From Ensifer adhaerens (lineage in GTDB: Bacteria > Pseudomonadota > Alphaproteobacteria > Rhizobiales > Rhizobiaceae): 64,000 bases of DNA. Shown in pieces: positions 1 through 64,000 of the stretch. The stretch is from NCBI RefSeq assembly GCF_002007205.1, contig NZ_LAZS01000005.1:1488001-1552000 (forward strand), written 5' to 3'. The translations under genes and the position numbers were made by a program. The notes beneath the pieces were generated by a model. It worked only from the letters and a program-made list of their open reading frames with translations. It was not told the origin of the DNA and did not search any database. The number at the start of each line of letters is the position of its first letter. The stretch's first letter is position 1.

Positions 1-953
1 CCCAGTTCGTTCAGCGTGCCCTCGATCTTCGGACCGACGCCCGAGATCAGCTTGAGGTCGTCGACTGCCGCCGGCTTTTCGATGCCGGCCGGACGGTTCT
101 TGTCCTCAAGCGACGGCTTGCCGGACACGGCGGCCGTCTTGGCAGGCTTCGACTTGTCGACGGTGTCGCCTTCGATCTTGGCATTGGCAGCAGCTTCCGC
201 CTTTGCCGTCGCCGGCGTCTTCAGAGACGCATTGGTCTCGGTCGCAGCGGTCTTGGCACGGCCGGCATTCGACGGCGGAACAGAAACCGCCGGCTCGGCG
301 CTCGCCTTCTTTGGCGTCGCGGTCGTCTTTGCCGGAGCCGCATCCACCAGCATCAGGGTCGTCGGGCCGCCTTCCGGAGCCGAATAGATGCGATCGATCT
401 GCGGACCGGGGGTGACTTCAGCACCCTTGCCTGCTTCGAAACGGTCGATGATCTGCTCGAGCTGCTCGGGCGTCAGGTCTTCGAAGGTGTCCTTGAAGAT
501 CATGACCATCGGCGCGTTGACGCAGGCGCCCTGACATTCGACTTCTTCCCAGGAGAGCGTACCGCTCTCGTTGAGGGTGAAGGGGTCATGCGCGATCTTG
601 CTCTTGCAGACCTTGATCAGGTCTTCGGCGCCGCGCAGCATGCAGGGCGTCGTGCCGCAGACCTGAATGTGGGCACGCGTGCCGACCGGCTTCAACTGGA
701 ACTGGGTATAGAAGGTCGCAACTTCGAGCGCGCGGATGTACGGCATGCCAAGCATGTCAGCGATTGACTCGATGGCGGCCTTCGTGACCCAGCCGTCCTG
801 GTCCTGAGCGCGCATCAACAACGGGATGACGGCAGACTGCTCACGACCCTTGGGGTACTTATTGATCGTTTCCTTCGCCCAGGCGGCGTTCTCCTTGCTG
901 AAGGCAAAGCTCGCTGGCTGGACGGTGTCTTCGGCTAGTCGACGAACGGACAT
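1..953 (-). CDS. nuoE: NADH-quinone oxidoreductase subunit E (NuoE), 3' end outside the window
   Basis: 24-kDa thioredoxin-fold subunit of the peripheral arm of respiratory complex I. It carries the N1a [2Fe-2S] cluster beside the FMN subunit NuoF. The frame is open from ATG at 953 to the window edge, giving 317 residues. The four cluster cysteines are visible as C99-x4-C104 and C140-x3-C144. The conserved core ends near residue 200. After it the protein continues as an Ala/Lys/Thr-rich linker of about 100 residues and then the start of a helix-hairpin-helix-like segment ([13 protein letters not shown]), where the window cuts it. Such long C-terminal extensions occur in rhizobial NuoE; the classical protein is about 170-240 residues. 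It is the last visible gene of the leftward nuo operon. Confidence 0.95.
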
Positions 954-969
954 TCTAGTGGACACCTTA

Positions 970-1227
970 TCAGTTAATCGAACCGCACCGCGATTTCGTC
1001 ACCGAGACGAATTCACAGGCATAGGCTGACTGGTCTTTCTGCAAAAATACGATGTAGCGCGTGCCATTGGCGACCGCGGCCTTGATCTCGTAGCCCTTGG
1101 CAACGAGATCTGCCATCGAGCCCCCGCGCATGCCGCCCGACGTCGTGCCGGTATCGACCTGCTCCTGTGCGGGAGCGGCCGATGCGAGCGCGAGAAGAGC
1201 GAGCGTGGCCAGGGGCGCGAGACGCAT
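970..1227 (-). CDS. Small secreted protein of unknown function inside the nuo operon
   Basis: 85-residue protein with a clear Sec signal peptide: positively charged MRLAP start, hydrophobic stretch, and a likely cut after the ASAAPAQ region near residue 21. The mature part is about 64 residues with two cysteines near the C-terminus that could form a periplasmic disulfide. The start overlaps the nuoD stop by one base (TGATG) and nuoE begins 16 bases after its end, so it is almost certainly cotranscribed and translationally coupled with complex I genes. It is not one of the 14 standard Nuo subunits. A periplasmic accessory or assembly role is only an inference from position. Confidence 0.75.
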
Positions 1228-2417
1228 CAGCGGTCCACCTCACCGAACACGATATCGAGGGAGCCCAGCACGGCCGAAACGTCGGCAAGCTGGTGTCCCC
1301 GACAGAGGAAATCCATCGCCTGGAGATGCGCGTAACCCGGGGCACGGATCTTGCAGCGATAGGGCTTGTTGGTGCCGTCGGAGACGAGATAGACGCCGAA
1401 CTCGCCCTTCGGCGCTTCGACGGCGGTGTAAACTTCGCCGGCCGGCACGTGATAGCCTTCGGTGTAGAGCTTGAAGTGGTGGATCAGCGCTTCCATCGAA
1501 CGCTTCATCTCGCCGCGCTTGGGCGGAACGATCTTGCCGTCGAGCGACGAAACCGGGCCGACCTTCGCGTCGCCGAGCAGGCGATCGACGCACTGGCGCA
1601 TGATGCGCGCCGACTGGCGCATTTCGATCATGCGGATCAGATAGCGGTCGAAGCAGTCGCCGTTCTTGCCGATCGGGATGTCGAATTCCATATCCGAGTA
1701 GCACTCGTAGGGCTGCGAGCGACGTAGGTCCCAGGCAGCGCCCGAGCCGCGCACCATCACGCCCGAGAAGCCCCAAGCCCAGGCGTCGTCGAGCTTGACG
1801 ACGCCGATATCGACGTTGCGCTGCTTGAAGATACGGTTGCCGGTCAGAAGTTCGTCGATATCGTCGACGGTCTTCAGGAACGGATCGATCCACTTGCCGA
1901 TGTCTTCGACCAGTTCGTGCGGCAGGTCCTGGTGGACGCCGCCCGGACGGAAATAGGCCGAGTGCATGCGCGCGCCGCAGGCGCGCTCATAGAATACCAT
2001 CAGCTTTTCGCGCTCTTCGAAGCCCCAGAGCGGGGGCGTAAGCGCGCCGACGTCCATGGCCTGCGTCGTGACGTTCAGAAGGTGCGAGAGGATGCGGCCG
2101 ATTTCCGAATAGAGAACGCGGATCAACTGGCCGCGGATCGGCACCTCGGTGCCCGTCAGCTTTTCGACCGCAAGCGCGAAAGCGTGCTCTTGGTTCATGG
2201 GCGCCACGTAGTCGAGGCGGTCGAAATAGGGCACGGCCTGCAGGTAGGTCTTGGTCTCGATCAGCTTTTCGGTGCCGCGATGCAGCAGGCCGATATGCGG
2301 ATCGACGCGCTCGACGATTTCGCCATCAAGCTCGAGCACCAGACGAAGAACGCCGTGCGCCGCCGGATGCTGCGGACCAAAGTTGATGTTGAAGTTGCGG
2401 ACGTTGTGTTCGGTCAT
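1227..2417 (-). CDS. nuoD: NADH-quinone oxidoreductase subunit D (NuoD)
   Basis: 49-kDa subunit of complex I. It lies in the connecting module and forms much of the quinone-binding cavity with NuoB. The product is 396 residues, the usual alphaproteobacterial length. It opens with [22 protein letters not shown] and ends in the conserved [10 protein letters not shown] chose the ATG at 2417 because the conserved N-terminus begins there; the frame could be extended 17 residues upstream, but those are not conserved in character. It follows nuoC by 57 bases and overlaps the next small gene by one base. Confidence 0.97.
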
Positions 2418-2474
2418 ACCGATTGCTCCAGGCCGGACGGCAGCCGCTTGGCGGCTACCGCGGACCACTTAGTC

Positions 2475-3080
2475 TCACCGTGCTTTCGCCTTCTCGTCGC
2501 CGGGCAACACGTAATCCGTGCCTTCCCAGGGAGAGAGGAAGTCGAAGTTGCGGAATTCCTGCTTCAGCTCGACGGGTTCGTAGACGACGCGCTTGGCTTC
2601 GTCGTCGTAACGCACTTCGACAAAACCGGTGACCGGGAAGTCCTTGCGCAGCGGATGTCCTTCAAAACCGTAGTCCGTCAGGATGCGGCGCAGGTCCGGA
2701 TGGCCGGTAAACAGGATGCCGTACATGTCGTAGGCTTCGCGCTCGAACCAATCGGCGCCAGGATAGACCGGCGTTGCCGACGGCACCGGCTCGTTCTCGC
2801 CGGTCGAAACCTTGACGCGCACGCGCAGGTTCTGGCGCGGCGACAAGAGGTGGTAGACGACGTCGAAACGGTCCGGCCGCTGCGGCCAGTCGACGCCGCA
2901 GACGTCGACGAAGTTGACGAAGGCGCATTGCACGTCGTCGCGCAGGAAAGTCAGCAGCGCGATGAGGTTGGCAGACGTCGTCGTCAGCGTCAGCTCGCCA
3001 TAGGCCAGCGACGCGTCGGAGATCAGCGCACCGCGCGTTTCGCGCAGGTAGGACGCAAGCTCGTTCAGGGCTTCACTCAT
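2475..3080 (-). CDS. nuoC: NADH-quinone oxidoreductase subunit C (NuoC)
   Basis: 30-kDa subunit of complex I, 201 residues. The family signature ERE(A/T)[22 protein letters not shown] is present in the C-terminal half, followed by the basic HPLRKDFP segment typical of the family. It is separate from NuoD, as in alphaproteobacteria, rather than fused as in E. coli. It lies 17 bases after nuoB in the leftward operon. It contributes to the connecting module between the NADH dehydrogenase arm and the membrane arm and carries no cofactor. Confidence 0.97.
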
Positions 3081-3097
3081 ATCAAAACCCCCTGCCC

Positions 3098-3676
3098 TTA
3101 GCGCTCGATCGTGCCGGTCCGGCGGATCTTCTTCTGCAGCAGGAGCACGCCGTAAAGCAGCGCTTCTGCCGTGGGAGGACAGCCTGGCACGTAGATGTCG
3201 ACGGGAACGACGCGGTCGCAGCCGCGAACGACGGAATAGGAATAGTGGTAGTAGCCGCCACCGTTGGCGCAGGAGCCCATCGAAATGACGTAACGCGGTT
3301 CCGGCATCTGGTCATAGACCTTGCGGAGCGCGGGCGCCATCTTGTTGGTCAGCGTGCCGGCGACAATCATGACGTCGGACTGGCGCGGCGAGGCGCGGGG
3401 CGCGAAGCCGAAGCGCTCGGCGTCGTAACGCGGCATGGACATCTGCATCATCTCGACCGCGCAGCAGGCGAGACCGAAGGTCATCCACATCAGCGAGCCG
3501 GTACGGGCCCAGTTGATGAGCTCGTCGGTCGAGGTGACGAGAAAGCCCTTGTCGGCGAGTTCATTGTTGATCTCGCCGAAGAATGCGTCATTGCTGCCGA
3601 TCGGCTTGCCGGTCGAGGGATCGATGATCCCCTTCGGCTTGGGCGCAACGAGCGTGGTGCCGGAGGTCAGTTCCAT
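3098..3676 (-). CDS. nuoB: NADH-quinone oxidoreductase subunit B (NuoB)
   Basis: PSST subunit of complex I. It carries the terminal [4Fe-4S] cluster N2 that passes electrons to quinone. Ligands are visible in LACCAVEMM, in [10 protein letters not shown] and in [12 protein letters not shown] prefer the ATG at 3676 (192 residues, MELTSGTT) to the one at 3697 because an AAGGGAG Shine-Dalgarno sits at proper spacing before it. The start then overlaps the nuoA stop by 10 bases, a sign of coupled translation. The N-terminal about 30 residues are not conserved in the family. Confidence 0.95.
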
Positions 3677-4032
3677 TCCAGCGCTCCCTTCTTCCATTCA
3701 TAGATAAAGCCGATCGTCAGCACGCCGAGGAAGACCATCATCGACCAGAAACCGAACCAGCCCAACTCATGGAACGAGACCGCCCAGGGGAAGAGGAAGG
3801 CAACTTCGAGGTCGAAGATGATGAAGAGGATCGACACGAGGTAGAAGCGGATGTCGAACTTCATGCGGGCGTCGTCGAACGCATTGAAGCCGCACTCGTA
3901 GGCCGACAGCTTTTCCGAATCAGGAGCCTTGAAGGCGACGGCGAAGGGAGCAATCAGAAGCGCCAAGCCGATCACCAATGCGATTCCAATGAAAATCGCG
4001 ATCGGAACGTAGGAACCGAGAAGTTCAGTCAT
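3667..4032 (-). CDS. nuoA: NADH-quinone oxidoreductase subunit A (NuoA)
   Basis: Small membrane subunit of complex I, 121 residues with three hydrophobic helices (about 6-28, 62-84 and 90-110). It carries the conserved [12 protein letters not shown] segment between helices 1 and 2, which faces the quinone channel. The ATG at 4032 gives the canonical [11 protein letters not shown] start; a much longer upstream frame exists but runs through the upstream region into the tRNA genes and is not coding. It is the first gene of the operon, so the promoter must lie in the 298 bases between it and the tRNA-Asp gene. Confidence 0.97.
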
Positions 4033-4330
4033 TGTTATCCGTCCCTGCCTGCGGGAGGGCGCATGGGAGAGCGCCAGATCAACAAATCTCGCAGGCCGAA
4101 AAATATGTTGCAACGCCGGAGTGGTTAGCGCAGCCCGCGCCCTCGCGCAAGCCTTGAGGGGCCATTTAAACCGGTTCGCGACACAGGAACAAACAGGCGG
4201 GCGTGACAAAGCGCGGAATTGCGGGCCGGCATGCACTTTACCGTAAAACAAACGGGCGCGAGACAGATTGCCGCAGCGCACAATTGGCGCCCCCGCGCGA
4301 AACGCAAAAACTGGTATCGGAGAGAAGAAA

Positions 4331-4407
4331 TGGCGCGAGTGACGGGGCTCGAACCCGCGACCTCCGGCGTGACAGGCCGGCACTCTAACCGACTGAGCTA
4401 CACCCGC
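4331..4407 (-). tRNA. tRNA-Asp (GTC), copy 1
   Basis: 77-nt cloverleaf read on the minus strand with encoded CCA. The acceptor stem GCGGGTG pairs with CACTCGC, the anticodon loop CTGTCAC gives anticodon GTC, and the T-arm contains GGTTCGAGCC. The sequence is identical to the second copy at 4484-4560. Confidence 0.97.
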
Positions 4408-4483
4408 GCACTATGACCGTGAACGATCATTATTACCACCATCGGCGCTTCCTGAGAATGCCTAGGCAGGACCAGATCAAGAG

Positions 4484-4560
4484 TGGCGCGAGTGACGGGG
4501 CTCGAACCCGCGACCTCCGGCGTGACAGGCCGGCACTCTAACCGACTGAGCTACACCCGC
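4484..4560 (-). tRNA. tRNA-Asp (GTC), copy 2
   Basis: Identical 77-nt duplicate of the neighbouring tRNA-Asp, 76 bases away on the same strand with encoded CCA. The pair is probably transcribed together from the promoter at 4626-4654. Confidence 0.97.
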
Positions 4561-4625
4561 ATCATCTTGACTTGGTTGGGACGTTTCCGCCCCGCATCGA
4601 GCAGCAGCGCCGTTCGATGAGCGGC

Positions 4626-4654
4626 TAACTAAGCGGTTCGCCTTGGGGTGTCAA
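4626..4654 (-). promoter_or_regulatory. Probable sigma70 promoter of the tRNA-Asp pair
   Basis: On the minus strand a perfect -35 TTGACA (4654-4649) is followed after exactly 17 bases by TAGTTA (4631-4626), a weak -10 match. It lies about 66 bases before the first tRNA-Asp on its own strand. Confidence 0.5.
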
Positions 4655-5009
4655 GCGTGTTTGAAGACAAATCCGTGACGGAATGAAAATTGATCCACAG
4701 GGCAGCAAGACGACAAAGTCCGGCAGGCCCGGTTCATTCACGGGACGCAGCCGCATCTCCAATCCGATTGTCCCTTCCTATGACGCGCGGCGATCTCGCT
4801 CGGCGATTCCATTCCGCGCCCTTCCCTGCCACGGCGACAGCCGAAGAGACGCTTTCTTGTCCACAGCCAGAAACCCCGGCAATTTGGGACATCGCGCTCG
4901 CGCTCGCAAAAAAAATCATAAAAACGATACAAATGCTCTTGCGGTTTTTTTCGGTTACGCCTAGATCACGGCCACCGACGCGGCGGACTGAACCGGTCCA
5001 AACGCGGAA
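4655..5009. other. Intergenic region between tRNA-Asp pair and tRNA-Val
   Basis: No convincing gene is seen. Short frames here lack ribosome binding sites and recognisable protein character. A stretch of A runs and a seven-T run lies at 4910-4951. TTGCGG (4939-4944), 17 bases, then TAGATC (4962-4967) is a possible weak promoter for the tRNA-Val gene. Confidence 0.4.
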
Positions 5010-5085
5010 GGGCGATTAGCTCAGTTGGTAGAGCGCCTCGTTTACACCGAGGATGTCGGGAGTTCGAGTCTCTCATCGCCCACCA
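5010..5085 (+). tRNA. tRNA-Val (TAC)
   Basis: 76-nt cloverleaf with encoded CCA. The acceptor GGGCGAT pairs with ATCGCCC, the anticodon stem-loop CCTCG-TTTACAC-CGAGG gives anticodon TAC, and the T-loop is GTTCGAG. Confidence 0.97.
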
Positions 5086-5160
5086 TTTTTCCTTCTCTTC
5101 CCAAATTTTCGATTAAGACGGCGATCCTGCAGCGCTGGAACCTCGTCGCGGCCGTGCCCG

Positions 5161-5193
5161 TCATAAACCGAGAATTGTTCATAAACCGAGAAT
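5161..5193. repeat. Tandem 15-bp direct repeat, period 18
   Basis: TCATAAACCGAGAAT occurs twice (5161-5175 and 5179-5193) separated by TGT. It lies in the 231-base gap between the tRNA-Val and the convergent cupin gene. Nothing else is seen in that gap. The role is unknown. Confidence 0.6.
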
Positions 5194-5316
5194 ACGGCCT
5201 GGCAGGCGGAGTGACTGTTTGCGTGCGGACAGCGGCCATCCGGACCAGCGCCTGCCCCTCCCCACGAGCAACCGGGCCGCCCGCACCGTCCGCCAGTTAA
5301 TTCTATCGCACCCGCC

Positions 5317-5715
5317 CTATGCCCCGCGGTACTGCTCGTCGCTGACATGCTCCAGCCAATCCACAGCCTTGCCGTCGAGCGCCTCCTGGATGGCGAGGTG
5401 AACCATCGCGGTATCGGCTGCGGCACCGTGCCAGTGTTTTTCACCCGGCGGGAACCAGACGACGTCGCCCACGCGAATCTCACGGATCGGGCCGCCCCAG
5501 GTCTGCGCCAGGCCGCGGCCGGCGGTCACGACCAAGGTCTGGCCGAGCGGATGGGTGTGCCAGGCGGTGCGGGCACCCGGCTCGAAGGTGACGCTGACGG
5601 CGCGGACGCGCGCCGGGTCTGCGGCCTCGATCACCGGGTCCTGCCGCACCGTGCCGGTGAAGTACTCCGCCGGAGCGCGCATCGAAGGTCTCGATCCACC
5701 GGGTATGATGTCCAT
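5317..5715 (-). CDS. Cupin-domain protein, (R)-mandelonitrile lyase-like family
   Basis: 132-residue single-domain cupin. The metal-binding motif is visible as H-x-H ([11 protein letters not shown], about residues 53-55), and the second motif as [10 protein letters not shown] near residue 93. The early segment [12 protein letters not shown] is typical of the small cupins annotated as carboxymuconolactone-decarboxylase-associated or (R)-mandelonitrile lyase-like. It is likely a cytoplasmic metal-dependent enzyme of unknown substrate. Its only close neighbour on the strand is yhaN upstream, 87 bases away, so it may be read from the same transcript, but nothing links the functions. Confidence 0.8.
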
Positions 5716-5802
5716 CTCTCGTTCCTCCGGTTTTCGTTTGCGTCGCTTCTGCCCCGCGAAAGTGCGTCACGGCCAACGGGCACTCGCTCGCCCGCGAGCC
5801 TA

Positions 5803-8800
5803 TCATAACCTGTGGATTGTCACAGTCGGGCAGGCCTCACGGGCAATCTCGCAAAGATGTTCGTGGTGCGTCAGATAGATCACCTGGCCGACACGCGCCA
5901 TTTCGGCCATCTGCTCGAACGCGCGGCCGGCACGCCCGTCGTCGAAGGTCTCCATGATGTCGTCGGCAATGAAGGGCAGCGATTCGCGCGCCGCAGCGAT
6001 TTCGTGATAGCCGGCGATTCTGAGCGCCAGATAGAGTTGGAATCGGGTGCCCTTGGAAAGATCCTTGGCAAGTTTCGATCCGCCGGCCGAGGCATTGGCG
6101 ATCAGGAACTCCTGCCCCTTGTCGGATTGCGCCGACAGGCCGGAATATTCTCCGCCGCTAATCCGGCTGAAGGTTTCGGAAGCGCGGCGCATCATCGCGC
6201 TGCGATGCCGCTCGCGAAAGAGCCGAAGCGCGGTCTCGGCGGCGATGACGCCTGCGCGGAGCCGCAGATAGGCAAGCGCCTTGCCCTCGATGTCGAGCAG
6301 CAGCGTTCTGCGTTTCTGTTCGAGCTCGGCGACCGTATCGCCCCCCTCGACAGCGGCGAGCGCCTTTTCCCTCTCGCGCATCTCCGTATGCAGTTCGCTG
6401 ACGTCGCGGTCGCTTTCTTCGAGCGCCGCGTCCAGCCGCGCCAGTTCCAGCCTGACCTTCGTGTCATCGAGTTCCGCGAGCAACGTCTCAGCCTGTTCGC
6501 TCTCGGCGACACCGAGGCGGGAGGCAAGATCCGCCTCCGATTCGGCGATGCGCTCGCGCAGGCGCTGCTGCTCGCGGCCGGCCTCGAAAAGCTGCGCCGC
6601 TTCGTCGAGCGTTTCGCAACCGAAGAATTCAAGGACCAGCCGCCTGCGCGCCGCATGCAGCTCCCGTTCGGAGCAAGCGACACGCCGCTCGTCCTCCAGG
6701 CGCGCAAGTTCCGCGAGGAAGGTTGCACGGCGATCCGAAAGCCGTTGCGCCTCGGCCGCGCGCGCTTTCAGCGTCATATAGGTCGTCAGCGTGTCATCTG
6801 CGGTCGCCCCGCAGGCAAGCTCGGCAATAGCGCGGTCAAATTCGATCTGGTCCTTGCGCATGCCGGCGATGCGATAATCGAGGTCGGCCTTGCGCTGCGT
6901 GAGCTTGTCGAGCTCCTGCAGGATCGCAAGCATCGGACCGATCTGCTCGGGCGTCGGAGGCTCGCTGCGCGCGGACAGCCAGCTTTTCGCAAGAAGCTCC
7001 GTCCATTGCTCTTTCCAGGCGGCCATGGCGCCTTCCGCAACGTCGAGAGCCGATCGCCGGCTCTCGAGAACCGTTCGCGCCCGTTTCGCCGCTTCGCGAG
7101 CCGCGCTGCGGGCGCCGTCCATGGCGCGTGCCTGCGATACCGCCTGCTCGGCGGCAGGGAGAAGACTGTCGAGCCGTTCCGGCAGGCGTCCGCCCATGTC
7201 TATGGCCGCAAGCTCCTCGCGCAGGCCGGCAATCGCTTCGGTCTCCTCGACATGTGCGCGATCGAAATCCTGGCGCGCGGCGCGCAAGTGCGCGCGCAGT
7301 TCCAGTGCCGCAAGCCGGATGGTCAACCACGCTTCCAGTTGCGTCAGGCTTTTGACGTTAGGTAAGCCGCAGGCCAAAGCGCCTGTTGCCAACTCCTGCG
7401 CCTGCCCTGCCGCATCAGCCAGAGATTGCTGCTCCTGTTCGCGCAGCGCCTTGATGCGGGCACGTCGCTCGACGATCGACAGCGACAGGCCGCGCATGTC
7501 GGCAAGCCGCGTCGTTTCGGCAAGGCGCCGCGCGGTAAGCTCGTCGTCTTCGCCCATGACCCGCTCGAAGGCGATGGCCGTTTGGCATGCAAGCTCAGCC
7601 TTGTGCTGGCGCCACGCTTCGTCCCGACGCTTACGGAGCGCCATGGCCGACGCATCGTCCATAGTGCCACCGACAGCGGACAGCCCAGCCAGCCGCGCCT
7701 CCTCACCCGCCAGCAGTTCCTGCTCGGCGGCGATTCGGTCGACAACACGCAGATGCCGCTCCTCCTGGCTGGCAGCCGCCTTGCGCCACGCCTCGAGCGT
7801 TGCCGGCGACGGCACGTCGCGCGCGAGCAGATCGTCGGCCGTCCCGGCAAAGGGCTTCAGCAGCACGAGCTTGTCGGCGAGTTCCGCATCCAGCCGGTCG
7901 ATGGCCTGCTGCGCCGCTTGCTTCCGCAGGACGCAGTCACTGCGCCGCATCAGCGACAGCCGCTCGGCGAGGCTGGTAACGTCCGCGGCACCCTGCTCTT
8001 CGAGCCGGGCCAGTTCGCATTCGGCGTCCCGATCCGATTCGACGGAACTTTGCAGCTCCTGGCGCGCCGAAGCCAGACGCTCGACGAGAGCCGAGTGCCG
8101 GCGGGCGAGATCCTGAAGCTGCGCAGCGGTCCCGGCCGGCAATAAGAGCGCCCCTGGGTCGCGGTCCGCCGGCTCGCCGAGCCGCAACAGGCAGCCGAGA
8201 ATTTCCGCCGCGGTCCGTGCCAGATCCTCCAGTCGAGACGGCATGTCGCGCGCCGCTGTCACATAGCGCGCGTCAAGTGCTGTGTCCTGAAGCGCAGTCA
8301 GCCGCTCGATCAGGCAGAGACCTTCCTTATCGAACGGCATTTCGTCGAGAGCGTCGCGGCGATGCTGGATTTCGCTGTCGCTTTGCCGCAGCCTGATCTC
8401 GATCTCAGCTTCCTGCCGTCGTAGCGCCGGCAGTCCGCTGACCCACTCCGCCGGCGGGACCGGCAGCGGCGGCGCGCTCGCCAGTTCCGCGCGGAGGACA
8501 AGCAGCCGGCCGAAATGCGGTAGCGCCTCGATCTCGGCTTTCAGGCGAGCCCGCGCCAACCGCAACTCGGCCCGACGCGTGATCGCTTCGTCGTGCCGTT
8601 CGCGCGCCTGCGTCAGCGTCTTGCGCAGCGCCGCATATTCGCGCGCATTGATATCGAGCGCGTTGCGTTCGGTCCTCAGGGCCTCGAGCTCGCCTTTGAG
8701 TTCCGCCAGCTGATGCTTGCGCGCCTGCGGGCGGTAGAAGCCGTCGGCCTGCGCCCGCAGGGCGGTGAGTATAGCCGTGCTGTCCGGCAGGCCCGAGCTT

Positions 8801-9258
8801 GCGGAAAACAGCAGCGATCCGAGCTCGCCCTCGCTTTTCAGGATCGCTTCGCCGCCATTCTCGATGCTCTCGTCATCGAGCGAGAACATCATCTGGTAGG
8901 TGTCGCGATCGATGGCGCCGAGCACGCCTGAAAACAAGTTGTCGGGCAAGGGCTGCTCGTCGGCACCGACCAGCGAATTCGTCTTTCGCTTGATCCGGAA
9001 GGCGCGGTCGGTGCGGCCGGCGGCTTCGATCGTGCCGCCGACGCGCATCGTCGGGTATGGATGCAGGAAGCCATAGGGGCTCGAATGTTCGATACCGAAG
9101 AGCAGATCCAGGAAACCGGAGAAAAGGGTCGATTTGCCGGCTTCGTTCGGGCCGTAGACGATGTGCAGGTCTGGTATGCCGGGCACCCCGCGACCGAAGT
9201 CGAGGCGGCGATCGGTGAACTTGCCGTAGCGGACGAGATCGAGTGCGTTGAGCCGCAT
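5803..9258 (-). CDS. SMC/Rad50-like AAA ATPase of the YhaN family
   Basis: 1151-residue ATPase built like Rad50/SbcC. The N-terminal lobe has MRLNALDLVRYGKFTDRRLDF and a Walker A GPNEAGKST at about residues 37-45. A very long charged Ala/Arg/Glu-rich coiled-coil region spans about 170-1000. The C-terminal lobe has an LSKGT signature, a Walker B LPFIADDIMETFD and a switch histidine in LTHHEHL. The start overlaps the upstream nuclease gene stop by one base, the classic head partner arrangement (compare Bacillus YhaN/YhaO and SbcC/SbcD). Together they probably form a nuclease complex acting on DNA ends. Function beyond that is inferred. Confidence 0.88.
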   Translation of the reverse strand: MRLNALDLVRYGKFTDRRLDFGRGVPGIPDLHIVYGPNEAGKSTLFSGFLDLLFGIEHSSPYGFLHPYPTMRVGGTIEAAGRTDRAFRIKRKTNSLVGADEQPLPDNLFSGVLGAIDRDTYQMMFSLDDESIENGGEAILKSEGELGSLLFSASSGLPDSTAILTALRAQADGFYRPQARKHQLAELKGELEALRTERNALDINAREYAALRKTLTQARERHDEAITRRAELRLARARLKAEIEALPHFGRLLVLRAELASAPPLPVPPAEWVSGLPALRRQEAEIEIRLRQSDSEIQHRRDALDEMPFDKEGLCLIERLTALQDTALDARYVTAARDMPSRLEDLARTAAEILGCLLRLGEPADRDPGALLLPAGTAAQLQDLARRHSALVERLASARQELQSSVESDRDAECELARLEEQGAADVTSLAERLSLMRRSDCVLRKQAAQQAIDRLDAELADKLVLLKPFAGTADDLLARDVPSPATLEAWRKAAASQEERHLRVVDRIAAEQELLAGEEARLAGLSAVGGTMDDASAMALRKRRDEAWRQHKAELACQTAIAFERVMGEDDELTARRLAETTRLADMRGLSLSIVERRARIKALREQEQQSLADAAGQAQELATGALACGLPNVKSLTQLEAWLTIRLAALELRAHLRAARQDFDRAHVEETEAIAGLREELAAIDMGGRLPERLDSLLPAAEQAVSQARAMDGARSAAREAAKRARTVLESRRSALDVAEGAMAAWKEQWTELLAKSWLSARSEPPTPEQIGPMLAILQELDKLTQRKADLDYRIAGMRKDQIEFDRAIAELACGATADDTLTTYMTLKARAAEAQRLSDRRATFLAELARLEDERRVACSERELHAARRRLVLEFFGCETLDEAAQLFEAGREQQRLRERIAESEADLASRLGVAESEQAETLLAELDDTKVRLELARLDAALEESDRDVSELHTEMREREKALAAVEGGDTVAELEQKRRTLLLDIEGKALAYLRLRAGVIAAETALRLFRERHRSAMMRRASETFSRISGGEYSGLSAQSDKGQEFLIANASAGGSKLAKDLSKGTRFQLYLALRIAGYHEIAAARESLPFIADDIMETFDDGRAGRAFEQMAEMARVGQVIYLTHHEHLCEIAREACPTVTIHRL

Positions 9259-10538
9259 CAGTTGGCCCCCTCGCCGGCGCCGCCGCCATGAAGATGGGCA
9301 AGCACCTCGGCCGTTCCCGACCGACCGGCCTCGAAGGCCAGCCGCTGGACCGCCTCTTCATCCGGCGCAAGCGATTGGCGAAGCTCGGGCGGAAGCTGTT
9401 GCAACATGTCCTCCACGGCTGCCAGCACGTCCTGGCGAAACCCGTGCGCCGGCAAGACATCGGTTTCGACGAGCGTTGCCAACTCTTCGACGGGATCGAG
9501 CATGGCGCCCGGCTTTTCCGCCCGGACGTTGCCGCAAGTCAGCTCGACCTTCTCGATCCAGCAGCCGGCGATCCCGGCGGCGATGTTGTCGATCTCCGCC
9601 CGCAGCAGGTCCGCGTCGCGGCGAAGGCGCCAGGCCAGGGGCGTCGTGCCGGCCAGCATCAGTCGCAGGATGACGTTCTGTGCCGATATCTCGCCACATG
9701 TGCGCGAAAGAGCCTGCCTGACGGCATCAAGCATGTCGCGCCACTCCGTGAGGCCCGTCAGGTCGACGCGAAGGCGTTCGAAGCTGGCAATGCCGATCGG
9801 CCGCTCGGCAAGACTGACGTGGCCGTCGTCGTCGATCGTGACCAGCGACACGCTCTTTACGCCGACTTCGTTGATGTCGCGCCCCTGCGGCATGCCCGCC
9901 ATCACGACGAAGGGGCCTGTCGCATGGACCTGCCGCTGATGAATATGGCCAAGGGCCCAGTAATCGAAGCCGTGGGCCGCAAGGTCGGCGACGCTGCAGG
10001 GCGCATAGAGATCGTGACCTGCGGCCCCTGCGAGGCTGGTGTGCAGCATGCCGATGTTCACCGCGCCGGGCACCGGCGGCTGGAATGCCGGAAGCAGACT
10101 TTCGGGCGCATGGGGGCTGGCGAAGCTTACGCCGTGCACGCAGACGTCGCGACCGCTTGCCAGCGTCTTGGCGACGACCGCCTTTGCCCTGCCCTTGAAG
10201 ACATGGGCCGATGGCGGCAGGGTCAGTTCATTGGTGACCTGCGACTGGGCGTCGTGATTACCGCGGATGATGAAGACGCGGATACCGTGTTCATCCAGCC
10301 GGCGCAGTTCCCGGCCGAGAAACAGGGCCGTGTTCATCGATGTCTGGCTGCCGTCGTAGAGGTCGCCGGCAATCAGAAGGGCATCGACCTCTTCCGCGAT
10401 GCAGAGATCGACGATCTTGACCATAGCCTGCCGCGACGCCCCGCGCACGATCTCGGCAAGGTCGGCGTTTCTAAGGGCGAGGCTTCGGAGGGGCGAATCG
10501 AGATGCAGGTCTGCGGTATGGACAAAGCGGAAGGGCAT
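9258..10538 (-). CDS. DNA repair exonuclease of the YhaO/SbcD metallophosphoesterase family
   Basis: Mre11/SbcD-like metallophosphoesterase of 426 residues. Metal-binding motifs are in the family order: HTADLHLDS near residue 7, GDLYDG, IRGNHD and GHIHQRQV. I chose the ATG at 10538 (MPFRFVHTADLHLD) because the motif normally follows the start closely; eight further upstream residues are possible. It is translationally coupled to the SMC-like ATPase that follows (TGATG). The C-terminal 130 residues are a helical region, probably the capping or ATPase-contacting part. Confidence 0.88.
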   Translation of the reverse strand: MPFRFVHTADLHLDSPLRSLALRNADLAEIVRGASRQAMVKIVDLCIAEEVDALLIAGDLYDGSQTSMNTALFLGRELRRLDEHGIRVFIIRGNHDAQSQVTNELTLPPSAHVFKGRAKAVVAKTLASGRDVCVHGVSFASPHAPESLLPAFQPPVPGAVNIGMLHTSLAGAAGHDLYAPCSVADLAAHGFDYWALGHIHQRQVHATGPFVVMAGMPQGRDINEVGVKSVSLVTIDDDGHVSLAERPIGIASFERLRVDLTGLTEWRDMLDAVRQALSRTCGEISAQNVILRLMLAGTTPLAWRLRRDADLLRAEIDNIAAGIAGCWIEKVELTCGNVRAEKPGAMLDPVEELATLVETDVLPAHGFRQDVLAAVEDMLQQLPPELRQSLAPDEEAVQRLAFEAGRSGTAEVLAHLHGGGAGEGAN

Positions 10539-10917
10539 GGCCGACCATGGCCGTCCCGCCACCGCCCGTCAATCAGCGGCCACGCGTCATCCACTTGGGA
10601 GATGCGCCGCCTCAGCGCAAGCATATTTCAGATCACGAAAGTAAAGGCAAAGCTAATACAAATGCCGCCGGCTGCAATTGTTAACATCGTCCGCCCGCGA
10701 CAGCCCGCTGCTACCTGCAAATATCAGATTATACTCACTTTAATCGATTAGGGCTTTTGTAACATCTTGTTCGATAGGTTTGCGCCGGCTGCGTTTCAAG
10801 CGCATCCAGGCACCGGAATGATTCCTGCTTCGGCTATCCGCTCCGTCATGACGATCAAGAGCCGGAATGACTTAATTCAAGTACAGTTTTACGGACGGCC
10901 GTCCTTCCGGGGGTACC
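10539..10917. other. Divergent intergenic region, yhaO / chemotaxis receptor
   Basis: 379 bases with no supported gene. The part at 10620-10770 is clearly more AT-rich than its surroundings and must hold the promoters of both the leftward nuclease gene and the rightward receptor gene. No individual promoter could be assigned with confidence. Confidence 0.4.
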
Positions 10918-12756
10918 ATGTCACGGCTCAAGATTTCCCACACGCTTATTGCCCTTTTCCTCGTGGTCGCCGTTATCGTCACGGCGCTTGCCGTTTCATC
11001 TCTCGGCGGCATCAAGATGATGAACGAGCGCAACAACGAGATCGCCACCACCTGGCTGCCGCGCGTCTCGCTTTCCCGCGCGCTCGAAACCCAGCTTTCC
11101 GATACGCGCATGGCGTTTGCCCGCCACCTGATTTCCCTGACGCCGTTTGAAAAGAAGGCAGCGGAAAAGGTCATCGGCCAGACCGTCGAAGGCTTCAACA
11201 AGCTCGCCGACGAATATTCGAGCCTGATGGTCACCGATGCCGACAAGGCAGCGCTCGACAATGTGCGGGCAGCCTACCAGGCCTATCTCTCCGTCGCCGA
11301 AGGCATGGTCAAGCTCTCCAACAACCTCGAGAACATGAAGGCGCAGAGCGTCTTCAAGGTCGAGATGCGCGAGACCGAAGGCAAGGTCGACGAGGCGATC
11401 AAGGAAATGCGCGCGCTGAACCTCGCCGGCGCGGATGCCGCCGTTGCCGCAAGCTCGGCGACGCATGACCAGATCCGCATGATCGAGATCGCCGTCATCG
11501 CCCTTGCCGCCGTCATCGTGCTCGGCGCCATCCTCTATGCCGTGCGCGGCATCGCCCGCCCGATCCAGATCATCACCCGCTCCATGGCGCGCCTTGCCGA
11601 AGGCGACACCGACAGCAGCATCCCCTATGGCGCCCGCAAGGACGAAATCGGCGAGATGGCCCGTGCGGTCGAGGTCTTCCGCCAGGCCGCGATCACCAAT
11701 CAGCACCTCGAGGCCGATGCCCAGGAACAGCGCGCCAAGGCGGAAGCCGAGCGCGTTCGCGTCACCGAGGAAGCAGAAGCAGCAGCCCAGCGCCGCCTTC
11801 AGGAAGCGACCGCCGGTCTTGCGAGCGGCCTGCGCCGCCTCGCCTCGGGCGATCTCGCCTTCCAGCTCAACGAACCCTTCGCGCCCGACTTCGAGCAGCT
11901 TCGCCACGACCTGAACCAGGCCGTCGCCCAGCTTGCCTATACGCTTGCCGCCGTCTCGGCAGCCTCGGGTAGCATCGACAGCGGCGCTCGCGAGGTCAGC
12001 CAGAGCGCCGACGACCTGTCGCGCCGGACCGAGCAGCAGGCGGCCTCGCTGGAAGAGACCGCTGCTGCACTCGACCAGATCACCGTCAATGTCGGCAATT
12101 CGTCGAAGCGCACCAACGAGGCTCGCACCGTTGCCGGCCAGGCCAACGAAAGCGCCCGCAAGTCCGGCGCGATCGTCTCGGGCGCGGTCGACGCCATGGG
12201 CCGCATCGAACATTCGTCGAGCCAGATCTCCAACATCATCGGCGTGATCGACGAGATTGCGTTCCAGACGAACCTGCTGGCGCTCAACGCCGGCGTCGAA
12301 GCAGCGCGCGCCGGTGACGCCGGCAAGGGCTTCGCCGTCGTTGCCCAGGAAGTGCGCGAGCTTGCCCAGCGCTCGGCCAACGCGGCCAAGGAGATCAAGG
12401 ACCTGATCCGCAACTCCGCCATCGAAGTGGAAAGCGGCGTCCGTCTCGTGCGCGAAACCGGCGAGGCTCTGCGCACGATCGAGGGCTTCATCGTCACGAT
12501 CAACCAGCACATGGACGCGATCGCCGTCTCGGCGCAGGAACAGTCCGCCGGGCTCTCTGAGGTCAACATGGCCGTCAACCAGATGGACCAGGTCACCCAG
12601 CAGAACGCGGCAATGGTCGAGGAAGCCAATGCGGCAAGCGCGACGCTCGCCCAGGAAGCCGGCCGTCTGCGCGAGCTGATCGCGCGCTTCTCGCTCGCCG
12701 AGGCTGGCGGTCACGGATACGCCCAATCGACCAACGGGTCGCGCTGGGCCGCCTGA
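10918..12756 (+). CDS. Methyl-accepting chemotaxis protein
   Basis: 612-residue transmembrane chemoreceptor. TM1 is at about 8-28, followed by a periplasmic four-helix-bundle sensor domain of about 155 residues, TM2 at about 190-210 and a HAMP domain (ARPIQIITRSMARLAEGD). A second HAMP-like stretch, rich in Ala and Glu, leads into the signalling domain. The highly conserved hairpin tip is visible as IDEIAFQTNLLALNAGVEAARAG, which contacts CheA and CheW. Adaptation helices flank it. No C-terminal CheR-tethering pentapeptide is seen; the protein ends NGSRWAA. It is monocistronic, with its own terminator. The ligand is unknown. Confidence 0.93.
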   Translation: MSRLKISHTLIALFLVVAVIVTALAVSSLGGIKMMNERNNEIATTWLPRVSLSRALETQLSDTRMAFARHLISLTPFEKKAAEKVIGQTVEGFNKLADEYSSLMVTDADKAALDNVRAAYQAYLSVAEGMVKLSNNLENMKAQSVFKVEMRETEGKVDEAIKEMRALNLAGADAAVAASSATHDQIRMIEIAVIALAAVIVLGAILYAVRGIARPIQIITRSMARLAEGDTDSSIPYGARKDEIGEMARAVEVFRQAAITNQHLEADAQEQRAKAEAERVRVTEEAEAAAQRRLQEATAGLASGLRRLASGDLAFQLNEPFAPDFEQLRHDLNQAVAQLAYTLAAVSAASGSIDSGAREVSQSADDLSRRTEQQAASLEETAAALDQITVNVGNSSKRTNEARTVAGQANESARKSGAIVSGAVDAMGRIEHSSSQISNIIGVIDEIAFQTNLLALNAGVEAARAGDAGKGFAVVAQEVRELAQRSANAAKEIKDLIRNSAIEVESGVRLVRETGEALRTIEGFIVTINQHMDAIAVSAQEQSAGLSEVNMAVNQMDQVTQQNAAMVEEANAASATLAQEAGRLRELIARFSLAEAGGHGYAQSTNGSRWAA

Positions 12757-12833
12757 TCGCGGGTCTGCGGCGACGCCACGTCGTGCGGCGCGCAAACGGT
12801 CGCCTGTCGCGAGAATTTCTTGCCGCTCCAAGT

Positions 12834-12866
12834 GAAACGGCCGTCAGAAATGGCGGCCGTTTCTTT
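12834..12866 (+). terminator. Intrinsic terminator of the chemoreceptor gene
   Basis: Perfect 10-bp stem GAAACGGCCG / CGGCCGTTTC with a 10-base loop, followed by a short T stretch, 77 bases after the receptor stop codon. Confidence 0.75.
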
Positions 12867-12984
12867 GTCGTCGACGGAGTTACCGTGAAACGCCGGAGGT
12901 TTGTGTCGACAAAGGCGGCAATTGTAACTATCACTAATGTTACTGCCATTTCACATGGCACCTCATGAAATTCCAGCGACGATC

Positions 12985-13461
12985 ATGAAGAAGACATTTG
13001 AAGTTTCCGATAGACTGTTCGAGCTTTACCACCGGGTTCACCGGCTGGTGAACGAATCGATGACCGAGGAAGGCGTGTCGCTGGCACGCAGCAAGTTCCT
13101 CTTCTTCCTCAGCAAGCTCGGTCCCTGTCGCTCGACCGACATCGCCTGTGCGCTGAACTTCGCACCGCGCACGGTCACCGAAGCGATCGACGGCCTGGAG
13201 CGTGACCGCTTGGTCATGCGCAAGCCCGATCCTGAAGACCGGCGCGCCAAGATCGTCTCGATCACCGAAACGGGCCGCGTCGTACTGGAAGCCGCAGAGC
13301 ATCCGCGCAAGCAGCTGCTCGAGGAGATCTTCTCCGCCCTCGACGACGAAGAGCTTGACGCGCTCTTTGATATCGTCGGCAAGCTGGTCGATCGCACGGA
13401 CGAGATCCGCAAGCGCAAGGATGAGGCCGAAGAGGCAGCACAGGTCGCGATCGCCCGCTAG
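12985..13461 (+). CDS. MarR-family transcriptional regulator
   Basis: 158-residue winged-helix repressor. The DNA-binding part is recognised in CRSTDIACALNFAPRTVTEAIDGLERDRLV, followed by the wing with the family DPEDRRAKIVSITETGR motif. It then forms the C-terminal dimerisation helices ending in a highly charged tail. The start at 12985 (MKKTFEVSDRLFELYHRVH) is chosen from protein character; 16 further residues upstream are possible and no strong ribosome binding site decides. It stands alone between terminators, so its target is not shown by context. Confidence 0.87.
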   Translation: MKKTFEVSDRLFELYHRVHRLVNESMTEEGVSLARSKFLFFLSKLGPCRSTDIACALNFAPRTVTEAIDGLERDRLVMRKPDPEDRRAKIVSITETGRVVLEAAEHPRKQLLEEIFSALDDEELDALFDIVGKLVDRTDEIRKRKDEAEEAAQVAIAR

Positions 13462-13503
13462 CCGCGGTTCCGCTCGTCGCAAATCACAAGCACCGAAACA
13501 GAA

Positions 13504-13540
13504 AGAGGCCGGGACATCATGTCCCGGCCTCTCCCGTTTT
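13504..13540. terminator. Bidirectional terminator between marR and the phytase-like gene
   Basis: Perfect 13-bp inverted repeat AGAGGCCGGGACA / TGTCCCGGCCTCT (13504-13516 and 13520-13532) with a 3-base centre, then T-rich sequence on the plus strand. It separates two convergent genes. Confidence 0.8.
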
Positions 13541-13556
13541 CTCCGGGCGGTAACGC

Positions 13557-15752
13557 TTACATCGCGTTGATGGCGCCAATGGAGAAGAACAGGGTTTCGC
13601 CCGAGGAATCGTCGACGCCGTCATTGTCGGTGATGACATAGCCGTTGCCGGCGGCGTCGACGGTGAAGCCCTCGACCTTGTCGACGACATAGCCGTTCAG
13701 CGCCTTCAGATCCGGAATGAGGTCTCGGACCTCTTCCTTCTTGACGACAGGCAGTTCGCCACCGAGGGCGGCCGGCTTCAGTTCCGAGAGAGCAACGCGG
13801 TAGATCTTCTTCAGCTTGGCTGCCTGGCCGATCAGGTTGTCGCGCTCGATGATGTAGGCGTAGTTGCCGTGAACGGAGATTTCCGACAGGCCGACCCAGC
13901 CGTCACCGGCCTTCTCCAGCGGGTAGCGCACGGCGCCCCACTCCTCGCTTTTCAAGTTGTAGGCGACGAGCTTGACGAAGCCCTTCTCGTCATCCTTCCA
14001 TTCGCGCTGAACCGCCGTCCACAGTGTCTGGTCGTCCCCTTCGCCGACAACGGTGATGCCTTCGAAGCCGAAGCGGGTTTCGCCGGCGCGCAGCGCTTCC
14101 GGAAGGGCGATTTCCTTCTTGATCTCGCCCTTCTTGTTCACGTGGAAGATCGCGTGGCTGTAGAGCTTGTCGGAATTGCCTTCCGACGCGAGCCAGAAGC
14201 CCCCTTCCCCGTCATTGGCGATGCCTTCGATGTCGAGCTTCTGCGCCGGGGCGCCATCGCGGGTGATGGCGAGCGCTTCGGTGATCAGCGCCGGCTTCTG
14301 GGTGGCGTCGATGGTGAAGATCGTCGGCTGCGACGAGTAGACCGAATCGTTGACGGCGCGCAGGAAGCCGGGCTTGTCGGCAACGGCAGCGAGGCCCGAG
14401 AGCGCGCCGAAGCCGATCGGCAGGCCATCCTTCTCGGCGGAGCGGATCTGCGGATAGGCAGCTTCGCCCTCGCTGCGCTCATAGATCATTACATGCGAGC
14501 GCGCGCCGCCGTCCTCGCCGAGGTCGACTTCGTTCGCGGTTGCAAAGAGGTTACGCGACGGGATCGCCACGGCGCCTTCCGGCGAAATGCCCGACGGCAG
14601 GAGCTGCAGAAGCTCAGGCTCGGCACCGGTGTCCTTGTAGACGCCGACGATCGAAGCGCGTTCTGACAGGACGAAGAACAGGTTGTCTTCGCCGAATTTC
14701 GCGGCTTCCAGGCCCTCGGGCTCGACACCCTTGGCCGAAGAGCGCTTCTCCGGATAGTGGCCGATGGCGGCAATCGCGTGCTCGAAGCTCGCGCCCGATT
14801 CGAAGAGAACCTTGCCGGTGGTGTCGAAGATCGTAAAGCCGCGCGAACCGCCCTCATAGTCACCTTCGTTGGCAACGACGATGCGGTTGTCGTCGAGCCA
14901 CTTCACGGCGTCCGGCTCGCGCTTGCGGCCCGGCTGTTCGTCCTTGAAGGCAATCGCGCCGTTGCGCTTGGCGTCGATGTTCTTGAGATCGACGGTGCCG
15001 GCGAAGAAATGCGTCTTCACCGTTCCCGTCTTGCCGTCGATGATGACGATGTGGTTGTTTTCCTGCAGCGTCAGGGCGATCTCGTCCTTGCCGTTGAAGG
15101 AAACAAATTCCGGCTCCGGATCCTCGCCGGCGATTTCCGCAAGACCGGTCAGCGCCACGCGCTTCAGCGAGCCGCAATCGGCCACACCGTCCTTCAAGGA
15201 CAGGATCACCAGATCGCCGGCCGGCATCTGCGGGATCTTGCCGTCGTTCACTTCCTCGTCGCGCTCGTTCTCGATGGCGATGGCCGCCAGGGTGCGGTCC
15301 TTGTTGACGGCGACCGAATCCGGCTGGCCGCCGAGATCGCAGGTCGCATCGACTTTCTTCGAGGCCAGATCGACGATCGCAAGAAGCCCCGAAGGCTTGA
15401 CGAAGCTTTCGCGCGTGTTGACCGCGACGAGTGCCTTTGCACCGGCGATGGTGACCGAGGTCGGCTCGCCGTCAAAGGAGACCGTGCCGGCAGCCTTCGG
15501 CGCCTTGGCGTCGGTGATGTCGATCAGGCCGACGCGCTTGCCCGGGCTGTCGGAGTAGACAAGCAGGTTGCCGTCTTCGCTGGCGGTGATGATCTCGGCT
15601 GATGTCGGCGCCTTGCGCGCATCGCCTTCCGGCAGGTTGTCGGCAACGGCAAAGGACGCAATACGGTTGAATACGGGCTCGGCCGCCGCGGGAAATGCAG
15701 CGGAGGCAAGAAGAACGGCCGCAAGCGCGGTCACGCGCGAAGTGATGGTCAT
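13557..15752 (-). CDS. Secreted phytase-like esterase with N-terminal beta-propeller
   Basis: 731-residue exported protein. It starts with a Sec signal peptide (MTITSRVTALAAVLLASAAFPAAAEP, cut near residue 24). The N-terminal about 400 residues are a repetitive beta-propeller-like region (choice-of-anchor type). The C-terminal part matches the esterase-like activity of phytase family, ending in YVITDNDGVDDSSGETLFFSIG. It probably releases phosphate from organic phosphoesters in the periplasm or outside the cell. The ATG at 15752 is supported by GGGGGA just upstream. A strong Pho box lies 52 bases before the start, which fits a phosphate-starvation role. Substrate specificity is not shown. Confidence 0.85.
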   Translation of the reverse strand: MTITSRVTALAAVLLASAAFPAAAEPVFNRIASFAVADNLPEGDARKAPTSAEIITASEDGNLLVYSDSPGKRVGLIDITDAKAPKAAGTVSFDGEPTSVTIAGAKALVAVNTRESFVKPSGLLAIVDLASKKVDATCDLGGQPDSVAVNKDRTLAAIAIENERDEEVNDGKIPQMPAGDLVILSLKDGVADCGSLKRVALTGLAEIAGEDPEPEFVSFNGKDEIALTLQENNHIVIIDGKTGTVKTHFFAGTVDLKNIDAKRNGAIAFKDEQPGRKREPDAVKWLDDNRIVVANEGDYEGGSRGFTIFDTTGKVLFESGASFEHAIAAIGHYPEKRSSAKGVEPEGLEAAKFGEDNLFFVLSERASIVGVYKDTGAEPELLQLLPSGISPEGAVAIPSRNLFATANEVDLGEDGGARSHVMIYERSEGEAAYPQIRSAEKDGLPIGFGALSGLAAVADKPGFLRAVNDSVYSSQPTIFTIDATQKPALITEALAITRDGAPAQKLDIEGIANDGEGGFWLASEGNSDKLYSHAIFHVNKKGEIKKEIALPEALRAGETRFGFEGITVVGEGDDQTLWTAVQREWKDDEKGFVKLVAYNLKSEEWGAVRYPLEKAGDGWVGLSEISVHGNYAYIIERDNLIGQAAKLKKIYRVALSELKPAALGGELPVVKKEEVRDLIPDLKALNGYVVDKVEGFTVDAAGNGYVITDNDGVDDSSGETLFFSIGAINAM

Positions 15753-15803
15753 GAAATCCCCCATGTGCGAACACTGAAAACATGGGGGTTCTGCGCGATG
15801 GCG

Positions 15804-15821
15804 ATGACAGCCGAATGACAA
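15804..15821 (-). promoter_or_regulatory. Pho box (PhoB binding site)
   Basis: On the minus strand TTGTCAT-TCGG-CTGTCAT, two 7-bp direct repeats spaced by 4 bases, matches the PhoB consensus CTGTCAT-N4-CTGTCAT at 13 of 14 positions. It sits 52 bases upstream of the phytase-like gene start, in its promoter. Confidence 0.85.
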
Positions 15822-15840
15822 CGGCCGGGTTTTACACCGT

Positions 15841-16746
15841 TCAGGTTGCAGAAGCGACGCGCTCGCGCCGTATCTCGTTGCGCATGATGAACAGCGACGC
15901 CGCAAGGATCAGCGCCGCGCCGATCCAGAGATACCCTGTCGGCGCGTAACCGAAGACCAGCCAGCCCGCAAAGACATTGAGCGGCAGCTTCAGGTCGTCA
16001 AAGGGCTGCACATAGGCGGCGTCGGCAACCGTATAGGCAAGCGTCAGCAGATATTGCGCGACGACGGTGAGGATCCCGGCGAGCAGCAGAAAGCCGAGTG
16101 CCGCTCCGTCGGGCATTGCGAAACCGGCCGAAAACGCGATGGCGCCGTTGATCGGCGTCAGGAGCACAAGCAGCCAGACGGTGATCGTTTCGGGGCGTTC
16201 GAGACTGGTGAGGCTTTTGGTGATCAGCGACGAGGCGCCCCAGAGCAGCGCCGAGAGAATTGGCAACAGGGCTGCCCAGCTGAAGCTGTCCGACCAGGGC
16301 TCGAGAATGATCATCGCGCCGAGGAAACCGACGGCGGTTGCCGCCCAGCGCGCCGCGCCGACGCGTTCGCCGAGAAACAGGCGGGCGCCGAGGATGATGA
16401 AGAACGGCGAGGTCATGACCAGCGCGATCGCCTGCCAGATCGGCACGTGCGCAAGACCGGAGACCCAGGCACCGACACCGAAGGCGGCAAGCACCACGCG
16501 CACGACGTGGCGCCACGGGTAGTCGGTGCGCATGGCCGACAACCCGGCACGCCTGAGGAACGGCAGCGAGAACAGAAACGCAAAGGCATATTGCCAGAAC
16601 GCCATGGAGGTCGCGGGAAAGCCGAGCGTCATCGTCAGCCACTGGGTGACGACATTAAGGCCGGCGAAGGCAATTCCGGCCAGCACCATGAAGGCCGCGC
16701 CCGCCATGGCGCGGGAAGAGGAGAAGCCGAGGGAAGTCTGATCCAT
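15841..16746 (-). CDS. ribN: Riboflavin importer RibN (EamA/DMT family)
   Basis: 301-residue inner-membrane permease with ten hydrophobic helices in two EamA repeats. It starts MDQTSLGFSSSRAMAGAAFMVLAG and ends in a basic cytoplasmic tail. The DMT fold alone would not name the substrate. The assignment rests on the FMN riboswitch directly in its leader, with no other gene between. EamA-type riboflavin transporters behind FMN riboswitches were described as RibN in Rhizobium leguminosarum and related proteobacteria. The expected role is flavin uptake when cellular FMN is low. The ATG at 16746 is chosen over upstream frames that run into the riboswitch. Confidence 0.85.
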   Translation of the reverse strand: MDQTSLGFSSSRAMAGAAFMVLAGIAFAGLNVVTQWLTMTLGFPATSMAFWQYAFAFLFSLPFLRRAGLSAMRTDYPWRHVVRVVLAAFGVGAWVSGLAHVPIWQAIALVMTSPFFIILGARLFLGERVGAARWAATAVGFLGAMIILEPWSDSFSWAALLPILSALLWGASSLITKSLTSLERPETITVWLLVLLTPINGAIAFSAGFAMPDGAALGFLLLAGILTVVAQYLLTLAYTVADAAYVQPFDDLKLPLNVFAGWLVFGYAPTGYLWIGAALILAASLFIMRNEIRRERVASAT

Positions 16747-16796
16747 GTCATGCACCCTGAAAACGGACAAACACAAATCAGGACGCATGAGCGCAC

Positions 16797-16829
16797 GGCA
16801 CGACGCCGGGCAGCCCTGCCCTTCGTGCC
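16797..16829 (-). promoter_or_regulatory. Hairpin between FMN aptamer and ribN, possible expression platform
   Basis: GGCACGA / TCGTGCC ends pair, with an inner GGGCAG / CTGCCC stem. It directly follows the aptamer on the transcript and lies about 50 bases before the ribN start. There is no clear T tract, so control by anti-terminator or by sequestering the start remains open. Confidence 0.5.
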
Positions 16830-16835
16830 GACGAC

Positions 16836-16978
16836 CATTCTCTTTCATCCGGACTATGACCGTCGGCTCCGGAGTTGCACCGGATCTGCTGACCCCTCCT
16901 CCTGATGGAGGAAGGCGCTCGCGGGCTTGGGCTTGCGCCCTTACCGCCGGTGGGGACTTTCACCCCGCCCTGAGAATG
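16836..16978 (-). ncRNA. FMN riboswitch (RFN element)
   Basis: All hallmarks of the FMN aptamer are present on the minus strand in order. These are TCTCAGGGCGGGGTGAAAG, CCCACCGGCGGT, AGCCCGCGAGC, GGTCAGCAGATCCGGTG, CTCCGGAGCCGACGGTCA, and TCCGGATGAAAGAGAATG. A 7-bp P1 stem closes it (CATTCTC at 16836-16842 with GAGAATG at 16972-16978). It lies about 90 bases upstream of ribN, so binding of FMN should switch off the transporter. Confidence 0.97.
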
Positions 16979-17023
16979 GCCGAGGCGTAGAACAAATGGC
17001 CGACGTCTGCAAGAGCCACCGAA

Positions 17024-17056
17024 AATGCGAAAGGGGTCCGGCTTGCGCCGAACCCC
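17024..17056 (-). terminator. Intrinsic terminator of the HU gene
   Basis: On the minus strand GGGGTTCGGC-GCAA-GCCGGACCCC, a 10-bp stem containing one G-T pair with a tetraloop, then TTTCGCATTTTC, about 50 bases after the HU stop codon. Confidence 0.8.
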
Positions 17057-17104
17057 CGAATACCTGGACTGCCGGCCTCGTGTCCGGCCGCCAAGCAAAA
17101 CTTA

Positions 17105-17380
17105 TCAGCCGTTGACGGCATCCTTCAGGCCCTTGCCGGCCGTGAACTTCGGCACGTTGCGTGCCGGGATGTCAACTTCCGCACCCGTAGACGGGTTACG
17201 GCCCTTCGAGGCTTCGCGGCGCGAAACCGAGAAGTTGCCGAAGCCGACCAGGCGAATGTCGCCGCCGTTCTTCAGCTCAGCCTGGATGGTCTCGAAAACT
17301 GCATCAACTGCAGAAGATGCGTCGGTCTTGGAAAGTCCGGCCTTCTCAGCAACGGCAGACACGAGCTCATTTTTGTTCAT
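17105..17380 (-). CDS. hupB: DNA-binding protein HU
   Basis: 91-residue nucleoid protein. It starts MNKNELVSAVAEKAGLSK and carries the DNA-minor-groove arm with GRNPSTGAEVDIPARNVPKF, the HU/IHF signature. It bends and packages DNA as a dimer. Upstream AAAGGGGTGG gives a good ribosome binding site. It follows lon on the same strand but with a terminator between (17514-17540), and has its own terminator. The same HU-lon-clpX-clpP order is common in alpha- and gammaproteobacteria. Confidence 0.97.
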   Translation of the reverse strand: MNKNELVSAVAEKAGLSKTDASSAVDAVFETIQAELKNGGDIRLVGFGNFSVSRREASKGRNPSTGAEVDIPARNVPKFTAGKGLKDAVNG

Positions 17381-17513
17381 GTTTCCACCCCTTTCAGATT
17401 GGTTCGAAACGACTGTGTTTTAAGGCGCGGCGGCTTGCGCTTTGCCCGCGTCTTGCCTTTCCCAATTGCGCCTAATCCCTTGGAATGCAAGGCTTGCAGG
17501 GTGCTTTTACAAC

Positions 17514-17540
17514 AAAAAAGACCGGCCAATGGCCGGTCTT
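17514..17540 (-). terminator. Intrinsic terminator of lon
   Basis: On the minus strand AAGACCGGCC-ATT-GGCCGGTCTT, a perfect 10-bp stem, followed by a run of six T. It lies 60 bases after the lon stop codon. Confidence 0.88.
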
Positions 17541-17600
17541 CCCAATTTTTCTGCAAAATGAGCGCCGCTCGAGCCGGCTGCGCCCATTTTCAAGCGCCCG

Positions 17601-20021
17601 TCAGTGGGCGACGGAAGAGCCCGCTTCGTCCTGCGAATCAACCGGTGCAACGGTTGCTGGCTCGTTTGCCGGGTCCCATTCGATCGGTTCCGGCATGCGC
17701 ACCAGAGCGTGTTCGAGCACCTCGCCCACCCGCGAAACCGGAATGATTTCGAGCGCGTTCTTCACGTTGTCCGGGATCTCGGCGAGATCCTTGGCGTTCT
17801 CTTCCGGGATCAGCACCTTCTTGATGCCGCCTCGGAGCGCCGCCAGGAGCTTCTCCTTGAGACCGCCGATCGGCAGCACGCGGCCACGCAGCGTGATCTC
17901 ACCGGTCATGGCGACATCCTTGGAGATCGGGATACCGGTCATGATCGATACGATCGCGGTTGCCATGGCGACGCCGGCTGACGGACCATCCTTCGGCGTC
18001 GCACCTTCCGGCACGTGCACGTGGATGTCACGCTTGTCGAACAGCGGCGGTTCGATGCCGAAGTCGATCGCGCGCGAGCGGACATAGGAGGCCGCCGCCG
18101 AAATCGATTCCTTCATCACGTCGCGCAGGTTGCCGGTGACGGTCATGCGGCCCTTGCCGGGCATCATGACGCCTTCGATCGTCAGCAGTTCGCCGCCGAC
18201 CTCGGTCCAGGCAAGCCCGGTGACAACACCGATCTGATCGTCGCGTTCGGCTTCGCCGTGGCGGAAGCGCGGGACGCCCAGATAGTCGTTGATGTTGGCA
18301 GCGGTAACCTCGACCTTCTTGGTCTTGCCCTTGATAATCTCAGTCACGGCCTTACGGGCGAGCTTCATCAGTTCGCGCTCGAAGTTACGCACACCGGCTT
18401 CGCGGGTGTAGGTCTGGATGACCGCCATCAGCGCGCCGTCGGTGACCGAGAACTCCTTCGGCTGCAGCGCGTGATCACGGATCGCCTTCGGCAGCAGGTG
18501 CCGCTTGGCGATCTCCAGCTTTTCCTCTTCGGTGTAGCCGGCAATGCGGATCACTTCCATGCGGTCCATCAACGGCGCCGGAATGTTCAGCGTGTTGGCC
18601 GTGGTGATGAACATCACGTTGGACAGGTCGTATTCGACTTCCAGGTAGTGGTCCATGAAGGTCGAGTTCTGTTCCGGATCCAGCACCTCGAGCAGCGCCG
18701 ACGACGGGTCGCCGCGGAAGTCCTGGCCCATCTTGTCGATTTCGTCGAGCAGGAAGAGCGGGTTGGACCGCTTGGCCTTCTTCATCGACTGCACGACCTT
18801 GCCCGGCATAGAGCCGATATAGGTGCGGCGATGGCCACGGATTTCGGCTTCGTCACGAACGCCGCCGAGCGCCATGCGCACGTATTCACGGCCGGTCGCC
18901 TTGGCGATCGACTTGGCGAGCGAGGTCTTGCCGACGCCCGGAGGGCCGACGAGGCACAGAATCGGACCCTTGATCTTCGCCGAACGCGCCTGCACGGCGA
19001 GATACTCGACGATGCGCTCCTTGACCTTGTCGAGGCCGAAGTGATCCGTGTTGAGCACCTCTTCGGCGTGGTTGAGGTCGGTCTTGATCTTCGACTTCTT
19101 GCCCCAAGGCAGGCCGAGCAGCCAATCCAGGTAGTTGCGAACGACGGTCGCTTCCGCCGACATCGGGCTCATCTGGCGCAGCTTCTTCAGCTCCGCGTCA
19201 GCCTTCTCGCGCGCTTCCTTGGAAAGCTTCGTCTTGGCGATACGCTCCTCGATCTCGGCCATCTCGTCGCGGCCGTCCTCGCCGTCGCCGAGCTCCTTCT
19301 GGATCGCCTTCATCTGTTCGTTGAGGTAGTACTCGCGCTGGGTCTTCTCCATCTGGCGCTTGACGCGCGAGCGGATGCGCTTTTCCACCTGCAGGACGGA
19401 GATCTCGCCTTCCATGAAGCCGAGCGCCTTTTCCAGGCGCATCTTCACGCTGGTGGTCTCCAGCATTTCCTGCTTTTCGACGATCTTGATCGACAGGTGC
19501 GACGCGACCGTGTCGGCCAGCTTCGAGTAATCTTCGATCTGGCTGGCAACGCCGACGACCTCGGGAGAGATCTTCTTGTTGAGCTTCACATAGCTTTCGA
19601 ATTCGGAGACGACCGAGCGGCTGAGCGCTTCGATCTCGACCGGGTCTTCGGTCGGTTCGCTCAGCGTATGGGCCGAAGCCTCATAGAATTCCTCGCGCGG
19701 CGTGTAGCCGCCGATCTTGGCGCGCGCGCGCCCTTCGACCAGCACCTTGACGGTGCCGTCGGGCAGCTTCAGCAGCTGCAGAACGTTGGCGATGGTGCCG
19801 ACTTCGTAGATCGCGGACGGTTCCGGATCGTCGTCGGTGGCGTTGATCTGGGTGGCAAGCATGATCTGCTTGTCAGTGCCCATGACTTCCTCAAGCGCAC
19901 GGATCGACTTTTCGCGGCCAACGAAAAGCGGCACGATCATATGCGGGAAGACAACGATGTCGCGGAGCGGCAGGACCGGGTAGGTCGCGCTTTCAGTCGC
20001 CGGTGACGTTTTGTTCGTCAT
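17601..20021 (-). CDS. lon: ATP-dependent protease Lon
   Basis: 806-residue cytoplasmic quality-control protease, the usual length. The N-terminal substrate-binding LON domain starts at [15 protein letters not shown]. It is followed by a coiled linker, the AAA module with Walker [10 protein letters not shown], and the protease domain with the catalytic serine in [12 protein letters not shown]. In rhizobia Lon also limits exopolysaccharide synthesis. The ATG at 20021 has GGAAAGGAAATGAC before it; the frame extends 18 more residues upstream without support. A heat-shock-like promoter is seen at 20101-20130. Confidence 0.97.
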
Positions 20022-20348
20022 GTCATTTCCTTTCCGTCCCGATTTCGGGCCCGTTTCCGGGAGCCCTTCAGGCACTCCCGGCTGTCATATTTTCCACATG
20101 AAAGTGGAGTGCGACCGCGTCCATTTCAAGGCTCGACGCGGACATCCACAAACCGTGGCCGGGTCCCTCTGACTACGCATCAATGCTGTTGCGGACCTTG
20201 CGACGGACTACAAGCTCATGGACCGCAACCATGAAGGTCCTTCATTGAATCGTCACATCATTGCGTTGTTTGCGGCACTTTAGCAACAATCGAATTGTGA
20301 AATCTGCGCCCCGGCGCGTGTGTCTCAACAGCTAAGTGCGCGGACATG
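20022..20348. other. Intergenic region lon / clpX
   Basis: 327 bases without a supported gene. It contains the lon promoter region, with a heat-shock-like candidate at 20101-20130. Nothing else is recognised. Confidence 0.4.
20101..20130 (-). promoter_or_regulatory. Candidate RpoH (sigma32) promoter of lon
   Basis: On the minus strand CTTGAA (20130-20125), a 17-base spacer, then CCACTTT (20107-20101), resembling the rhizobial RpoH pattern CTTGAA-N17-CCA.AT. It lies 80 bases before the lon start. Heat-shock control of lon is known in many bacteria. Confidence 0.45.
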
Positions 20349-20372
20349 AAAAAGCCCGCACGAGGCGGGCTT
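20349..20372 (-). terminator. Intrinsic terminator of clpX
   Basis: On the minus strand an 8-bp AAGCCCGC / GCGGGCTT stem with a 5-base loop, then TTTTT, 23 bases after the clpX stop codon. Confidence 0.85.
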
Positions 20373-20394
20373 CTCAATCGATAATTCAGAGCGG

Positions 20395-21672
20395 TCAGGC
20401 CGAAACGTTGGTCTTTTCGTCCGACCGCTCGGAGTAGATGTAGAGCGGGCGGGCAGCACCCTTGACCACCTCGTCCGAGATGACCACTTCGCGCACGCCT
20501 TCGAGCGTCGGCAGCTCGAACATGGTGTCGAGCAGGATCTTCTCCATGATCGAGCGCAGGCCACGGGCGCCGGTCTTGCGCACGATCGCCCGGCGGGCAA
20601 TCTCGCGCAGCGCGTCCTCGTGGAAGGTCAATTCCACGTCTTCCATCTCGAACAGGCGCTGATACTGCTTGACCAGCGCATTCTTCGGCTCGGACAGGAT
20701 CTGGATCAGGGCGTCCTCGTCGAGGTCTTCCAGCGTCGCCAGAACCGGGAGACGGCCGATGAATTCCGGGATCAGGCCGAACTTGACGAGATCTTCCGGC
20801 TCCAGCTCGCGCAGAACTTCGCCGACACGGCGATCTTCCGGTGCACGCACCGTCGCGCCGAAGCCGATCGAGGTCTTCTCGCCGCGGGCGGAGATGATCT
20901 TGTCGAGACCAGCAAATGCGCCGCCGCAGATGAAGAGGATGTTGGTCGTGTCGACCTGCAGGAATTCCTGCTGCGGATGCTTGCGGCCACCCTGCGGCGG
21001 TACCGAGGCAACCGTGCCTTCCATGATCTTCAAAAGCGCCTGCTGCACGCCCTCGCCCGATACGTCGCGAGTGATCGACGGATTATCGGACTTGCGCGAA
21101 ATCTTGTCGACTTCGTCGATGTAGACGATGCCGCGCTGCGCGCGCTCGACATTGTAGTCGGCGGCCTGAAGCAGCTTCAGGATGATGTTCTCGACGTCTT
21201 CACCGACATAACCGGCTTCGGTCAGCGTCGTGGCGTCGGCCATGGTGAACGGCACGTCGATGATGCGCGCGAGCGTCTGGGCGAGATAGGTCTTGCCGCA
21301 GCCGGTCGGGCCGACGAGCATGATGTTCGACTTCGCAAGCTCGACGTCGCTGCCCTTGGCGGCGTGCGCCAGGCGCTTGTAGTGGTTGTGCACGGCCACC
21401 GACAAGATGCGCTTGGCCTGCTGCTGGCCGATGACGTATTCGTCGAGGACCTTGATGATTTCCTGAGGGGTCGGAACACCGTCGCGCGACTTGACCATCG
21501 AGGTCTTGTTCTCTTCGCGAATGATGTCCATGCACAGTTCGACGCATTCATCGCAGATGAACACGGTCGGTCCGGCAATCAGCTTGCGGACTTCGTGCTG
21601 GCTCTTGCCGCAGAACGAACAATAAAGTGTATTCTTCGAGTCACCGCCGTTGCTTCCGCTGACCTTGCTCAT
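20395..21672 (-). CDS. clpX: ATP-dependent Clp protease ATP-binding subunit ClpX
   Basis: 425-residue AAA+ unfoldase that feeds proteins such as ssrA-tagged substrates and cell-cycle regulators into ClpP. An N-terminal C4 zinc finger is visible (LYCSFCGKS and FICDECVEL). Then come Walker A GPTGCGKT, Walker B VYIDEVDK and the ClpP-docking loop region. The length matches other rhizobial ClpX. The ATG at 21672 (MSKVSGSNG) is preferred over one two codons upstream. It is separated from clpP by 286 bases and so probably has its own promoter. Confidence 0.97.
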
Positions 21673-21958
21673 TTCCACTTCCTTCCAGCACGCCGGACAC
21701 TTCAGACAAAGTATCGCGGACCACTCAAATTGCCCTGAGCCTCAACCTCAAACAGGGCTTCCGGGAGTACTCACCGCTTCAGGCGAACACGCCCGACGCA
21801 GCCGCAACGACTCTCCCAACTCCAACCCAACAACACTACGCGGTCAGAATCCAACATAGCATTAATGGGCCATATTACCGGCTTTACCCTGTCGATAAAG
21901 CCCTTGAGCCATTACAATTGTGTCACAATTACATCTATCCCGACACAAATGCGCGTTA

Positions 21959-22591
21959 TCACGCCTGCTCGCCGCCTTCGATCTCTTCGCGCGACGTCAG
22001 TACCTTGTCGACGATACCCCAGGAAAGAGCTTCGTCCGCGCTCATGAAATGGTCTCGATCGAGCGTCTGCTCGACTTCCTCATAGGTCCGGCCGCAATGC
22101 TTGACGTAAACCTCATTGAGGCGGCGCTTCATCTTCAGGATATCCTTGGCGTGGCGCTCGATATCGGAGGCCTGGCCCTGGAACCCGCCGGAGGGCTGGT
22201 GAACCATGATGCGCGCGTTCGGCGTGGCAAAGCGCATGTCCTTGTGGCCGGCTGCGAGAAGCAGCGAACCCATCGACGCCGCCTGGCCGACGCAGAGCGT
22301 CGAAACGGCCGGCTTGATGAACTGCATCGTGTCGTAGATCGCCATGCCGGAAGTCACGACACCGCCCGGCGAATTGATGTAGAGGGCGATTTCCTTCTTC
22401 GGGTTTTCGGCTTCGAGGAAAAGAAGCTGGGCGCAGACGAGCGTCGCCATCTGATCTTCGACCGGGCCGGTCACGAAGATGATGCGCTCCTTCAGAAGGC
22501 GCGAAAAGATATCGTAGGAACGTTCACCGCGGTTGGTCTGTTCAACAACCATCGGCACCAGTGCCAGGGCGGTATCAACGGGATTTCTCAT
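21959..22591 (-). CDS. clpP: ATP-dependent Clp protease proteolytic subunit ClpP
   Basis: 210-residue serine protease that forms the double-heptamer chamber used by ClpX and ClpA. The active-site serine lies in GQAASMGS and the histidine in IMVHQPSGG. The N-terminal [28 protein letters not shown] is typical of the housekeeping ClpP1 of alphaproteobacteria. It sits directly upstream of clpX on the same strand. Its leader carries a heat-shock-like promoter (22662-22691) and a perfect hairpin (22611-22633). Confidence 0.97.
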
Positions 22592-22610
22592 ATCGAACCT
22601 TCATCAATCG

Positions 22611-22633
22611 GGTTCGCAAAACCTTTGCGAACC
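22611..22633 (-). promoter_or_regulatory. Perfect hairpin in the clpP leader
   Basis: Inverted repeat GGTTCGCAAA / TTTGCGAACC, 10 bp with a 3-base loop, in the 5' untranslated region about 20 bases before the clpP start. No T run follows, so it is not a terminator. It may protect the mRNA or tune translation. Confidence 0.6.
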
Positions 22634-22661
22634 GGGAATCACGGGATTGCCTTCTGTTCCT

Positions 22662-22691
22662 ACATAGAGTGTCAACACCCTTCGTTTCAAG
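22662..22691 (-). promoter_or_regulatory. Candidate RpoH promoter of clpP
   Basis: On the minus strand CTTGAA (22691-22686), 17 bases, then TCTATGT (22668-22662), close to the alphaproteobacterial sigma32 pattern. It is 70 bases upstream of the clpP start. Confidence 0.5.
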
Positions 22692-22878
22692 TCGCGAAGC
22701 TTCGATAACCTTAATCGAAGGCCTGCTTCGCCTTGAAGTTCGGCTGCCCTCCACACATGGTTGGCGATAGAACATTTTTCCACGGATATCCTCGGTTGAG
22801 GCCAAGGATGCAAACTCTGCACGCAGGCTTCGGCGATATCGGTAAACGAAGCACAAATCCGTGAACCGGGGCACCTGT

Positions 22879-24438
22879 TTAAAGCTGAGATTCGATCGGC
22901 AGGATGCGGATCAGCCCCGCAATCATGCGCCTTGCAAGGCTCGCGTCCGGCTCGTGACGAACCAGCCGCTCGGAGCCGTTGGCGCGATCTCGCCAGACAA
23001 GGCGTGATCCCTCGATCCCAACCCTATAGCTGATCGACGGCGAGGTCTCCTCCTCGAACATGGCAGCCAGCTCGCCGGCCAGCGCTGCATCCTCAAAGAC
23101 GACGCCCATCTCCGTGTTGAGCGAGGCGGAGCGCGGGTCGAAATTCATCGAGCCGACGAAGCCGTTCAGGCCATCGACCACGAAAGCCTTGCTGTGCAGG
23201 CTCGCATTGCGGCGTCCGAACAACGTCATGCGGTGTCCGTCGACCACTTCCCCCTGCTCCTTCAACTCAAAGAGCGCGATGCCGGCCTGGACCAGCCTGC
23301 GGCGGTATTTGACGTAACCGCCGTGCACCGCCGCAACATCGGTCGCGGCGAGAGAGTTCGTGAGCACGGCAACCTGCGCTCCCCGCGCAGCGATGGCTGC
23401 AAGCTCTCGCGTGCCGGCAACGCCGGGGATGAAATAGGGCGAGATGATCCTCAGGTCCCGCGTGGCTGCCTCGATCAGCGGGAAGAGCTCGCGCAGCAGC
23501 CAGTTCTGGCGACGCTGCATCAGGGCCTTTTCCGGCGGATCGGATGCCAGCCGGATCTCGGAACTCCAGTGAAGCCGCCGCGTGCCGTGATAGACCTCGT
23601 CCTGCTCCGCCGCCCGGTCGACGCGCTCCAGATAGAACCGGCCCGCCGGCGTGCGGGCCAACCCGTCGACGGCCTCGCGCAGCGCCGGCAAATACTGCTT
23701 GCGCGGCGTACGCAGCGCCGCGATCGGAAGCACGGATGCGCTGTTCCAGTAGCGGTCGAACATGGCCGACGCCTGTTCCAGCACCGGCCCCACCATCCAG
23801 ACGTCAAGATCGCGGAAATTGGAGAGTTCCGCGGCGTCAAAATAGGCGTCGCCGATGTTGCGGCCGCCGGCGATCGCCACGCGGCCATCGGCTACCCAGA
23901 GTTTGTTGTGCATGCGACGGGTGGCGCTGAAGGCACGGATCGCCATTTCGAAGCCGCGGCGAAAGCGATCGGTGCGCGCCCGGCTGGGATTGAAGAGCCG
24001 CACGTCGATATGGGGATGGGCGTCCAGCGCAATGCACATGCGATCGTGAATGCCCGCATTGATGTCATCGAGCAGCAGCCGGACGCGCACGCCGCGGTCG
24101 GCGGCGGCCAGGATCTCACGGGCAAGCAGAAGGCCGGTCAGGTCGTCCTTCCAGTAGTAATACTGGAGATCGAGGCTGCGGCCGGCGCGCCGCGCCGCAT
24201 GCGCGCGCACCACCAGGGCCTCGATGTTGTCGGAAACCAGCGCCACCCCATTGGCACCCGCGTGGCTGGCTAGAAGCGGCGCCAGATGCCGGTCGAGCTC
24301 GGTGCCGTCGTCGGCCAGCGGAAGTGCCGTTGACGGCGGTCCATGCGGGCGGCGGCCGAATCGGCCGTAGACATAGAGGAGCGTCGCAACGACCAGGCCG
24401 AGGATGGCGGCAACGGTGAACAGGACAAAGGACAACAT
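22879..24438 (-). CDS. Phospholipase D-like / cardiolipin synthase-like membrane protein
   Basis: 519-residue protein with one N-terminal membrane helix (about 4-25) and two HKD active-site motifs: MHNKLWVADGRVAIAGGRN and LHSKAFVVDGLNGFVGSMN. The second motif is followed by DPRSASLNTEMG, the cardiolipin-synthase-type ending. It may be a phospholipid-transferring enzyme or a phosphodiesterase of unknown substrate. The start at 24438 places the membrane helix at the N-terminus; 20 more residues would overlap the previous gene. It lies 19 bases after an endonuclease/exonuclease/phosphatase gene, an arrangement common in rhizobia, and is very likely cotranscribed with it. Confidence 0.85.
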   Translation of the reverse strand: MLSFVLFTVAAILGLVVATLLYVYGRFGRRPHGPPSTALPLADDGTELDRHLAPLLASHAGANGVALVSDNIEALVVRAHAARRAGRSLDLQYYYWKDDLTGLLLAREILAAADRGVRVRLLLDDINAGIHDRMCIALDAHPHIDVRLFNPSRARTDRFRRGFEMAIRAFSATRRMHNKLWVADGRVAIAGGRNIGDAYFDAAELSNFRDLDVWMVGPVLEQASAMFDRYWNSASVLPIAALRTPRKQYLPALREAVDGLARTPAGRFYLERVDRAAEQDEVYHGTRRLHWSSEIRLASDPPEKALMQRRQNWLLRELFPLIEAATRDLRIISPYFIPGVAGTRELAAIAARGAQVAVLTNSLAATDVAAVHGGYVKYRRRLVQAGIALFELKEQGEVVDGHRMTLFGRRNASLHSKAFVVDGLNGFVGSMNFDPRSASLNTEMGVVFEDAALAGELAAMFEEETSPSISYRVGIEGSRLVWRDRANGSERLVRHEPDASLARRMIAGLIRILPIESQL

Positions 24439-24457
24439 CGAAAGCTCGCCCGCGCCG

Positions 24458-25315
24458 TCAGACCGACCCCGCGCGACCGGCCTCGACCCGCTTTCCATCT
24501 CTGTGATCCAGATGAACCGCCTTCAGGTCGATCGAGGCCTTCACCGGCAGATGATCCGAAGCGATCCGCGCAAGCGGCGAGTCGTGCACGGCGACCGACG
24601 TCACCAGACTGTGCGGGTTGCCGAGCACGCGATCGAGCGGCAGCAGCGGGAAACGCGAAGGGAAACTGGCGACGGTCGCATGGGACGGGTCGAAGACGGG
24701 GCTCAGGAATGACAAGGACGAGCGCCGGCCCATCCGCCATTCGTTGAGATCGCCGATCAGGAGCGTCGGACGTCCGTTGGCGTCGGCCGCTGCCCCAAGG
24801 ATCGCTTCTGCCTGCTGGGCGCGCGAGTGCCGCAGAAGACCGAGATGAGCGGCGATGATGCGCAGCGGCCCCACCTTCAGGTCGAGATCGACGACGAGCG
24901 CGCCGCGCGGCTCGACTCCGGGCAGTTTCAACTGCCGCACGTCGGAAACGGCGCCTTCGCGCAGCAGCAGGACATTGCCGTGCCAGCCATGTCCCTTGGT
25001 CGAAAAGCCCGAAATCGGCACCGAAACGAGGTGGCTCTCGCGGCGCAGGTGCTCAAGATCGAGCAAACCGGCACGTTCACCGAACCGCTGGTCCGCCTCC
25101 TGAAGCGCGACAATATCCGCGCCCAATTCACTGATGACATTAGCGGTGCGACCGGGATCGAAACGGCCGTCGGTGCCGACGCATTTGTGGATGTTGTAGG
25201 AGGCGATGACGATATCGCCACGGCTGACCGCGGCTTCGCGATGAACGACGGTGGGGCGTCTCTTGCGGATCGCAGCGACGATCCCCGCCGATAGACTGGA
25301 CTGGTTTTTTCCCAT
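24458..25315 (-). CDS. Endonuclease/exonuclease/phosphatase family protein
   Basis: 285-residue member of the DNase I-like fold. Catalytic motifs are visible: IASYNIHKCVG near residue 39, VALQEAD, GDLNEWR and the C-terminal SDHLPV. No signal peptide is obvious; the first 30 residues are basic and poorly conserved in character, so the true start may be further in. The fold cuts phosphodiester bonds in nucleic acids or phospholipid head groups. Its operon partner, a phospholipase D-like membrane protein, makes a lipid substrate conceivable but unproven. Confidence 0.85.
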   Translation of the reverse strand: MGKNQSSLSAGIVAAIRKRRPTVVHREAAVSRGDIVIASYNIHKCVGTDGRFDPGRTANVISELGADIVALQEADQRFGERAGLLDLEHLRRESHLVSVPISGFSTKGHGWHGNVLLLREGAVSDVRQLKLPGVEPRGALVVDLDLKVGPLRIIAAHLGLLRHSRAQQAEAILGAAADANGRPTLLIGDLNEWRMGRRSSLSFLSPVFDPSHATVASFPSRFPLLPLDRVLGNPHSLVTSVAVHDSPLARIASDHLPVKASIDLKAVHLDHRDGKRVEAGRAGSV

Positions 25316-25474
25316 GCCGCTCCCTGCTTGCTGGCCGCATCATGCGCAAATAGGTCGCCTGGTGCCACAGAAAAAGGGAGGAAAACGGAAGTTTGTTCCC
25401 CGTGGATAGCGCACCGGGAGATGCGGGCGCCGGCGGCGAACGCACGTCGCCGGCGTCCCTTCCCGCTCTTTCGT

Positions 25475-26122
25475 TCAATCTGCCGGCCCCGCAAACAGGA
25501 TCAGATTTCCATCGGGATCGAGCACGATAAACGTACGTGCGCCCCAGGGTTCCGTGCGCAACGTTTGGTGAAAAGAGACCCCGGCCGACTGGTAGCTCAG
25601 GAACAATTGCTTGATGTCATTGACGGTATCGAGGGCGATGGAGGCGGAAAGCAGGTGCTCGCGCTGCCGGATGTCGCCGACGAAGACGGGTTCGCAGACG
25701 AGACGCAGAGCGAGCCGAGCATTGTCCCGGATCACCTGCCCATAGAAGGGCGGATCGCCGTAGACGAAATCAACCGCAAAGCCGAGCTTCTCGCTGAAGA
25801 AGTCGCACGCGGCCCTGATATCGGCAACGAACAACTGTGCGGCTGTCGATTGCAGCACCGGCTGCGGTGTGGCGGGTTTGGATTGCATGCTCATTGTCAG
25901 GGCTCCTGATTTGAGCGCCTGCCAACTGTCGAACCCCGATTGACGCGCGAGCAGTTCCTGCGCGTCGGCGAGCTTGAACTCCGACTTGAGAATGGTCTCG
26001 TCGTCAAGATCGCGGAAGCGCGGCAAGGCAGCCCTGATCTCGGCGGCGACCGGATAGTATCGGTCGCGATGCCATCTGAGGTATTGCTTCGCCTGCTTCT
26101 TCAGGTTTTCAAGGTTTGGCAT
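25475..26122 (-). CDS. Glyoxalase/bleomycin-resistance-type protein with helical N-terminal domain
   Basis: 215-residue two-part protein. Residues 1-70 (MPNLENLKKQAKQYLRWHRDRYY to DSWQALKSG) form a helical domain often placed before ankyrin or glyoxalase modules in bacteria. Residues 85-215 are a vicinal-oxygen-chelate domain (AAQLFVADIRAACDFFSEKLGF to FIVLDPDGNLILFAG). Such domains bind a metal and act in detoxification or antibiotic binding. The start at 26122 is the first sensible one; a longer frame would overlap the divergent P450 gene. The 205 bases to the P450 start hold both promoters. The substrate is unknown. Confidence 0.8.
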   Translation of the reverse strand: MPNLENLKKQAKQYLRWHRDRYYPVAAEIRAALPRFRDLDDETILKSEFKLADAQELLARQSGFDSWQALKSGALTMSMQSKPATPQPVLQSTAAQLFVADIRAACDFFSEKLGFAVDFVYGDPPFYGQVIRDNARLALRLVCEPVFVGDIRQREHLLSASIALDTVNDIKQLFLSYQSAGVSFHQTLRTEPWGARTFIVLDPDGNLILFAGPAD

Positions 26123-26327
26123 GGGCGCAACTACGGTCTGTGTTCCGTAGGCGGGCGTTGCCCTTTCAGCCCTCTGCCGATGCGCCCTACGCAGCCAGTG
26201 GAGATTGGCCGCCATGGCACGTGCTGTCAACGCCCTGATGGCCGCGGGTGCCGATATCCGCCCTTGCCGGCCGAACCGCGGTTCCCTTAGACATAGGGAC
26301 CATTGAAGTCCGCGAAGAGCCGCTGCC

Positions 26328-27566
26328 ATGCCTGCCATTTCCATCGACCGCACGCTGAGGCGCGTTTCCATCGATGCGCGCGATCCAGCCTTCTACCGTG
26401 ATCCGCTCGCAGCCTATGTCGAGATCCATGCGCAGTGCCCCGCGTTCTTCTGGGACGAGCGGCAGCAATGGTATTTCGCGGGCTACGACCAGGTGAACGC
26501 GCTTTTGCGCGACCGACGCTTCGGCCGGCAGATCCTGCATGTGGCCACGCGCGAAGACCTCGGTCTGCCGGCGCCGAAGCCGCATCTGAAGGATTTCGAT
26601 GCGCTCGAAGAGTACTCGCTGCTCGAACTTGAGCCGCCGGCCCACACGCGGCTGCGCACGCTGGTCAACCGGGCTTTCGTCTCGCGGCAGATCGAGCAAC
26701 TGCGACCCGATATCGAGCGCCTGTCGCACGCCCTGATCGACGGCTTCGTCGAGGACGGCGAGGTCGAACTGCTGAAGACTTTTGCCGAAACGCTTCCCGT
26801 GACGATCATCGCCCGCATGCTCGGCATCCCCGTCGAGGCGGCGCCCGACCTCCTCGACTGGTCGCACCGCATCGTCCGGATGTATGTCTTCAATCCGAGC
26901 TACGAGACCGAACTCGACGCCAACCAGGCCTGCGCCGACTTTGCCAGCTACCTCAGGGGAATTGTTGCCGAGAAACGCCGCAAGCCCGCCGACGATCTGC
27001 TGACGCATATGATCACTTCGGAAAAGGATGGCGAGCGGCTCTCGGAAGCGGAGCTGGTCTCGACCACTGCTCTGCTCCTCAACGCCGGGCACGAGGCAAC
27101 GGTGCACCAGATCGGCAATGCGGTCAGGACAGTTCTGCGATCCGGGCTACCGGCCACGGCGATGTTCGCCAATCCAAAGGCGACGGAGCTTGCGGTGGAA
27201 GAATGCCTGCGCGTTGCAGCACCTCTGCACATTTTCCAGCGCTACGCCCTGTCGGACATCGATCTCGATGAGGGCATCACACTGCGAAAGGGCGACAAGA
27301 TCGGCCTGTTGCTCGGGGCGGCGAACGTGGATCCGAAGAAGTTCACCGACCCACTGATTTTCCGGCCGACACGCGACGAAGGCGCCAACGTCTCCTTCGG
27401 CGCCGGCCTGCATTTCTGCATCGGCGCGCCGCTCGCCCGCCTTGAGCTCAACCTGTCGCTGCCGATCTTGTTCGAGCGCTTGCCGAAGATGCGGTTGAAG
27501 AACGAACCCGAGGTGAAGGACGCGTTCCATTTCCACGGCCTGGAGCGCCTCGACCTCGTCTGGTGA
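26328..27566 (+). CDS. Cytochrome P450
   Basis: 412-residue soluble bacterial P450. The I-helix oxygen-activation motif is AGHEAT (about residue 244), the ExxR motif is in EECLR, and the haem-binding loop is FGAGLHFCIGAPLAR with the axial cysteine at about 360. No N-terminal membrane anchor is present. Histidine-glutamate in AGHEAT, in place of the usual acid-alcohol pair region, is common in CYP groups of soil bacteria. No ferredoxin or reductase gene is adjacent, so electrons must come from elsewhere. The substrate is unknown. Confidence 0.93.
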   Translation: MPAISIDRTLRRVSIDARDPAFYRDPLAAYVEIHAQCPAFFWDERQQWYFAGYDQVNALLRDRRFGRQILHVATREDLGLPAPKPHLKDFDALEEYSLLELEPPAHTRLRTLVNRAFVSRQIEQLRPDIERLSHALIDGFVEDGEVELLKTFAETLPVTIIARMLGIPVEAAPDLLDWSHRIVRMYVFNPSYETELDANQACADFASYLRGIVAEKRRKPADDLLTHMITSEKDGERLSEAELVSTTALLLNAGHEATVHQIGNAVRTVLRSGLPATAMFANPKATELAVEECLRVAAPLHIFQRYALSDIDLDEGITLRKGDKIGLLLGAANVDPKKFTDPLIFRPTRDEGANVSFGAGLHFCIGAPLARLELNLSLPILFERLPKMRLKNEPEVKDAFHFHGLERLDLVW

Positions 27567-27604
27567 CAGCACCGAAGACCGTCCGGTCTCCGGTGCCTGA
27601 ATGG

Positions 27605-27949
27605 TCACAGGCGGATGACGTAGTCCTTGCGGGTCGTCTCCACGACCTCCCAGGTGCCTTCGAAACCGGGCCGCAGGATCATGCTGTCGCCGGCGCGCAG
27701 ATGCGCCGCCTCGCCGCCATCCTGCGTGACGATCGAGTAGCCGGAGATGATGTGGAAATACTCCCACTCCTCATAGACGATCCGCCATTTGCCGGGCGTC
27801 GATTCCCAGACCCCGGCATAGAGGCCACCTTCGGCCTCTTCGAGGTTCCAGGTCTTGAACTGCGGCGCGCCTGAAATCAGCCGTTCGGCGGCCGGAGTGC
27901 CGGTTTCCGGTTCGATGGAGGACAAGTCGAACTTCTGCATGTTCATCAT
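27605..27949 (-). CDS. Cupin-domain protein (COG3450-like)
   Basis: 114-residue single-domain cupin of the type often annotated as predicted enzyme of the cupin superfamily. The core is WRIVYEEWEYFHIISGYSIVTQDGG followed by DSMILRPGFEGTWEV. The classical HxH metal motif is reduced; only one histidine remains in EYFHIISG. AAGGGT lies seven bases before the ATG. It is convergent with the P450, whose stop is 38 bases away. The function is unknown. Confidence 0.8.
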   Translation of the reverse strand: MMNMQKFDLSSIEPETGTPAAERLISGAPQFKTWNLEEAEGGLYAGVWESTPGKWRIVYEEWEYFHIISGYSIVTQDGGEAAHLRAGDSMILRPGFEGTWEVVETTRKDYVIRL

Positions 27950-28268
27950 GGCGGCACCCTTGCGAAGGGCGCGCTGAAGCGCCCCTCGTGGCTCGTGTTT
28001 CAGATGTAATTCGCCTAGTTCATCTGTCTAGGGCAGTATTGATTTCATTGCACGATTCGACAAGCGCCGGCGGACATGCCTGACCCTGTCGACACATTCG
28101 CTCCCGCGTTGGCCGATACGTGAAGTTCCTGGGGCGGAACGAAACCTCAACCATAATCCCCATCGATGCCGATGAAACGGGGTTTATCTTTGACAGTGTG
28201 ACGACCATTCTCCGCTACATAAAGTCCGTCGACAGTCGCTCTTTTGAGGACTAGCGAACCTCGACCCA
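27950..28268. other. Intergenic region with possible gene remnant
   Basis: 319 bases with no complete recognised gene. A GGGGCGC / GCGCCCC-like hairpin lies just upstream of the cupin gene at about 27967-27986. On the plus strand, 28120-28254 codes in one frame for 44 protein-like residues (GTG start, VKFLGRNETSTIIPID to SVDSRSFED) with no ribosome binding site. It could be the tail of a decayed gene. Confidence 0.3.
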
Positions 28269-28790
28269 CTAGCTGCAACAGTTGGAACGGGCGGACGGGG
28301 CGCAGCATGGCGAAGCCTTCTCGTTCTGCTCGGCCAGCCAACGGTCCCGAGGCTTGCAACTCGCCGGACGCGGCGTCAAAGCGACTTGGAGAGTGCCGTC
28401 CTCCGCGACAGGGGTATTCGCACAAAACAACTGCATCGGGCGGACGCCATCGCTGACTTCGAAGGTCAGCTTGGCGGAGCCGTCGAGACGGAGGTGTTCG
28501 GAAACCTTGCGGACGATGGCCGAGAACTTCCCGGCTGTCATATAGGTCCGCTCGCCCTCCTCGATATCCCACAGCTGCACGAAAATCTCCGACCAGGCTT
28601 CCGGATTTGCCCCGCAATCAAGCGCGGAGAACTGGCCAGCCTTGACCTCGGTCACGTGATAGCCGGGCTTCACGGGCTTTCCGTCATACAGGAAGACCAA
28701 GGGCAGGTCCGGTGTCTCTGCGGCTCTGCCGAGCAACTCCCCAAGCGAGATATCGGTTTTGTCGGATTGGCTATTGTCGATCGCGCTCAT
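28269..28790 (-). CDS. DUF6428 family protein
   Basis: 173-residue cytoplasmic protein of a family without known function, usually found beside ArsR regulators in rhizobia. It has a mixed alpha/beta body (LVFLYDGKPVKPGYHVTEVK, KLTFEVSDGVRPMQLFC) and a cysteine-bearing tail (ASPCCAPSARSNCCS). The tail with two CC pairs could bind a soft metal or metalloid. It is divergent from an arsR-type gene, with 43 bases between the two starts, and both share one palindromic operator there. A role in arsenic or organoarsenical handling is an inference from this setting. Confidence 0.8.
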   Translation of the reverse strand: MSAIDNSQSDKTDISLGELLGRAAETPDLPLVFLYDGKPVKPGYHVTEVKAGQFSALDCGANPEAWSEIFVQLWDIEEGERTYMTAGKFSAIVRKVSEHLRLDGSAKLTFEVSDGVRPMQLFCANTPVAEDGTLQVALTPRPASCKPRDRWLAEQNEKASPCCAPSARSNCCS

Positions 28791-28805
28791 TTGTGGCTAT
28801 CCTCA

Positions 28806-28833
28806 ATTTCAATGATTCAAGGATTATTGAAAT
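28806..28833. promoter_or_regulatory. Palindromic operator of the divergent DUF6428/arsR pair
   Basis: Perfect 8-bp inverted repeat ATTTCAAT-N12-ATTGAAAT. Its right arm ends on the base before the arsR ATG at 28834, so it covers that gene's ribosome binding site (AAGGA). Size, symmetry and position fit an ArsR dimer site controlling both directions. Confidence 0.65.
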
Positions 28834-29175
28834 ATGGATGATCGTCAAGCCCTCTCCTCCTTCGCCGCGCTTTCACAGGAAACCCGACTTTCCATCGTGA
28901 GGACCCTGGTCATCGCCGGCCCTGAAGGTCTGGCCGCCGGCGCGATTGCCGAACGCATGGGCGTCTCTCCATCAAACGTCTCGTTCCACCTCAAGGAACT
29001 CGAACGATCAGGCCTCATCTCCCAACGCCGGGAGTCGCGCTCGATCGTCTATAACGCAAGTTACGACACGCTGGCCGATCTGGTGACTTTCCTGATGGAA
29101 GACTGCTGCGCGGGGCATCCCGGCATCCGCGGGTCCGTCGAGCGATCCGCCAGTTGCTGTTCAAGCGAAGCATAG
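28834..29175 (+). CDS. ArsR-family regulator (metalloid type)
   Basis: 113-residue winged-helix repressor. The helix-turn-helix is GAIAERMGVSPSNVSFHLKELERSGLI, followed by the wing SQRRESRSIVYN. Candidate inducer-binding cysteines are EDCCAGHPG at about 90 and SCCSSE at the end, similar to the C-terminal As(III) sites of some ArsR proteins. It begins a rightward set with an MFS permease 19 bases later and is divergent from the DUF6428 gene. It most likely represses both arms through the palindrome at 28806-28833. Confidence 0.88.
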   Translation: MDDRQALSSFAALSQETRLSIVRTLVIAGPEGLAAGAIAERMGVSPSNVSFHLKELERSGLISQRRESRSIVYNASYDTLADLVTFLMEDCCAGHPGIRGSVERSASCCSSEA

Positions 29176-29194
29176 CCCGTCAAGGAATACGTCA

Positions 29195-30394
29195 TTGCAT
29201 ACGACCAAGGTTCCGGCGGGCATCGTCTCCGCTCTCGGTGTCACGCAGATCATCGGCTACGGCACTCTCTACTACTCCTTCAGCATCCTTGCCCCCGGAA
29301 TGGCCAACGACCTCGGCATCAGCCTGGAGCGGGTCTTCGCCGTCTTCTCGGTCTCGCTGTTCATCGGCGGCCTGTCTGCTCCGTTCATCGGCAGGCACAT
29401 GGACAGGATCGGCGCGGCGACGGTGATGACGCTGGGGTCGGCCCTTGCGGCGTTCACCTTGGCACTCTGCGCATGGTCACCGTCCGTATCGCTCTTCGCC
29501 CTTGCAATTGTCCTGCTCGAGGTGTCCTCCGGGATGGTCCAGTATCAGGCAGCCTTCGCCACACTGGTCGAAAGCGAACCTCGCACGGCGTCCCGTAGCA
29601 TCACTTACCTCACGCTCATCGGCGGCTTTGCCTCCACCATCTTCTGGCCGATCGCCGCGACACTGACCGGATATCTGACCTGGCGCGAAATCTATCTGGT
29701 GTTCGCCGTCCTGAACCTTCTCGTCTGCATGCCCCTGCACTACTGGATCATGCGTGCCGGAAGGCTGAGTTCCAAAACGGACGAGACAAGAACCCGCGAG
29801 GTCGTCGTCGGCGCTCTTGAGCCGCAGGCCCGCCGCCGCGGCATGCTGTTGGTCTCCTTCGCCTTCTCTCTTTCGGGCTTCACCCTCGCCGCGATCCTTG
29901 CCCACATGGTGCCGATGCTCGGCGCGATCGGACTTGGCAGTGCGGCGGTCGTGATCGGCTCCTTGTTCGGTCCGGCACAAGTCATGAGCCGCCTTATCAA
30001 CATGGTCTTCGGAAAGAGCCTGTCGCCGCCGGCGCTTGCAATTGTCTCCGCGGCGCTGATGGTCGTCGGTGCGGTGATACTTGGGGTGTCGGGCAATTGG
30101 CTGCCCGGTGCCGTGGCTTTCGCCATCTGTCTTGGCCTCGGGTCAGGGATCAACAGCATCGCTCAGGGGAGCCTGCCGCTCTATCTCTTCGGGTCCGCTG
30201 GCTACGGCGCGATCACGGGCAAGATGGCTGCGGCAAGGTTGGCGACTGGCGCGGCCGCCCCGTTTGCGTTCGCGGCCGCTATGAACCACTTCGGGACAAC
30301 CATCTCGCTTTTCGTGATCGCCGCGCTGGGAGCGCTCGGAATCCTGGCGTTCGTCGCTGTCGCCTCATCGGTGCGTCGCGACCGCGTTGCCTGA
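29195..30394 (+). CDS. MFS permease, possibly an arsenic efflux pump (ArsK-like)
   Basis: 399-residue major-facilitator permease with twelve hydrophobic helices, beginning at IVSALGVTQIIGYGTLYYSFSILAPGMAND. The start is TTG at 29195 with AAGGA seven bases upstream. It directly follows an arsR-type gene. MFS exporters of this general type (ArsK) expel trivalent arsenic and antimony in Agrobacterium. I infer a similar job from context and from the similar N-terminus, but a different anion or organic arsenical is possible. Confidence 0.75.
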   Translation: MHTTKVPAGIVSALGVTQIIGYGTLYYSFSILAPGMANDLGISLERVFAVFSVSLFIGGLSAPFIGRHMDRIGAATVMTLGSALAAFTLALCAWSPSVSLFALAIVLLEVSSGMVQYQAAFATLVESEPRTASRSITYLTLIGGFASTIFWPIAATLTGYLTWREIYLVFAVLNLLVCMPLHYWIMRAGRLSSKTDETRTREVVVGALEPQARRRGMLLVSFAFSLSGFTLAAILAHMVPMLGAIGLGSAAVVIGSLFGPAQVMSRLINMVFGKSLSPPALAIVSAALMVVGAVILGVSGNWLPGAVAFAICLGLGSGINSIAQGSLPLYLFGSAGYGAITGKMAAARLATGAAAPFAFAAAMNHFGTTISLFVIAALGALGILAFVAVASSVRRDRVA

Positions 30395-30446
30395 TGACGG
30401 AAGAACGTACAGACTCCTCGATCATCGCCATGAAAGCCAAGCCTCC

Positions 30447-31253
30447 GTGAACACTCCGATCAAATCCTCGACGTCACCCAGTCATCCGGCCGCTTTCGGC
30501 GGCGGAGCCATCATCGGCGCACTCGGCGGGTTGATAGGGCTTGGAGGGGCAGAATTCCGTCTGCCGCTGCTGATCGGCGCATTCAATTTCGCGGCCCTCG
30601 AGGCGGTGATCCTGAACAAGGCAATGAGCCTTGTCGTCGTGTCTTCCGCCCTGCCGTTTCGAGCCGGCACGATCCCTTTCAGTCAGATCGCATCGAATTG
30701 GCCGATCGTACTGAACCTTCTTGCAGGAAGCCTGATCGGTGCCTGGTTCGGCGCAGGATGGGCCACACGGTTGAAATCGGAGACCCTTTACAGGGTGATA
30801 TCCGTTCTTCTCGGCGCAATCGCCGTCGTGCTGGTGCTTGGCCACGGCACCTCGGCGGGTCAACCGCTTCTAACCGGAAACTGGCAGGTTGTCGCCGGAG
30901 TATCCGCCGGCTTCGTGATCGGCATCGTTGCGTCGCTGCTGGGCGTCGCCGGGGGCGAGTTGCTCATTCCGACGTTGGTTCTGCTCTTCGGCGCGGACAT
31001 CAAGCTCGCCGGTAGCCTCTCACTGGCGGTGAGCCTTCCCACAATGCTCGTGGGCTTTACTCGCTACAGCCGCGACCAGGGCTTTTCGGTTCTGGGTCGC
31101 AACAGGGTGTTCGTCCTCATCATGGCCGCGGGATCGGTCCTGGGGACGTTTGTCGGCGGCCTGCTCCTCGGCATTGTCCCGAATTCGATCCTCCTTCCCG
31201 CACTCGCCGTGATCTTGTTGCTGTCAGCCGTGAAGGTCTGGCGGCACGGCTGA
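30447..31253 (+). CDS. TSUP (TauE/SafE) family permease
   Basis: 268-residue membrane protein with about eight hydrophobic helices and the twin glycine-rich repeats of the family (GGGAIIGALGGLIGLGGAEFRLPLL and ASLLGVAGGELLIPTLVLLFG). TSUP proteins move sulfite, sulfonates or other small organic acids. The start is uncertain: the GTG at 30447 places the first helix properly, while a TTG at 30387 would overlap the MFS gene. Close spacing makes it the third gene of the arsR-led set. In that setting it may export a thiolated or oxyanion product, which is an inference only. Confidence 0.8.
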   Translation: MNTPIKSSTSPSHPAAFGGGAIIGALGGLIGLGGAEFRLPLLIGAFNFAALEAVILNKAMSLVVVSSALPFRAGTIPFSQIASNWPIVLNLLAGSLIGAWFGAGWATRLKSETLYRVISVLLGAIAVVLVLGHGTSAGQPLLTGNWQVVAGVSAGFVIGIVASLLGVAGGELLIPTLVLLFGADIKLAGSLSLAVSLPTMLVGFTRYSRDQGFSVLGRNRVFVLIMAAGSVLGTFVGGLLLGIVPNSILLPALAVILLLSAVKVWRHG

Positions 31254-31310
31254 CAGCATTTCTTCCCTGGATCAATTTGAGGTGAACGCTTCGAGATCGG
31301 TCGCGTGGCC

Positions 31311-32084
31311 TCAGGCGACGGACCATCCGCCGTCCACCAGCAGATTCGCGCCGGTGATCAGGCTCGCAGCCGGCGATGCAAGGAAGACTACGGCACCCAC
31401 CACATCATCGGTTTCCCCGATCCGGCCGAGTGGAATGTGATCGACCGTCGCTCTGCGATTTTCGGCATCGGATAGAAACGGTGCTGTACCATCCGTGTGG
31501 ATGAACGTCGGCGATACGGTGTTTACGGTGACATTATAGCGTGCCCATTCGGCTGCAAGGCAGCGCGTGAGGTGATTAATTGCCGCCTTGCTCATGCAAT
31601 AGATTGCCTCTCCGCGCAGTGCAACCGTACCGGCCTGTGAGCTGATACTGATGATCCGGCCACCATTTCGCGCGATCATGTGACGGCCCACTGCCTGTGT
31701 CATCAGGAAGGTGCCCTTGATGTTGACATCGAGTATCTCGTCAAGGTCCTTCTCCTCAACGAGTTCCGCGAGATTGCCCGGGGCCACGCCGACATTGTTG
31801 ACGAGGACGTCGATCCGACCGAATGCGGAAACCGCCGCGTCGACGGCTTGTGCGATATGGGCCTTCTTGGGAATGTCCAGTTCAACGGGGAGTACCTTTC
31901 GTCCCGCGCCCTCGAGTTCGGCGATCAGGCCCGCTGACGCTGCGACATCGCGGACCCCCAAGACAATATCTGAGCCTGCTGCAGCACAGGCAAGTGCGCA
32001 AGCACGTCCAATGCCACGCCTCGCGCCCGTCACCAAAGTCACCTTGCCCTCAAGGCTGAAATCCGGCGCACTCTTCCGCATCAT
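31311..32084 (-). CDS. SDR-family oxidoreductase
   Basis: 257-residue short-chain dehydrogenase/reductase of the FabG-like classical type. It has the cofactor-binding TGARRGIG near residue 20, NNVG near 93, catalytic serine in SISSQAG, and YCMSK with the catalytic Tyr-Lys pair. The C-terminus ends ITGANLLVDGGWSVA as usual. It uses NAD(P)H, with an unknown alcohol or ketone substrate. It reads leftward, convergent with the TSUP gene and 217 bases after the DUF6494 gene, so it may or may not share their transcript. Confidence 0.88.
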   Translation of the reverse strand: MMRKSAPDFSLEGKVTLVTGARRGIGRACALACAAAGSDIVLGVRDVAASAGLIAELEGAGRKVLPVELDIPKKAHIAQAVDAAVSAFGRIDVLVNNVGVAPGNLAELVEEKDLDEILDVNIKGTFLMTQAVGRHMIARNGGRIISISSQAGTVALRGEAIYCMSKAAINHLTRCLAAEWARYNVTVNTVSPTFIHTDGTAPFLSDAENRRATVDHIPLGRIGETDDVVGAVVFLASPAASLITGANLLVDGGWSVA

Positions 32085-32301
32085 TGCCTCCCTCGATGAA
32101 GCTCATTTATTGCAGCGTCGGCGTGCGGATGCCAGTTGTTCTGCTCTTGTCGCGCACGCGAAGTCCGTCCGACCAACATCACGCTCGTCGAGAACGACCT
32201 TGGGGCAGTGGTGCGCGGGCTGTAGGCTTGGCTCAGTGGGGAGATTGAAGCTTCCGGCCCAATGCGGGCGCGATACCTGACCGATCTTGGTCTCATTAGA
32301 C

Positions 32302-32493
32302 CTATGGGAGTTCGATCTCACCGTTCACCACGTGGTTGAGACCGGTGCCCTCCGCCGTCAGCGTCATGCGCACCTTCAGCTTCTCGCCGCCGAACTGCCC
32401 CTCGCGCACCGCCTCTTCGATCTTATGCTGCGAGGTGACACCGACTTCTTTCAGGAACTTGCGGATCGACATGTTGAAGGCGTCTTCGCTCAT
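32302..32493 (-). CDS. DUF6494 family protein
   Basis: 63-residue protein. It begins MSEDAFNMSIRKFLKEVGVTSQ and ends with GTGLNHVVNGEIELP, recognisable as the small DUF6494 family. It is a soluble protein with one helix followed by a short beta part; no cysteines or catalytic motifs are seen. It lies 107 bases downstream of the GDCCVxC gene on the same strand. The function is unknown. Confidence 0.8.
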   Translation of the reverse strand: MSEDAFNMSIRKFLKEVGVTSQHKIEEAVREGQFGGEKLKVRMTLTAEGTGLNHVVNGEIELP

Positions 32494-32600
32494 CGTGGAA
32501 CTCCTCGGCGTCCGTGAGGGCGCAGCGTGGGCGCTTGTCTATCGCCCGGAATGCGCCGGCACAGTCGAATACGGATGTCAGCCTTGCCTCTCATCCCACG

Positions 32601-32834
32601 TTAGGAACCGACGCAACAACTTGCGGCTCCGTTGTTATGTTTGGCCTCCTGGATTGGCGGGCAAGGCACGTCGCCAAAGGAACAGAACACACAGCAGTCC
32701 CCGGATTTTGGCCGGAGCATCATACCGCATCCATTGCAATCATAGAAAAACTGACAGGCGTCGGTGGGCATCGTTTCCGTAGCCCGCTGGCCGCAATTGG
32801 GACAGGTGAGGGTTGATCGAAGCTGTATGGTCAC
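32601..32834 (-). CDS. GDCCVxC-motif protein (family with selenoprotein members)
   Basis: 77-residue cysteine-rich protein. An N-terminal zinc-ribbon-like part (TCPNCG and DCNGCG) is followed by the family motif GDCCVFCSFGDVPCPPIQ. A second CC pair lies near the C-terminus (ASCCVGS). Relatives of this family carry selenocysteine in the motif; here all positions are cysteine. I chose the GTG at 32834 because GAGG lies eight bases before it and it gives the family length; longer frames start up to 32918. It lies downstream of the ars operon on the same strand. A redox or metal-binding role is suspected but unproven. Confidence 0.78.
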   Translation of the reverse strand: MTIQLRSTLTCPNCGQRATETMPTDACQFFYDCNGCGMMLRPKSGDCCVFCSFGDVPCPPIQEAKHNNGAASCCVGS

Positions 32835-33064
32835 ACTATGTGCCTCGGCAACGAGTGCTTTCAGATGACGCCCGTCATCCATTGCTGAATAGCCTATTGG
32901 AAATATCGCCTCGTGCATAGTTTTGCGTCATGAGCGCTAGGTCAGTCTTTCGAAAGGCTGCAATGGGCCGCCATAAGCGGACAAGGCGTTGGTTCGCTTT
33001 GGCCAAAGAGCGGCCATTGCGATTGCAAGATGGCCGCTATCGGAACATTGCCGATGGCCTTTGA

Positions 33065-33775
33065 CTAAATCGATCTCATTGACACCCGCTTCTCCAACTC
33101 GGCCGCGTGCTCCTTCCGCTCGCTGTAGCGGTCTGTAAGGTGGGCCGAGGCGTCCCGTGTCAGCAGCGTGAACTTCACCAGCTCCTCGCAGACGTCCACG
33201 ACGCGGTCGTAGTAGGACGACGGCTTCATCCGGCCGTCGGCGTTGAACTCCTGGTAGGCCTTGGCGACCGACGACTGGTTGGGGATCGTGATCATCCGCA
33301 TCCAGCGGCCGAGCACGCGCATCTGGTTCAGGGCGTTGAAGGACTGGCTGCCGCCGGAGACTTCCATGATCGCCAGCGTCTTGCCTTGCGTCGGCCGGAT
33401 CGATCCGAGCGACAGAGGAATCCAGTCGATCTGGGCCTTCATGATGCCCGTCATCGCACCGTGGCGCTCGGGGCTGACCCAGACCTGGCCTTCCGACCAT
33501 TGCGACAGTTCGCGCAGCTCCTGCACTTTCGGATGGCTGACCGGAGCCTCGTCGGGAAGCGGCAGCCCCCTCGGATCGAACATCCGCACCTCGCACCCCA
33601 ACCGCTCGAGCAGACGTCTGGCTTCGTGCGCGAGCAGCCGGCTATAGGACACCTCCCGAAGCGAGCCGTAGAGGATCAGGATGCGCGGCTTGTGCGTCGA
33701 AAACGCTGGATGCGACGCGTCGAGGTCAGGCTGACGAAGATGCCGCTCCTGCAAGGCGGGGAAGGTCTCAGACAA
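33065..33775 (-). CDS. arsH: Organoarsenical oxidase / NADPH:FMN oxidoreductase ArsH
   Basis: 236-residue flavodoxin-fold protein. The FMN-binding loop is [17 protein letters not shown], and the family segments [24 protein letters not shown] and [21 protein letters not shown] are present. ArsH oxidises trivalent methylated or aromatic arsenicals to the less toxic pentavalent form. The start is TTG at 33775, supported by a perfect AGGAGGG nine bases upstream and by overlap with the arsC stop codon. A longer ATG frame would overlap arsC by 74 bases. It is the last gene of the ars operon. Confidence 0.93.
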
Positions 33776-34190
33776 TGCGCTTTCCCTCCTGATCGAGGAC
33801 CTGTTCGCCGTCTTCCTTGAAGAAGGCTCCCTTGAAGGCATCCGGCAGGATGTCGAGCACGACCTCGGACGGCCGTGCCAGCCTGGTACCGAGCGGCGTG
33901 ACGACGAACGGACGGTTGATGAGGATCGGGTTTTTCAGCATGGCGTCGAGCAACTGGTCGTCCGTCAGCTTCGGATCATCGAGACCCAGTTCCGCGTAAG
34001 GCGTGCCCTTCTCGCGGATCGCCTGTCGGACGGTCAATCCGGCATCGGAGATCATCCTTGCCAACTCGTCGCGCGACGGCGGGGATTTGAGATACTCGAT
34101 GACATCAGGTTCGATCCCGGCTGCGCGGATCATCTCCAGCGTGTTGCGGGACGTGCCGCAGGCGGGGTTGTGATAGATGGTGGCGTCCAT
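33768..34190 (-). CDS. arsC: Arsenate reductase ArsC, glutaredoxin-dependent type
   Basis: 140-residue arsenate reductase of the ArsC/Spx fold. The catalytic cysteine is in [13 protein letters not shown] (about residue 11), and the distal arginine motif [21 protein letters not shown] is present. It reduces As(V) to As(III) using glutathione and glutaredoxin. Two ATGs compete: 34190 has AGGA seven bases ahead, while 34196 makes an ATGA overlap with the acr3 stop. I prefer the former. It lies between acr3 and arsH. A second, unrelated arsenate reductase is in the same operon. Confidence 0.93.
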
Positions 34191-34192
34191 TG

Positions 34193-35251
34193 TCATGTCC
34201 TTTCGGTAATGGGGTCCCGAGAGACAGCGGGAGCTGCCTCGTACCAGCCTTTGGTGCGGTTCACGGCCCAGACGACCGTGAGCATCACGGGAACTTCGAT
34301 GAGCACGCCGACGACGGTTGCCAGCGCAGCACCTGACTGGAAGCCGAACAGGCTGATGGCCGCGGCAACCGCGAGTTCGAAGAAGTTGCTGGCTCCGATC
34401 AGTGCAGAAGGTCCGGCGATGCAATGGCGCTCGCCCGACATGCGGTTCAGGAGATAGGCCAGCCCCGAGTTGAAATAGACCTGGATCAGGATGGGGACGG
34501 CAAGCAGCGCAATGATCGTCGGCTGCGCGATGATCTGCTCACCCTGGAAACCGAAGAGGAGAACGAGCGTCGCGAGCAAGGCGACAAGCGAAAGCGGCTG
34601 CAGCTTCGCGAGCGTTGCGTCCAGCGCCTTCGTCGTACCATCGGCGGTCAGACGCCCTCTCAGGACTTGAGCGATAATGACGGGGACGACGATGTAGAGG
34701 ACGACTGACAGAACGAGCGTGTCCCACGGTACGGTGATCGCCGACAGTCCGAGAAGCAGTCCGACGATCGGGGCGAAGGCGACGACCATGATCGCATCGT
34801 TGAGTGCCACCTGGGACAGCGTGAACAGCGGCTCGCCGCGCGTCAGGTTGCTCCAGACGAAGACCATCGCGGTACAGGGTGCAGCCGCAAGGATGATCAG
34901 GCCTGCGATGTAGGAGTCGATCTGGTCGGCCGGCAGATAAGGACGGAACAGCCAGCCCACGAACAGCCATCCGAGCAGCGCCATGGAGAACGGTTTGATG
35001 GCCCAGTTGATGAACAGGGTCACGCCGATGCCACGCCAATACGTGCTGACCTGCGCCAGCGAGCGGAAGTCGATCTTGATGAGCATCGGGATGATCATCA
35101 GCCAGATCAGGATGGCGACGGGCAGGTTCACCTTCGCGACCTCCGCCGCGCCGGTGACCTGGAAAACGCCGGGCATCAGATGGCCGAGGGCGACCCCGAC
35201 GACGATACAAAGGAAGACCCAGATTGTGAGGTAGCGTTCGAACGTAGACAT
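34193..35251 (-). CDS. acr3: Arsenite efflux permease Acr3
   Basis: 352-residue inner-membrane exporter with ten helices, of the ACR3/BART group. It starts MSTFERYLTIWVFLCIVVGVALG and carries the conserved AAPCTAMVFVWSNL segment with the essential cysteine of the As(III) path. It expels arsenite using the proton gradient. The ATG at 35251 overlaps the upstream arsC stop by one base, so translation is coupled; a longer frame reads into that gene and is not coding. Confidence 0.95.
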   Translation of the reverse strand: MSTFERYLTIWVFLCIVVGVALGHLMPGVFQVTGAAEVAKVNLPVAILIWLMIIPMLIKIDFRSLAQVSTYWRGIGVTLFINWAIKPFSMALLGWLFVGWLFRPYLPADQIDSYIAGLIILAAAPCTAMVFVWSNLTRGEPLFTLSQVALNDAIMVVAFAPIVGLLLGLSAITVPWDTLVLSVVLYIVVPVIIAQVLRGRLTADGTTKALDATLAKLQPLSLVALLATLVLLFGFQGEQIIAQPTIIALLAVPILIQVYFNSGLAYLLNRMSGERHCIAGPSALIGASNFFELAVAAAISLFGFQSGAALATVVGVLIEVPVMLTVVWAVNRTKGWYEAAPAVSRDPITERT

Positions 35252-35778
35252 CAGGCCGTCTTCCCCTGAGTTCCCGTCGAGCCTTCCATCGCACCGATCT
35301 GGCTGAGCTTCGTTTCGAGCGCCAGGCGGTCGATCGATGCCAGCGGAAGACTGACGAAAGCCGTGATGCGGTTTTTCAGGAAACGGGCCGCCGTCGCGAA
35401 GGCGCGCTGGATTTCGGTTTCGGAACCGACAACCGCAGCCGGGTCTTCGACACCCCAATGCGCGGTCATCGGATGACCGATCCATACCGGGCAGGCCTCG
35501 CCATGCGCGCTGTCGCAGACGGTGAAGATGAAATCCATTTCAGGCGCGCCGGGTGCGGCAAAGACATCCCAGCTCTTCGACGAGAAGCCAGTCGCCGGAT
35601 ACCCGAGCGCGTCCAGTTCCTTCAGGGCATGTGGATTGACTTCGCCCTTGGGCTGGCTGCCTGCGGAAAACGCCCGGAAGCGCCCGCCGCCTTCCTTGTT
35701 GAGGATGGATTCGGCGAGAATAGAACGTGCGGAGTTGCCCGTGCACAAGAAGAGCACGTTGTAGGTCTTGTCGGTCAT
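35251..35778 (-). CDS. arsC: Arsenate reductase ArsC, thioredoxin-dependent (low-molecular-weight phosphatase) type
   Basis: 175-residue enzyme of the LMW protein tyrosine phosphatase fold. The P-loop is LCTGNSARS near residue 12, with C-x5-R. A cysteine in FTVCDSAHGEACPVW takes part in the thiol relay, and the family HWGVEDPA segment follows. It reduces As(V) to As(III) with thioredoxin. It lies upstream of acr3 with a one-base overlap, and 15 bases after arsN2. Confidence 0.95.
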   Translation of the reverse strand: MTDKTYNVLFLCTGNSARSILAESILNKEGGGRFRAFSAGSQPKGEVNPHALKELDALGYPATGFSSKSWDVFAAPGAPEMDFIFTVCDSAHGEACPVWIGHPMTAHWGVEDPAAVVGSETEIQRAFATAARFLKNRITAFVSLPLASIDRLALETKLSQIGAMEGSTGTQGKTA

Positions 35779-35793
35779 GGTCGTTTTCCGTGG

Positions 35794-36234
35794 TTAGGTC
35801 GGAGCTCTGTTGAATTGCATGATCGTTGCCGATGCAGGGCAGATGCCCGACAACTGACGGGTCGCGAGAACGGCGGGCGGCACATCAGCCCGCTCGATCA
35901 CGGCGAAGCCAAGGCTTTCGAAGAACGGTGCGGCGGAGGTCGTCGCCAGGAAGACTGCCGAGCTGACATTGACGGCCTTCAGCGTTTCCCTGGTCAGCGA
36001 TTTTCCAAGCGCCTTGCCACGATGCTCGGGCAAGATGACCATCGACCGGAGGAGGACCGCATCGCCGCATGCCTCGATGCCAGCATAGCCAACCGTGCCG
36101 CCATCGGAGGAAACCGCCCTGAAAAACGAGCGCCCAGCGTCTTCGAGGTCTTCGGTTGGAAGACCGGAAGCCGACAGCGCCAGCTTCAGTTCCGGATCGC
36201 TTCCCGGGACTGGCTCCAACCTGATGTCGCTCAT
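35794..36234 (-). CDS. arsN2: Arsenic-resistance N-acetyltransferase ArsN2
   Basis: 146-residue GNAT enzyme. The acetyl-CoA loop is ILPEHRGKALGKSL, and the family tail FFESLGFAVIERADVPPAVLATRQLSGICPASATIMQ is present. ArsN-type acetyltransferases modify arsenic-containing amino acids or related metabolites and occur in ars operons. The start at 36234 forms an ATGA overlap with the arsR stop, giving translational coupling. The exact substrate is not settled. Confidence 0.88.
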   Translation of the reverse strand: MSDIRLEPVPGSDPELKLALSASGLPTEDLEDAGRSFFRAVSSDGGTVGYAGIEACGDAVLLRSMVILPEHRGKALGKSLTRETLKAVNVSSAVFLATTSAAPFFESLGFAVIERADVPPAVLATRQLSGICPASATIMQFNRAPT

Positions 36235-36584
36235 GACGGCTTCACCTCGGCAACACAGCAGGGTGTCAGTTCGGCGATCAGCGGTGCACAGAGCTCGGTG
36301 GAGCCGCCGCAGCAATCTTTCAACAGGAAGAGGGTCAGGTCGCGCAGCCCCTGAAGGTCCGCCCGATAAATGATCGAACGGCTCTGCCGCTCGCTTGTCA
36401 CGAGGCCCGCACGCGAGAGCGTCGCAAGGTGCGCGGACATGGTGTTCTGCGGGACATCGAGAAGGCGGGCGAGTTCGCCGGCGGGTACGCCATCGGGTTC
36501 TTGCCGGACGAGAAGCCGGAACGTTTCCAGTCTGGTGGCTTGAGCCAGTGCGGCAAGCGCCGCGATTGCCGTATTGTTATCCAT
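36231..36584 (-). CDS. arsR: Arsenic-responsive repressor ArsR
   Basis: 117-residue winged-helix regulator and first gene of the ars operon. The helix-turn-helix is GELARLLDVPQNTMSAHLATLSRAGLV, followed by the wing SERQSRSIIYR. Likely As(III) ligands are DCCGG at about 93 and TPCC near the end. In the absence of arsenite it should bind the palindrome at 36586-36603 just upstream of its own start. Confidence 0.95.
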   Translation of the reverse strand: MDNNTAIAALAALAQATRLETFRLLVRQEPDGVPAGELARLLDVPQNTMSAHLATLSRAGLVTSERQSRSIIYRADLQGLRDLTLFLLKDCCGGSTELCAPLIAELTPCCVAEVKPS

Positions 36585-36585
36585 A

Positions 36586-36603
36586 TATCCAGAATAACGG
36601 ATA
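36586..36603. promoter_or_regulatory. Candidate ArsR operator of the ars operon
   Basis: Inverted repeat TATCC-N8-GGATA two bases upstream of the arsR start, in an AT-rich setting that overlaps the expected promoter and leader. Its sequence differs from the operator at 28806-28833, so the two ArsR proteins probably do not share sites. Confidence 0.55.
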
Positions 36604-36660
36604 CATTATCGGTGTCAATCCCGTCATCTTTTACAAGACCTCGGAAATCTTGGTGACAAC

Positions 36661-36691
36661 AAAAATGCCCGACAAGGCGGCACTTGTCGGG
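36661..36691 (-). terminator. Intrinsic terminator of metY
   Basis: On the minus strand CCCGACAAG-TGCCGC-CTTGTCGGG, a perfect 9-bp stem, then CATTTTT. It lies about 87 bases after the metY stop and insulates it from the ars promoter region. Confidence 0.85.
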
Positions 36692-36777
36692 GCAAGGAGG
36701 CTAAAATTTCAGATTGCGTCAGAGGGCTGAAATGCCGAGGTATGTGGTCTCAAATACAGGGTAGTTGGCGAATTGCC

Positions 36778-38061
36778 TCAGAGCTTTGCCAGCGACTGTT
36801 CGAGATCGGCGATGATGTCGGACACATCCTCGATGCCGACCGAGAGGCGCACGACGTCAGGACCGGCGCCGGCAGCCACCTGCTGCTCGGACGTCAGCTG
36901 CCGGTGCGTGGTGGAGGCCGGGTGGATGACGAGCGAGCGCGTGTCGCCGATGTTGGCGAGGTGCGAGAACATTTCCAGCCCCTCGACGAAGCGCTTGCCG
37001 GCCTCGTAGCCGCCCTTCAGGCCGAAGGTGAAGACGGCGCCAGCGCCCTTCGGCGAATAGCGCTGCTGCAGGGCGTGGTTGGGGTCGTCCTCCAAGCCCG
37101 CATAGTTGACCCACGAGATCTTGTCGTGCGTCTTCAGCCACTTGGCGACTGCAAGTGCGTTGTCACAATGGCGCTGCATGCGCAGCGGCAGGGTCTCGGA
37201 GCCGGTTACCAGCATGAAGGCGTTGAAGGGCGAGATCGCCGGGCCGAAGTCACGCAGACCCAGGACACGCGCGGCGATCGCAAAAGCGATGTTGCCGAAG
37301 GTCTGGTGCAGCACGACGCCGGCATATTCCGGGCGCGGCTCCGACAGAAGCGGATACTTGCCCGACTTCGACCAATCGAAGGTGCCGCCGTCGACGATGA
37401 CGCCGCCCATGGAATTGCCGTGACCGCCGATGAACTTCGTCAGCGAGTGCACGACGATATCGGCGCCGTGCTCCAGGGGCCGCAGCAGGTAGGGCGTCGC
37501 CATCGTGTTATCGACGATCAGCGGCAGCTCGTGCTTGCGGGCGACCTCGGCGATTGCGGCAATGTCGACGAAGGTGCCGCCGGGGTTGGCGAGGCTTTCG
37601 ATGAAGATTGCCTTGGTGCGCCGGTCGATTTTCGCCTCGAAGGAAGCCGGATCGGCAGGGTCGGCCCAGCGGACCTGCCAGTCGAAGGACTTGAAGGCGT
37701 GGCCGAACTGGTTGACCGAGCCGCCATAGAGACGGTTGGCGGCAATGAAGTTATCGCCGGGGCTCATGATCGTGTGGAAGACGAGCAATTGCGCAGCGTG
37801 GCCGGAGGCGACGGCGAGCGCCGCGGTGCCGCCTTCGAGTGCTGCAATGCGCTCTTCGAGCACCGCCTGCGTCGGGTTCATGATGCGGGTGTAGATGTTG
37901 CCGAACTGCTGCAGCCCGAAGAGTGCCGCGGCGTGATCGGTGTCGTTGAAGACGAAGCTCGTCGTCTGGTAGATCGGCGTCGCGCGCGCGCCCGTGGTCG
38001 GGTCGGGCTGTGCCCCCGCATGGATTGCGAGCGTGTTGAAACCTGGATTGTCTTTCGTCAT
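36778..38061 (-). CDS. metY: O-acetylhomoserine aminocarboxypropyltransferase (sulfhydrylase)
   Basis: 427-residue PLP enzyme of the Cys/Met metabolism family. It makes homocysteine from O-acetylhomoserine and sulfide for methionine synthesis. The PLP lysine is in VVHSLTKFIGGHGNSMGG, and the phosphate-binding YTRIMNPTQAVLEERIAALEGG is conserved. The length is standard for MetY rather than the shorter MetB/MetC. GGGAGGGG just before the ATG is a strong ribosome binding site. No SAM-II riboswitch core was found upstream, although such elements precede met genes in rhizobia. Confidence 0.93.
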   Translation of the reverse strand: MTKDNPGFNTLAIHAGAQPDPTTGARATPIYQTTSFVFNDTDHAAALFGLQQFGNIYTRIMNPTQAVLEERIAALEGGTAALAVASGHAAQLLVFHTIMSPGDNFIAANRLYGGSVNQFGHAFKSFDWQVRWADPADPASFEAKIDRRTKAIFIESLANPGGTFVDIAAIAEVARKHELPLIVDNTMATPYLLRPLEHGADIVVHSLTKFIGGHGNSMGGVIVDGGTFDWSKSGKYPLLSEPRPEYAGVVLHQTFGNIAFAIAARVLGLRDFGPAISPFNAFMLVTGSETLPLRMQRHCDNALAVAKWLKTHDKISWVNYAGLEDDPNHALQQRYSPKGAGAVFTFGLKGGYEAGKRFVEGLEMFSHLANIGDTRSLVIHPASTTHRQLTSEQQVAAGAGPDVVRLSVGIEDVSDIIADLEQSLAKL

Positions 38062-38260
38062 CTACCCCTCCCGTGATCGAAACGCGGCGACCTGGTGGCG
38101 CGCCAGAAACGTTCTATCACCTTGAATCTGCGCGTTATCCGCGATCGAGCTTCCGCCGCTCCGGGCGGAAGCCGCGGCACTATTCCAGAGCCTTGGCGCG
38201 CGGTCAAAGAGGTTTTTGCGAAACTGGCGGTTGCGGAGGTGCCCGCAGATTTCGGCCGGG

Positions 38261-38689
38261 TCAGCCGATCAGACGCGGATACTCGATCGCCGGACAGCGG
38301 TCCATGACCACCTTGATGCCGGCGGCTTCCGCTTTCGCCGCAGCGCCGTCATGGCGCACGGAGAGCTGGCCCCAGATCGCCTTCGGCAGTGTCTCCAACG
38401 CGAGGATCTCGTCGACGAGCGCCGGCAGGGCGTCGGCAGCGCGGAACACGTCGACCATATCGATCGGCTCCTTGATATCGGCGAGCCGGCCGACCACGGC
38501 CTGGCCCTGGATGCTCTTGCCGACATGCCCGGGATTGATCGGGATCACCCGATAGCCCTTGCGCAGCAGAAACGCCATGACCCGATGGCTCGGACGCTCA
38601 GGATTGGGCGAAGCGCCGACAAGGGCGATCGTCTTGGTCTCGCGCAGAATGTCTGCGAGATAATAGTCCGGGTAAGCGTCGTGGTTCAT
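38261..38689 (-). CDS. CoA-binding domain protein
   Basis: 142-residue Rossmann-type protein of the CoA_binding_2 family: TIALVGASPNPERPSHRVMAFLLRKGYRVIPINPG near the N-terminus, then VDVFRAADALPALVDEIL. It resembles the nucleotide-binding part of succinyl-CoA synthetase alpha but stands alone. The start at 38689 (MNHDAYPDYYLADILRE) is chosen from protein character. It is upstream of metY on the same strand with 199 bases between. The cellular role is not known. Confidence 0.87.
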   Translation of the reverse strand: MNHDAYPDYYLADILRETKTIALVGASPNPERPSHRVMAFLLRKGYRVIPINPGHVGKSIQGQAVVGRLADIKEPIDMVDVFRAADALPALVDEILALETLPKAIWGQLSVRHDGAAAKAEAAGIKVVMDRCPAIEYPRLIG

Positions 38690-38875
38690 CTGCAGCTTCG
38701 GATCCGTTCGTGTTAAACGGTCGTATAATGATGGCGAGGCCGGCCAAGTCAACCGTACGGCCCGCTCGTCCCCCGCCAAAGATTGCCGCTTCCGCAAGAC
38801 TTTCCGGTTGCTTTTGCGCCCGTGCGGCGCGACAAGCGTCTCAACGCCCGCTACACCGTTTCCGAGGTTTCAATC

Positions 38876-39712
38876 TTGCCGCTTGATGTCATTGCGCTCG
38901 TCCTGTTCGGGGCGTTGTTGCACGCGACCTGGAATGCGTTGGTCAAGGCGGGAACGGAAAAGTCGCTCGACGCTGCGATGATCGCGCTCGGGGCCGCAGC
39001 CGTCGCCATCCCCTTCCTGCCGTTCATGCCGTTGCCCAAACCGGAAGCGTGGCCATACATCCTGGTTTCGGCACTGTTCCAGTTCGCCTATTTCCAGCTC
39101 GTCGCCGCATCCTATCGCGCCGGCGACATCGGCCTTGTCTATCCGCTGATGCGCGGAGCGGCACCGTTGATCGTCGCGATGACCAGTGGGGCATTGATCG
39201 GCGAAAAGCTCACCTTCGGAACGATGATCGGCATCCTGACGATTTCGGCCGGCGTGCTGACCCTTGCCTTCGAATCGCGAAAAGGCGGCAAACACGCGAT
39301 CATTCTGGCGCTGCTCAATGCCTGCGTCATCGCCAGCTACACCTTTGTCGATGGCATCGGCGCACGCGTCTCGGGCAATGCGATCTCCTATACGCTGTGG
39401 ATGGCGCTGCTGCCGCCGGTGCTGCTTTTTGCCTGGGCGTTTGCCCGGCGTGGCATCAAGCCGGTCGCCCGCCACGTCTACAAGAACTGGTGGCGGGGCC
39501 TGATCGGCGGCGCGGGCTCGATCGGCGCCTATGGCCTGGCGCTCTGGGCGATGACCAAAGCGCCGGTGGCCACCGTCGCTGCCCTTCGCGAAACCTCGAT
39601 CCTCTTTGCGGTGGTGATCTCGGTCGTGTTCCTGAAAGAACCGGTCAGCGTCTGGCGCATCGCGGCTGCCTGCGTCATTGCGCTCGGCGCGCTGCTCCTG
39701 AAGCTCGCCTGA
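38876..39712 (+). CDS. EamA/DMT-family transporter
   Basis: 278-residue permease with ten hydrophobic helices in two EamA repeats. It begins LDVIALVLFGALLHATWNALVKAG and ends ACVIALGALLLKLA. The start is probably TTG at 38876, with GAGG eight bases before it; an upstream in-frame stretch (from 38783) is charged and unlike a membrane protein start. No riboswitch is seen here, unlike ribN. Drug or metabolite export is usual for the family, and the substrate cannot be told. Confidence 0.8.
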   Translation: MPLDVIALVLFGALLHATWNALVKAGTEKSLDAAMIALGAAAVAIPFLPFMPLPKPEAWPYILVSALFQFAYFQLVAASYRAGDIGLVYPLMRGAAPLIVAMTSGALIGEKLTFGTMIGILTISAGVLTLAFESRKGGKHAIILALLNACVIASYTFVDGIGARVSGNAISYTLWMALLPPVLLFAWAFARRGIKPVARHVYKNWWRGLIGGAGSIGAYGLALWAMTKAPVATVAALRETSILFAVVISVVFLKEPVSVWRIAAACVIALGALLLKLA

Positions 39713-39715
39713 CCG

Positions 39716-40537
39716 TCAGTCGTCCTTCCATTCCGGCATGCGCTTGCCGAGGAACGCACCGATGCCATCCTCGGCATCACGGGCGAGCATGTTTTCGACC
39801 ATGACGCCGACGGCATAGTCGTAGGCCTCAGGCAGGTCCATCTCCGCCTGACGATAGAAAGCCTCCTTGCCGATCTTCAGCGCCTGCGGCGATTTCGAGG
39901 CGATCACGGCGGCATATTTGTCGACGACCTGGCGCAGATACTGCTGCGGCACGATGCGGTTGACGAGGCCGAAGTCCTTGGCGGTCGAGGCATCGACGGT
40001 CTCGCCGGTCAAAAGCATCTCCATCGCCTGCTTGCGATGCGCCGCACGCGTGAGTGCGACCATCGGCGTCGAGCAGAAGAGGCCGATATTGACGCCGGGC
40101 GTGCAGAAGGTGGAGCTGTCAGTGCAGATCGCGAGGTCGCAGCTCGCCACAAGTTGGCAGCCGGCCGCCGTTGCGAGCCCGTCGATCTCGGCGATGACGG
40201 CCTGCGGCAGCCGATTGATCTTCAGCATCAGCTCGGCGGCCATGCGGATCGTTTGCTCGAAGAAGGCCCTGCCCCGGTCCTCGTCGTCGCGGTGCGCAGT
40301 CATTTCCTTGAGATCGTGGCCGGCGGAAAACAGTTGGCCCGTCGCCGAGAGCACGACGACCTTGATGTCCTTCGAAGCGGCGACCGAATCGAACTCGGCG
40401 TGCAGGGTCTCCATCATGGCGATCGACAACACATTGGCCGGCGGGTTATTGAGCGTCAGCCGCAAGACTGGTCCGGACCGTTCCCGCAGCAGCAGGCCGT
40501 TCGGCTCTTCCTTCTTGAACGATACGACGTCGGCCAT
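39716..40537 (-). CDS. Enoyl-CoA hydratase/isomerase family protein
   Basis: 273-residue crotonase-fold enzyme. The oxyanion-hole segments are visible as GQLFSAGHDLKEM and IDGLATAAGCQLVASCDLAICTD. The usual hydratase glutamates are not both evident, so it may be an ECHDC3-type relative rather than a classical hydratase. AGGAG precedes the ATG. It is convergent with the EamA gene (3 bases between the stops) and monocistronic. Confidence 0.87.
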   Translation of the reverse strand: MADVVSFKKEEPNGLLLRERSGPVLRLTLNNPPANVLSIAMMETLHAEFDSVAASKDIKVVVLSATGQLFSAGHDLKEMTAHRDDEDRGRAFFEQTIRMAAELMLKINRLPQAVIAEIDGLATAAGCQLVASCDLAICTDSSTFCTPGVNIGLFCSTPMVALTRAAHRKQAMEMLLTGETVDASTAKDFGLVNRIVPQQYLRQVVDKYAAVIASKSPQALKIGKEAFYRQAEMDLPEAYDYAVGVMVENMLARDAEDGIGAFLGKRMPEWKDD

Positions 40538-40702
40538 GGTCTTCTCCTGAAACTTGAACTGGCTTGGTGGTACGCCGGGCGCGCGTGCGGCGCAAGGTGA
40601 CCGGAGAAACCCGTCGGCCGTTGCGTCTAAGACCTTTTTCCGCCTTGCGTCCGACCGTCAGCCGGTTTCAGGTGACGGCCAGCCATTTGAAGGATGCATC
40701 GC

Positions 40703-41134
40703 ATGACCATCGAGCCGATCATGACCGTCGACGACCTCAACCGGTTTCTCGACACGGATTTTCCGCAGGTCCACACCGACGGCAAGGTATTTCACGTCAC
40801 GGCAGTGGGCCCTGGCTTTGCCACGATGCGACTCGATCCGAACGAACGGCACATTCGCCCGGGCGGCACGGTTTCCGGCCCTACCCTCTTTGCGCTCGCC
40901 GACGTTTCCGCCTACGTCGCATTGATCGCCCATATCGGGCCGGTAGCGCTTGCGGTCACCACCAATCTCAACATCAACTTCCTGCGCAAGCCCGAGCCTG
41001 AACCGCTCGAATGCACCTGCCGCATCCTCAAACTCGGCAAGAGGCTCGCCGTTCTCGACGCATCGATCGTCAGGGTTGGCGATGATGATCTCATCGCCCA
41101 TGCAACGGCGACCTATTCGATTCCACCACGCTAA
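40703..41134 (+). CDS. PaaI-family hotdog thioesterase
   Basis: 143-residue hotdog-fold protein: RPGGTVSGPTLFALADVSAYVALIAHIG holds the central helix, followed by TTNLNINFLRKP, typical of acyl-CoA thioesterases of the PaaI group. It hydrolyses aryl- or acyl-CoA esters. The ATG at 40703 (MTIEPIMTV) is preferred because GAAGGA lies at working distance; the ATG at 40694 would sit on top of that site. It is divergent from the enoyl-CoA hydratase gene, which also acts on CoA esters. Confidence 0.87.
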   Translation: MTIEPIMTVDDLNRFLDTDFPQVHTDGKVFHVTAVGPGFATMRLDPNERHIRPGGTVSGPTLFALADVSAYVALIAHIGPVALAVTTNLNINFLRKPEPEPLECTCRILKLGKRLAVLDASIVRVGDDDLIAHATATYSIPPR

Positions 41135-41211
41135 TTTGTGGTATCAAAATACCACATAACTAACATATTGTTTTTATTTATCTTTATTTCCACCGCGCGA
41201 ATTTCGCGTTA

Positions 41212-41240
41212 TTGACGCTTGTTTCGCAGTTGCGTATAAG
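41212..41240 (+). promoter_or_regulatory. Strong sigma70 promoter of rplM-rpsI
   Basis: TTGACG (41212-41217), 17-base spacer, TATAAG (41235-41240): five of six at both hexamers. It lies 118 bases before the rplM start, leaving a leader of about 110 bases that may carry ribosomal-protein feedback control. Confidence 0.8.
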
Positions 41241-41358
41241 CTGCCGCAGATCGCGGTCCTTACGGGCCGCTTTCTCTTTTGTCCGGAAAACCGGGCAAAA
41301 CCAAGCAACAAGAAACGCCCAGCGGTTCGCCGCTCGGGTCCAAAGAAAGAGTTTTGAT

Positions 41359-41823
41359 ATGGCAACCTTCGTTCAGAAGCCTGCAGAGGTGGAGAAGAAG
41401 TGGATCATCATCGACGCCGAAGGCCTCGTTGTTGGTCGCCTCGCTTCCCTCATCGCAAACCGCCTGCGCGGCAAGCACAAAGCTACCTTCACCCCGCATG
41501 TTGACGACGGCGACAACGTCATCGTCATCAACGCCGAGAAGGCAGTTCTGACGGGCAAGAAGTACACCGACAAGAAGTACTACTGGCACACCGGCTACCC
41601 CGGCGGCATCAAGGAGCGCACCGCGCGCCAGATCATCGAAGGCCGCTTCCCGGAGCGCGTCATCGAGAAGGCCGTCGAGCGCATGGTTCCGCGCGGTCCG
41701 CTCGGCCGTCGCCAGATGAAGAACCTGCGCGTTTACGCAGGCGCCAACCACCCGCATGAAGCACAGCAGCCGACCGTCCTCGACGTCGCCAAGCTGAACA
41801 GCAAGAACACAAGGAGCGCCTGA
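41359..41823 (+). CDS. rplM: 50S ribosomal protein L13
   Basis: 154-residue large-subunit ribosomal protein. It begins [22 protein letters not shown] and contains the family signature in [24 protein letters not shown] longer frame upstream reads through the leader and promoter and is not coding. Only two bases separate its stop from rpsI, the universally conserved L13-S9 pair. Confidence 0.98.
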
Positions 41824-41825
41824 TA

Positions 41826-42293
41826 ATGGCTGACCTTTCCGCTCTCAAGGACATCGCCACGACCGCGGAACCGGCTGCTCCGGTTCACGTCAAGAAGGTC
41901 GACGCCCAGGGTCGCTCCTACGCGACCGGCAAGCGTAAGGACGCTGTCGCCCGCGTATGGGTCAAGCCGGGTTCCGGCAAGATCACCATCAACGGCAAGC
42001 CCTACTCGGACTACTTCGCCCGTCCGGTTCTGCAGATGATCCTGCAGCAGCCGATCGTCGCTGCTGCCCGTGACGGCCAGTTCGACATCGACGCGACCGT
42101 TGCTGGCGGTGGTCTTTCCGGCCAGGCCGGTGCCGTTCGTCACGGCATCTCCAAGGCACTCACCTACTTCGAACCGGGCCTGCGCTCCGTTCTGAAGCGC
42201 GGTGGCTTCCTCACCCGCGACAGCCGCGTGGTCGAGCGTAAGAAGTACGGCCGTGCGAAGGCACGTCGTTCGTTCCAGTTCTCGAAGCGTTAA
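41826..42293 (+). CDS. rpsI: 30S ribosomal protein S9
   Basis: 155-residue small-subunit protein. The signature [19 protein letters not shown] is present, and it ends in the conserved basic [17 protein letters not shown] whose tail reaches the P-site tRNA. The N-terminal about 35 residues are the alphaproteobacterial extension. It is cotranscribed with rplM and ended by a terminator 20 bases on. Confidence 0.98.
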
Positions 42294-42315
42294 TCGCTTC
42301 AACTGCGACACTTGG

Positions 42316-42344
42316 AAAGGCGGGGCTTTGCTCCGCCTTTTTTT
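42316..42344 (+). terminator. Intrinsic terminator of rplM-rpsI
   Basis: AAAGGCGG / CCGCCTTT stem with an additional G-C pair inside, then a run of T (10 T in all from 42338). Confidence 0.9.
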
Positions 42345-42400
42345 GTTATTGTGCCCACACGAATCGACCGCGTCGCAACTGAGACCTTCCGAGGCATCGC

Positions 42401-42739
42401 ATGACAGACTCTCCCGTCACCAAGACCCCAGAGCCGCCCTACTACATCGTCACCTTCGCGTCGCGACGCACGACCGGCGATCACGGCTACGACAACATGG
42501 GAGAAGAAATGGAGCGCCTTGCGCGCGAGCAGCCGGGTTTTCTCGGTCTTGAAAGCGTGCGCGGCGCCGACGGCTTCGGCATTACCAATTCCTATTGGGC
42601 GGACGAAGAGAGCATCGCGGCGTGGAAGAGCAACGTGCGGCACCTGTCCGCGCAGCGGCTCGGACGCGAGCGCTGGTACAAGGACTATCAGGTGCGCGTC
42701 GGCAAGATCGAACGCCAATATGGCTTTGAACGTCCTTAG
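42401..42739 (+). CDS. Antibiotic biosynthesis monooxygenase (ABM) domain protein
   Basis: 112-residue ferredoxin-like-fold protein. EQPGFLGLESVRGADGFGITNSYWADEESIAAWK is typical of the small ABM/YgiN-type proteins, and the tail is RERWYKDYQVRVGKIERQYG. Members act as cofactor-free monooxygenases or haem-related enzymes; the substrate cannot be inferred. It is separated from rpsI by a terminator. Confidence 0.85.
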   Translation: MTDSPVTKTPEPPYYIVTFASRRTTGDHGYDNMGEEMERLAREQPGFLGLESVRGADGFGITNSYWADEESIAAWKSNVRHLSAQRLGRERWYKDYQVRVGKIERQYGFERP

Positions 42740-42756
42740 TTGACCCGGCGACCGAT

Positions 42757-43251
42757 CTAAATCGGCAGTTCCGTCGTCGACTTGAGCTCACGCAGGACGA
42801 AGCTCGACACGACCGTGCGTACATGCGGATTGCGCATCAGATAGCGCGTCATGAAGGTGTCGTAGCTTTCGACGTCGTTGGCGCGGATCTTCAGCATGTA
42901 GTCGAATGTGCCGGAAAGAGCGTAGCACTCCATGATTTCCGGCCGGTCGTGCACGACAGCAGAGAACGCAGCTATTGCCTCGTCGTGGTGATCCTCAAGC
43001 GTGACATGCGCGATGATGCAGAGTTTGAGGTCGAGCTTTGCCGGATCGAGCAGCGCCACTCGCTTGCGGATGACGCCCTCCGTCTCCAGTTCCTGCAGCC
43101 GCCGCCAGGCCGAGCTTTGCGACATGCCGGCTTTCTCGGCGAGGTCGGAGAGCGATTGGCCACTATCGGCCTGAATCAGCCGCAGCAACTTCCGGATTGG
43201 CTGAAGATTTTCTTTCACATCGGACGGCATTTCGAATTTTCCTCCCGCCAT
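42757..43251 (-). CDS. Lrp/AsnC-family regulator, probable regulator of phhA
   Basis: 164-residue regulator with an N-terminal helix-turn-helix (SLSDLAEKAGMSQSSAWRRLQELETEGVI) and a C-terminal RAM ligand-binding domain (MECYALSGTFDYMLKIRANDVESYDTFM). The start is taken at 43251 (MAGGKFEMPSD); 43230 and 43293 are alternatives. It is divergent from phenylalanine hydroxylase with about 90 bases between. This is the usual place for the aromatic-amino-acid-responsive activator of that gene, so control of phhA is likely but inferred. Confidence 0.88.
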   Translation of the reverse strand: MAGGKFEMPSDVKENLQPIRKLLRLIQADSGQSLSDLAEKAGMSQSSAWRRLQELETEGVIRKRVALLDPAKLDLKLCIIAHVTLEDHHDEAIAAFSAVVHDRPEIMECYALSGTFDYMLKIRANDVESYDTFMTRYLMRNPHVRTVVSSFVLRELKSTTELPI

Positions 43252-43343
43252 CAGGCCTCCACCTGGCAACTGTGGAACAAATACTCGCTCCATCCGCGAT
43301 ACAATTGCAACAGGAGAAGTGTTCTGGCGAATGAGGAGACGTC

Positions 43344-44135
43344 ATGACCAAGGAAAGCACATACACCGCCAAGCTACCGGAGCCTGACGGCACCTATCTT
43401 TATACCCCGGAAGAGGATGCGATCTGGGGCGAGTTGTACGAGCGGCAGATGAAGCTTCTGGCAGACAAGGCGTGCGACGAATACCTCGAAGGCGCCAAGA
43501 CACTCAACCTCGGCCCTGACCATGTACCGCAGTTGAAGGACGTCAACCGGCGCCTCGCCGATACCACGGGCTTCGGCGTCGAAGGCGTGCCGGCGCTCAT
43601 TCCGCCATCTCGCTTCTATGAGCTTCTGTCCCAGGGCAAATTTCCACTGGCGACCTTCATCCGCCGCCGCGAGCACATCGATTACATCGAAGAGCCCGAC
43701 ATCTTCCACGAAGTCTTCGGCCACTGCCCGCTTCTGACCAACCAGAGCTATGCCCATTTCGTCCGTCGCTTCGGCGAGAAAGCCGTGTCGCTCGGCAAGG
43801 GCTATTCGTGGCACATGTTCCGGATCTTTTGGTTCACCGTCGAGTTCGGCCTCATCAACACGCCGAAGGGCCGCCGCGCCTATGGCGCCGGCATCGTGTC
43901 TTCGCCGAACGAGACACGAAATGCGATGGAAACCCCCGGCGTCGAATTCCGCCCGTTCGACCTGATGACCGTGCTCAGAACGCCCTACCGCATCGATATC
44001 GTCCAGCCGATCTACTATGTGATCGACAGCTTTGCCCAGCTCGAAATGATCATCGAAGAGGATATCACCGCGCGCATCACCGAAGCGAAGGCGCTCGGCG
44101 ACTTCGCCCCCACCTACGAGGCCAAGGCCTCGTAA
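43344..44135 (+). CDS. phhA: Phenylalanine 4-monooxygenase
   Basis: 263-residue pterin-dependent hydroxylase that converts phenylalanine to tyrosine using non-haem iron. The iron ligands are seen in DIFHEVFGHCPLL (two His) and in the Glu of FWFTVEFGLI. The single catalytic domain of bacterial length lacks the regulatory domain of animal enzymes. GAGGAG lies seven bases before the ATG. No pterin dehydratase (phhB) gene is adjacent. It is divergent from an AsnC-type regulator. Confidence 0.95.
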   Translation: MTKESTYTAKLPEPDGTYLYTPEEDAIWGELYERQMKLLADKACDEYLEGAKTLNLGPDHVPQLKDVNRRLADTTGFGVEGVPALIPPSRFYELLSQGKFPLATFIRRREHIDYIEEPDIFHEVFGHCPLLTNQSYAHFVRRFGEKAVSLGKGYSWHMFRIFWFTVEFGLINTPKGRRAYGAGIVSSPNETRNAMETPGVEFRPFDLMTVLRTPYRIDIVQPIYYVIDSFAQLEMIIEEDITARITEAKALGDFAPTYEAKAS

Positions 44136-44262
44136 TTGCCGAAGAATTGGCCGGCAGGGCCTTGCCTTGCCGGCTACGATTGTCCAACCTTCCGCCACCA
44201 CAGGTTTGAGCGGGATGCGCGCAGAGGATGCGCCCTTTCCGGCTCCGAGGCAGAGGCGGGAT

Positions 44263-45225
44263 ATGGCGAACAGGACAATCGATCACGCGCTGACGGCGCG
44301 CTCACTCACCTCGGCGGCATCCGATCCGACTCATGCCGGCATTCTCTCCTTCATGCGCCGCAAGTATTCCAAGCAGCTGAAGGGCGTCGATGCCGTCGTC
44401 TGGGGCATTCCCTTCGATGCCGCCACCTCGAACCGGCCCGGCGCCCGCTTCGGACCGCAGGCGATCCGCCGCGCCTCGGCGATCTTCGACAACGATCCGC
44501 AATATCCGTTCGAGCGCGATCTCTTCTCGGAAATGGCGACGATCGACTATGGCGATTGCCTGCTCGACTACGGCAATCATTCGAAGACGCCGTCAACGAT
44601 CGAACGCGAGGCCGCCAAGATCATCCGGAGCGGCGCCTATCTGCAGGCACTCGGCGGCGATCACTTTGTCACCTACCCGATCCTGAAAGCGCAGGCAGCC
44701 ATCCACGGCCCCCTCGCCCTCGTGCAGTTCGACGCGCATCAGGATACCTGGCCGGACGAGCGCGGGCGGATCGATCACGGCTCCTTCGTCGGCCGTGCGG
44801 CGCGCGAGGGCCTGATCGATACCGACGCATCGATCCAGATCGGCATTCGCACCCACGCGCCGGAGGATTGCGGCATCCGCATTCTCTATGGCTACGACGT
44901 CGAAGAGATGAACGCTGCCGAGATCGCCGAGACGATCATAAGGCAGGTCGGCGAGCGCAAGGCCTATCTCACTTTCGACATCGACGGCCTCGATCCTGCC
45001 TATGCGCCCGGCACCGGCACGCCTGTTGCCGGCGGCCCGTCGAGCGCCAAGATCCTGTCGGTGCTGCGCAAGCTCGGCGCGCTCACGGTCGTCGGCAGCG
45101 ATGTGGTCGAAGTGGCCCCTGCCTACGACCACGCGGACGTCACCGCGATCGCCGGAGCGACGGTCGCGATGTACATGCTGGGCTTGCATGCGGAGAAGCT
45201 TGCCGAGCGTGCGCCGCTTCGCTGA
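44263..45225 (+). CDS. speB: Agmatinase / ureohydrolase
   Basis: 320-residue manganese ureohydrolase. Metal-binding motifs are GGDHFVTYP, FDAHQDTW and FDIDGLDPAYAPGTGTP, in family order. It hydrolyses agmatine, or a related guanidino compound, to a polyamine precursor and urea. The start at 44263 (MANRTIDHAL) has GGCGGGA upstream and gives the family length; 32 additional residues of the open frame are not conserved in character. It stands between phhA and argC, in a nitrogen-metabolism neighbourhood. Guanidinobutyrase activity cannot be excluded. Confidence 0.88.
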   Translation: MANRTIDHALTARSLTSAASDPTHAGILSFMRRKYSKQLKGVDAVVWGIPFDAATSNRPGARFGPQAIRRASAIFDNDPQYPFERDLFSEMATIDYGDCLLDYGNHSKTPSTIEREAAKIIRSGAYLQALGGDHFVTYPILKAQAAIHGPLALVQFDAHQDTWPDERGRIDHGSFVGRAAREGLIDTDASIQIGIRTHAPEDCGIRILYGYDVEEMNAAEIAETIIRQVGERKAYLTFDIDGLDPAYAPGTGTPVAGGPSSAKILSVLRKLGALTVVGSDVVEVAPAYDHADVTAIAGATVAMYMLGLHAEKLAERAPLR

Positions 45226-45376
45226 AGACAAGCGTCACCGTTGCGACCAAGGGCGCCTGCTTGTATAGAAACAGACGGGGCTGGCGGCGGTCCGCCCGCC
45301 TGTTGAGAAATTGATTCAATTCTATGCCAGAATGATTCCGGAACGACCCCTAACCTACTGGCAGAACGGGAAAATC

Positions 45377-46309
45377 ATGAAACCGAAGATCTTCATCGAT
45401 GGCGAACACGGCACCACGGGCCTGCAGATCCGCACGCGCATGGCCGGCCGTAGCGATCTCGAACTGCTTTCCATTCCGGAAGCGGAACGACGCAACGCCG
45501 CGATGCGCGAAGATCTTCTGAACGACGCGGACATCGCCATCCTGTGCCTGCCTGACGACGCTTCGCGCGAGGCTGTTTCGATGGTCTCCGGCAACAACAA
45601 GGTGCGCATCATCGACACCTCGACCGCGCACCGCATTGCGCCCGACTGGGCCTATGGCTTTGCCGAAATGGACAATGCGCAACCGGAGAAGATCCGCAGT
45701 GCCCGTTGCGTCGCCAACCCCGGCTGCTATCCGACGGGCGCGATCGGCGTCATCCGGCCGCTGCGCCAGGCCGGCATCCTGCCGGACGGCTATCCGGTAA
45801 CGGTCAATGCGGTTTCCGGCTACACCGGCGGCGGCAAGCAGATGATCGCGCAGATGGAGGACGAGACCAATGCGGATCACATCAGCGCGCCGCACTTCCT
45901 CTATGGCCTGACACTCAAGCACAAGCACGTGCCGGAGATGAAGATGCACGGCCTGCTCGACCGGGCGCCGGTCTTTGCCCCATCCGTCGGCAAGTTTGCG
46001 CAAGGCATGATCGTCCAGGTGCCGCTCTATCTCGAAGACCTCGCCGCCGGCGCCACGCTGGAGACGATCCATGCCGCACTCGTTGAGCACTATGCCGGCC
46101 AGTCGATCGTCGAGGTCGTGCCACTTGCGACAAGCGAGACGCTCGCTCGCATCGACGCCACGGAGCTTGCCGGCAAGGACACGATGAAGCTCTTCGCCTT
46201 CGGCACCAGTGGCGGCAATCATGTCAACCTCGTCGCCCTGCTCGACAATCTCGGCAAGGGCGCATCGGGTGCTGCGGTCCAGAACATGGACCTGATGCTG
46301 TCCGCCTGA
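45377..46309 (+). CDS. argC: N-acetyl-gamma-glutamyl-phosphate reductase
   Basis: 310-residue NADPH enzyme of arginine synthesis, short (type 2) form. It starts [18 protein letters not shown] with the nucleotide loop, and the catalytic cysteine is in [38 protein letters not shown] is the conserved C-terminus. The start is set at 45377 by homology of the nucleotide-binding N-terminus; 22 upstream residues lack character. It is followed by a strong bidirectional terminator. Confidence 0.96.
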
Positions 46310-46330
46310 TCGGCAAATCAGTTGCAAAAC

Positions 46331-46367
46331 AAAAGACCCCGGCGAGCCCACTCGCCGGGGTCTTTTT
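46331..46367. terminator. Bidirectional terminator between argC and ctaA
   Basis: Perfect stem AAAGACCCCGGCGAG / its complement around a 5-base loop, with A run on the left and T run on the right. It serves both convergent genes. Confidence 0.92.
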
Positions 46368-46386
46368 CATCGCATCCGCTGATGCA

Positions 46387-47490
46387 TCAGTCGCGGTACT
46401 CGATCGCTGTCGGCCGCGGATATTCGCCATAGAAACCGCGCCAGTGGGCAATGGCGAAACCGAGCACGACGAGCGCGCCGCCCTGATGCGCCACGCCCCA
46501 ACCGATCGGCACCTGCAGCACCAGCGTCATGATGCCGATCACCGCTTGGGCGCTGATCAGCAGGAACAGGAGCACCGAGCGCCGCGCATGAGTGGTTTCG
46601 GGCGCTGCCCTGAGCGAGGCGATCATGTGCATCAGCGCGAAGGCGAAGAGCACATAGGCGCCGATCCGGTGGACGAACTGCACCGTCTTCGGATTTTCAA
46701 AGAGATTGATCCACCAGGGCTGCTGCAGGAACAGGTCCTGCGGGATGATCGCGCCATCCATCAGCGGCCAGGTATTGTAGCTGAAACCGGCATCGAGACC
46801 GGCAACGAGCGCGCCGAGATAGATCTGGAACAGGCTGAAAATAGCGATGATCGCCGCCATCTTGCGCGAACGATCGGTCGGCGCCGTGTCGTTGGAATGG
46901 GAGCTCAGCCCGCGGAAGATCCACATACAGGCGGCAAAGATCAGACAGGCGATGACGAGGTGCGTCGCAAGCCGGTACTGGCTGACCTCCGTGCGCTCGA
47001 CGAGGCCGGAGGAAACCATCCACCAGCCGATGAAGCCCTGAAAGCCGCCCAGCGCGAGAATGCCGAGCAGCGGCATACGGAGCTTGCGCTCTACCTTTCC
47101 GGTGAACCAGAAGAAAGCGAGCGGCAGCGCGAAGATCAAACCGATGGTGCGGGCAAGCAAACGGTGTGCCCATTCCCACCAGAAGATCGTCTTGAATTGT
47201 TCCACCGTCATGCCGCTGTTCATCTGCTGGTATTGCGGAATGCGCTGGTAGAGCTGGAACTCCTCTTCCCACTCTGCGGCTGAAAGCGGCGGGATGACGC
47301 CGTGGATCGGCTTCCATTCGGTGATCGACAGGCCCGATTCCGTCAGCCGCGTCGCACCGCCGACGAGCACCAGCGCAAAGAGCGTAAAGAGCACGACGGC
47401 CAGCCAGCCGCGGATCTGCCGGCGGTTGCGGTCGGTCTTGCCGATCTCATTTCGAAGCATTTGTTCAGTCGCCAATTCGACGCCGGCCAT
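46387..47490 (-). CDS. ctaA: Haem A synthase (COX15/CtaA family)
   Basis: 367-residue inner-membrane enzyme with eight helices that oxidises haem O to haem A for aa3-type cytochrome oxidase. Family marks are [22 protein letters not shown] with WEWAHRLL and [10 protein letters not shown], which hold the histidine haem ligands, and [10 protein letters not shown]. It is the proteobacterial Type 2 form, longer than the Bacillus enzyme. The ATG at 47490 is preferred over the one codon earlier because AGGGA is then better spaced. Confidence 0.95.
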
Positions 47491-47662
47491 CATGTTCCCT
47501 CTGGTGTCGCAGGGTTGTCGGCGGCGCAACCGGACGGATCAACGGTCGCACCTTCAGGAAAGCCGTTGATTTGCACCAGAGCGGCATGCAAAACAAGGCC
47601 GAAACCTTTGCGGCATGCGGTCGCGGCCGTCCGCGTCCATTTGTCCCTGTGAAAGATATGAA

Positions 47663-47875
47663 ATGCCCGTACGCCTCAGAAAGCTGATCGGCACGATCCT
47701 GATCATCATCCTCGTCGTCGTCTATGCACTGGCCGCCGTCACCTTTGCCTCGCTGCTGCTCGGCGCCGCCCCCTGGTACGTGCATCTGGCCTACTTCTTC
47801 TTCACCGGCCTGCTCTGGATCTTGCCGGCGATGCTGATTATCAAATGGATGGAAAAGCCGGCGCGCGACCGCTGA
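47663..47875 (+). CDS. DUF2842 domain membrane protein
   Basis: 70-residue protein with two membrane helices (about 7-30 and 38-58) and short basic ends: MPVRLRKLIGTILII and KWMEKPARDR. DUF2842 is a small alphaproteobacterial family of unknown function. It lies between divergent ctaA and the phosphoesterase gene, 33 bases before the latter, so the two are probably cotranscribed. Confidence 0.85.
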   Translation: MPVRLRKLIGTILIIILVVVYALAAVTFASLLLGAAPWYVHLAYFFFTGLLWILPAMLIIKWMEKPARDR

Positions 47876-47908
47876 GCTTAGGCGCGGCAGCCATTCGAGG
47901 AGACGCCC

Positions 47909-48649
47909 GTGAAACTTGCGGTCATCGCTGATATCCATGGCAACGATCTCGCCCTCGAAGCCGTGCTCGCGGACATCGATGCGCTCGGCATCACCGACAT
48001 CGTCAATCTCGGTGATCACCTGAGCGGTCCGCTCAATGCGGCGCGCACCGCCGACATCCTTATCGAGCGGACGATCCTTTCGATCCGAGGCAATCACGAT
48101 CGTTATCTCCTGACGATCGATCCGCATGAAATGGGGCTGTCCGATCGTGCAGCCTATGATCAATTGCAGCCGCAGCACCGCGAATGGCTGGGCACCCTAC
48201 CCGTCGCGCACGTCCACAAGGAAACGTTCTTCCTGTGCCATGCGACGCCGACCGATGATGAGACCTACTGGCTGGAGGCTCTGACGGCCGACGGCACCGT
48301 CCACATGGCGCAGCGTTCGGCGATCGAGGCGAAAGCAGCCGGCGTCGACTATCCGGTGATCCTTTGCGGCCACACCCATATCCAGCGCGCCGTGCGGCTT
48401 TCCGATGGCCGCCTCGTCGTCAATCCCGGCAGCGTGGGCTGCCCCGGCTATGACGATGACCAACCGGTGCCGCACAAGGTCGAGGCCGGCTCCCCGGACG
48501 CTCGCTACGCGATCATCGAGAAATCGGCCTCGGGGTGGCACGTCATCTTCCGCAATGTCCCCTATGACTGGATGGCAATGTCCCGGCTTGCGGCCAGCCG
48601 CAACCGCATGGAATGGGCAAAGGCGTTGGCCACCGGCTTTCTCGATTGA
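47909..48649 (+). CDS. Metallophosphoesterase family protein
   Basis: 246-residue calcineurin-like phosphoesterase of the YfcE/MJ0936 type. Metal-binding motifs are in order: VIADIHGN, LGDHLSG, IRGNHDR and CGHTHIQ. It starts with GTG, supported by GAGGAG seven bases upstream. It is cytoplasmic, and the natural phosphodiester or phosphomonoester substrate is unknown. Confidence 0.88.
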   Translation: MKLAVIADIHGNDLALEAVLADIDALGITDIVNLGDHLSGPLNAARTADILIERTILSIRGNHDRYLLTIDPHEMGLSDRAAYDQLQPQHREWLGTLPVAHVHKETFFLCHATPTDDETYWLEALTADGTVHMAQRSAIEAKAAGVDYPVILCGHTHIQRAVRLSDGRLVVNPGSVGCPGYDDDQPVPHKVEAGSPDARYAIIEKSASGWHVIFRNVPYDWMAMSRLAASRNRMEWAKALATGFLD

Positions 48650-48801
48650 AATTTGCGCGCGCTTCACATGCCTCGCTTCACGCTTTGCTAACCGCGTTCG
48701 CCGGTTGTCCCCAATCGGCTTCATAAGTATTCCCGAATTAAAGCGATCGTAGCAGGCATGAGGTTCAATCACTCCGCAACAAGGACCGGAAGACACCCGC
48801 G

Positions 48802-50046
48802 ATGACGAACTCGGAAATCACCATGGACGGCTCCGGCGATCGCCGCGCGCATGCGTCCTTGCGTGCAGGTCCGAGCGAGGCCGCAGGCCGTTTCGAAGTC
48901 TCGCTCCACCGCAGCATGGAACCGCTCGAAGCCGAATGGCACATGCTCGACAACCTTTCCGGGAACTCGCTGCATCATGCCTATCAATGGTGCCGCACCT
49001 GGGCTGAGACTCACGCAAGCGACCTCGCCCTGTTGCGGGTAACGGTCGATGGCGAACTCTTCCTCATCCTGCCGCTCGAGGTGGCGCAGGGGCGCCTGTT
49101 TCGAACGGCCCGCCTCATCGGAACCGGGCACAGCAACCTCAACACGGGCCTCTTCGCCCGCAACGCTTCAGCCGCCCTTACCACACCTGCGCGCGCCGAC
49201 GCGCTCGCCCGGGCGATTTGCGGCGCGCTCAGCGGCCTTGCCGACATCGTCATGCTCGACCGTCTGCCGAGCGACTGGCGCGGCGACCCCAGCCCCCTCG
49301 CCCTGCTCCCCGGCGTTGCAAATCCCAACCCGTCGTTTCAGCTTCCGCTTCTCGGCGGCATTCAGCCCACGCTGGCGCAGATCAACGCCAAACGCCGACG
49401 CAAGAAGATGCGCATTTCCGAGCGCCGGCTGGCGGAAATGGGTGGCTACGACTACGTGATCGCCCGCACCAGCGACGAGGCCCACGCGCTGCTCGATACC
49501 TTCTTTCGGCAGAAGGCGACGCGCTTTCAGACGCTCGGCCTTCCCGATGTCTTCCAGGACCCGGAAACACAGGCATTTTTCCACGCGCTCGCCGCCCGTA
49601 CAGACGATGACCTGCATCTCATGGAACTCAATGCCATTCGCCTCCGGGGCGAGCATGACGGCCGGATCGTCGCCGTCGCCGGACTTTCTCGCAAGGCCGA
49701 TCACGTGATCTGCCAGTTCGGATCGATCGACGAAGCGCTGGCCGGCGACGCCAGTCCGGGTGAACTGCTGTTCTACCGCATGATCGAACGTCTGTCGGGC
49801 GAAGGCGTACGCCTGTTCGATTTCGGCGTCGGCGACCAGCCCTACAAGCGTTCCTGGTGCACGATCGAAACGCCGCTGCGCGATATCGTGTTGCCGGTGA
49901 CGCTCGCCGGCCGGCTCGCAAGCCTGCGGCATCATCTCGTCGTGAGGGCAAAAAGGGCGATCAAGGCGAACAGGGCCATATACCACCGGATCCAGCGCAC
50001 ACGGCGGCGCAGGCAGGGCAAGGCCTTCGTCGGCAGCGCCGACTAA
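48802..50046 (+). CDS. CelD/BcsL-type GNAT acetyltransferase at the polysaccharide locus
   Basis: 414-residue cytoplasmic protein of the GNAT group annotated as cellulose biosynthesis CelD-like. The N-terminal half holds LHHAYQWCRTWAE and the C-terminal acetyltransferase domain has IAVAGLSRKADHVICQFGSIDEAL followed by LFDFGVGDQPYKRSW, which is characteristic. The tail is very basic (RTRRRRQGK). Such proteins modify polysaccharide precursors. It is convergent with the Wzz-like gene, and together with the export and polymerase genes belongs to the surface polysaccharide locus. Confidence 0.83.
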   Translation: MTNSEITMDGSGDRRAHASLRAGPSEAAGRFEVSLHRSMEPLEAEWHMLDNLSGNSLHHAYQWCRTWAETHASDLALLRVTVDGELFLILPLEVAQGRLFRTARLIGTGHSNLNTGLFARNASAALTTPARADALARAICGALSGLADIVMLDRLPSDWRGDPSPLALLPGVANPNPSFQLPLLGGIQPTLAQINAKRRRKKMRISERRLAEMGGYDYVIARTSDEAHALLDTFFRQKATRFQTLGLPDVFQDPETQAFFHALAARTDDDLHLMELNAIRLRGEHDGRIVAVAGLSRKADHVICQFGSIDEALAGDASPGELLFYRMIERLSGEGVRLFDFGVGDQPYKRSWCTIETPLRDIVLPVTLAGRLASLRHHLVVRAKRAIKANRAIYHRIQRTRRRRQGKAFVGSAD

Positions 50047-50097
50047 TCACCAGACTCCAAAGACCTCGGCGCGGAGTGGCCGATGACCGGCGCCGCC

Positions 50098-52278
50098 TTA
50101 TGCGGCGTCGCGGTCCGGGTAGTCGGGATCCGATTGCACCTGGCCCGTCATCAGCACGATGTCGCGATAGCCGGCAGCGCCAAAACTGGTCAGCACCTCG
50201 ACGATGCGTTCGTCGCTGACCGACGGCGCCGACAGGATGATTTCCGCGCCATCGCGGCCGGCGATCTTCTCGACGGCCATTTCGTCGGCCGGGCCGCACT
50301 CGAGCAGGACGAGATCATAGGCGTTGATCAAGGCGTCGATGATCATCTTCAGCCGTTCGATGCCGCGCATCGCCTGGCGCGGATCGGCATCACCCTGGGG
50401 AATGATATGCGCGTCGGAAAAACGATCCGCGTGGATCGTGTCCGTGAACGGCACCTCCCCCGCCAAGAGGTTGGTGATCCCCGGAAGCTGCTGCGAGCGC
50501 GCCATCAGGCGTGTCGGGCAGGCAGAGCCCGTGAGGTCGATCAGGACGACCTTCAATTCCTCTTCGGCCAGCAATCGCGCCAGCATCACAGTGGCGGTAG
50601 AGCCTTCGTCTCCGCCGGGCGACACCGAAATCGCAACGCGCACGTTGGTGGCGCGCAGATGCTCGGCAACGGCCTCGATCGAGAAATCCGGTTCGGCGAC
50701 CTCTTCCGTGTCCTGCGCAAGCGATGCGTCCGCCGCAGGTAGCAACTCGACCGCATCATCGGCGGCGGGCGAAGCCACAGGCGAGGCCTTAGCCAGCTCG
50801 ACCGGCGGCAAATCGGCAACGCTCGCAGCGAGCGCCGGCCTTGGGCGGACCGGTGCCCGCTCGCCCGTTGCCGAGACCGGCCGCAATGCCCGCCCGCTGA
50901 AAAGCTCTCCAAGCATGATGGCGACACAGCTCAAGAGGAACGTGGCGAGCGCCGCAACAATCGTGATCGGCAGCACCTTCGGAAAGCTCGCGCCGGTTGG
51001 AACCACGGCAGTTGAAATGACGCGCGCGTCGGCGGGCGTCGCATTCTCCACCGTGCGCGATGTCGCCTCGCGATAACGCGCGAGATAGGTCTCCAGCAAT
51101 TGCCGCTGTGCGGTCGCTTCGCGCTCGAGCGCGCGCAGCCCCACCTCTTCCTCACCCGCCTGGGCCGACTGCGCCTTCAGCGCATTCAACTGCTGGGTGA
51201 GCTTCTGTTCGCGTAGCTCACCGACCTTCGCCTCGTTTTCAAGGCTCGTCAGGATCTTGCGGGTCTCTGTGCTGATCTGGCCGCGGATGCCCTCGAGCTG
51301 CGACTTCAGCGCCTTCAGGCGCGGATGACCGTCGAGCAGGGTCGTCGACAGGTCGGCGACCTGCGCCTGAAGGTTGGCCTCGGTCTCCTTCAGACGCTGG
51401 ATCATCTGGGAACCGACGACGTCGGCAATGGTGTCCGGCGCGCGGCCGCTTGCAAGCGCTGAACGCACGCCGGCGGCACGCGCTTCCGCATTGGCGCGCT
51501 CGCCGCGCACCCGGGTCAGCTCCGTCGAAATATCCGTCAGTTGCCGTGTTGCGAAGTTCGTGGTCTCGCCGGTCGGCAACAGGTCGGACGAGGCGCGATA
51601 GGCCGCCACCTTTGCTTCGGCATCGCGCACCTTCTCGCGCAGATTGGCGATCTCCGGCTCGAGCCAGCGCGTCGCCTCGGAATTGGTGTCGAGCTTTGCG
51701 CCGCTCTGAAGCGCCAGGAAGACCTTCGCCATTTCGTTGGGCACGGCGGCCGCAAGCTGGCGGTCCTTGGAAGTGAAGCCGATCGCGATCACCCGCGACT
51801 TTTCCACCTGGTAGACCTGGAGCTTGTCGGAGAATTCCTTGAGCACCCTCTCCTCGGGCGGCATCTCCAGCGGGTTCTTCTTCAGCCCGAGCATCACGAG
51901 AAGATCCGAAAGCGCCGAGGGCGCCGACGACGGATCAAATTCCTTGAGCTCGTAGAGCTTCATGTTGCGGGCGACCTGCTTGATGAGGTCGGCCGACTTG
52001 AGCACCTGCACCTGGCTGAGGATCCCGGATTCGTCGAAGACACGGTCGGCGCCCGCCTGGGAAGCCTGGTTGGGGCCGCTGAACTCCGGCTCGCGCGATT
52101 CGATCAGCACGCGGGTTTCGCTCTGATAATCCGGCGCGATCATCTTCGCGGCGCCAAAGGCAAGTGCCGCAACGCCGACGGTGGCGAGCAAAACCTTGAC
52201 GCGCCGATCCCAGACGGCGCGAAACAGGCCGCCTAGGTCGATATCCACATCCTGCTGTGCGCTGCCGTTTCCGGACAT
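50098..52278 (-). CDS. Wzz/ExoP-like polysaccharide co-polymerase with degenerate tyrosine-kinase domain
   Basis: 726-residue inner-membrane protein that probably sets chain length and links polymerisation to export. TM1 is at about 28-50, followed by the Wzz domain (DYQSETRVLIE), a long periplasmic coiled coil and TM2 at about 445-468. The cytoplasmic part keeps the fold of bacterial tyrosine kinases (VKVVLIDLTGSACP, LINAYDLVLLECGP) but lacks the Walker A lysine-threonine/serine: the loop reads SPGGDEGSTATV. Also missing is the C-terminal tyrosine cluster; a single tyrosine lies in DPDYPDRDAA. Kinase activity is therefore unlikely. It is divergent from the Wza-like gene. Confidence 0.88.
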   Translation of the reverse strand: MSGNGSAQQDVDIDLGGLFRAVWDRRVKVLLATVGVAALAFGAAKMIAPDYQSETRVLIESREPEFSGPNQASQAGADRVFDESGILSQVQVLKSADLIKQVARNMKLYELKEFDPSSAPSALSDLLVMLGLKKNPLEMPPEERVLKEFSDKLQVYQVEKSRVIAIGFTSKDRQLAAAVPNEMAKVFLALQSGAKLDTNSEATRWLEPEIANLREKVRDAEAKVAAYRASSDLLPTGETTNFATRQLTDISTELTRVRGERANAEARAAGVRSALASGRAPDTIADVVGSQMIQRLKETEANLQAQVADLSTTLLDGHPRLKALKSQLEGIRGQISTETRKILTSLENEAKVGELREQKLTQQLNALKAQSAQAGEEEVGLRALEREATAQRQLLETYLARYREATSRTVENATPADARVISTAVVPTGASFPKVLPITIVAALATFLLSCVAIMLGELFSGRALRPVSATGERAPVRPRPALAASVADLPPVELAKASPVASPAADDAVELLPAADASLAQDTEEVAEPDFSIEAVAEHLRATNVRVAISVSPGGDEGSTATVMLARLLAEEELKVVLIDLTGSACPTRLMARSQQLPGITNLLAGEVPFTDTIHADRFSDAHIIPQGDADPRQAMRGIERLKMIIDALINAYDLVLLECGPADEMAVEKIAGRDGAEIILSAPSVSDERIVEVLTSFGAAGYRDIVLMTGQVQSDPDYPDRDAA

Positions 52279-52472
52279 GCTCCTGGCTCCGAACCGTCAA
52301 ATCTCGCCGGACCGTAAAGGAACATGGTAACGCAAGGGTTAATGCAATCAACTTGTGGACGATGAAGGCCGGGTGAGGGCGCCACGCTTCCGCGAAAATT
52401 CTACCGCGAGTTTACCGGCTATTAACCCTAACGGATCGATAACGTCACAAAAGCTGGTCGTTTCCGGAGCCA

Positions 52473-53057
52473 ATGAACCGTATGTCCACCGCAGCTATCA
52501 AGACGAGTCTCGCGATCACGGCGGCAGCGCTGTCGATTTTGCTCGGCGGCTGCACGAGCTACCAGCCCGCACCCAAGGCTTTCAGCGAAGCCACGATCCA
52601 GCCCTATCGGCTCGACAGCGGCGATCGCCTGCGCATTAACGTCTTCGAGCAGGCCGGCCTCAGCGGTACCTATACGGTCGATCAGGCCGGCTACGTCGCC
52701 TTCCCCTTGATCGGCACCGTCGCTTCGCGCGGCAGGACCCTGCCCGAGCTCGAGGGCATGATCGCCGCCAAGCTGAAGCAAGGCTACCTGCGCGACCCTG
52801 ACGTCACGATCGAGGTCGATCGCTACCGTTCCGTCTTCATCATGGGCGAAGTCGGCCAGGCCGGCCAATACGCCTATGTGCCCGGCATGACCGTGCAGAA
52901 TGCGATCGCGGTCGCCGGCGGCTTCTCTCCGCGCGCCAACCAGTCGAACGCCGACATCACGCGCAAGATCAATGGCCGCATCATCACCGGCCGGGTGCCG
53001 ATCACCGACGCGGTCCTTGCCGGCGACACGATCTATGTTCGCGAACGGCTGTTCTAA
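52473..53057 (+). CDS. Wza-like polysaccharide export lipoprotein
   Basis: 194-residue outer-membrane-associated lipoprotein. The signal peptide ends in the lipobox LLGGCTS (Cys at about 28). A Poly_export domain follows (YRLDSGDRLRINVFEQAGLSGTYTVDQAGYV) with a SLBB-type half (RSVFIMGEVGQAGQY). It forms the periplasmic/outer-membrane exit channel for the polysaccharide. GGAG lies before the ATG. It is the first gene of the rightward operon, followed by GT4, WcaJ-type, Wzy-like and GT4 genes. Its counterpart in Agrobacterium would be uppC. Confidence 0.9.
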   Translation: MNRMSTAAIKTSLAITAAALSILLGGCTSYQPAPKAFSEATIQPYRLDSGDRLRINVFEQAGLSGTYTVDQAGYVAFPLIGTVASRGRTLPELEGMIAAKLKQGYLRDPDVTIEVDRYRSVFIMGEVGQAGQYAYVPGMTVQNAIAVAGGFSPRANQSNADITRKINGRIITGRVPITDAVLAGDTIYVRERLF

Positions 53058-53062
53058 CCTCG

Positions 53063-54235
53063 ATGCAACAAGAGCGGCCGCTGCGCATCATCCACTGCTT
53101 CAGGTCGCCTGTAGGCGGGATATTCCGCCATGTTCGCGACCTGGCCGAGGCGCATGCCAAGGCCGGCCATGAAGTCGGCATCCTCTGCGACAGCACGACA
53201 GGCGGCAGCCACGAGGATCGGCTGTTCGACGAAATCCGCTCCCATCTGGCGCTCGGCCTCATACGGATGCCGATCCATCGCTCGGTCGGGCCTCAGGATT
53301 TTGCCGCGCTCTGGCGCGGCTACAAGGAAATTAGAAGTTTGCGACCGGATGTGTTGCATGGGCACGGCGCCAAAGGTGGCGTCATTGCCCGGCTCATCGG
53401 TTCAGCCTTGCGGGTCAACAGGTATCGCGTAGCCCGCCTCTATTCGCCGCATGGCGGCAGCCTGCACTACCGCCCCGGCTCCCTGACCGGGCGGTTGATC
53501 TTCCCGGCAGAACGCGTCCAGCAGCGGATAACGGACGCCCTCGTCTTCGTCTGCGATTTCGAGCGGCAAACCTATTTCGCAAAGGTCGGCACGCCGCGCG
53601 AACGCAACGAGCTGATCTACAACGGTATCGACGACCGGGAGTTCGAGATCGTCCCGCCCCGACCGAATGCGGTCGATTTTCTCTATATCGGCATGATGCG
53701 GGACCTGAAGGGTCCCGATCTTTTTGTGGAAGCTTTCGCGCAAACGGAAAGGCTTGTCGGCAGACCGTTGTCGGCGCTGATGATCGGCGATGGTCCGCAG
53801 CAGAAGGAATATAGCGACCTGGTGCAGCAGCAGGGTCTCGGCCGCCGCATCCGAATGCAACCGGCGATGAAGACGCGGGAGGCTTTCGCGCTGACACGCA
53901 ACATCGTCGTTCCCTCGCGCGCCGAATCCATGCCCTACATCGTGCTCGAGGCGCTGGCGGCACGAAAGCCTGTCATCGCCAGCCGCGTCGGCGGCATCCC
54001 GGAAATTCTGGGGCGCAACAGCACCGCGCTTGCCGAGCCCGCCAATGCCCGGTCGCTCGCCGCCATCATGGCGCGCGCGATCACCGAGCATGACTGGGCG
54101 GCGCGTGTGATGCCCGATCCGAGCACGTTCAAGTCGCAATTTGCAGCTTCGGTAATGTCGGCGAATATGCTAAGGCTCTATCGGGAATTGTGCCGTTACC
54201 AGCCGTCCGCCGATAGCGTGTTGCCCACAACGTAA
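53063..54235 (+). CDS. GT4-family glycosyltransferase
   Basis: 390-residue GT-B enzyme. The N-terminal sugar-acceptor domain starts RIIHCFRSPVGGIFRHVRDLAEAHAKAGHEVGI, with the donor site in PSRAESMPYIVLEALAARKPVIASRVGGIPEIL carrying the retaining E-x7-E. It adds a sugar from a nucleotide donor to the lipid-linked repeat. It starts five bases after the Wza-like gene in the operon. The sugar is unknown. Confidence 0.9.
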   Translation: MQQERPLRIIHCFRSPVGGIFRHVRDLAEAHAKAGHEVGILCDSTTGGSHEDRLFDEIRSHLALGLIRMPIHRSVGPQDFAALWRGYKEIRSLRPDVLHGHGAKGGVIARLIGSALRVNRYRVARLYSPHGGSLHYRPGSLTGRLIFPAERVQQRITDALVFVCDFERQTYFAKVGTPRERNELIYNGIDDREFEIVPPRPNAVDFLYIGMMRDLKGPDLFVEAFAQTERLVGRPLSALMIGDGPQQKEYSDLVQQQGLGRRIRMQPAMKTREAFALTRNIVVPSRAESMPYIVLEALAARKPVIASRVGGIPEILGRNSTALAEPANARSLAAIMARAITEHDWAARVMPDPSTFKSQFAASVMSANMLRLYRELCRYQPSADSVLPTT

Positions 54236-54294
54236 GCGTTTCTTAGTGGCTTTCTGCTATCCCGGCTGAGGGACTTCAGCGCCGGAAGACAGCC

Positions 54295-55857
54295 ATGAAC
54301 AAGTTTGACCGCCCGGGTTCGTTCGATCCCGAAGCGCTTCGCAAGAAGATTTCGGAAATCCGTGCCCGTGCGCCTGGCGAAATGCCCGGCGAAAAGACGA
54401 GCAAGGATCTCAATCCGCTGGCGCGGCAGATCGCCGAGCAGTTCAGCGCCGATACCTATTCGCCGGCGATGATCATGGGGCTGATGCGCCTGTTCGAGTT
54501 CAGCGCACTCTTTGCGATCGGCTATGCCATCAACGCGCTCTACGTCCAGCCGGGCTTCGATCAACTGCCGCTCTATCTAGCGATCCTCGTCGGCGGATCG
54601 GCGCTTGCGGTCGCCGCCATGCAGATCGCCGACACCTATCAGATCCCGGCACTGCGCGCCTGGCTGCGGTTCATGCCGCGTATCCTCGCTTCCTGGGCAG
54701 TCGCCTTCGGCGGCATCGCCGTCGCGCTGTTCTTTCTGAAATCCGGTCACCAGTATTCGCGTGTCTGGTTCGGCGGCTGGTTCATCGGCGGCGCGATCTT
54801 CCTGATCGCCGAGCGCGCCTTCATCGCCTATTCCATCCGCCATTGGGCCCGCAACGGCACCATGGAGCGGCGTGCCGTCGTCGTCGGCGGCGGCCAGCCG
54901 GCCAAAGACCTCATCCGCACGCTCGAGGACCAGCCCGACAACGACATCCGCATCTGCGGTATTTTCGACGACCGCGACGAGCGCCGCTCGCCCAATGTGA
55001 TCGCTGGCTACCCGAAGCTCGGGACGGTCGACGAACTGGTGGAATTCGCCCGCTTGGCGCGCATCGACATGCTGATCATCTCGCTGCCGCTGACGGCGGA
55101 GAAGCGCATTCTCCAGCTTCTGAAGAAGCTCTGGATCCTGCCGGTCGACATCCGGCTCGCCGCCCACGCCAACAACCTGCGGTTCCGCCCGCGCAGCTAC
55201 TCCCATGTCGGCGATGTCCCCATGCTCGACATCTTCGACAAGCCGATCGCCGATTGGGACTCGGTCGCCAAGCGCGGCTTCGACATCTTCTTCAGCCTGG
55301 TCGCCCTCGTGCTTCTGTGGCCGATCATGCTCGGCGCGGCGATCGCCGTCAAAGCGACGTCCCCGGGCCCGATCATCTTCAAGCAGAAGCGGCACGGCTT
55401 CAACAACGAGACCATCGAGGTCTACAAGTTCCGCTCGATGTATACGCATATGAGCGACCCGACGGCCCGCAACGCCGTGACCAAGCGCGACCCGCGCGTT
55501 ACCCCCGTCGGCCGTTTCATCCGCAAGTCCTCGATCGACGAACTGCCGCAGATCTTCAACGTGCTGAAGGGCGAGCTGTCGCTCGTTGGGCCGCGGCCGC
55601 ACGCCGTGCTCGCCCAGACCCAGAACCGGACCTACTCCGACGTCGTCGAAGGCTATTTCGCCCGCCACCGCGTCAAGCCCGGCGTCACCGGCTGGGCGCA
55701 GATCAACGGCTGGCGCGGCGAGATCGACAATGACGACAAGATCCGCCTGCGCACCGCCTTCGACCTCCACTATATCGAAAACTGGTCGCTGCTCTTCGAC
55801 CTCAAGATCCTGTTCCTGACGCCGTTCCGGCTTCTCAACACCGAGAACGCCTATTGA
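54295..55857 (+). CDS. Undecaprenyl-phosphate hexose-1-phosphate transferase (WcaJ type)
   Basis: 520-residue polytopic enzyme that starts polysaccharide synthesis by moving a hexose-1-phosphate onto undecaprenyl phosphate. It has four N-terminal helices, a central nucleotide-binding-like CoA region (RRAVVVGGGQPAKDLIRTLE), one helix and the C-terminal catalytic domain. That domain has KRGFDIFFSLVALVLLWPIM, KFRSMY, and DELPQIFNVLKGELSLVGPRP. The counterpart in the Agrobacterium UPP locus is UppE. Its stop overlaps the start of the next gene. Confidence 0.92.
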   Translation: MNKFDRPGSFDPEALRKKISEIRARAPGEMPGEKTSKDLNPLARQIAEQFSADTYSPAMIMGLMRLFEFSALFAIGYAINALYVQPGFDQLPLYLAILVGGSALAVAAMQIADTYQIPALRAWLRFMPRILASWAVAFGGIAVALFFLKSGHQYSRVWFGGWFIGGAIFLIAERAFIAYSIRHWARNGTMERRAVVVGGGQPAKDLIRTLEDQPDNDIRICGIFDDRDERRSPNVIAGYPKLGTVDELVEFARLARIDMLIISLPLTAEKRILQLLKKLWILPVDIRLAAHANNLRFRPRSYSHVGDVPMLDIFDKPIADWDSVAKRGFDIFFSLVALVLLWPIMLGAAIAVKATSPGPIIFKQKRHGFNNETIEVYKFRSMYTHMSDPTARNAVTKRDPRVTPVGRFIRKSSIDELPQIFNVLKGELSLVGPRPHAVLAQTQNRTYSDVVEGYFARHRVKPGVTGWAQINGWRGEIDNDDKIRLRTAFDLHYIENWSLLFDLKILFLTPFRLLNTENAY

Positions 55858-57098
55858 GCACCGTCGACACAGGCCGGCTCTTGATCGCTCGTCCCCAGCT
55901 TGCGGCGCTTTCGCTGTTTGCCTCCGGGCTGGTGGCGTTTGCCGTGTTTCTCTCCGGCTTCGTCATCTTCGAGCCGGCGCCCTACGAGCTGTTCCTCGTG
56001 GCGCTTATCGGCCTCTGGGCACTGTTCGGGCTTAAGATATCGCGCAGCGTCGCCCCTCTGCTTACCCTTCTGACGCTGTTCATGGTCGGCGGCATCCTGT
56101 CGCTGACCGTCATGGTCGACCTGACCAAAGGCCCGATGTACATGGCAGTCTCCGGCTTCCTTGCACTGTCGTCGGTCTTCTTTGCCGCCATCATCGAGGA
56201 TCGCCATGAGCGGCTGCGGCTGATCTTCAATGCCTGGACGGCGGCGGCCATCATCACCGCCCTGCTCGGCATCCTCGGCTATTTCGGCGCCGTGCCGGGC
56301 GCGGAAAGCTTCACGCTCTATGGCCGCGCCAAGGGCGCGTTCCAGGATCCGAACGTCTTTGGCCCGTTCCTCTCGGTGCCGGCCATGTACCTCATCCACG
56401 GCATCCTCACGCAGCCCATCCAGAAAGCCCCTCCGAAGATCGCCGCGCTGATGGTGCTGGCGCTTGGCGTCTTTCTTTCGTTCTCCCGCGCAGCCTGGGC
56501 CCTCAACCTCTTCTGTGTCGTCGCCTTCGTCTTCGTCATGCTGCTCAAGGAGCGAAACGGCCTCTTCCGCCTGCGGATTCTGGTGTTGGCTCTCGTCGGC
56601 GGGATCATGATCGTCGGCGCCCTCCTCGTCGCGCTGCAGTCCGAGCAGGTCGCAACACTCTTTTCCAGCCGCTCGCAGCTGGTGCAGGATTATGACGGCG
56701 GCCACCTCGGCCGCTTCGATCGCCATCGCCTCGGCTTCCTGATGTCGATGGAAAAGCCGCTCGGCATCGGCCCGATGGTCTTCAGCACGATCTTCCCGGA
56801 GGATGAGCACAACGTCTGGCTGAAGTCGCTGACGTCCTACGGCTGGCTCGGCTTTGTCAGTTACGTGACGCTGATCGTCTGGACGCTCTCGCTCGGCTTT
56901 CGCTTTCTGCTGCTCAACCGCCCTTGGCAGACCTATCTGATGATTGCCTGGGTCGCCGTCCTCGGCCACGTCGGGGTCGGCAATGTCATCGACACGGACC
57001 ATTGGCGCCACTTCTATCTGCTCATCGGAATCATCTGGGGATGCGCCGCCCTTGAATATCGCCATCGCCGGCAGGCGCGCGCCGGCCGGAGCTCCTGA
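55854..57098 (+). CDS. O-antigen ligase/Wzy-like polymerase
   Basis: 414-residue inner-membrane protein with about eleven helices and one large periplasmic loop (RSQLVQDYDGGHLGRFDRHRLG to GIGPMVFSTIFPEDEHNVWL), typical of Wzy polymerases and WaaL-type ligases (PF04932). It probably joins lipid-linked repeats. The start is TTG at 55854, overlapping the previous stop (TTGA), so translation is coupled. Because it lies between an initiating transferase and a GT4 gene, polymerase is preferred over ligase. Confidence 0.85.
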   Translation: MSTVDTGRLLIARPQLAALSLFASGLVAFAVFLSGFVIFEPAPYELFLVALIGLWALFGLKISRSVAPLLTLLTLFMVGGILSLTVMVDLTKGPMYMAVSGFLALSSVFFAAIIEDRHERLRLIFNAWTAAAIITALLGILGYFGAVPGAESFTLYGRAKGAFQDPNVFGPFLSVPAMYLIHGILTQPIQKAPPKIAALMVLALGVFLSFSRAAWALNLFCVVAFVFVMLLKERNGLFRLRILVLALVGGIMIVGALLVALQSEQVATLFSSRSQLVQDYDGGHLGRFDRHRLGFLMSMEKPLGIGPMVFSTIFPEDEHNVWLKSLTSYGWLGFVSYVTLIVWTLSLGFRFLLLNRPWQTYLMIAWVAVLGHVGVGNVIDTDHWRHFYLLIGIIWGCAALEYRHRRQARAGRSS

Positions 57099-57100
57099 CC

Positions 57101-58294
57101 ATGGAACATGTGGTTCCGCGCCGGTCGCCGGCCCCTCCCCTCAAGCTCCTGCAGGTGCTGGAGCCGAGTGGCGGCGGCTCGGGCCGGCACTTTCTCGATC
57201 TGTGCCGCGGCATGCACAAGCGCGGGCATCACGTCGAGGCCGTCTATTCGCCGGTGCGCGCGGAGGAAGGTTTCGTTCGTGAACTGAAGGCAATCGGCCT
57301 GCCTGCCGTACACGCCGTCAACATGAAGCGCGCACCCGGACCGTCTGACGTCGGCTGCTTTCTCGAACTCCGCCGCATCATGCGGGCCAACAGTTTCGAC
57401 ATCATCCATGGCCACAGTTCCAAGGCCGGTGCGCTGACACGCCTGCGGCTGCCTGGTTCTCATGTTCCGCGGATCTACACGCCCCACGCCTTTCGCACAC
57501 TGGACCCGACGCTCGGCCGTGGTGGACGGTTGATCTACGGCACGATCGAATGGGCGCTGGCCCATTTCTTTACCGATCACCTGATCTGCGTTTCCGACGA
57601 CGAGTTCCACCATGCGCTCTCGCTGCATATGCCCGAGAAGCGCATGTCGGTGATCGTCAACGGCGTGGCACCGCCCTCTTGCGAAATGGCGCAGACGCTG
57701 CGGGCCAGTTTTGGAATCGCGCCGGACGCTTTCGTCTTCGGCTTCGTTGGGCGACTTTCCGCCCAGAAAGCACCGGAACGGCTGATCGCGGCGTTCAGAA
57801 ACGTCGCAGCGTCGGTCAGAAACAGCCATCTCGTGATGGTTGGCAGCGGTGAGCTCGAAGGCAGCCTGCGCAAGGCGATCGCCGAAAGCGGGCTGCAGAA
57901 CCGCATGCACCTGACTTCCGCCTTTACCGGCCCGCAGGCCGTTCCCGCCTTCGACCTCCTGGTGATGCCGAGCCGCTACGAAGCCATGTCCTATGTGATG
58001 CTCGAAGGAGCGGCGGCCGGCAAGGCGATCATTGCCACCGATATCGGTGGCGCGCGCACGGTGATCGAGGACGGGCGGAACGGCTACATCCTGCCCAACA
58101 GCGACGACACGTCCGCACTCGCCAAGACCATGATCCGGGCGGCTGAGCCCGAGACCCTCAAGGTGCTCTCGGCCACGGCCGAAAGCCTGAAGGACCGCTT
58201 TACGCTCGCCGTCATGCTCGATCGCACCGAGGCGCTCTACCGGAAAGCGGCATCGAAGCGGCAGACCGCCGAGCTGATCAAACCAGTCAGGTAA
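57101..58294 (+). CDS. GT4-family glycosyltransferase
   Basis: 397-residue GT-B enzyme, last gene of the polysaccharide operon, two bases after the Wzy-like gene. LLQVLEPSGGGSGRHFLDLCRGMHKRGHHV marks the N-terminal domain, and the donor site is MPSRYEAMSYVMLEGAAAGKAIIATDIGGARTVIED. It is similar in layout to the other GT4 enzyme in this operon but clearly distinct in sequence, so it probably adds another sugar of the repeat. Confidence 0.9.
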   Translation: MEHVVPRRSPAPPLKLLQVLEPSGGGSGRHFLDLCRGMHKRGHHVEAVYSPVRAEEGFVRELKAIGLPAVHAVNMKRAPGPSDVGCFLELRRIMRANSFDIIHGHSSKAGALTRLRLPGSHVPRIYTPHAFRTLDPTLGRGGRLIYGTIEWALAHFFTDHLICVSDDEFHHALSLHMPEKRMSVIVNGVAPPSCEMAQTLRASFGIAPDAFVFGFVGRLSAQKAPERLIAAFRNVAASVRNSHLVMVGSGELEGSLRKAIAESGLQNRMHLTSAFTGPQAVPAFDLLVMPSRYEAMSYVMLEGAAAGKAIIATDIGGARTVIEDGRNGYILPNSDDTSALAKTMIRAAEPETLKVLSATAESLKDRFTLAVMLDRTEALYRKAASKRQTAELIKPVR

Positions 58295-58340
58295 TGCGGA
58301 AGCAGACCGCGCCATCGCCGCGCAGCAAGCGCCGGAGACA

Positions 58341-58370
58341 AAAAAGAGGCCCTGCTGAAGGGCCTCTTTT
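58341..58370. terminator. Terminator at the end of the polysaccharide operon
   Basis: Stem AAAAGAGGCCCT / AGGGCCTCTTTT, 12 bp with a 5-base loop, about 50 bases after the last GT4 gene. It is also suitable for the convergent small gene. Confidence 0.9.
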
Positions 58371-58388
58371 GCTGCTCCGAAAGATCGC

Positions 58389-58682
58389 TTAAGGCGTCGA
58401 TCCCTCCTCATTCACCCCGCCGCCGGTGTCGGGATTCGAACTCGGCGCACCGGTATCACCGTTAGAATTAGGCGTGCCGGTATCGGGGTTGGAGCTCGGA
58501 GTGCCGGTGTCCGGGTTGGAACTTGCTGCGCCGGTATCGCCCGACGAGCCGGTCGGCTGACCCGGCACGAGAACAACGGCATCGTCCGCACGGGCATTGT
58601 CGGACGTCGAAATGACCGGCATCGTCGTCAGGGCCGTCAGACCGAGCAACGACGCGGCAAACAGTTTCGAAAGCGTCTTCAT
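58389..58682 (-). CDS. Small secreted repeat protein
   Basis: 97-residue protein with a Sec signal peptide (MKTLSKLFAASLLGLTALTTMPVIS, cut near residue 32 after NARA). The mature part consists almost wholly of a degenerate ten-residue repeat of the type SSNPDTGTP, present four times, ending in an acidic GGGVNEEGSTP. It is low complexity, hydrophilic, and without cysteine. It resembles surface or periplasmic linker peptides. It is convergent with the polysaccharide operon. The function is unknown. Confidence 0.75.
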   Translation of the reverse strand: MKTLSKLFAASLLGLTALTTMPVISTSDNARADDAVVLVPGQPTGSSGDTGAASSNPDTGTPSSNPDTGTPNSNGDTGAPSSNPDTGGGVNEEGSTP

Positions 58683-58934
58683 TGCATTTCCTCCTTTGGC
58701 AGGCAGACGCCCGCCACAGGCCATTCCATCACTTTCGCGAGGACGGCGATGGCCCCAGCCGCGTGGACCATCGCACCGGAACGAGGCATTTTAGCGATTT
58801 CCGATGAGCGATGTTTTTTCCGCGGCGCAAGCAACGAGGCGTGGACTGCATCAATCTCGAAGCAGGCAGGCGCACGCCGAGGGAAACCAATCAACTGGCT
58901 GTTCGGGATTTTTCCGGGACTCTAATCCGCAGCT

Positions 58935-59798
58935 TCAGCGGCCGAAGAGTCTTCGAACAGAGTTCGCCAATCGACTGATCCTCTTGTGCCAGCGCGACTT
59001 GAGAGGCTTTTTCGCCCAAGGCGTCGCTTGCCGGTACTGCAAATACAGGGGCTGGGCGGGGTGCTGGCAACGAACGGAGTTGGGCTTGTCGTGCGTGAAA
59101 TGAATGATTGCGGGATCATCGGCGTGCGAATGCAAAATCACATTCCAGCGGCGATCGAGGGAAGCAAATTGCCCGACGAGCGCGATGTTCAATGCGTCCT
59201 GATCAAAAAATTTCAGCCTTGCGGCCTGTGAGCGAACGATCTCAAGGCAGCGCTTCGACAGACCCCTGCTCAACCATTCCCGGACATTAATCAGCAGAAC
59301 GCCGGAATTCATAGTTTTCGTTCCGTCCGGAAGCTTCAGACGCGAAGTGTCCCGCTTGGAAACGCCGCCCACTGCAGCCACCGGCATGCCGGCCATTTCC
59401 AGCGTCATCAACGGACGCAGACTGTCGACCACGATCGTATCGGCGTCGAGATAGATTAGCCGCCCCTCCTTGCAGCCAAGGAGGTCCGGCAAGATAAGCC
59501 GGGTATAAATCGACCGGCTCCAGTTGCTGTTGGTCTTCAGCCCGTCAAATTGTCGAAGCGTCTTTTCCGACAACTCGAACAGCGTCAAGCGGAGCTGCCC
59601 GCCGCACATTCTCAGATGCGATTTATCCTTGGAGGTCAATCCATCACAGAAGACGACGACGTTGGCATCATCGACGTCGCCGTTCAGGGCCAGGGTATGC
59701 AACATCACTCCAGCAAACTCGACAAACCTGCGGTCGATGGAAGTGACGACAAAACACTCGCTCAAAGACAAAGTCGGCACGTCAGTTTCTGCAAGCAT
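58935..59798 (-). CDS. GT8-family glycosyltransferase
   Basis: 287-residue GT-A enzyme of the lipopolysaccharide/galactosyltransferase GT8 group. FVVTSIDRRFVEFAGVMLHTL begins the fold, the DxD metal motif is YLDADTIV (about residue 122), and NSGVLLINVREW and FFDQDALN follow. It transfers galactose or glucose from UDP-sugars. The start at 59798 has GGGGGG upstream. It is close to the polysaccharide locus but separate from its operon. The acceptor could be lipopolysaccharide core. Confidence 0.87.
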   Translation of the reverse strand: MLAETDVPTLSLSECFVVTSIDRRFVEFAGVMLHTLALNGDVDDANVVVFCDGLTSKDKSHLRMCGGQLRLTLFELSEKTLRQFDGLKTNSNWSRSIYTRLILPDLLGCKEGRLIYLDADTIVVDSLRPLMTLEMAGMPVAAVGGVSKRDTSRLKLPDGTKTMNSGVLLINVREWLSRGLSKRCLEIVRSQAARLKFFDQDALNIALVGQFASLDRRWNVILHSHADDPAIIHFTHDKPNSVRCQHPAQPLYLQYRQATPWAKKPLKSRWHKRISRLANSVRRLFGR

Positions 59799-59919
59799 GA
59801 AGCCCCCCACTCTCACAAGGCTATCAAGACGATGGCCCGCTACCCGCCCATCCCTCAGGGGAAGGCCGCCAAAACGCTCAGGCGCTAATCGAAAAGATGA
59901 AGGGAGAACGAAATTCCAC

Positions 59920-59954
59920 GGATCCTTGGGGGCAATAGGCTTGGATCCTTGGGG
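59920..59954. repeat. Short direct repeat beside the tRNA fragment
   Basis: GGATCCTTGGGG occurs at 59920-59931 and 59943-59954 with 23-bp spacing, 30 bases before the tRNA-Pro fragment. It could be recombinase arm sites or chance. Confidence 0.5.
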
Positions 59955-59983
59955 CTGTTGGCTTCAAAACCCCAAAAGAAAAA

Positions 59984-60028
59984 TGGTCGGAGCGGCGGGA
60001 TTCGAACCCACGACCCCTTGACCCCCAG
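59984..60028 (-). other. tRNA-Pro (GGG) 3' fragment, probable att site
   Basis: On the minus strand, 45 bases from the anticodon loop (CTGGGGG) through the variable region, the T-arm (GTGGGTTCGAATCCCGC) and acceptor 3' strand CGCTCCG to GACCA. The 5' half of a tRNA is missing: no CGGAGCG acceptor strand or D-arm lies upstream. Such 3' duplications arise when an integrative element recombines in a tRNA gene at the anticodon loop. By the usual layout the element lies on the 5' side of the fragment, that is, at higher coordinates, and the intact tRNA should lie at its far end outside the window. Confidence 0.8.
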
Positions 60029-60100
60029 GAGAGTTGTCTACTCTCTGCAACCGCATGTAGCGCAGGCGTTTGTGCCTCGTCAATAGGCTTACTTCGGGAA

Positions 60101-61108
60101 TTATTTCGGGACTCTGTGTCCCGAGCTTGCATCCGCATCAATGCTAAAAAGCGGAAGCTTGCCGTCGTCTCGCTGCTGAATCCCCTTGAACGAAGGATGC
60201 CGAAGCTTACCATCTTGCGTCCACGCGCGATACTCGACGGTGGCGACGAGTAGCGGCTGCGCGAAGATTGCGCCCTTCCGCTTCAGCGCCACCGGCGGCC
60301 GGCTTGCCGGGATCGCGTCGAGCAGTTCACGAAGCTGCGCCGATTCCTTGTTGCTCCATCCCGTTCCGCACCCGCCGACGTAGACGAGTCCGTCGCCCTT
60401 CCGCGCTGCCAGCAGAAGGCGGCCGATTGCGCCTGGCATCGTCGATGGCTCATAGCCGACGATCACGAAGGTGTCGCGGCGTGCGCATTTGATCTTGAGC
60501 CATTCCGGCCGGCGTCCGGAGTGATAGGGCTTGTCCCGACGCTTCGCGATGATGCCTTCGAGCCCGAGCTCGCAAGCGGCACGGAAGAAATCTTCGCCGT
60601 CTGCATCAACCTCCTGCGACAACCATATTGCGCCAGCGTCCGATACGATCCCCTCAAGCATTCCGCGCCGCTCGCTTTGAAGAAGTCGCCGGAGATCTTG
60701 GCCGTTGAGATACAGAAGATCGAACGCGTAGAAGCTTATCGCGTCTCCGTTGACCGTCGTCGGCTTGCGCCCAAGTGACCTTTGCAACAAACCGAAGTCC
60801 GAACGGCCCTGGTCGTCGAGTACAACAGCCTCCCCGTCAATGATGGCCGACTTGACAGCGAGCTCCCGCGCGCCGGCGACGATCGCCGGAAATTTCTTTG
60901 TCCAGTCATACCCGCCGCGGGTAATGGCGCGGACGTTTCCTCCCTGTATGTAGAGGGCCAAACGATACCCGTCCCACTTCACCTCAAAGGCCCACTCCGG
61001 GCCTTTCGGCGGCTTGTCGACGAGGGTCGCGACACATGGCTCGACCCGCCGCGGCATCGGATCGGCGGGCGGCGCTGGTGGACGTGCTTTCTTCGCTGTT
61101 TTAGCCAT
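60101..61108 (-). CDS. ATP-dependent DNA ligase (LigD ligase-domain type)
   Basis: 335-residue stand-alone DNA ligase with the nucleotidyltransferase motif I FEVKWDGYRLALYI (adenylated lysine at about 45), later IDGEAVV (motif III region), EGIIAKR (motif IV) and PEWLKIKC (motif V). It is followed by an OB domain. It matches the ligase module of LigD but lacks polymerase and phosphoesterase domains. Such copies work with Ku in end joining, but no ku gene is in the window. It is inside the proposed island. Confidence 0.9.
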   Translation of the reverse strand: MAKTAKKARPPAPPADPMPRRVEPCVATLVDKPPKGPEWAFEVKWDGYRLALYIQGGNVRAITRGGYDWTKKFPAIVAGARELAVKSAIIDGEAVVLDDQGRSDFGLLQRSLGRKPTTVNGDAISFYAFDLLYLNGQDLRRLLQSERRGMLEGIVSDAGAIWLSQEVDADGEDFFRAACELGLEGIIAKRRDKPYHSGRRPEWLKIKCARRDTFVIVGYEPSTMPGAIGRLLLAARKGDGLVYVGGCGTGWSNKESAQLRELLDAIPASRPPVALKRKGAIFAQPLLVATVEYRAWTQDGKLRHPSFKGIQQRDDGKLPLFSIDADASSGHRVPK

Positions 61109-61310
61109 CACGCATTAACGCACGAACGCGCAAAACGCTGCAATCGCCAGCCGTAGATTTGAGGCGCTCCGGAACATCTGCCGAACGCGTAGGTTCTGAA
61201 CCGGCCTGTAACCTGCTGGCTGCAGGATTATGGGCGGGCTCTGGCGGTTTAGCTGGGGCTCGATGGCTTATAGCACGCGCGCTCGGATGGCCCTGTCGTG
61301 AATGGCAGGG

Positions 61311-61607
61311 TCATTTCCGGGGACACATCCTTGCCAGGCACCAATCCCAATAGGTCTCGACCATCTCCGTCGCCTCGCGCGCGGTGTCGCAATAGCCCTG
61401 GTTCGGCGTGGGTGGCGATCCTTTAAAGGTCCGGGGGACAGACCCGGCCCAGTTCCAGCGACCAGCCGTCGGGCCGCCGGCCTCTTTCCGGATGCGGCCT
61501 ATGTAACCGATGCCGTCGAAGCCGAGCCAGTCAAAGTCGGTCGGCGGGTCGTTGGCGTCCAGTTCGGTGCGCCGCCACTGGTAGCGGGGCTGGTAGGGCT
61601 CGGTCAT
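61311..61607 (-). CDS. Small conserved hypothetical protein
   Basis: 98-residue soluble protein, tryptophan- and tyrosine-rich, with several motifs of the type FDWLGFDGIGYIGRIRKEAGGPTAGRWNWAGSV. The tail TAREATEMVETYWDWCLARM forms a helix. I recognise the style of small rhizobial proteins with this glycine-aromatic pattern but no named family. GAGA precedes the ATG. It lies upstream of the ligase gene on the same strand with 202 bases between. Confidence 0.7.
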   Translation of the reverse strand: MTEPYQPRYQWRRTELDANDPPTDFDWLGFDGIGYIGRIRKEAGGPTAGRWNWAGSVPRTFKGSPPTPNQGYCDTAREATEMVETYWDWCLARMCPRK

Positions 61608-61650
61608 ATTCTCAGTGTGATAAGACGCGCTAGAAAATCAAGCGGTCCAA

Positions 61651-61675
61651 GGAACCCATTTCGCCGGCGGTGGTT
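61651..61675 (+). promoter_or_regulatory. Candidate RpoE2/EcfG general-stress promoter
   Basis: GGAAC (61651-61655), 16 bases, then GGTT, that is GGAAC-N18-TT, the form known for S. meliloti RpoE2. It lies 116 bases ahead of the 60-residue gene at 61791. Confidence 0.45.
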
Positions 61676-61733
61676 TATGGACCGGGTCTGGTTGCCAATC
61701 CCCTCCGGACCTATGTTTGATACCGGAACCTTG

Positions 61734-61769
61734 TGGCCTCGTCAGTCGCCTTTCGGGGCCATCTTTTTT
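61734..61769 (+). terminator. Hairpin with T run upstream of the 60-residue gene
   Basis: TGGCCTCG / CGGGGCCA stem (8 bp including one T-G pair), 12-base loop, then TCTTTTTT. It lies between the candidate promoter and the coding start, so it may be an attenuator or the end of a short RNA. Confidence 0.55.
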
Positions 61770-61790
61770 CTTTGCGGAAGGAGTGTCGCA

Positions 61791-61973
61791 ATGGCAACCA
61801 AGGACACCAATGCAACGCCTGAGCAGGCGAAGCCGAAAGACATCCATCAACCCGCCGGCCGCGAGAAGCACCGCGACGAGGAGTCGATCGCCCCGCCAAC
61901 CGTTCAGCCTCCTGGCGCCAAGGACACGAGCGAAAAACCCGAGGTGAACCCCGTAACTGGGGTGGCGACGTAG
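61791..61973 (+). CDS. Small hydrophilic protein, probably disordered
   Basis: 60-residue protein, rich in Lys, Glu, Pro and Thr with no hydrophobic core (MATKDTNATPEQAKPKDI to PEVNPVTGVAT). AAGGAG lies seven bases ahead of the ATG, a strong sign that it is translated. Small polar proteins of this kind are common in the general stress regulon of rhizobia, which fits the GGAAC-type promoter upstream. The function is unknown. It is much smaller than the frame in which it lies. Confidence 0.7.
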   Translation: MATKDTNATPEQAKPKDIHQPAGREKHRDEESIAPPTVQPPGAKDTSEKPEVNPVTGVAT

Positions 61974-61997
61974 GAGCGTTTTTTTACGCTGATTCCC

Positions 61998-62022
61998 GGA
62001 ACCCAAACACGACGTGAGCGTT
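61998..62022 (+). promoter_or_regulatory. Candidate RpoE2/EcfG promoter, possible small RNA start
   Basis: GGAAC (61998-62002), 16 bases, CGTT (62019-62022): a full match to the alphaproteobacterial EcfG consensus. About 85-115 bases downstream lies a perfect terminator (62108-62145), so a transcript of roughly 110 bases without an open reading frame is possible. Confidence 0.45.
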
Positions 62023-62107
62023 TTTAGCTTTGTGGAGACCCTGAACCCCCGATCAGGGTGACACCTTCACAATCCCTCCGGAAGTGAAGTCTTCTCGATA
62101 GGCGCTT

Positions 62108-62145
62108 ATGGCCTCGTCAAGCCCCGGACGAGGCCATTCCTTTTC
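62108..62145 (+). terminator. Intrinsic terminator in the island
   Basis: Perfect 11-bp stem ATGGCCTCGTC / GACGAGGCCAT with an 8-base loop, then TCCTTTTC. It ends the 60-residue gene transcript, a possible small RNA, or both. Confidence 0.75.
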
Positions 62146-62239
62146 GGGACCCTTTAGGTTTTCGCGTGAACACTTTTGTCCCTTACGGCCGCGGCGGGTC
62201 TCGTCATAGCCTCCTCCGATCTACAACGGAGGACATGTC

Positions 62240-62422
62240 ATGGAAATCAGACGTCCAGATGTCACCAAAATGACCGATGAAGAACTGCGCACGCTCTGCC
62301 TGGCAGCCGTCGCCATCTGCATCTCCTGGATTGATCGGAACGAGGACCCGCTATGGTCGGAGATTGCCGATGAGGCTTACCGCCGCGGGTGGACGAAGAC
62401 GGATACAGTCGCAATGCATTGA
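62240..62422 (+). CDS. Small hypothetical protein
   Basis: 60-residue protein (MEIRRPDVTKMTDEELRTL to WTKTDTVAMH) with one amphipathic helix region and two cysteines. GGAGGA lies seven bases before the ATG, close to the ideal ribosome binding site, so it is probably translated. No family is recognised. It lies between a terminator and a small membrane protein gene in the proposed island. Confidence 0.65.
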   Translation: MEIRRPDVTKMTDEELRTLCLAAVAICISWIDRNEDPLWSEIADEAYRRGWTKTDTVAMH

Positions 62423-62549
62423 ACTGTCCAGCATGGTCCGCAGGGACGACCAAACCCCCACATATCTTGCGGTGCAAAATTTCGTCTTATTTGCGCAATC
62501 TTGCGAACCTAAAAGGACGCTGATTCGAATAACTTTTGGACGAGGGTTC

Positions 62550-62771
62550 ATGATTGCAAGATATTTGAGCTATCCCTTATTTATTGTCTCAATGTCGCTT
62601 CTTACAGCCGTCATTCTGCCGTTTAATATTCTGCGTGACTTATATAATCTGGTCGCGCGATATGCCGTGATAAGGATACCGCTCTTAATCCTTTGCGTTT
62701 TCGCCGTTATATACTGGGGACCGTCCTTTTTCGACGTCAAACTGGCTCTGCAGACGTGGCTGAAATCGTAG
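62550..62771 (+). CDS. Small membrane protein of unknown function
   Basis: 73-residue protein with two hydrophobic helices (about 5-24 and 40-58) and few charges: MIARYLSYPLFIVSMSLLTA and IPLLILCVFAVIYWGPSFF. The ATG is preceded by GAGGGTTC, with the ribosome binding site slightly close. Codon use here is visibly more AT-rich than in the flanking core genome, in line with acquired DNA. The next gene starts 98 bases later. Confidence 0.6.
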   Translation: MIARYLSYPLFIVSMSLLTAVILPFNILRDLYNLVARYAVIRIPLLILCVFAVIYWGPSFFDVKLALQTWLKS

Positions 62772-62869
62772 GCGCCAAAGCTGGGCGAACCGGTGAACGG
62801 AGATGTGGTCAGGCTTGACCCGCATCCTTTGAAACCTATTGTGTCGCCGATCGAAGGAGTCGCCGGCAC

Positions 62870-64000
62870 ATGAAAAAAGCATTCGTTCTGCGGGAAGAGC
62901 CTTTTGATGGCTACAATTGGAATGTCGGGGATCACCTAATCCACGCCGGCGTTGACACGATTGTTGACCATCTGGGCCAGTTCACGCGCACTTACGTCAA
63001 CAGAAAGCAGTTCGGCTTGCCCGATCCCAGTGAGCGTGCGGATTTGCTGGTCTATGCCGGCATGCCTCAGTTTGCTGCAACGGATCGCGCCTCGATGGAC
63101 GATCAGGCGTGGGCAATGCTCAGACACCGCTTCCCCTCAACTCGGGCCATCAACGTTGGGTGCGGGACAGGCTATGCGTTGCATGTGAATAGGTTGTCCG
63201 TCGCGGCAAACATGGCGTCGGAGTATTACAACAACTGGTACTACGCGGCGCAGTCGGACGTAACTTATGTCACGCGCGATCCGCTAAGCTGGCACTTCCT
63301 TGACCTCCTGGGCCTTGATGCAACGCTGGGCCTTTGCCCCTCGCATTTCGCAGTAGCTCCGCCCGCCAGCAAGAAGTATCGAATTGGCGTATCGCTCGCC
63401 CACCCGGAAACCAAATTCGACCAGGCGCAAAAGTCACGCCTTCAGTTCGAGCTCGGCGAGCTTTATCAATCTCTATTGGCCAAGTACCCAGATGCTCTGG
63501 TGATCTGCCAGGAGCCCGTCGACGTCGAATGGGCGAAAGCCTTGGGCATAACCAACCTCGTATTGCCGCGAACGGTCTCTGAGTTTTACGAGGCTTGCGG
63601 AAGCGTAGGGACGCTGATCTCCACAAGAGTGCACGCGACGGTGTGCGCCGTCTTGCGCAACGTGCCGACCCTTCATCTTGCGATCGACGGACGCTCCGAT
63701 CTTCTGACGCCGTTGATGACGTGCGGCCTGACCAAGTTGAACCTGTTCTGGCATTCGCAGGATGAGATTTTGGACGCTGCGCAAGCGCTGGTCGAAAAAG
63801 GTACGCACATCGATCCACGCCCGATCGTTGATCGTTTCAGGTCCGCGACGGTGGACCGTCTGGCCACATCGCTCAAGCGCATTGCGAAGAGACAACCTTC
63901 GCCTGGCAATGTCATTGTCAACCCAGGCCATATCGCGAGGATGGCGGCCGGTGACGTCATTTTTCTGACCGCAGAACATTTCAGGGCAAATGCGGGGAGC
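62870..64000 (+). CDS. Polysaccharide pyruvyl transferase-like protein, partial
   Basis: Open frame of 377 codons running off the window with no stop. It begins MKKAFVLREEPFDGYNWNVGDHLIHAG with the N-x-GD start of polysaccharide pyruvyl transferase (PF04230) relatives. It later carries VTRDPLSWHFLDLLG, YRIGVSLAHPE and the family ISTRVHATVCAVLRNVPTLHL. AAGGAG lies ten bases upstream. Such enzymes put pyruvate ketals or related groups on sugars. The segment after about residue 325 (PGNVIVNPGHIARMAAG) may start a second domain. It is in the proposed island. Confidence 0.75.
   Translation, partial: MKKAFVLREEPFDGYNWNVGDHLIHAGVDTIVDHLGQFTRTYVNRKQFGLPDPSERADLLVYAGMPQFAATDRASMDDQAWAMLRHRFPSTRAINVGCGTGYALHVNRLSVAANMASEYYNNWYYAAQSDVTYVTRDPLSWHFLDLLGLDATLGLCPSHFAVAPPASKKYRIGVSLAHPETKFDQAQKSRLQFELGELYQSLLAKYPDALVICQEPVDVEWAKALGITNLVLPRTVSEFYEACGSVGTLISTRVHATVCAVLRNVPTLHLAIDGRSDLLTPLMTCGLTKLNLFWHSQDEILDAAQALVEKGTHIDPRPIVDRFRSATVDRLATSLKRIAKRQPSPGNVIVNPGHIARMAAGDVIFLTAEHFRANAGS

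Follow-up and report, generated by a model that had tools for sequence, protein, structure and literature searches.

A possible arsenic-resistance unit in Ensifer adhaerens pairing ArsR with DUF6428, a candidate thiol-based effector

Bacterial metal defence has a model in the ars clusters, where newly described genes have often uncovered new arsenic chemistry. Repressors of the ArsR family leave DNA when trivalent arsenic or antimony binds at their cysteines, and ArsD is a small ars-encoded metallochaperone with vicinal cysteine pairs. For the exporter ArsK, the founding paper of Shi et al. 2018 reportedly adds arsenite and antimonite, in its title, to the exported substrates. In a review, the ArsK family is described as an exporter of methylarsenite and trivalent roxarsone, and arsK is reported from Ensifer, Rhizobium and Agrobacterium (PMC12607644). 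The cysteines of the repressor AfArsR are given as Cys95, Cys96 and Cys102 (PMC13236881). In the transcriptome of Agrobacterium 5A, As(III) strongly induces the ars operons, and the main table, as far as it was covered, holds no gene recognisable as DUF6428 (PMC7965956). The literature searched does not name DUF6428: the one match listed for PF20001 is on unrelated chemistry, and the matches listed for uncharacterised genes divergent from ArsR include nothing on it.

We analysed a window of 64,000 nucleotides from Ensifer adhaerens, in which ORF analysis of positions 28269-31253 confirmed the four genes and the palindrome that an earlier note had described:

28269..28790, minus strand: DUF6428 protein, 173 aa (PF20001 85.7 bits, cut-off 28.7)
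28791..28833: divergent gap, 43 nt, with the presumed ArsR operator inside (from the sequence)
28806..28833: dyad ATTTCAAT-N12-ATTGAAAT, perfect 8-bp arms at 28806-28813 and 28826-28833
28816..28832: conserved dyad core TTCAA-N6-TTGAAA (from comparison across 116 related gaps)
28834..29175, plus strand: ArsR repressor, 113 aa (NF033788 68.1 bits, cut-off 55; HTH_20 58.6)
29195..30394, plus strand: ArsK, MFS exporter, 399 aa, TTG start (NF033733; MFS_1 71.5 bits)
30447..31253, plus strand: TSUP (TauE/SafE) permease, 268 aa, optional (PF01925 91.9 bits, cut-off 32.6)

As that note had stated, the DUF6428 protein is cysteine-tailed (C-terminal end ...SPCCAPSARSNCCS) and encoded on the strand opposite to ArsR, the ArsR carries CC motifs (at 91/92 and 108/109), and its gene heads a plus-strand set with two different permeases, MFS (ArsK) and TSUP. 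For the TSUP start we picked GTG, TTG at 30387 being the alternative. The window also holds a convergent classic ars operon with its own ArsR (36231-36584, minus strand), a different promoter region, and ArsN2 as a separate gene (35794-36234). PADLOC gave no match for DUF6428, ArsK or TSUP.

The MFS gene matches NF033733 over its full length (residues 8-391) at 600.1 bits, above the curated NCBIfam cut-off of 400 (E 1.6e-180), and by this profile is ArsK, the known exporter family for trivalent arsenicals and antimonite; we found no feature that distinguishes the window copy from known ArsK, and the TSUP gene comes after it. An ArsK over the cut-off occurs in 24 of 33 genomes with DUF6428 and in 68 of the 264 without it (Fisher p 1.9e-7), and 68 of the 92 ArsK genomes are without DUF6428, so that the pump can do without it. 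The pump side of the locus is already known, and DUF6428 is the unexplained part. The core unit does not include the TSUP permease, an optional addition present at 6 of 116 distinct DUF6428 loci (a set that includes the best 80 of 294). Its relatives are found in several unrelated settings: among the surroundings of eight of them, two have ars genes, one has a bile-acid-symporter-like gene and five have neither.

The repressor exceeds the cut-off of NF033788, the ArsR/SmtB metalloregulator family, and stays far under that of the BigR profile (30.8 bits, cut-off 155). Its best solved relative is 6j05 (E 1e-16), which we take to be AfArsR, and in this alignment, which stops at residue 96, CC 91/92, the vicinal pair at the end of the winged-helix domain, falls in the same column as the CC of 6j05. 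Judged by its sequence it is AfArsR-like. It has no cysteine six residues past the CC pair, the next ones (108/109) standing farther down the tail than Cys102 of AfArsR. Cys91 and Cys92 are kept in 117 of 117 relatives and Cys108 in 116 of 117 (both in a set with the best 80 of 294), and Cys108 may serve as the third coordinating cysteine in the manner of AfArsR.

We compared 133 first-round loci, a non-random set that includes the 80 best of 294 candidates and six plasmid loci chosen for distance or to view annotation. With orientation scored from start codons, DUF6428 is divergent from arsR in 128 of these 133. The same holds for all 10 of 10 loci added from another family and for three additional plasmids from other groups. 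The earlier note had named a DUF6428 found mostly apart from ArsR genes as counting against its proposal, and the loci show the opposite. The five remaining first-round loci are L071, which has a broken gene, and four in Deinococcota. In three Deinococcota loci ArsR lies upstream of DUF6428 on the same strand, with a small hypothetical gene between them in two. The fourth, in Deinococcus aetherius, is a fusion of ArsN2 and DUF6428 with an MFS gene after it, and D. ficus, which is outside the first-round set, has the same arrangement, supported there by the annotation and a Pfam GNAT domain; both lie on plasmids, and ArsN2 (NF040501) is thus joined to DUF6428 in these two and is its own gene in the classic operon of our window.

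The 128 divergent loci contain duplicates and reduce to 116 distinct ones, at 114 of which another ars gene is present (best 80 of 294 included). At 71 of the 116, the closest gene probed within 400 nt behind the shared ArsR is arsC or arsN2, and at 31 it is ArsK-like, which makes DUF6428 a member of ars units generally. The earlier suggestion that this module handles a different compound from the classic operon stands in part, as an ArsR-controlled arsenic unit whose ArsK pump fits antimony or methyl-arsenic; that it is a special module for another compound is not supported, given the arsC or arsN2 genes at 71 of 116 loci. In one other alphaproteobacterial family arsR and DUF6428 stand alone, other probed ars genes being absent nearby, in 11 of 12 DUF6428 genomes. 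The neighbours of these pairs vary, and ACR3 is absent from 7 of the 11 genomes. A permease of another family lies at most two genes away in 4 of 11 (EamA, YdcZ, and AEC-type twice), and in one of these four, L207, it sits directly behind DUF6428 on the same strand. Elsewhere, DUF6428 adjoins arsR on a Thermus plasmid with other annotated ars genes absent within 6 kb, and in Haematobacter it heads an arsC-acr3-arsH operon.

The space between the two genes is nearly constant, at 40-47 nt in 126 of the 128 divergent loci, the two exceptions measuring 71 and 74 nt; gap counts leave out L071 and the four Deinococcota loci. The perfect 8-bp palindrome of the earlier note does exist, its arms being separated by a 12-base spacer, and taken alone it is roughly a 1% event: 8-bp arms with a spacer of up to 16 arose in 203 of 20000 sequences made by single-base shuffling of this gap, and 19 of the 1488 tiles of 43 nt cut from the window contain them. 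Among 116 related gaps, only 17 repeat the layout of exact 8-bp arms around 12 bases. The conserved element is the overlapping dyad TTCAA-N6-TTGAA, which has the right arm in common with it; 83 of the 116 gaps carry it exactly and 106 with at most one mismatch (all counts in a set with the best 80 of 294). TTCAA-N6-TTGAAA occurs a single time in the 6.87-Mb genome, in the divergent gap, and the reversed control pattern likewise occurs once. The pattern TTTCAA-N3-TTCAA, with up to one mismatch, was found once in the window, in the same gap, with 0.54 expected by chance; this search did not find it in the classic ars operon.

The window protein is a member of PF20001 (DUF6428), a family whose Pfam title records no function; this is its sole Pfam family, and it has no NCBIfam match. 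In the conservation counts, which leave out three more broken genes, Cys59 and Cys145 are present in 132 of 132 aligned proteins (best 80 of 294 included), as is a CC pair within the last 40 residues, the tail carrying one or two such pairs (CC...CC in the window protein). G43, H45, T47, E48, E68 and Q72 are nearly invariant, and these residues, more than thiol binding would need, are suggestive of an active site. A search of PDB sequences gave no match below E 0.2, and two AlphaFold models (mean pLDDT 83.2 and 89.8) matched no PDB fold at E <= 0.001 or at Z >= 5. The N-terminal part of glutamine synthetase recurred among the top PDB rows (Z 3.3, rmsd 3.3, 72 aligned; Z 3.3, rmsd 4.2, 83 aligned) and was rejected, despite its link to arsinothricin, for tying with unrelated rows; OsmC/Ohr rows, at a probability of 0.23 or less, were discarded. 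Among viral models, Rhodococcus phage ReqiPoco6 gp075 was retrieved (E 8e-7, TM 0.40), together with two more rows at probabilities of 0.99-1.00. We did not retain gp075 as a clue to function, as it has no Pfam family, its PHROG is unannotated and the DUF6428 motifs are absent by eye.

We favour, with middling confidence, an arsenic-resistance unit in which DUF6428 is an ArsR-controlled, thiol-based effector that binds trivalent arsenicals and then holds or passes them. In the mechanism that we infer, for metalloid binding and hand-over as for the inducer and the binding of ArsR to DNA, the repressor would sit on the dyad between the arsR and DUF6428 genes and, by analogy with its family, be released once trivalent arsenic or antimony occupies its cysteines. 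One transcript would give ArsR, ArsK and, in this strain, the TSUP permease, and the opposite one DUF6428, a small, probably cytosolic protein with a predicted layout of a folded core holding the invariant Cys59 and Cys145 and a flexible tail holding the CC pairs. It most likely binds trivalent arsenicals via its thiols, and the hand-over would be to ArsK or ACR3 where present and by other routes in the stand-alone pairs. DUF6428 would work like ArsD, to which the PDB searches by sequence and by fold showed no link. A chaperone role for pumps only is weighed against by the 11 pairs without a probed ars pump and the 7 genomes without ACR3, though four of those pairs have a permease of another family close by.

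A possible, rather doubtful alternative is an enzymatic role, in which DUF6428 would use thiols to catalyse a change in a trivalent arsenical or arsenic-containing metabolite, in series with ArsN2 and an exporter. The ArsN2-DUF6428 fusions on two Deinococcus plasmids, with an MFS gene after each, argue for it, as do the nearly invariant H45, T47, E48, E68 and Q72 together with the two core cysteines, and the stand-alone units fit a self-sufficient activity. However, no other Pfam or NCBIfam family and no PDB chain, by sequence or by fold, was matched, the CC tail resembles metalloid binding, and in the part of the literature covered ArsN2 itself has no established role.

It is unlikely that DUF6428 is instead a partner of ArsR that loads or unloads arsenic on the repressor and tunes the switch, leaving the arsenic pool alone. 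Such a partner would be consistent with arsR as the one constant neighbour at its near-fixed distance, with pairs that exist without other probed ars genes and with the CC motifs that end both proteins, but in Haematobacter DUF6428 heads its operon like a structural gene, the Deinococcus fusion joins it to ArsN2 and not to ArsR, and ArsR proteins in general work without a partner of this kind. Another substrate, thioarsenic or a sulfur oxyanion, handled via the TSUP permease, is very improbable: the TSUP gene lies behind arsK in the window and close relatives adjoin bigR/blh and a molybdate transporter, yet it is present at only 6 of 116 DUF6428 loci (best 80 of 294 included), the eight relatives compared are divided between ars genes (2), a bile-acid-symporter-like gene (1) and neither (5), the MFS protein is ArsK and the ArsR is far from BigR. 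We found nothing pointing to the thiolated arsenic or sulfur oxyanion that the earlier note had offered as substrates.

Under the effector reading, DUF6428 is probably an overlooked arsenic-defence protein, kept from Alphaproteobacteria to Deinococcota, tied to ArsR and unnamed in the literature searched. Its function is directly testable in the stand-alone arsR-DUF6428 pairs, as no adjoining ars pump masks its effect. More tentatively, and with some doubt, we suggest that DUF6428 and ArsR could form a sufficient two-gene unit that senses and acts, and represent an unnamed class of arsenic-defence effector with thiol chemistry on trivalent or organic arsenicals. If so, its fold would be one for which our searches found no solved relative, and the same unit would stand alone in one alphaproteobacterial family, be joined to a pump in rhizobia and be fused to ArsN2 in Deinococcus.

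The four genes described in the earlier note were all recovered as described by open-reading-frame reading and Pfam families, in a source genome of 6.87 Mb; they and the neighbouring genes discussed here are:

28269-28790 (-), DUF6428 protein (PF20001), 173 amino acids
28834-29175 (+), ArsR of the four-gene unit
29195-30394 (+), ArsK, an MFS protein
30447-31253 (+), TSUP permease
31311-32084 (-), SDR dehydrogenase between the two ars units
32601-32918 (-), GDCCVxC-domain (seleno)protein beside the classic ars operon
36231-36640 (-), second ArsR together with its promoter region

Judged by its relatives the genome is rhizobial, with the closest named loci on megaplasmids and scaffolds of Ensifer adhaerens. 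The pump side of the unit is already known. Its MFS protein falls squarely within the ArsK family NF033733 (600 bits against a cut-off of 400), a family whose substrates, by the title of its founding paper, reportedly include arsenite and antimonite. The best solved relative of the unit's ArsR is 6j05, which we take to be AfArsR, and the CC pairs align. A review (PMC12607644) gives methylarsenite and trivalent roxarsone as exported by ArsK and lists arsK for Ensifer. A convergent classic ars operon (ArsH, an ArsC, ACR3, a second ArsC, ArsN2 and its own ArsR) adjoins the unit, and since this second ArsR has its own promoter region and a cysteine pattern unlike that of the DUF6428-linked ArsR, the two units are probably under separate control. 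A close relative of the SDR dehydrogenase lies near DUF6428 in 5/116 loci. The GDCCVxC protein (NF041374, 104.6 bits, cut-off 40) is likewise encoded in 5/116 loci, and its gene adjoins a TSUP gene in S. meliloti pEm1132b.

DUF6428 was found in 33 of the 297 family genomes surveyed, 3/289 of a class sample, 12/398 of a phylum sample and none of 14 well-known control genomes, as well as in 11/295 genomes of a second alphaproteobacterial family (10 of the 11 above cut-off). Among the 133 loci read, a non-random set that includes the best 80 of 294 candidates, arsR is divergent beside DUF6428 in 128, and in 126 of these 40-47 nt separate the two genes. The five non-divergent loci are one broken copy and four Deinococcota plasmids. 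On three of these plasmids (Deinococcus sp. NW-56, D. deserti and Thermus oshimai) arsR lies upstream on the same strand. The fourth, from D. aetherius, has ArsN2 fused to DUF6428 with an MFS gene behind the fusion, and so does D. ficus, which is additional to the 133. In D. aquaticus the DUF6428 gene is short (105 aa), lies within an arsenate-reductase cluster and ends near a Tn3-family transposase (L177:4917-8291). The broken copy (L071:7884-8465) is a second one, its genome carrying an unbroken DUF6428 gene as well. Several Ensifer adhaerens plasmid records carry the DUF6428 stretch without an annotated gene (e.g. NZ_CP101519.1:118181-118699), the gene table being incomplete. A DUF6428 at 66.7% identity is also encoded on a human faecal contig of 12.7 kb labelled 'Bacteriophage sp.' (MT836168.1:3554-4066), which may be a misassigned piece of bacterial DNA.

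The perfect 8-bp palindrome noticed earlier in the divergent gap (arms 28806-28813 and 28826-28833) is real, but by itself is roughly a 1-in-100 event, and its exact arms recur in 17 of the 116 distinct divergent loci. TTCAA-N6-TTGAA, which overlaps it at the right arm, has an exact copy in 83 of these loci, and TTCAA-N14-TTGAA has one in 85; at the other spacings from 0 to 16 the pair occurs in none. The gaps of the second family are longer (62-78 nt in 9/11 loci), and several hold two separate TTTCAA-N6-TTGAA-like dyads, one beside each gene; the two shortest (29 and 18 nt) contain no more than one. TTCAA-N6-TTGAAA occurs once in the window's genome, at the divergent gap, but a reversed control pattern also occurs once, so that the dyad is rare rather than provably special. 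We infer that this ArsR serves mainly the DUF6428/ArsK unit.

Another ars gene is present at 114 of the 116 loci: ArsK-like genes at 95 (a lenient count, from 120 bits against the window's ArsK), two ArsC types at 73 and 92, ArsH at 57, ArsN2 at 41 and ACR3 at 37. TSUP is present at 6. All were counted as probe matches in stretches sometimes shortened by contig ends. These counts indicate that DUF6428 belongs to ars units in general. Across the 297 family genomes, ArsK is above cut-off in 24/33 with DUF6428 versus 68/264 without (Fisher p 1.9e-7); the two go together, yet most ArsK genomes (68/92) lack DUF6428. The TSUP permease we read as a passenger. Among eight of its relatives examined from 40 matches listed (161 plasmid records), that of P. 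zundukense is close to ars genes, next to DUF6428 and arsK, that of Microvirga has ars genes some kilobases off, and that of S. meliloti is accompanied by a GDCCVxC protein and a gene resembling bile-acid symporters. The other five lie by nhaA and mercury genes, modABC, blh/bigR (in Roseateles, with DUF6428 ~11 kb away), chromate/phosphite genes, or no informative neighbour.

From the second family, the DUF6428 loci of 12 genomes were read over 6-8 kb on each side (one contig is just 6.2 kb). One, L203, has a full ars operon with DUF6428; the other 11 loci gave probe matches for arsR and DUF6428 alone within that stretch, one of these DUF6428 proteins scoring 21.8 bits, under Pfam's cut-off. 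An all-against-all comparison, with DUF6428 and overlapping frames set aside and arsR mostly too short to enter, found no other open frame of at least 110 aa common to more than two other loci, the close pair L072/L204 aside. The flanking frames scanned (40 of 43, up to two per side) include no arsenic family; they are varied (LolA, ClpX, ClpP, ThiF, AdoHcyase, dUTPase, NAD synthase and others), several having no family. Permeases are near in four stand-alone loci (EamA, YdcZ, and AEC-type in L072/L204). In L207 the YdcZ-type gene (5512-6498, -) follows DUF6428 in the same orientation at a distance of ~50 nt, and one transcript may cover both. ACR3 is absent from 7/11 stand-alone genomes and elsewhere in the genome in 4/11; ArsK is above cut-off in none of the 12 genomes, with weaker MFS matches in 11, and ArsH is present in both genomes tested for it. 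From the probe, flank and ACR3/ArsK surveys together, the arsR-DUF6428 pair seems able to stand alone.

Across 132 aligned DUF6428 proteins, Cys59, Cys145, E48 and I92 are invariant, G43, H45, T47, Q72 and L138 are each kept in 131, and all have a CC pair within the last 40 residues. Structural models predict a confident alpha/beta core, in which two long neighbouring strands (45-57 and 63-74) bear several of the conserved residues, and a low-confidence CC tail. Sequence and fold searches of the PDB turned up no solved relative, and a missing match is no proof of a new fold. The ArsN2-DUF6428 fusions, together with the invariant polar residues, make an enzymatic role a serious alternative. Given its constant tie to ArsR, its cysteines and the stand-alone pairs, DUF6428 is, from sequence, most likely an arsenic-induced effector whose thiols would act on trivalent arsenicals.
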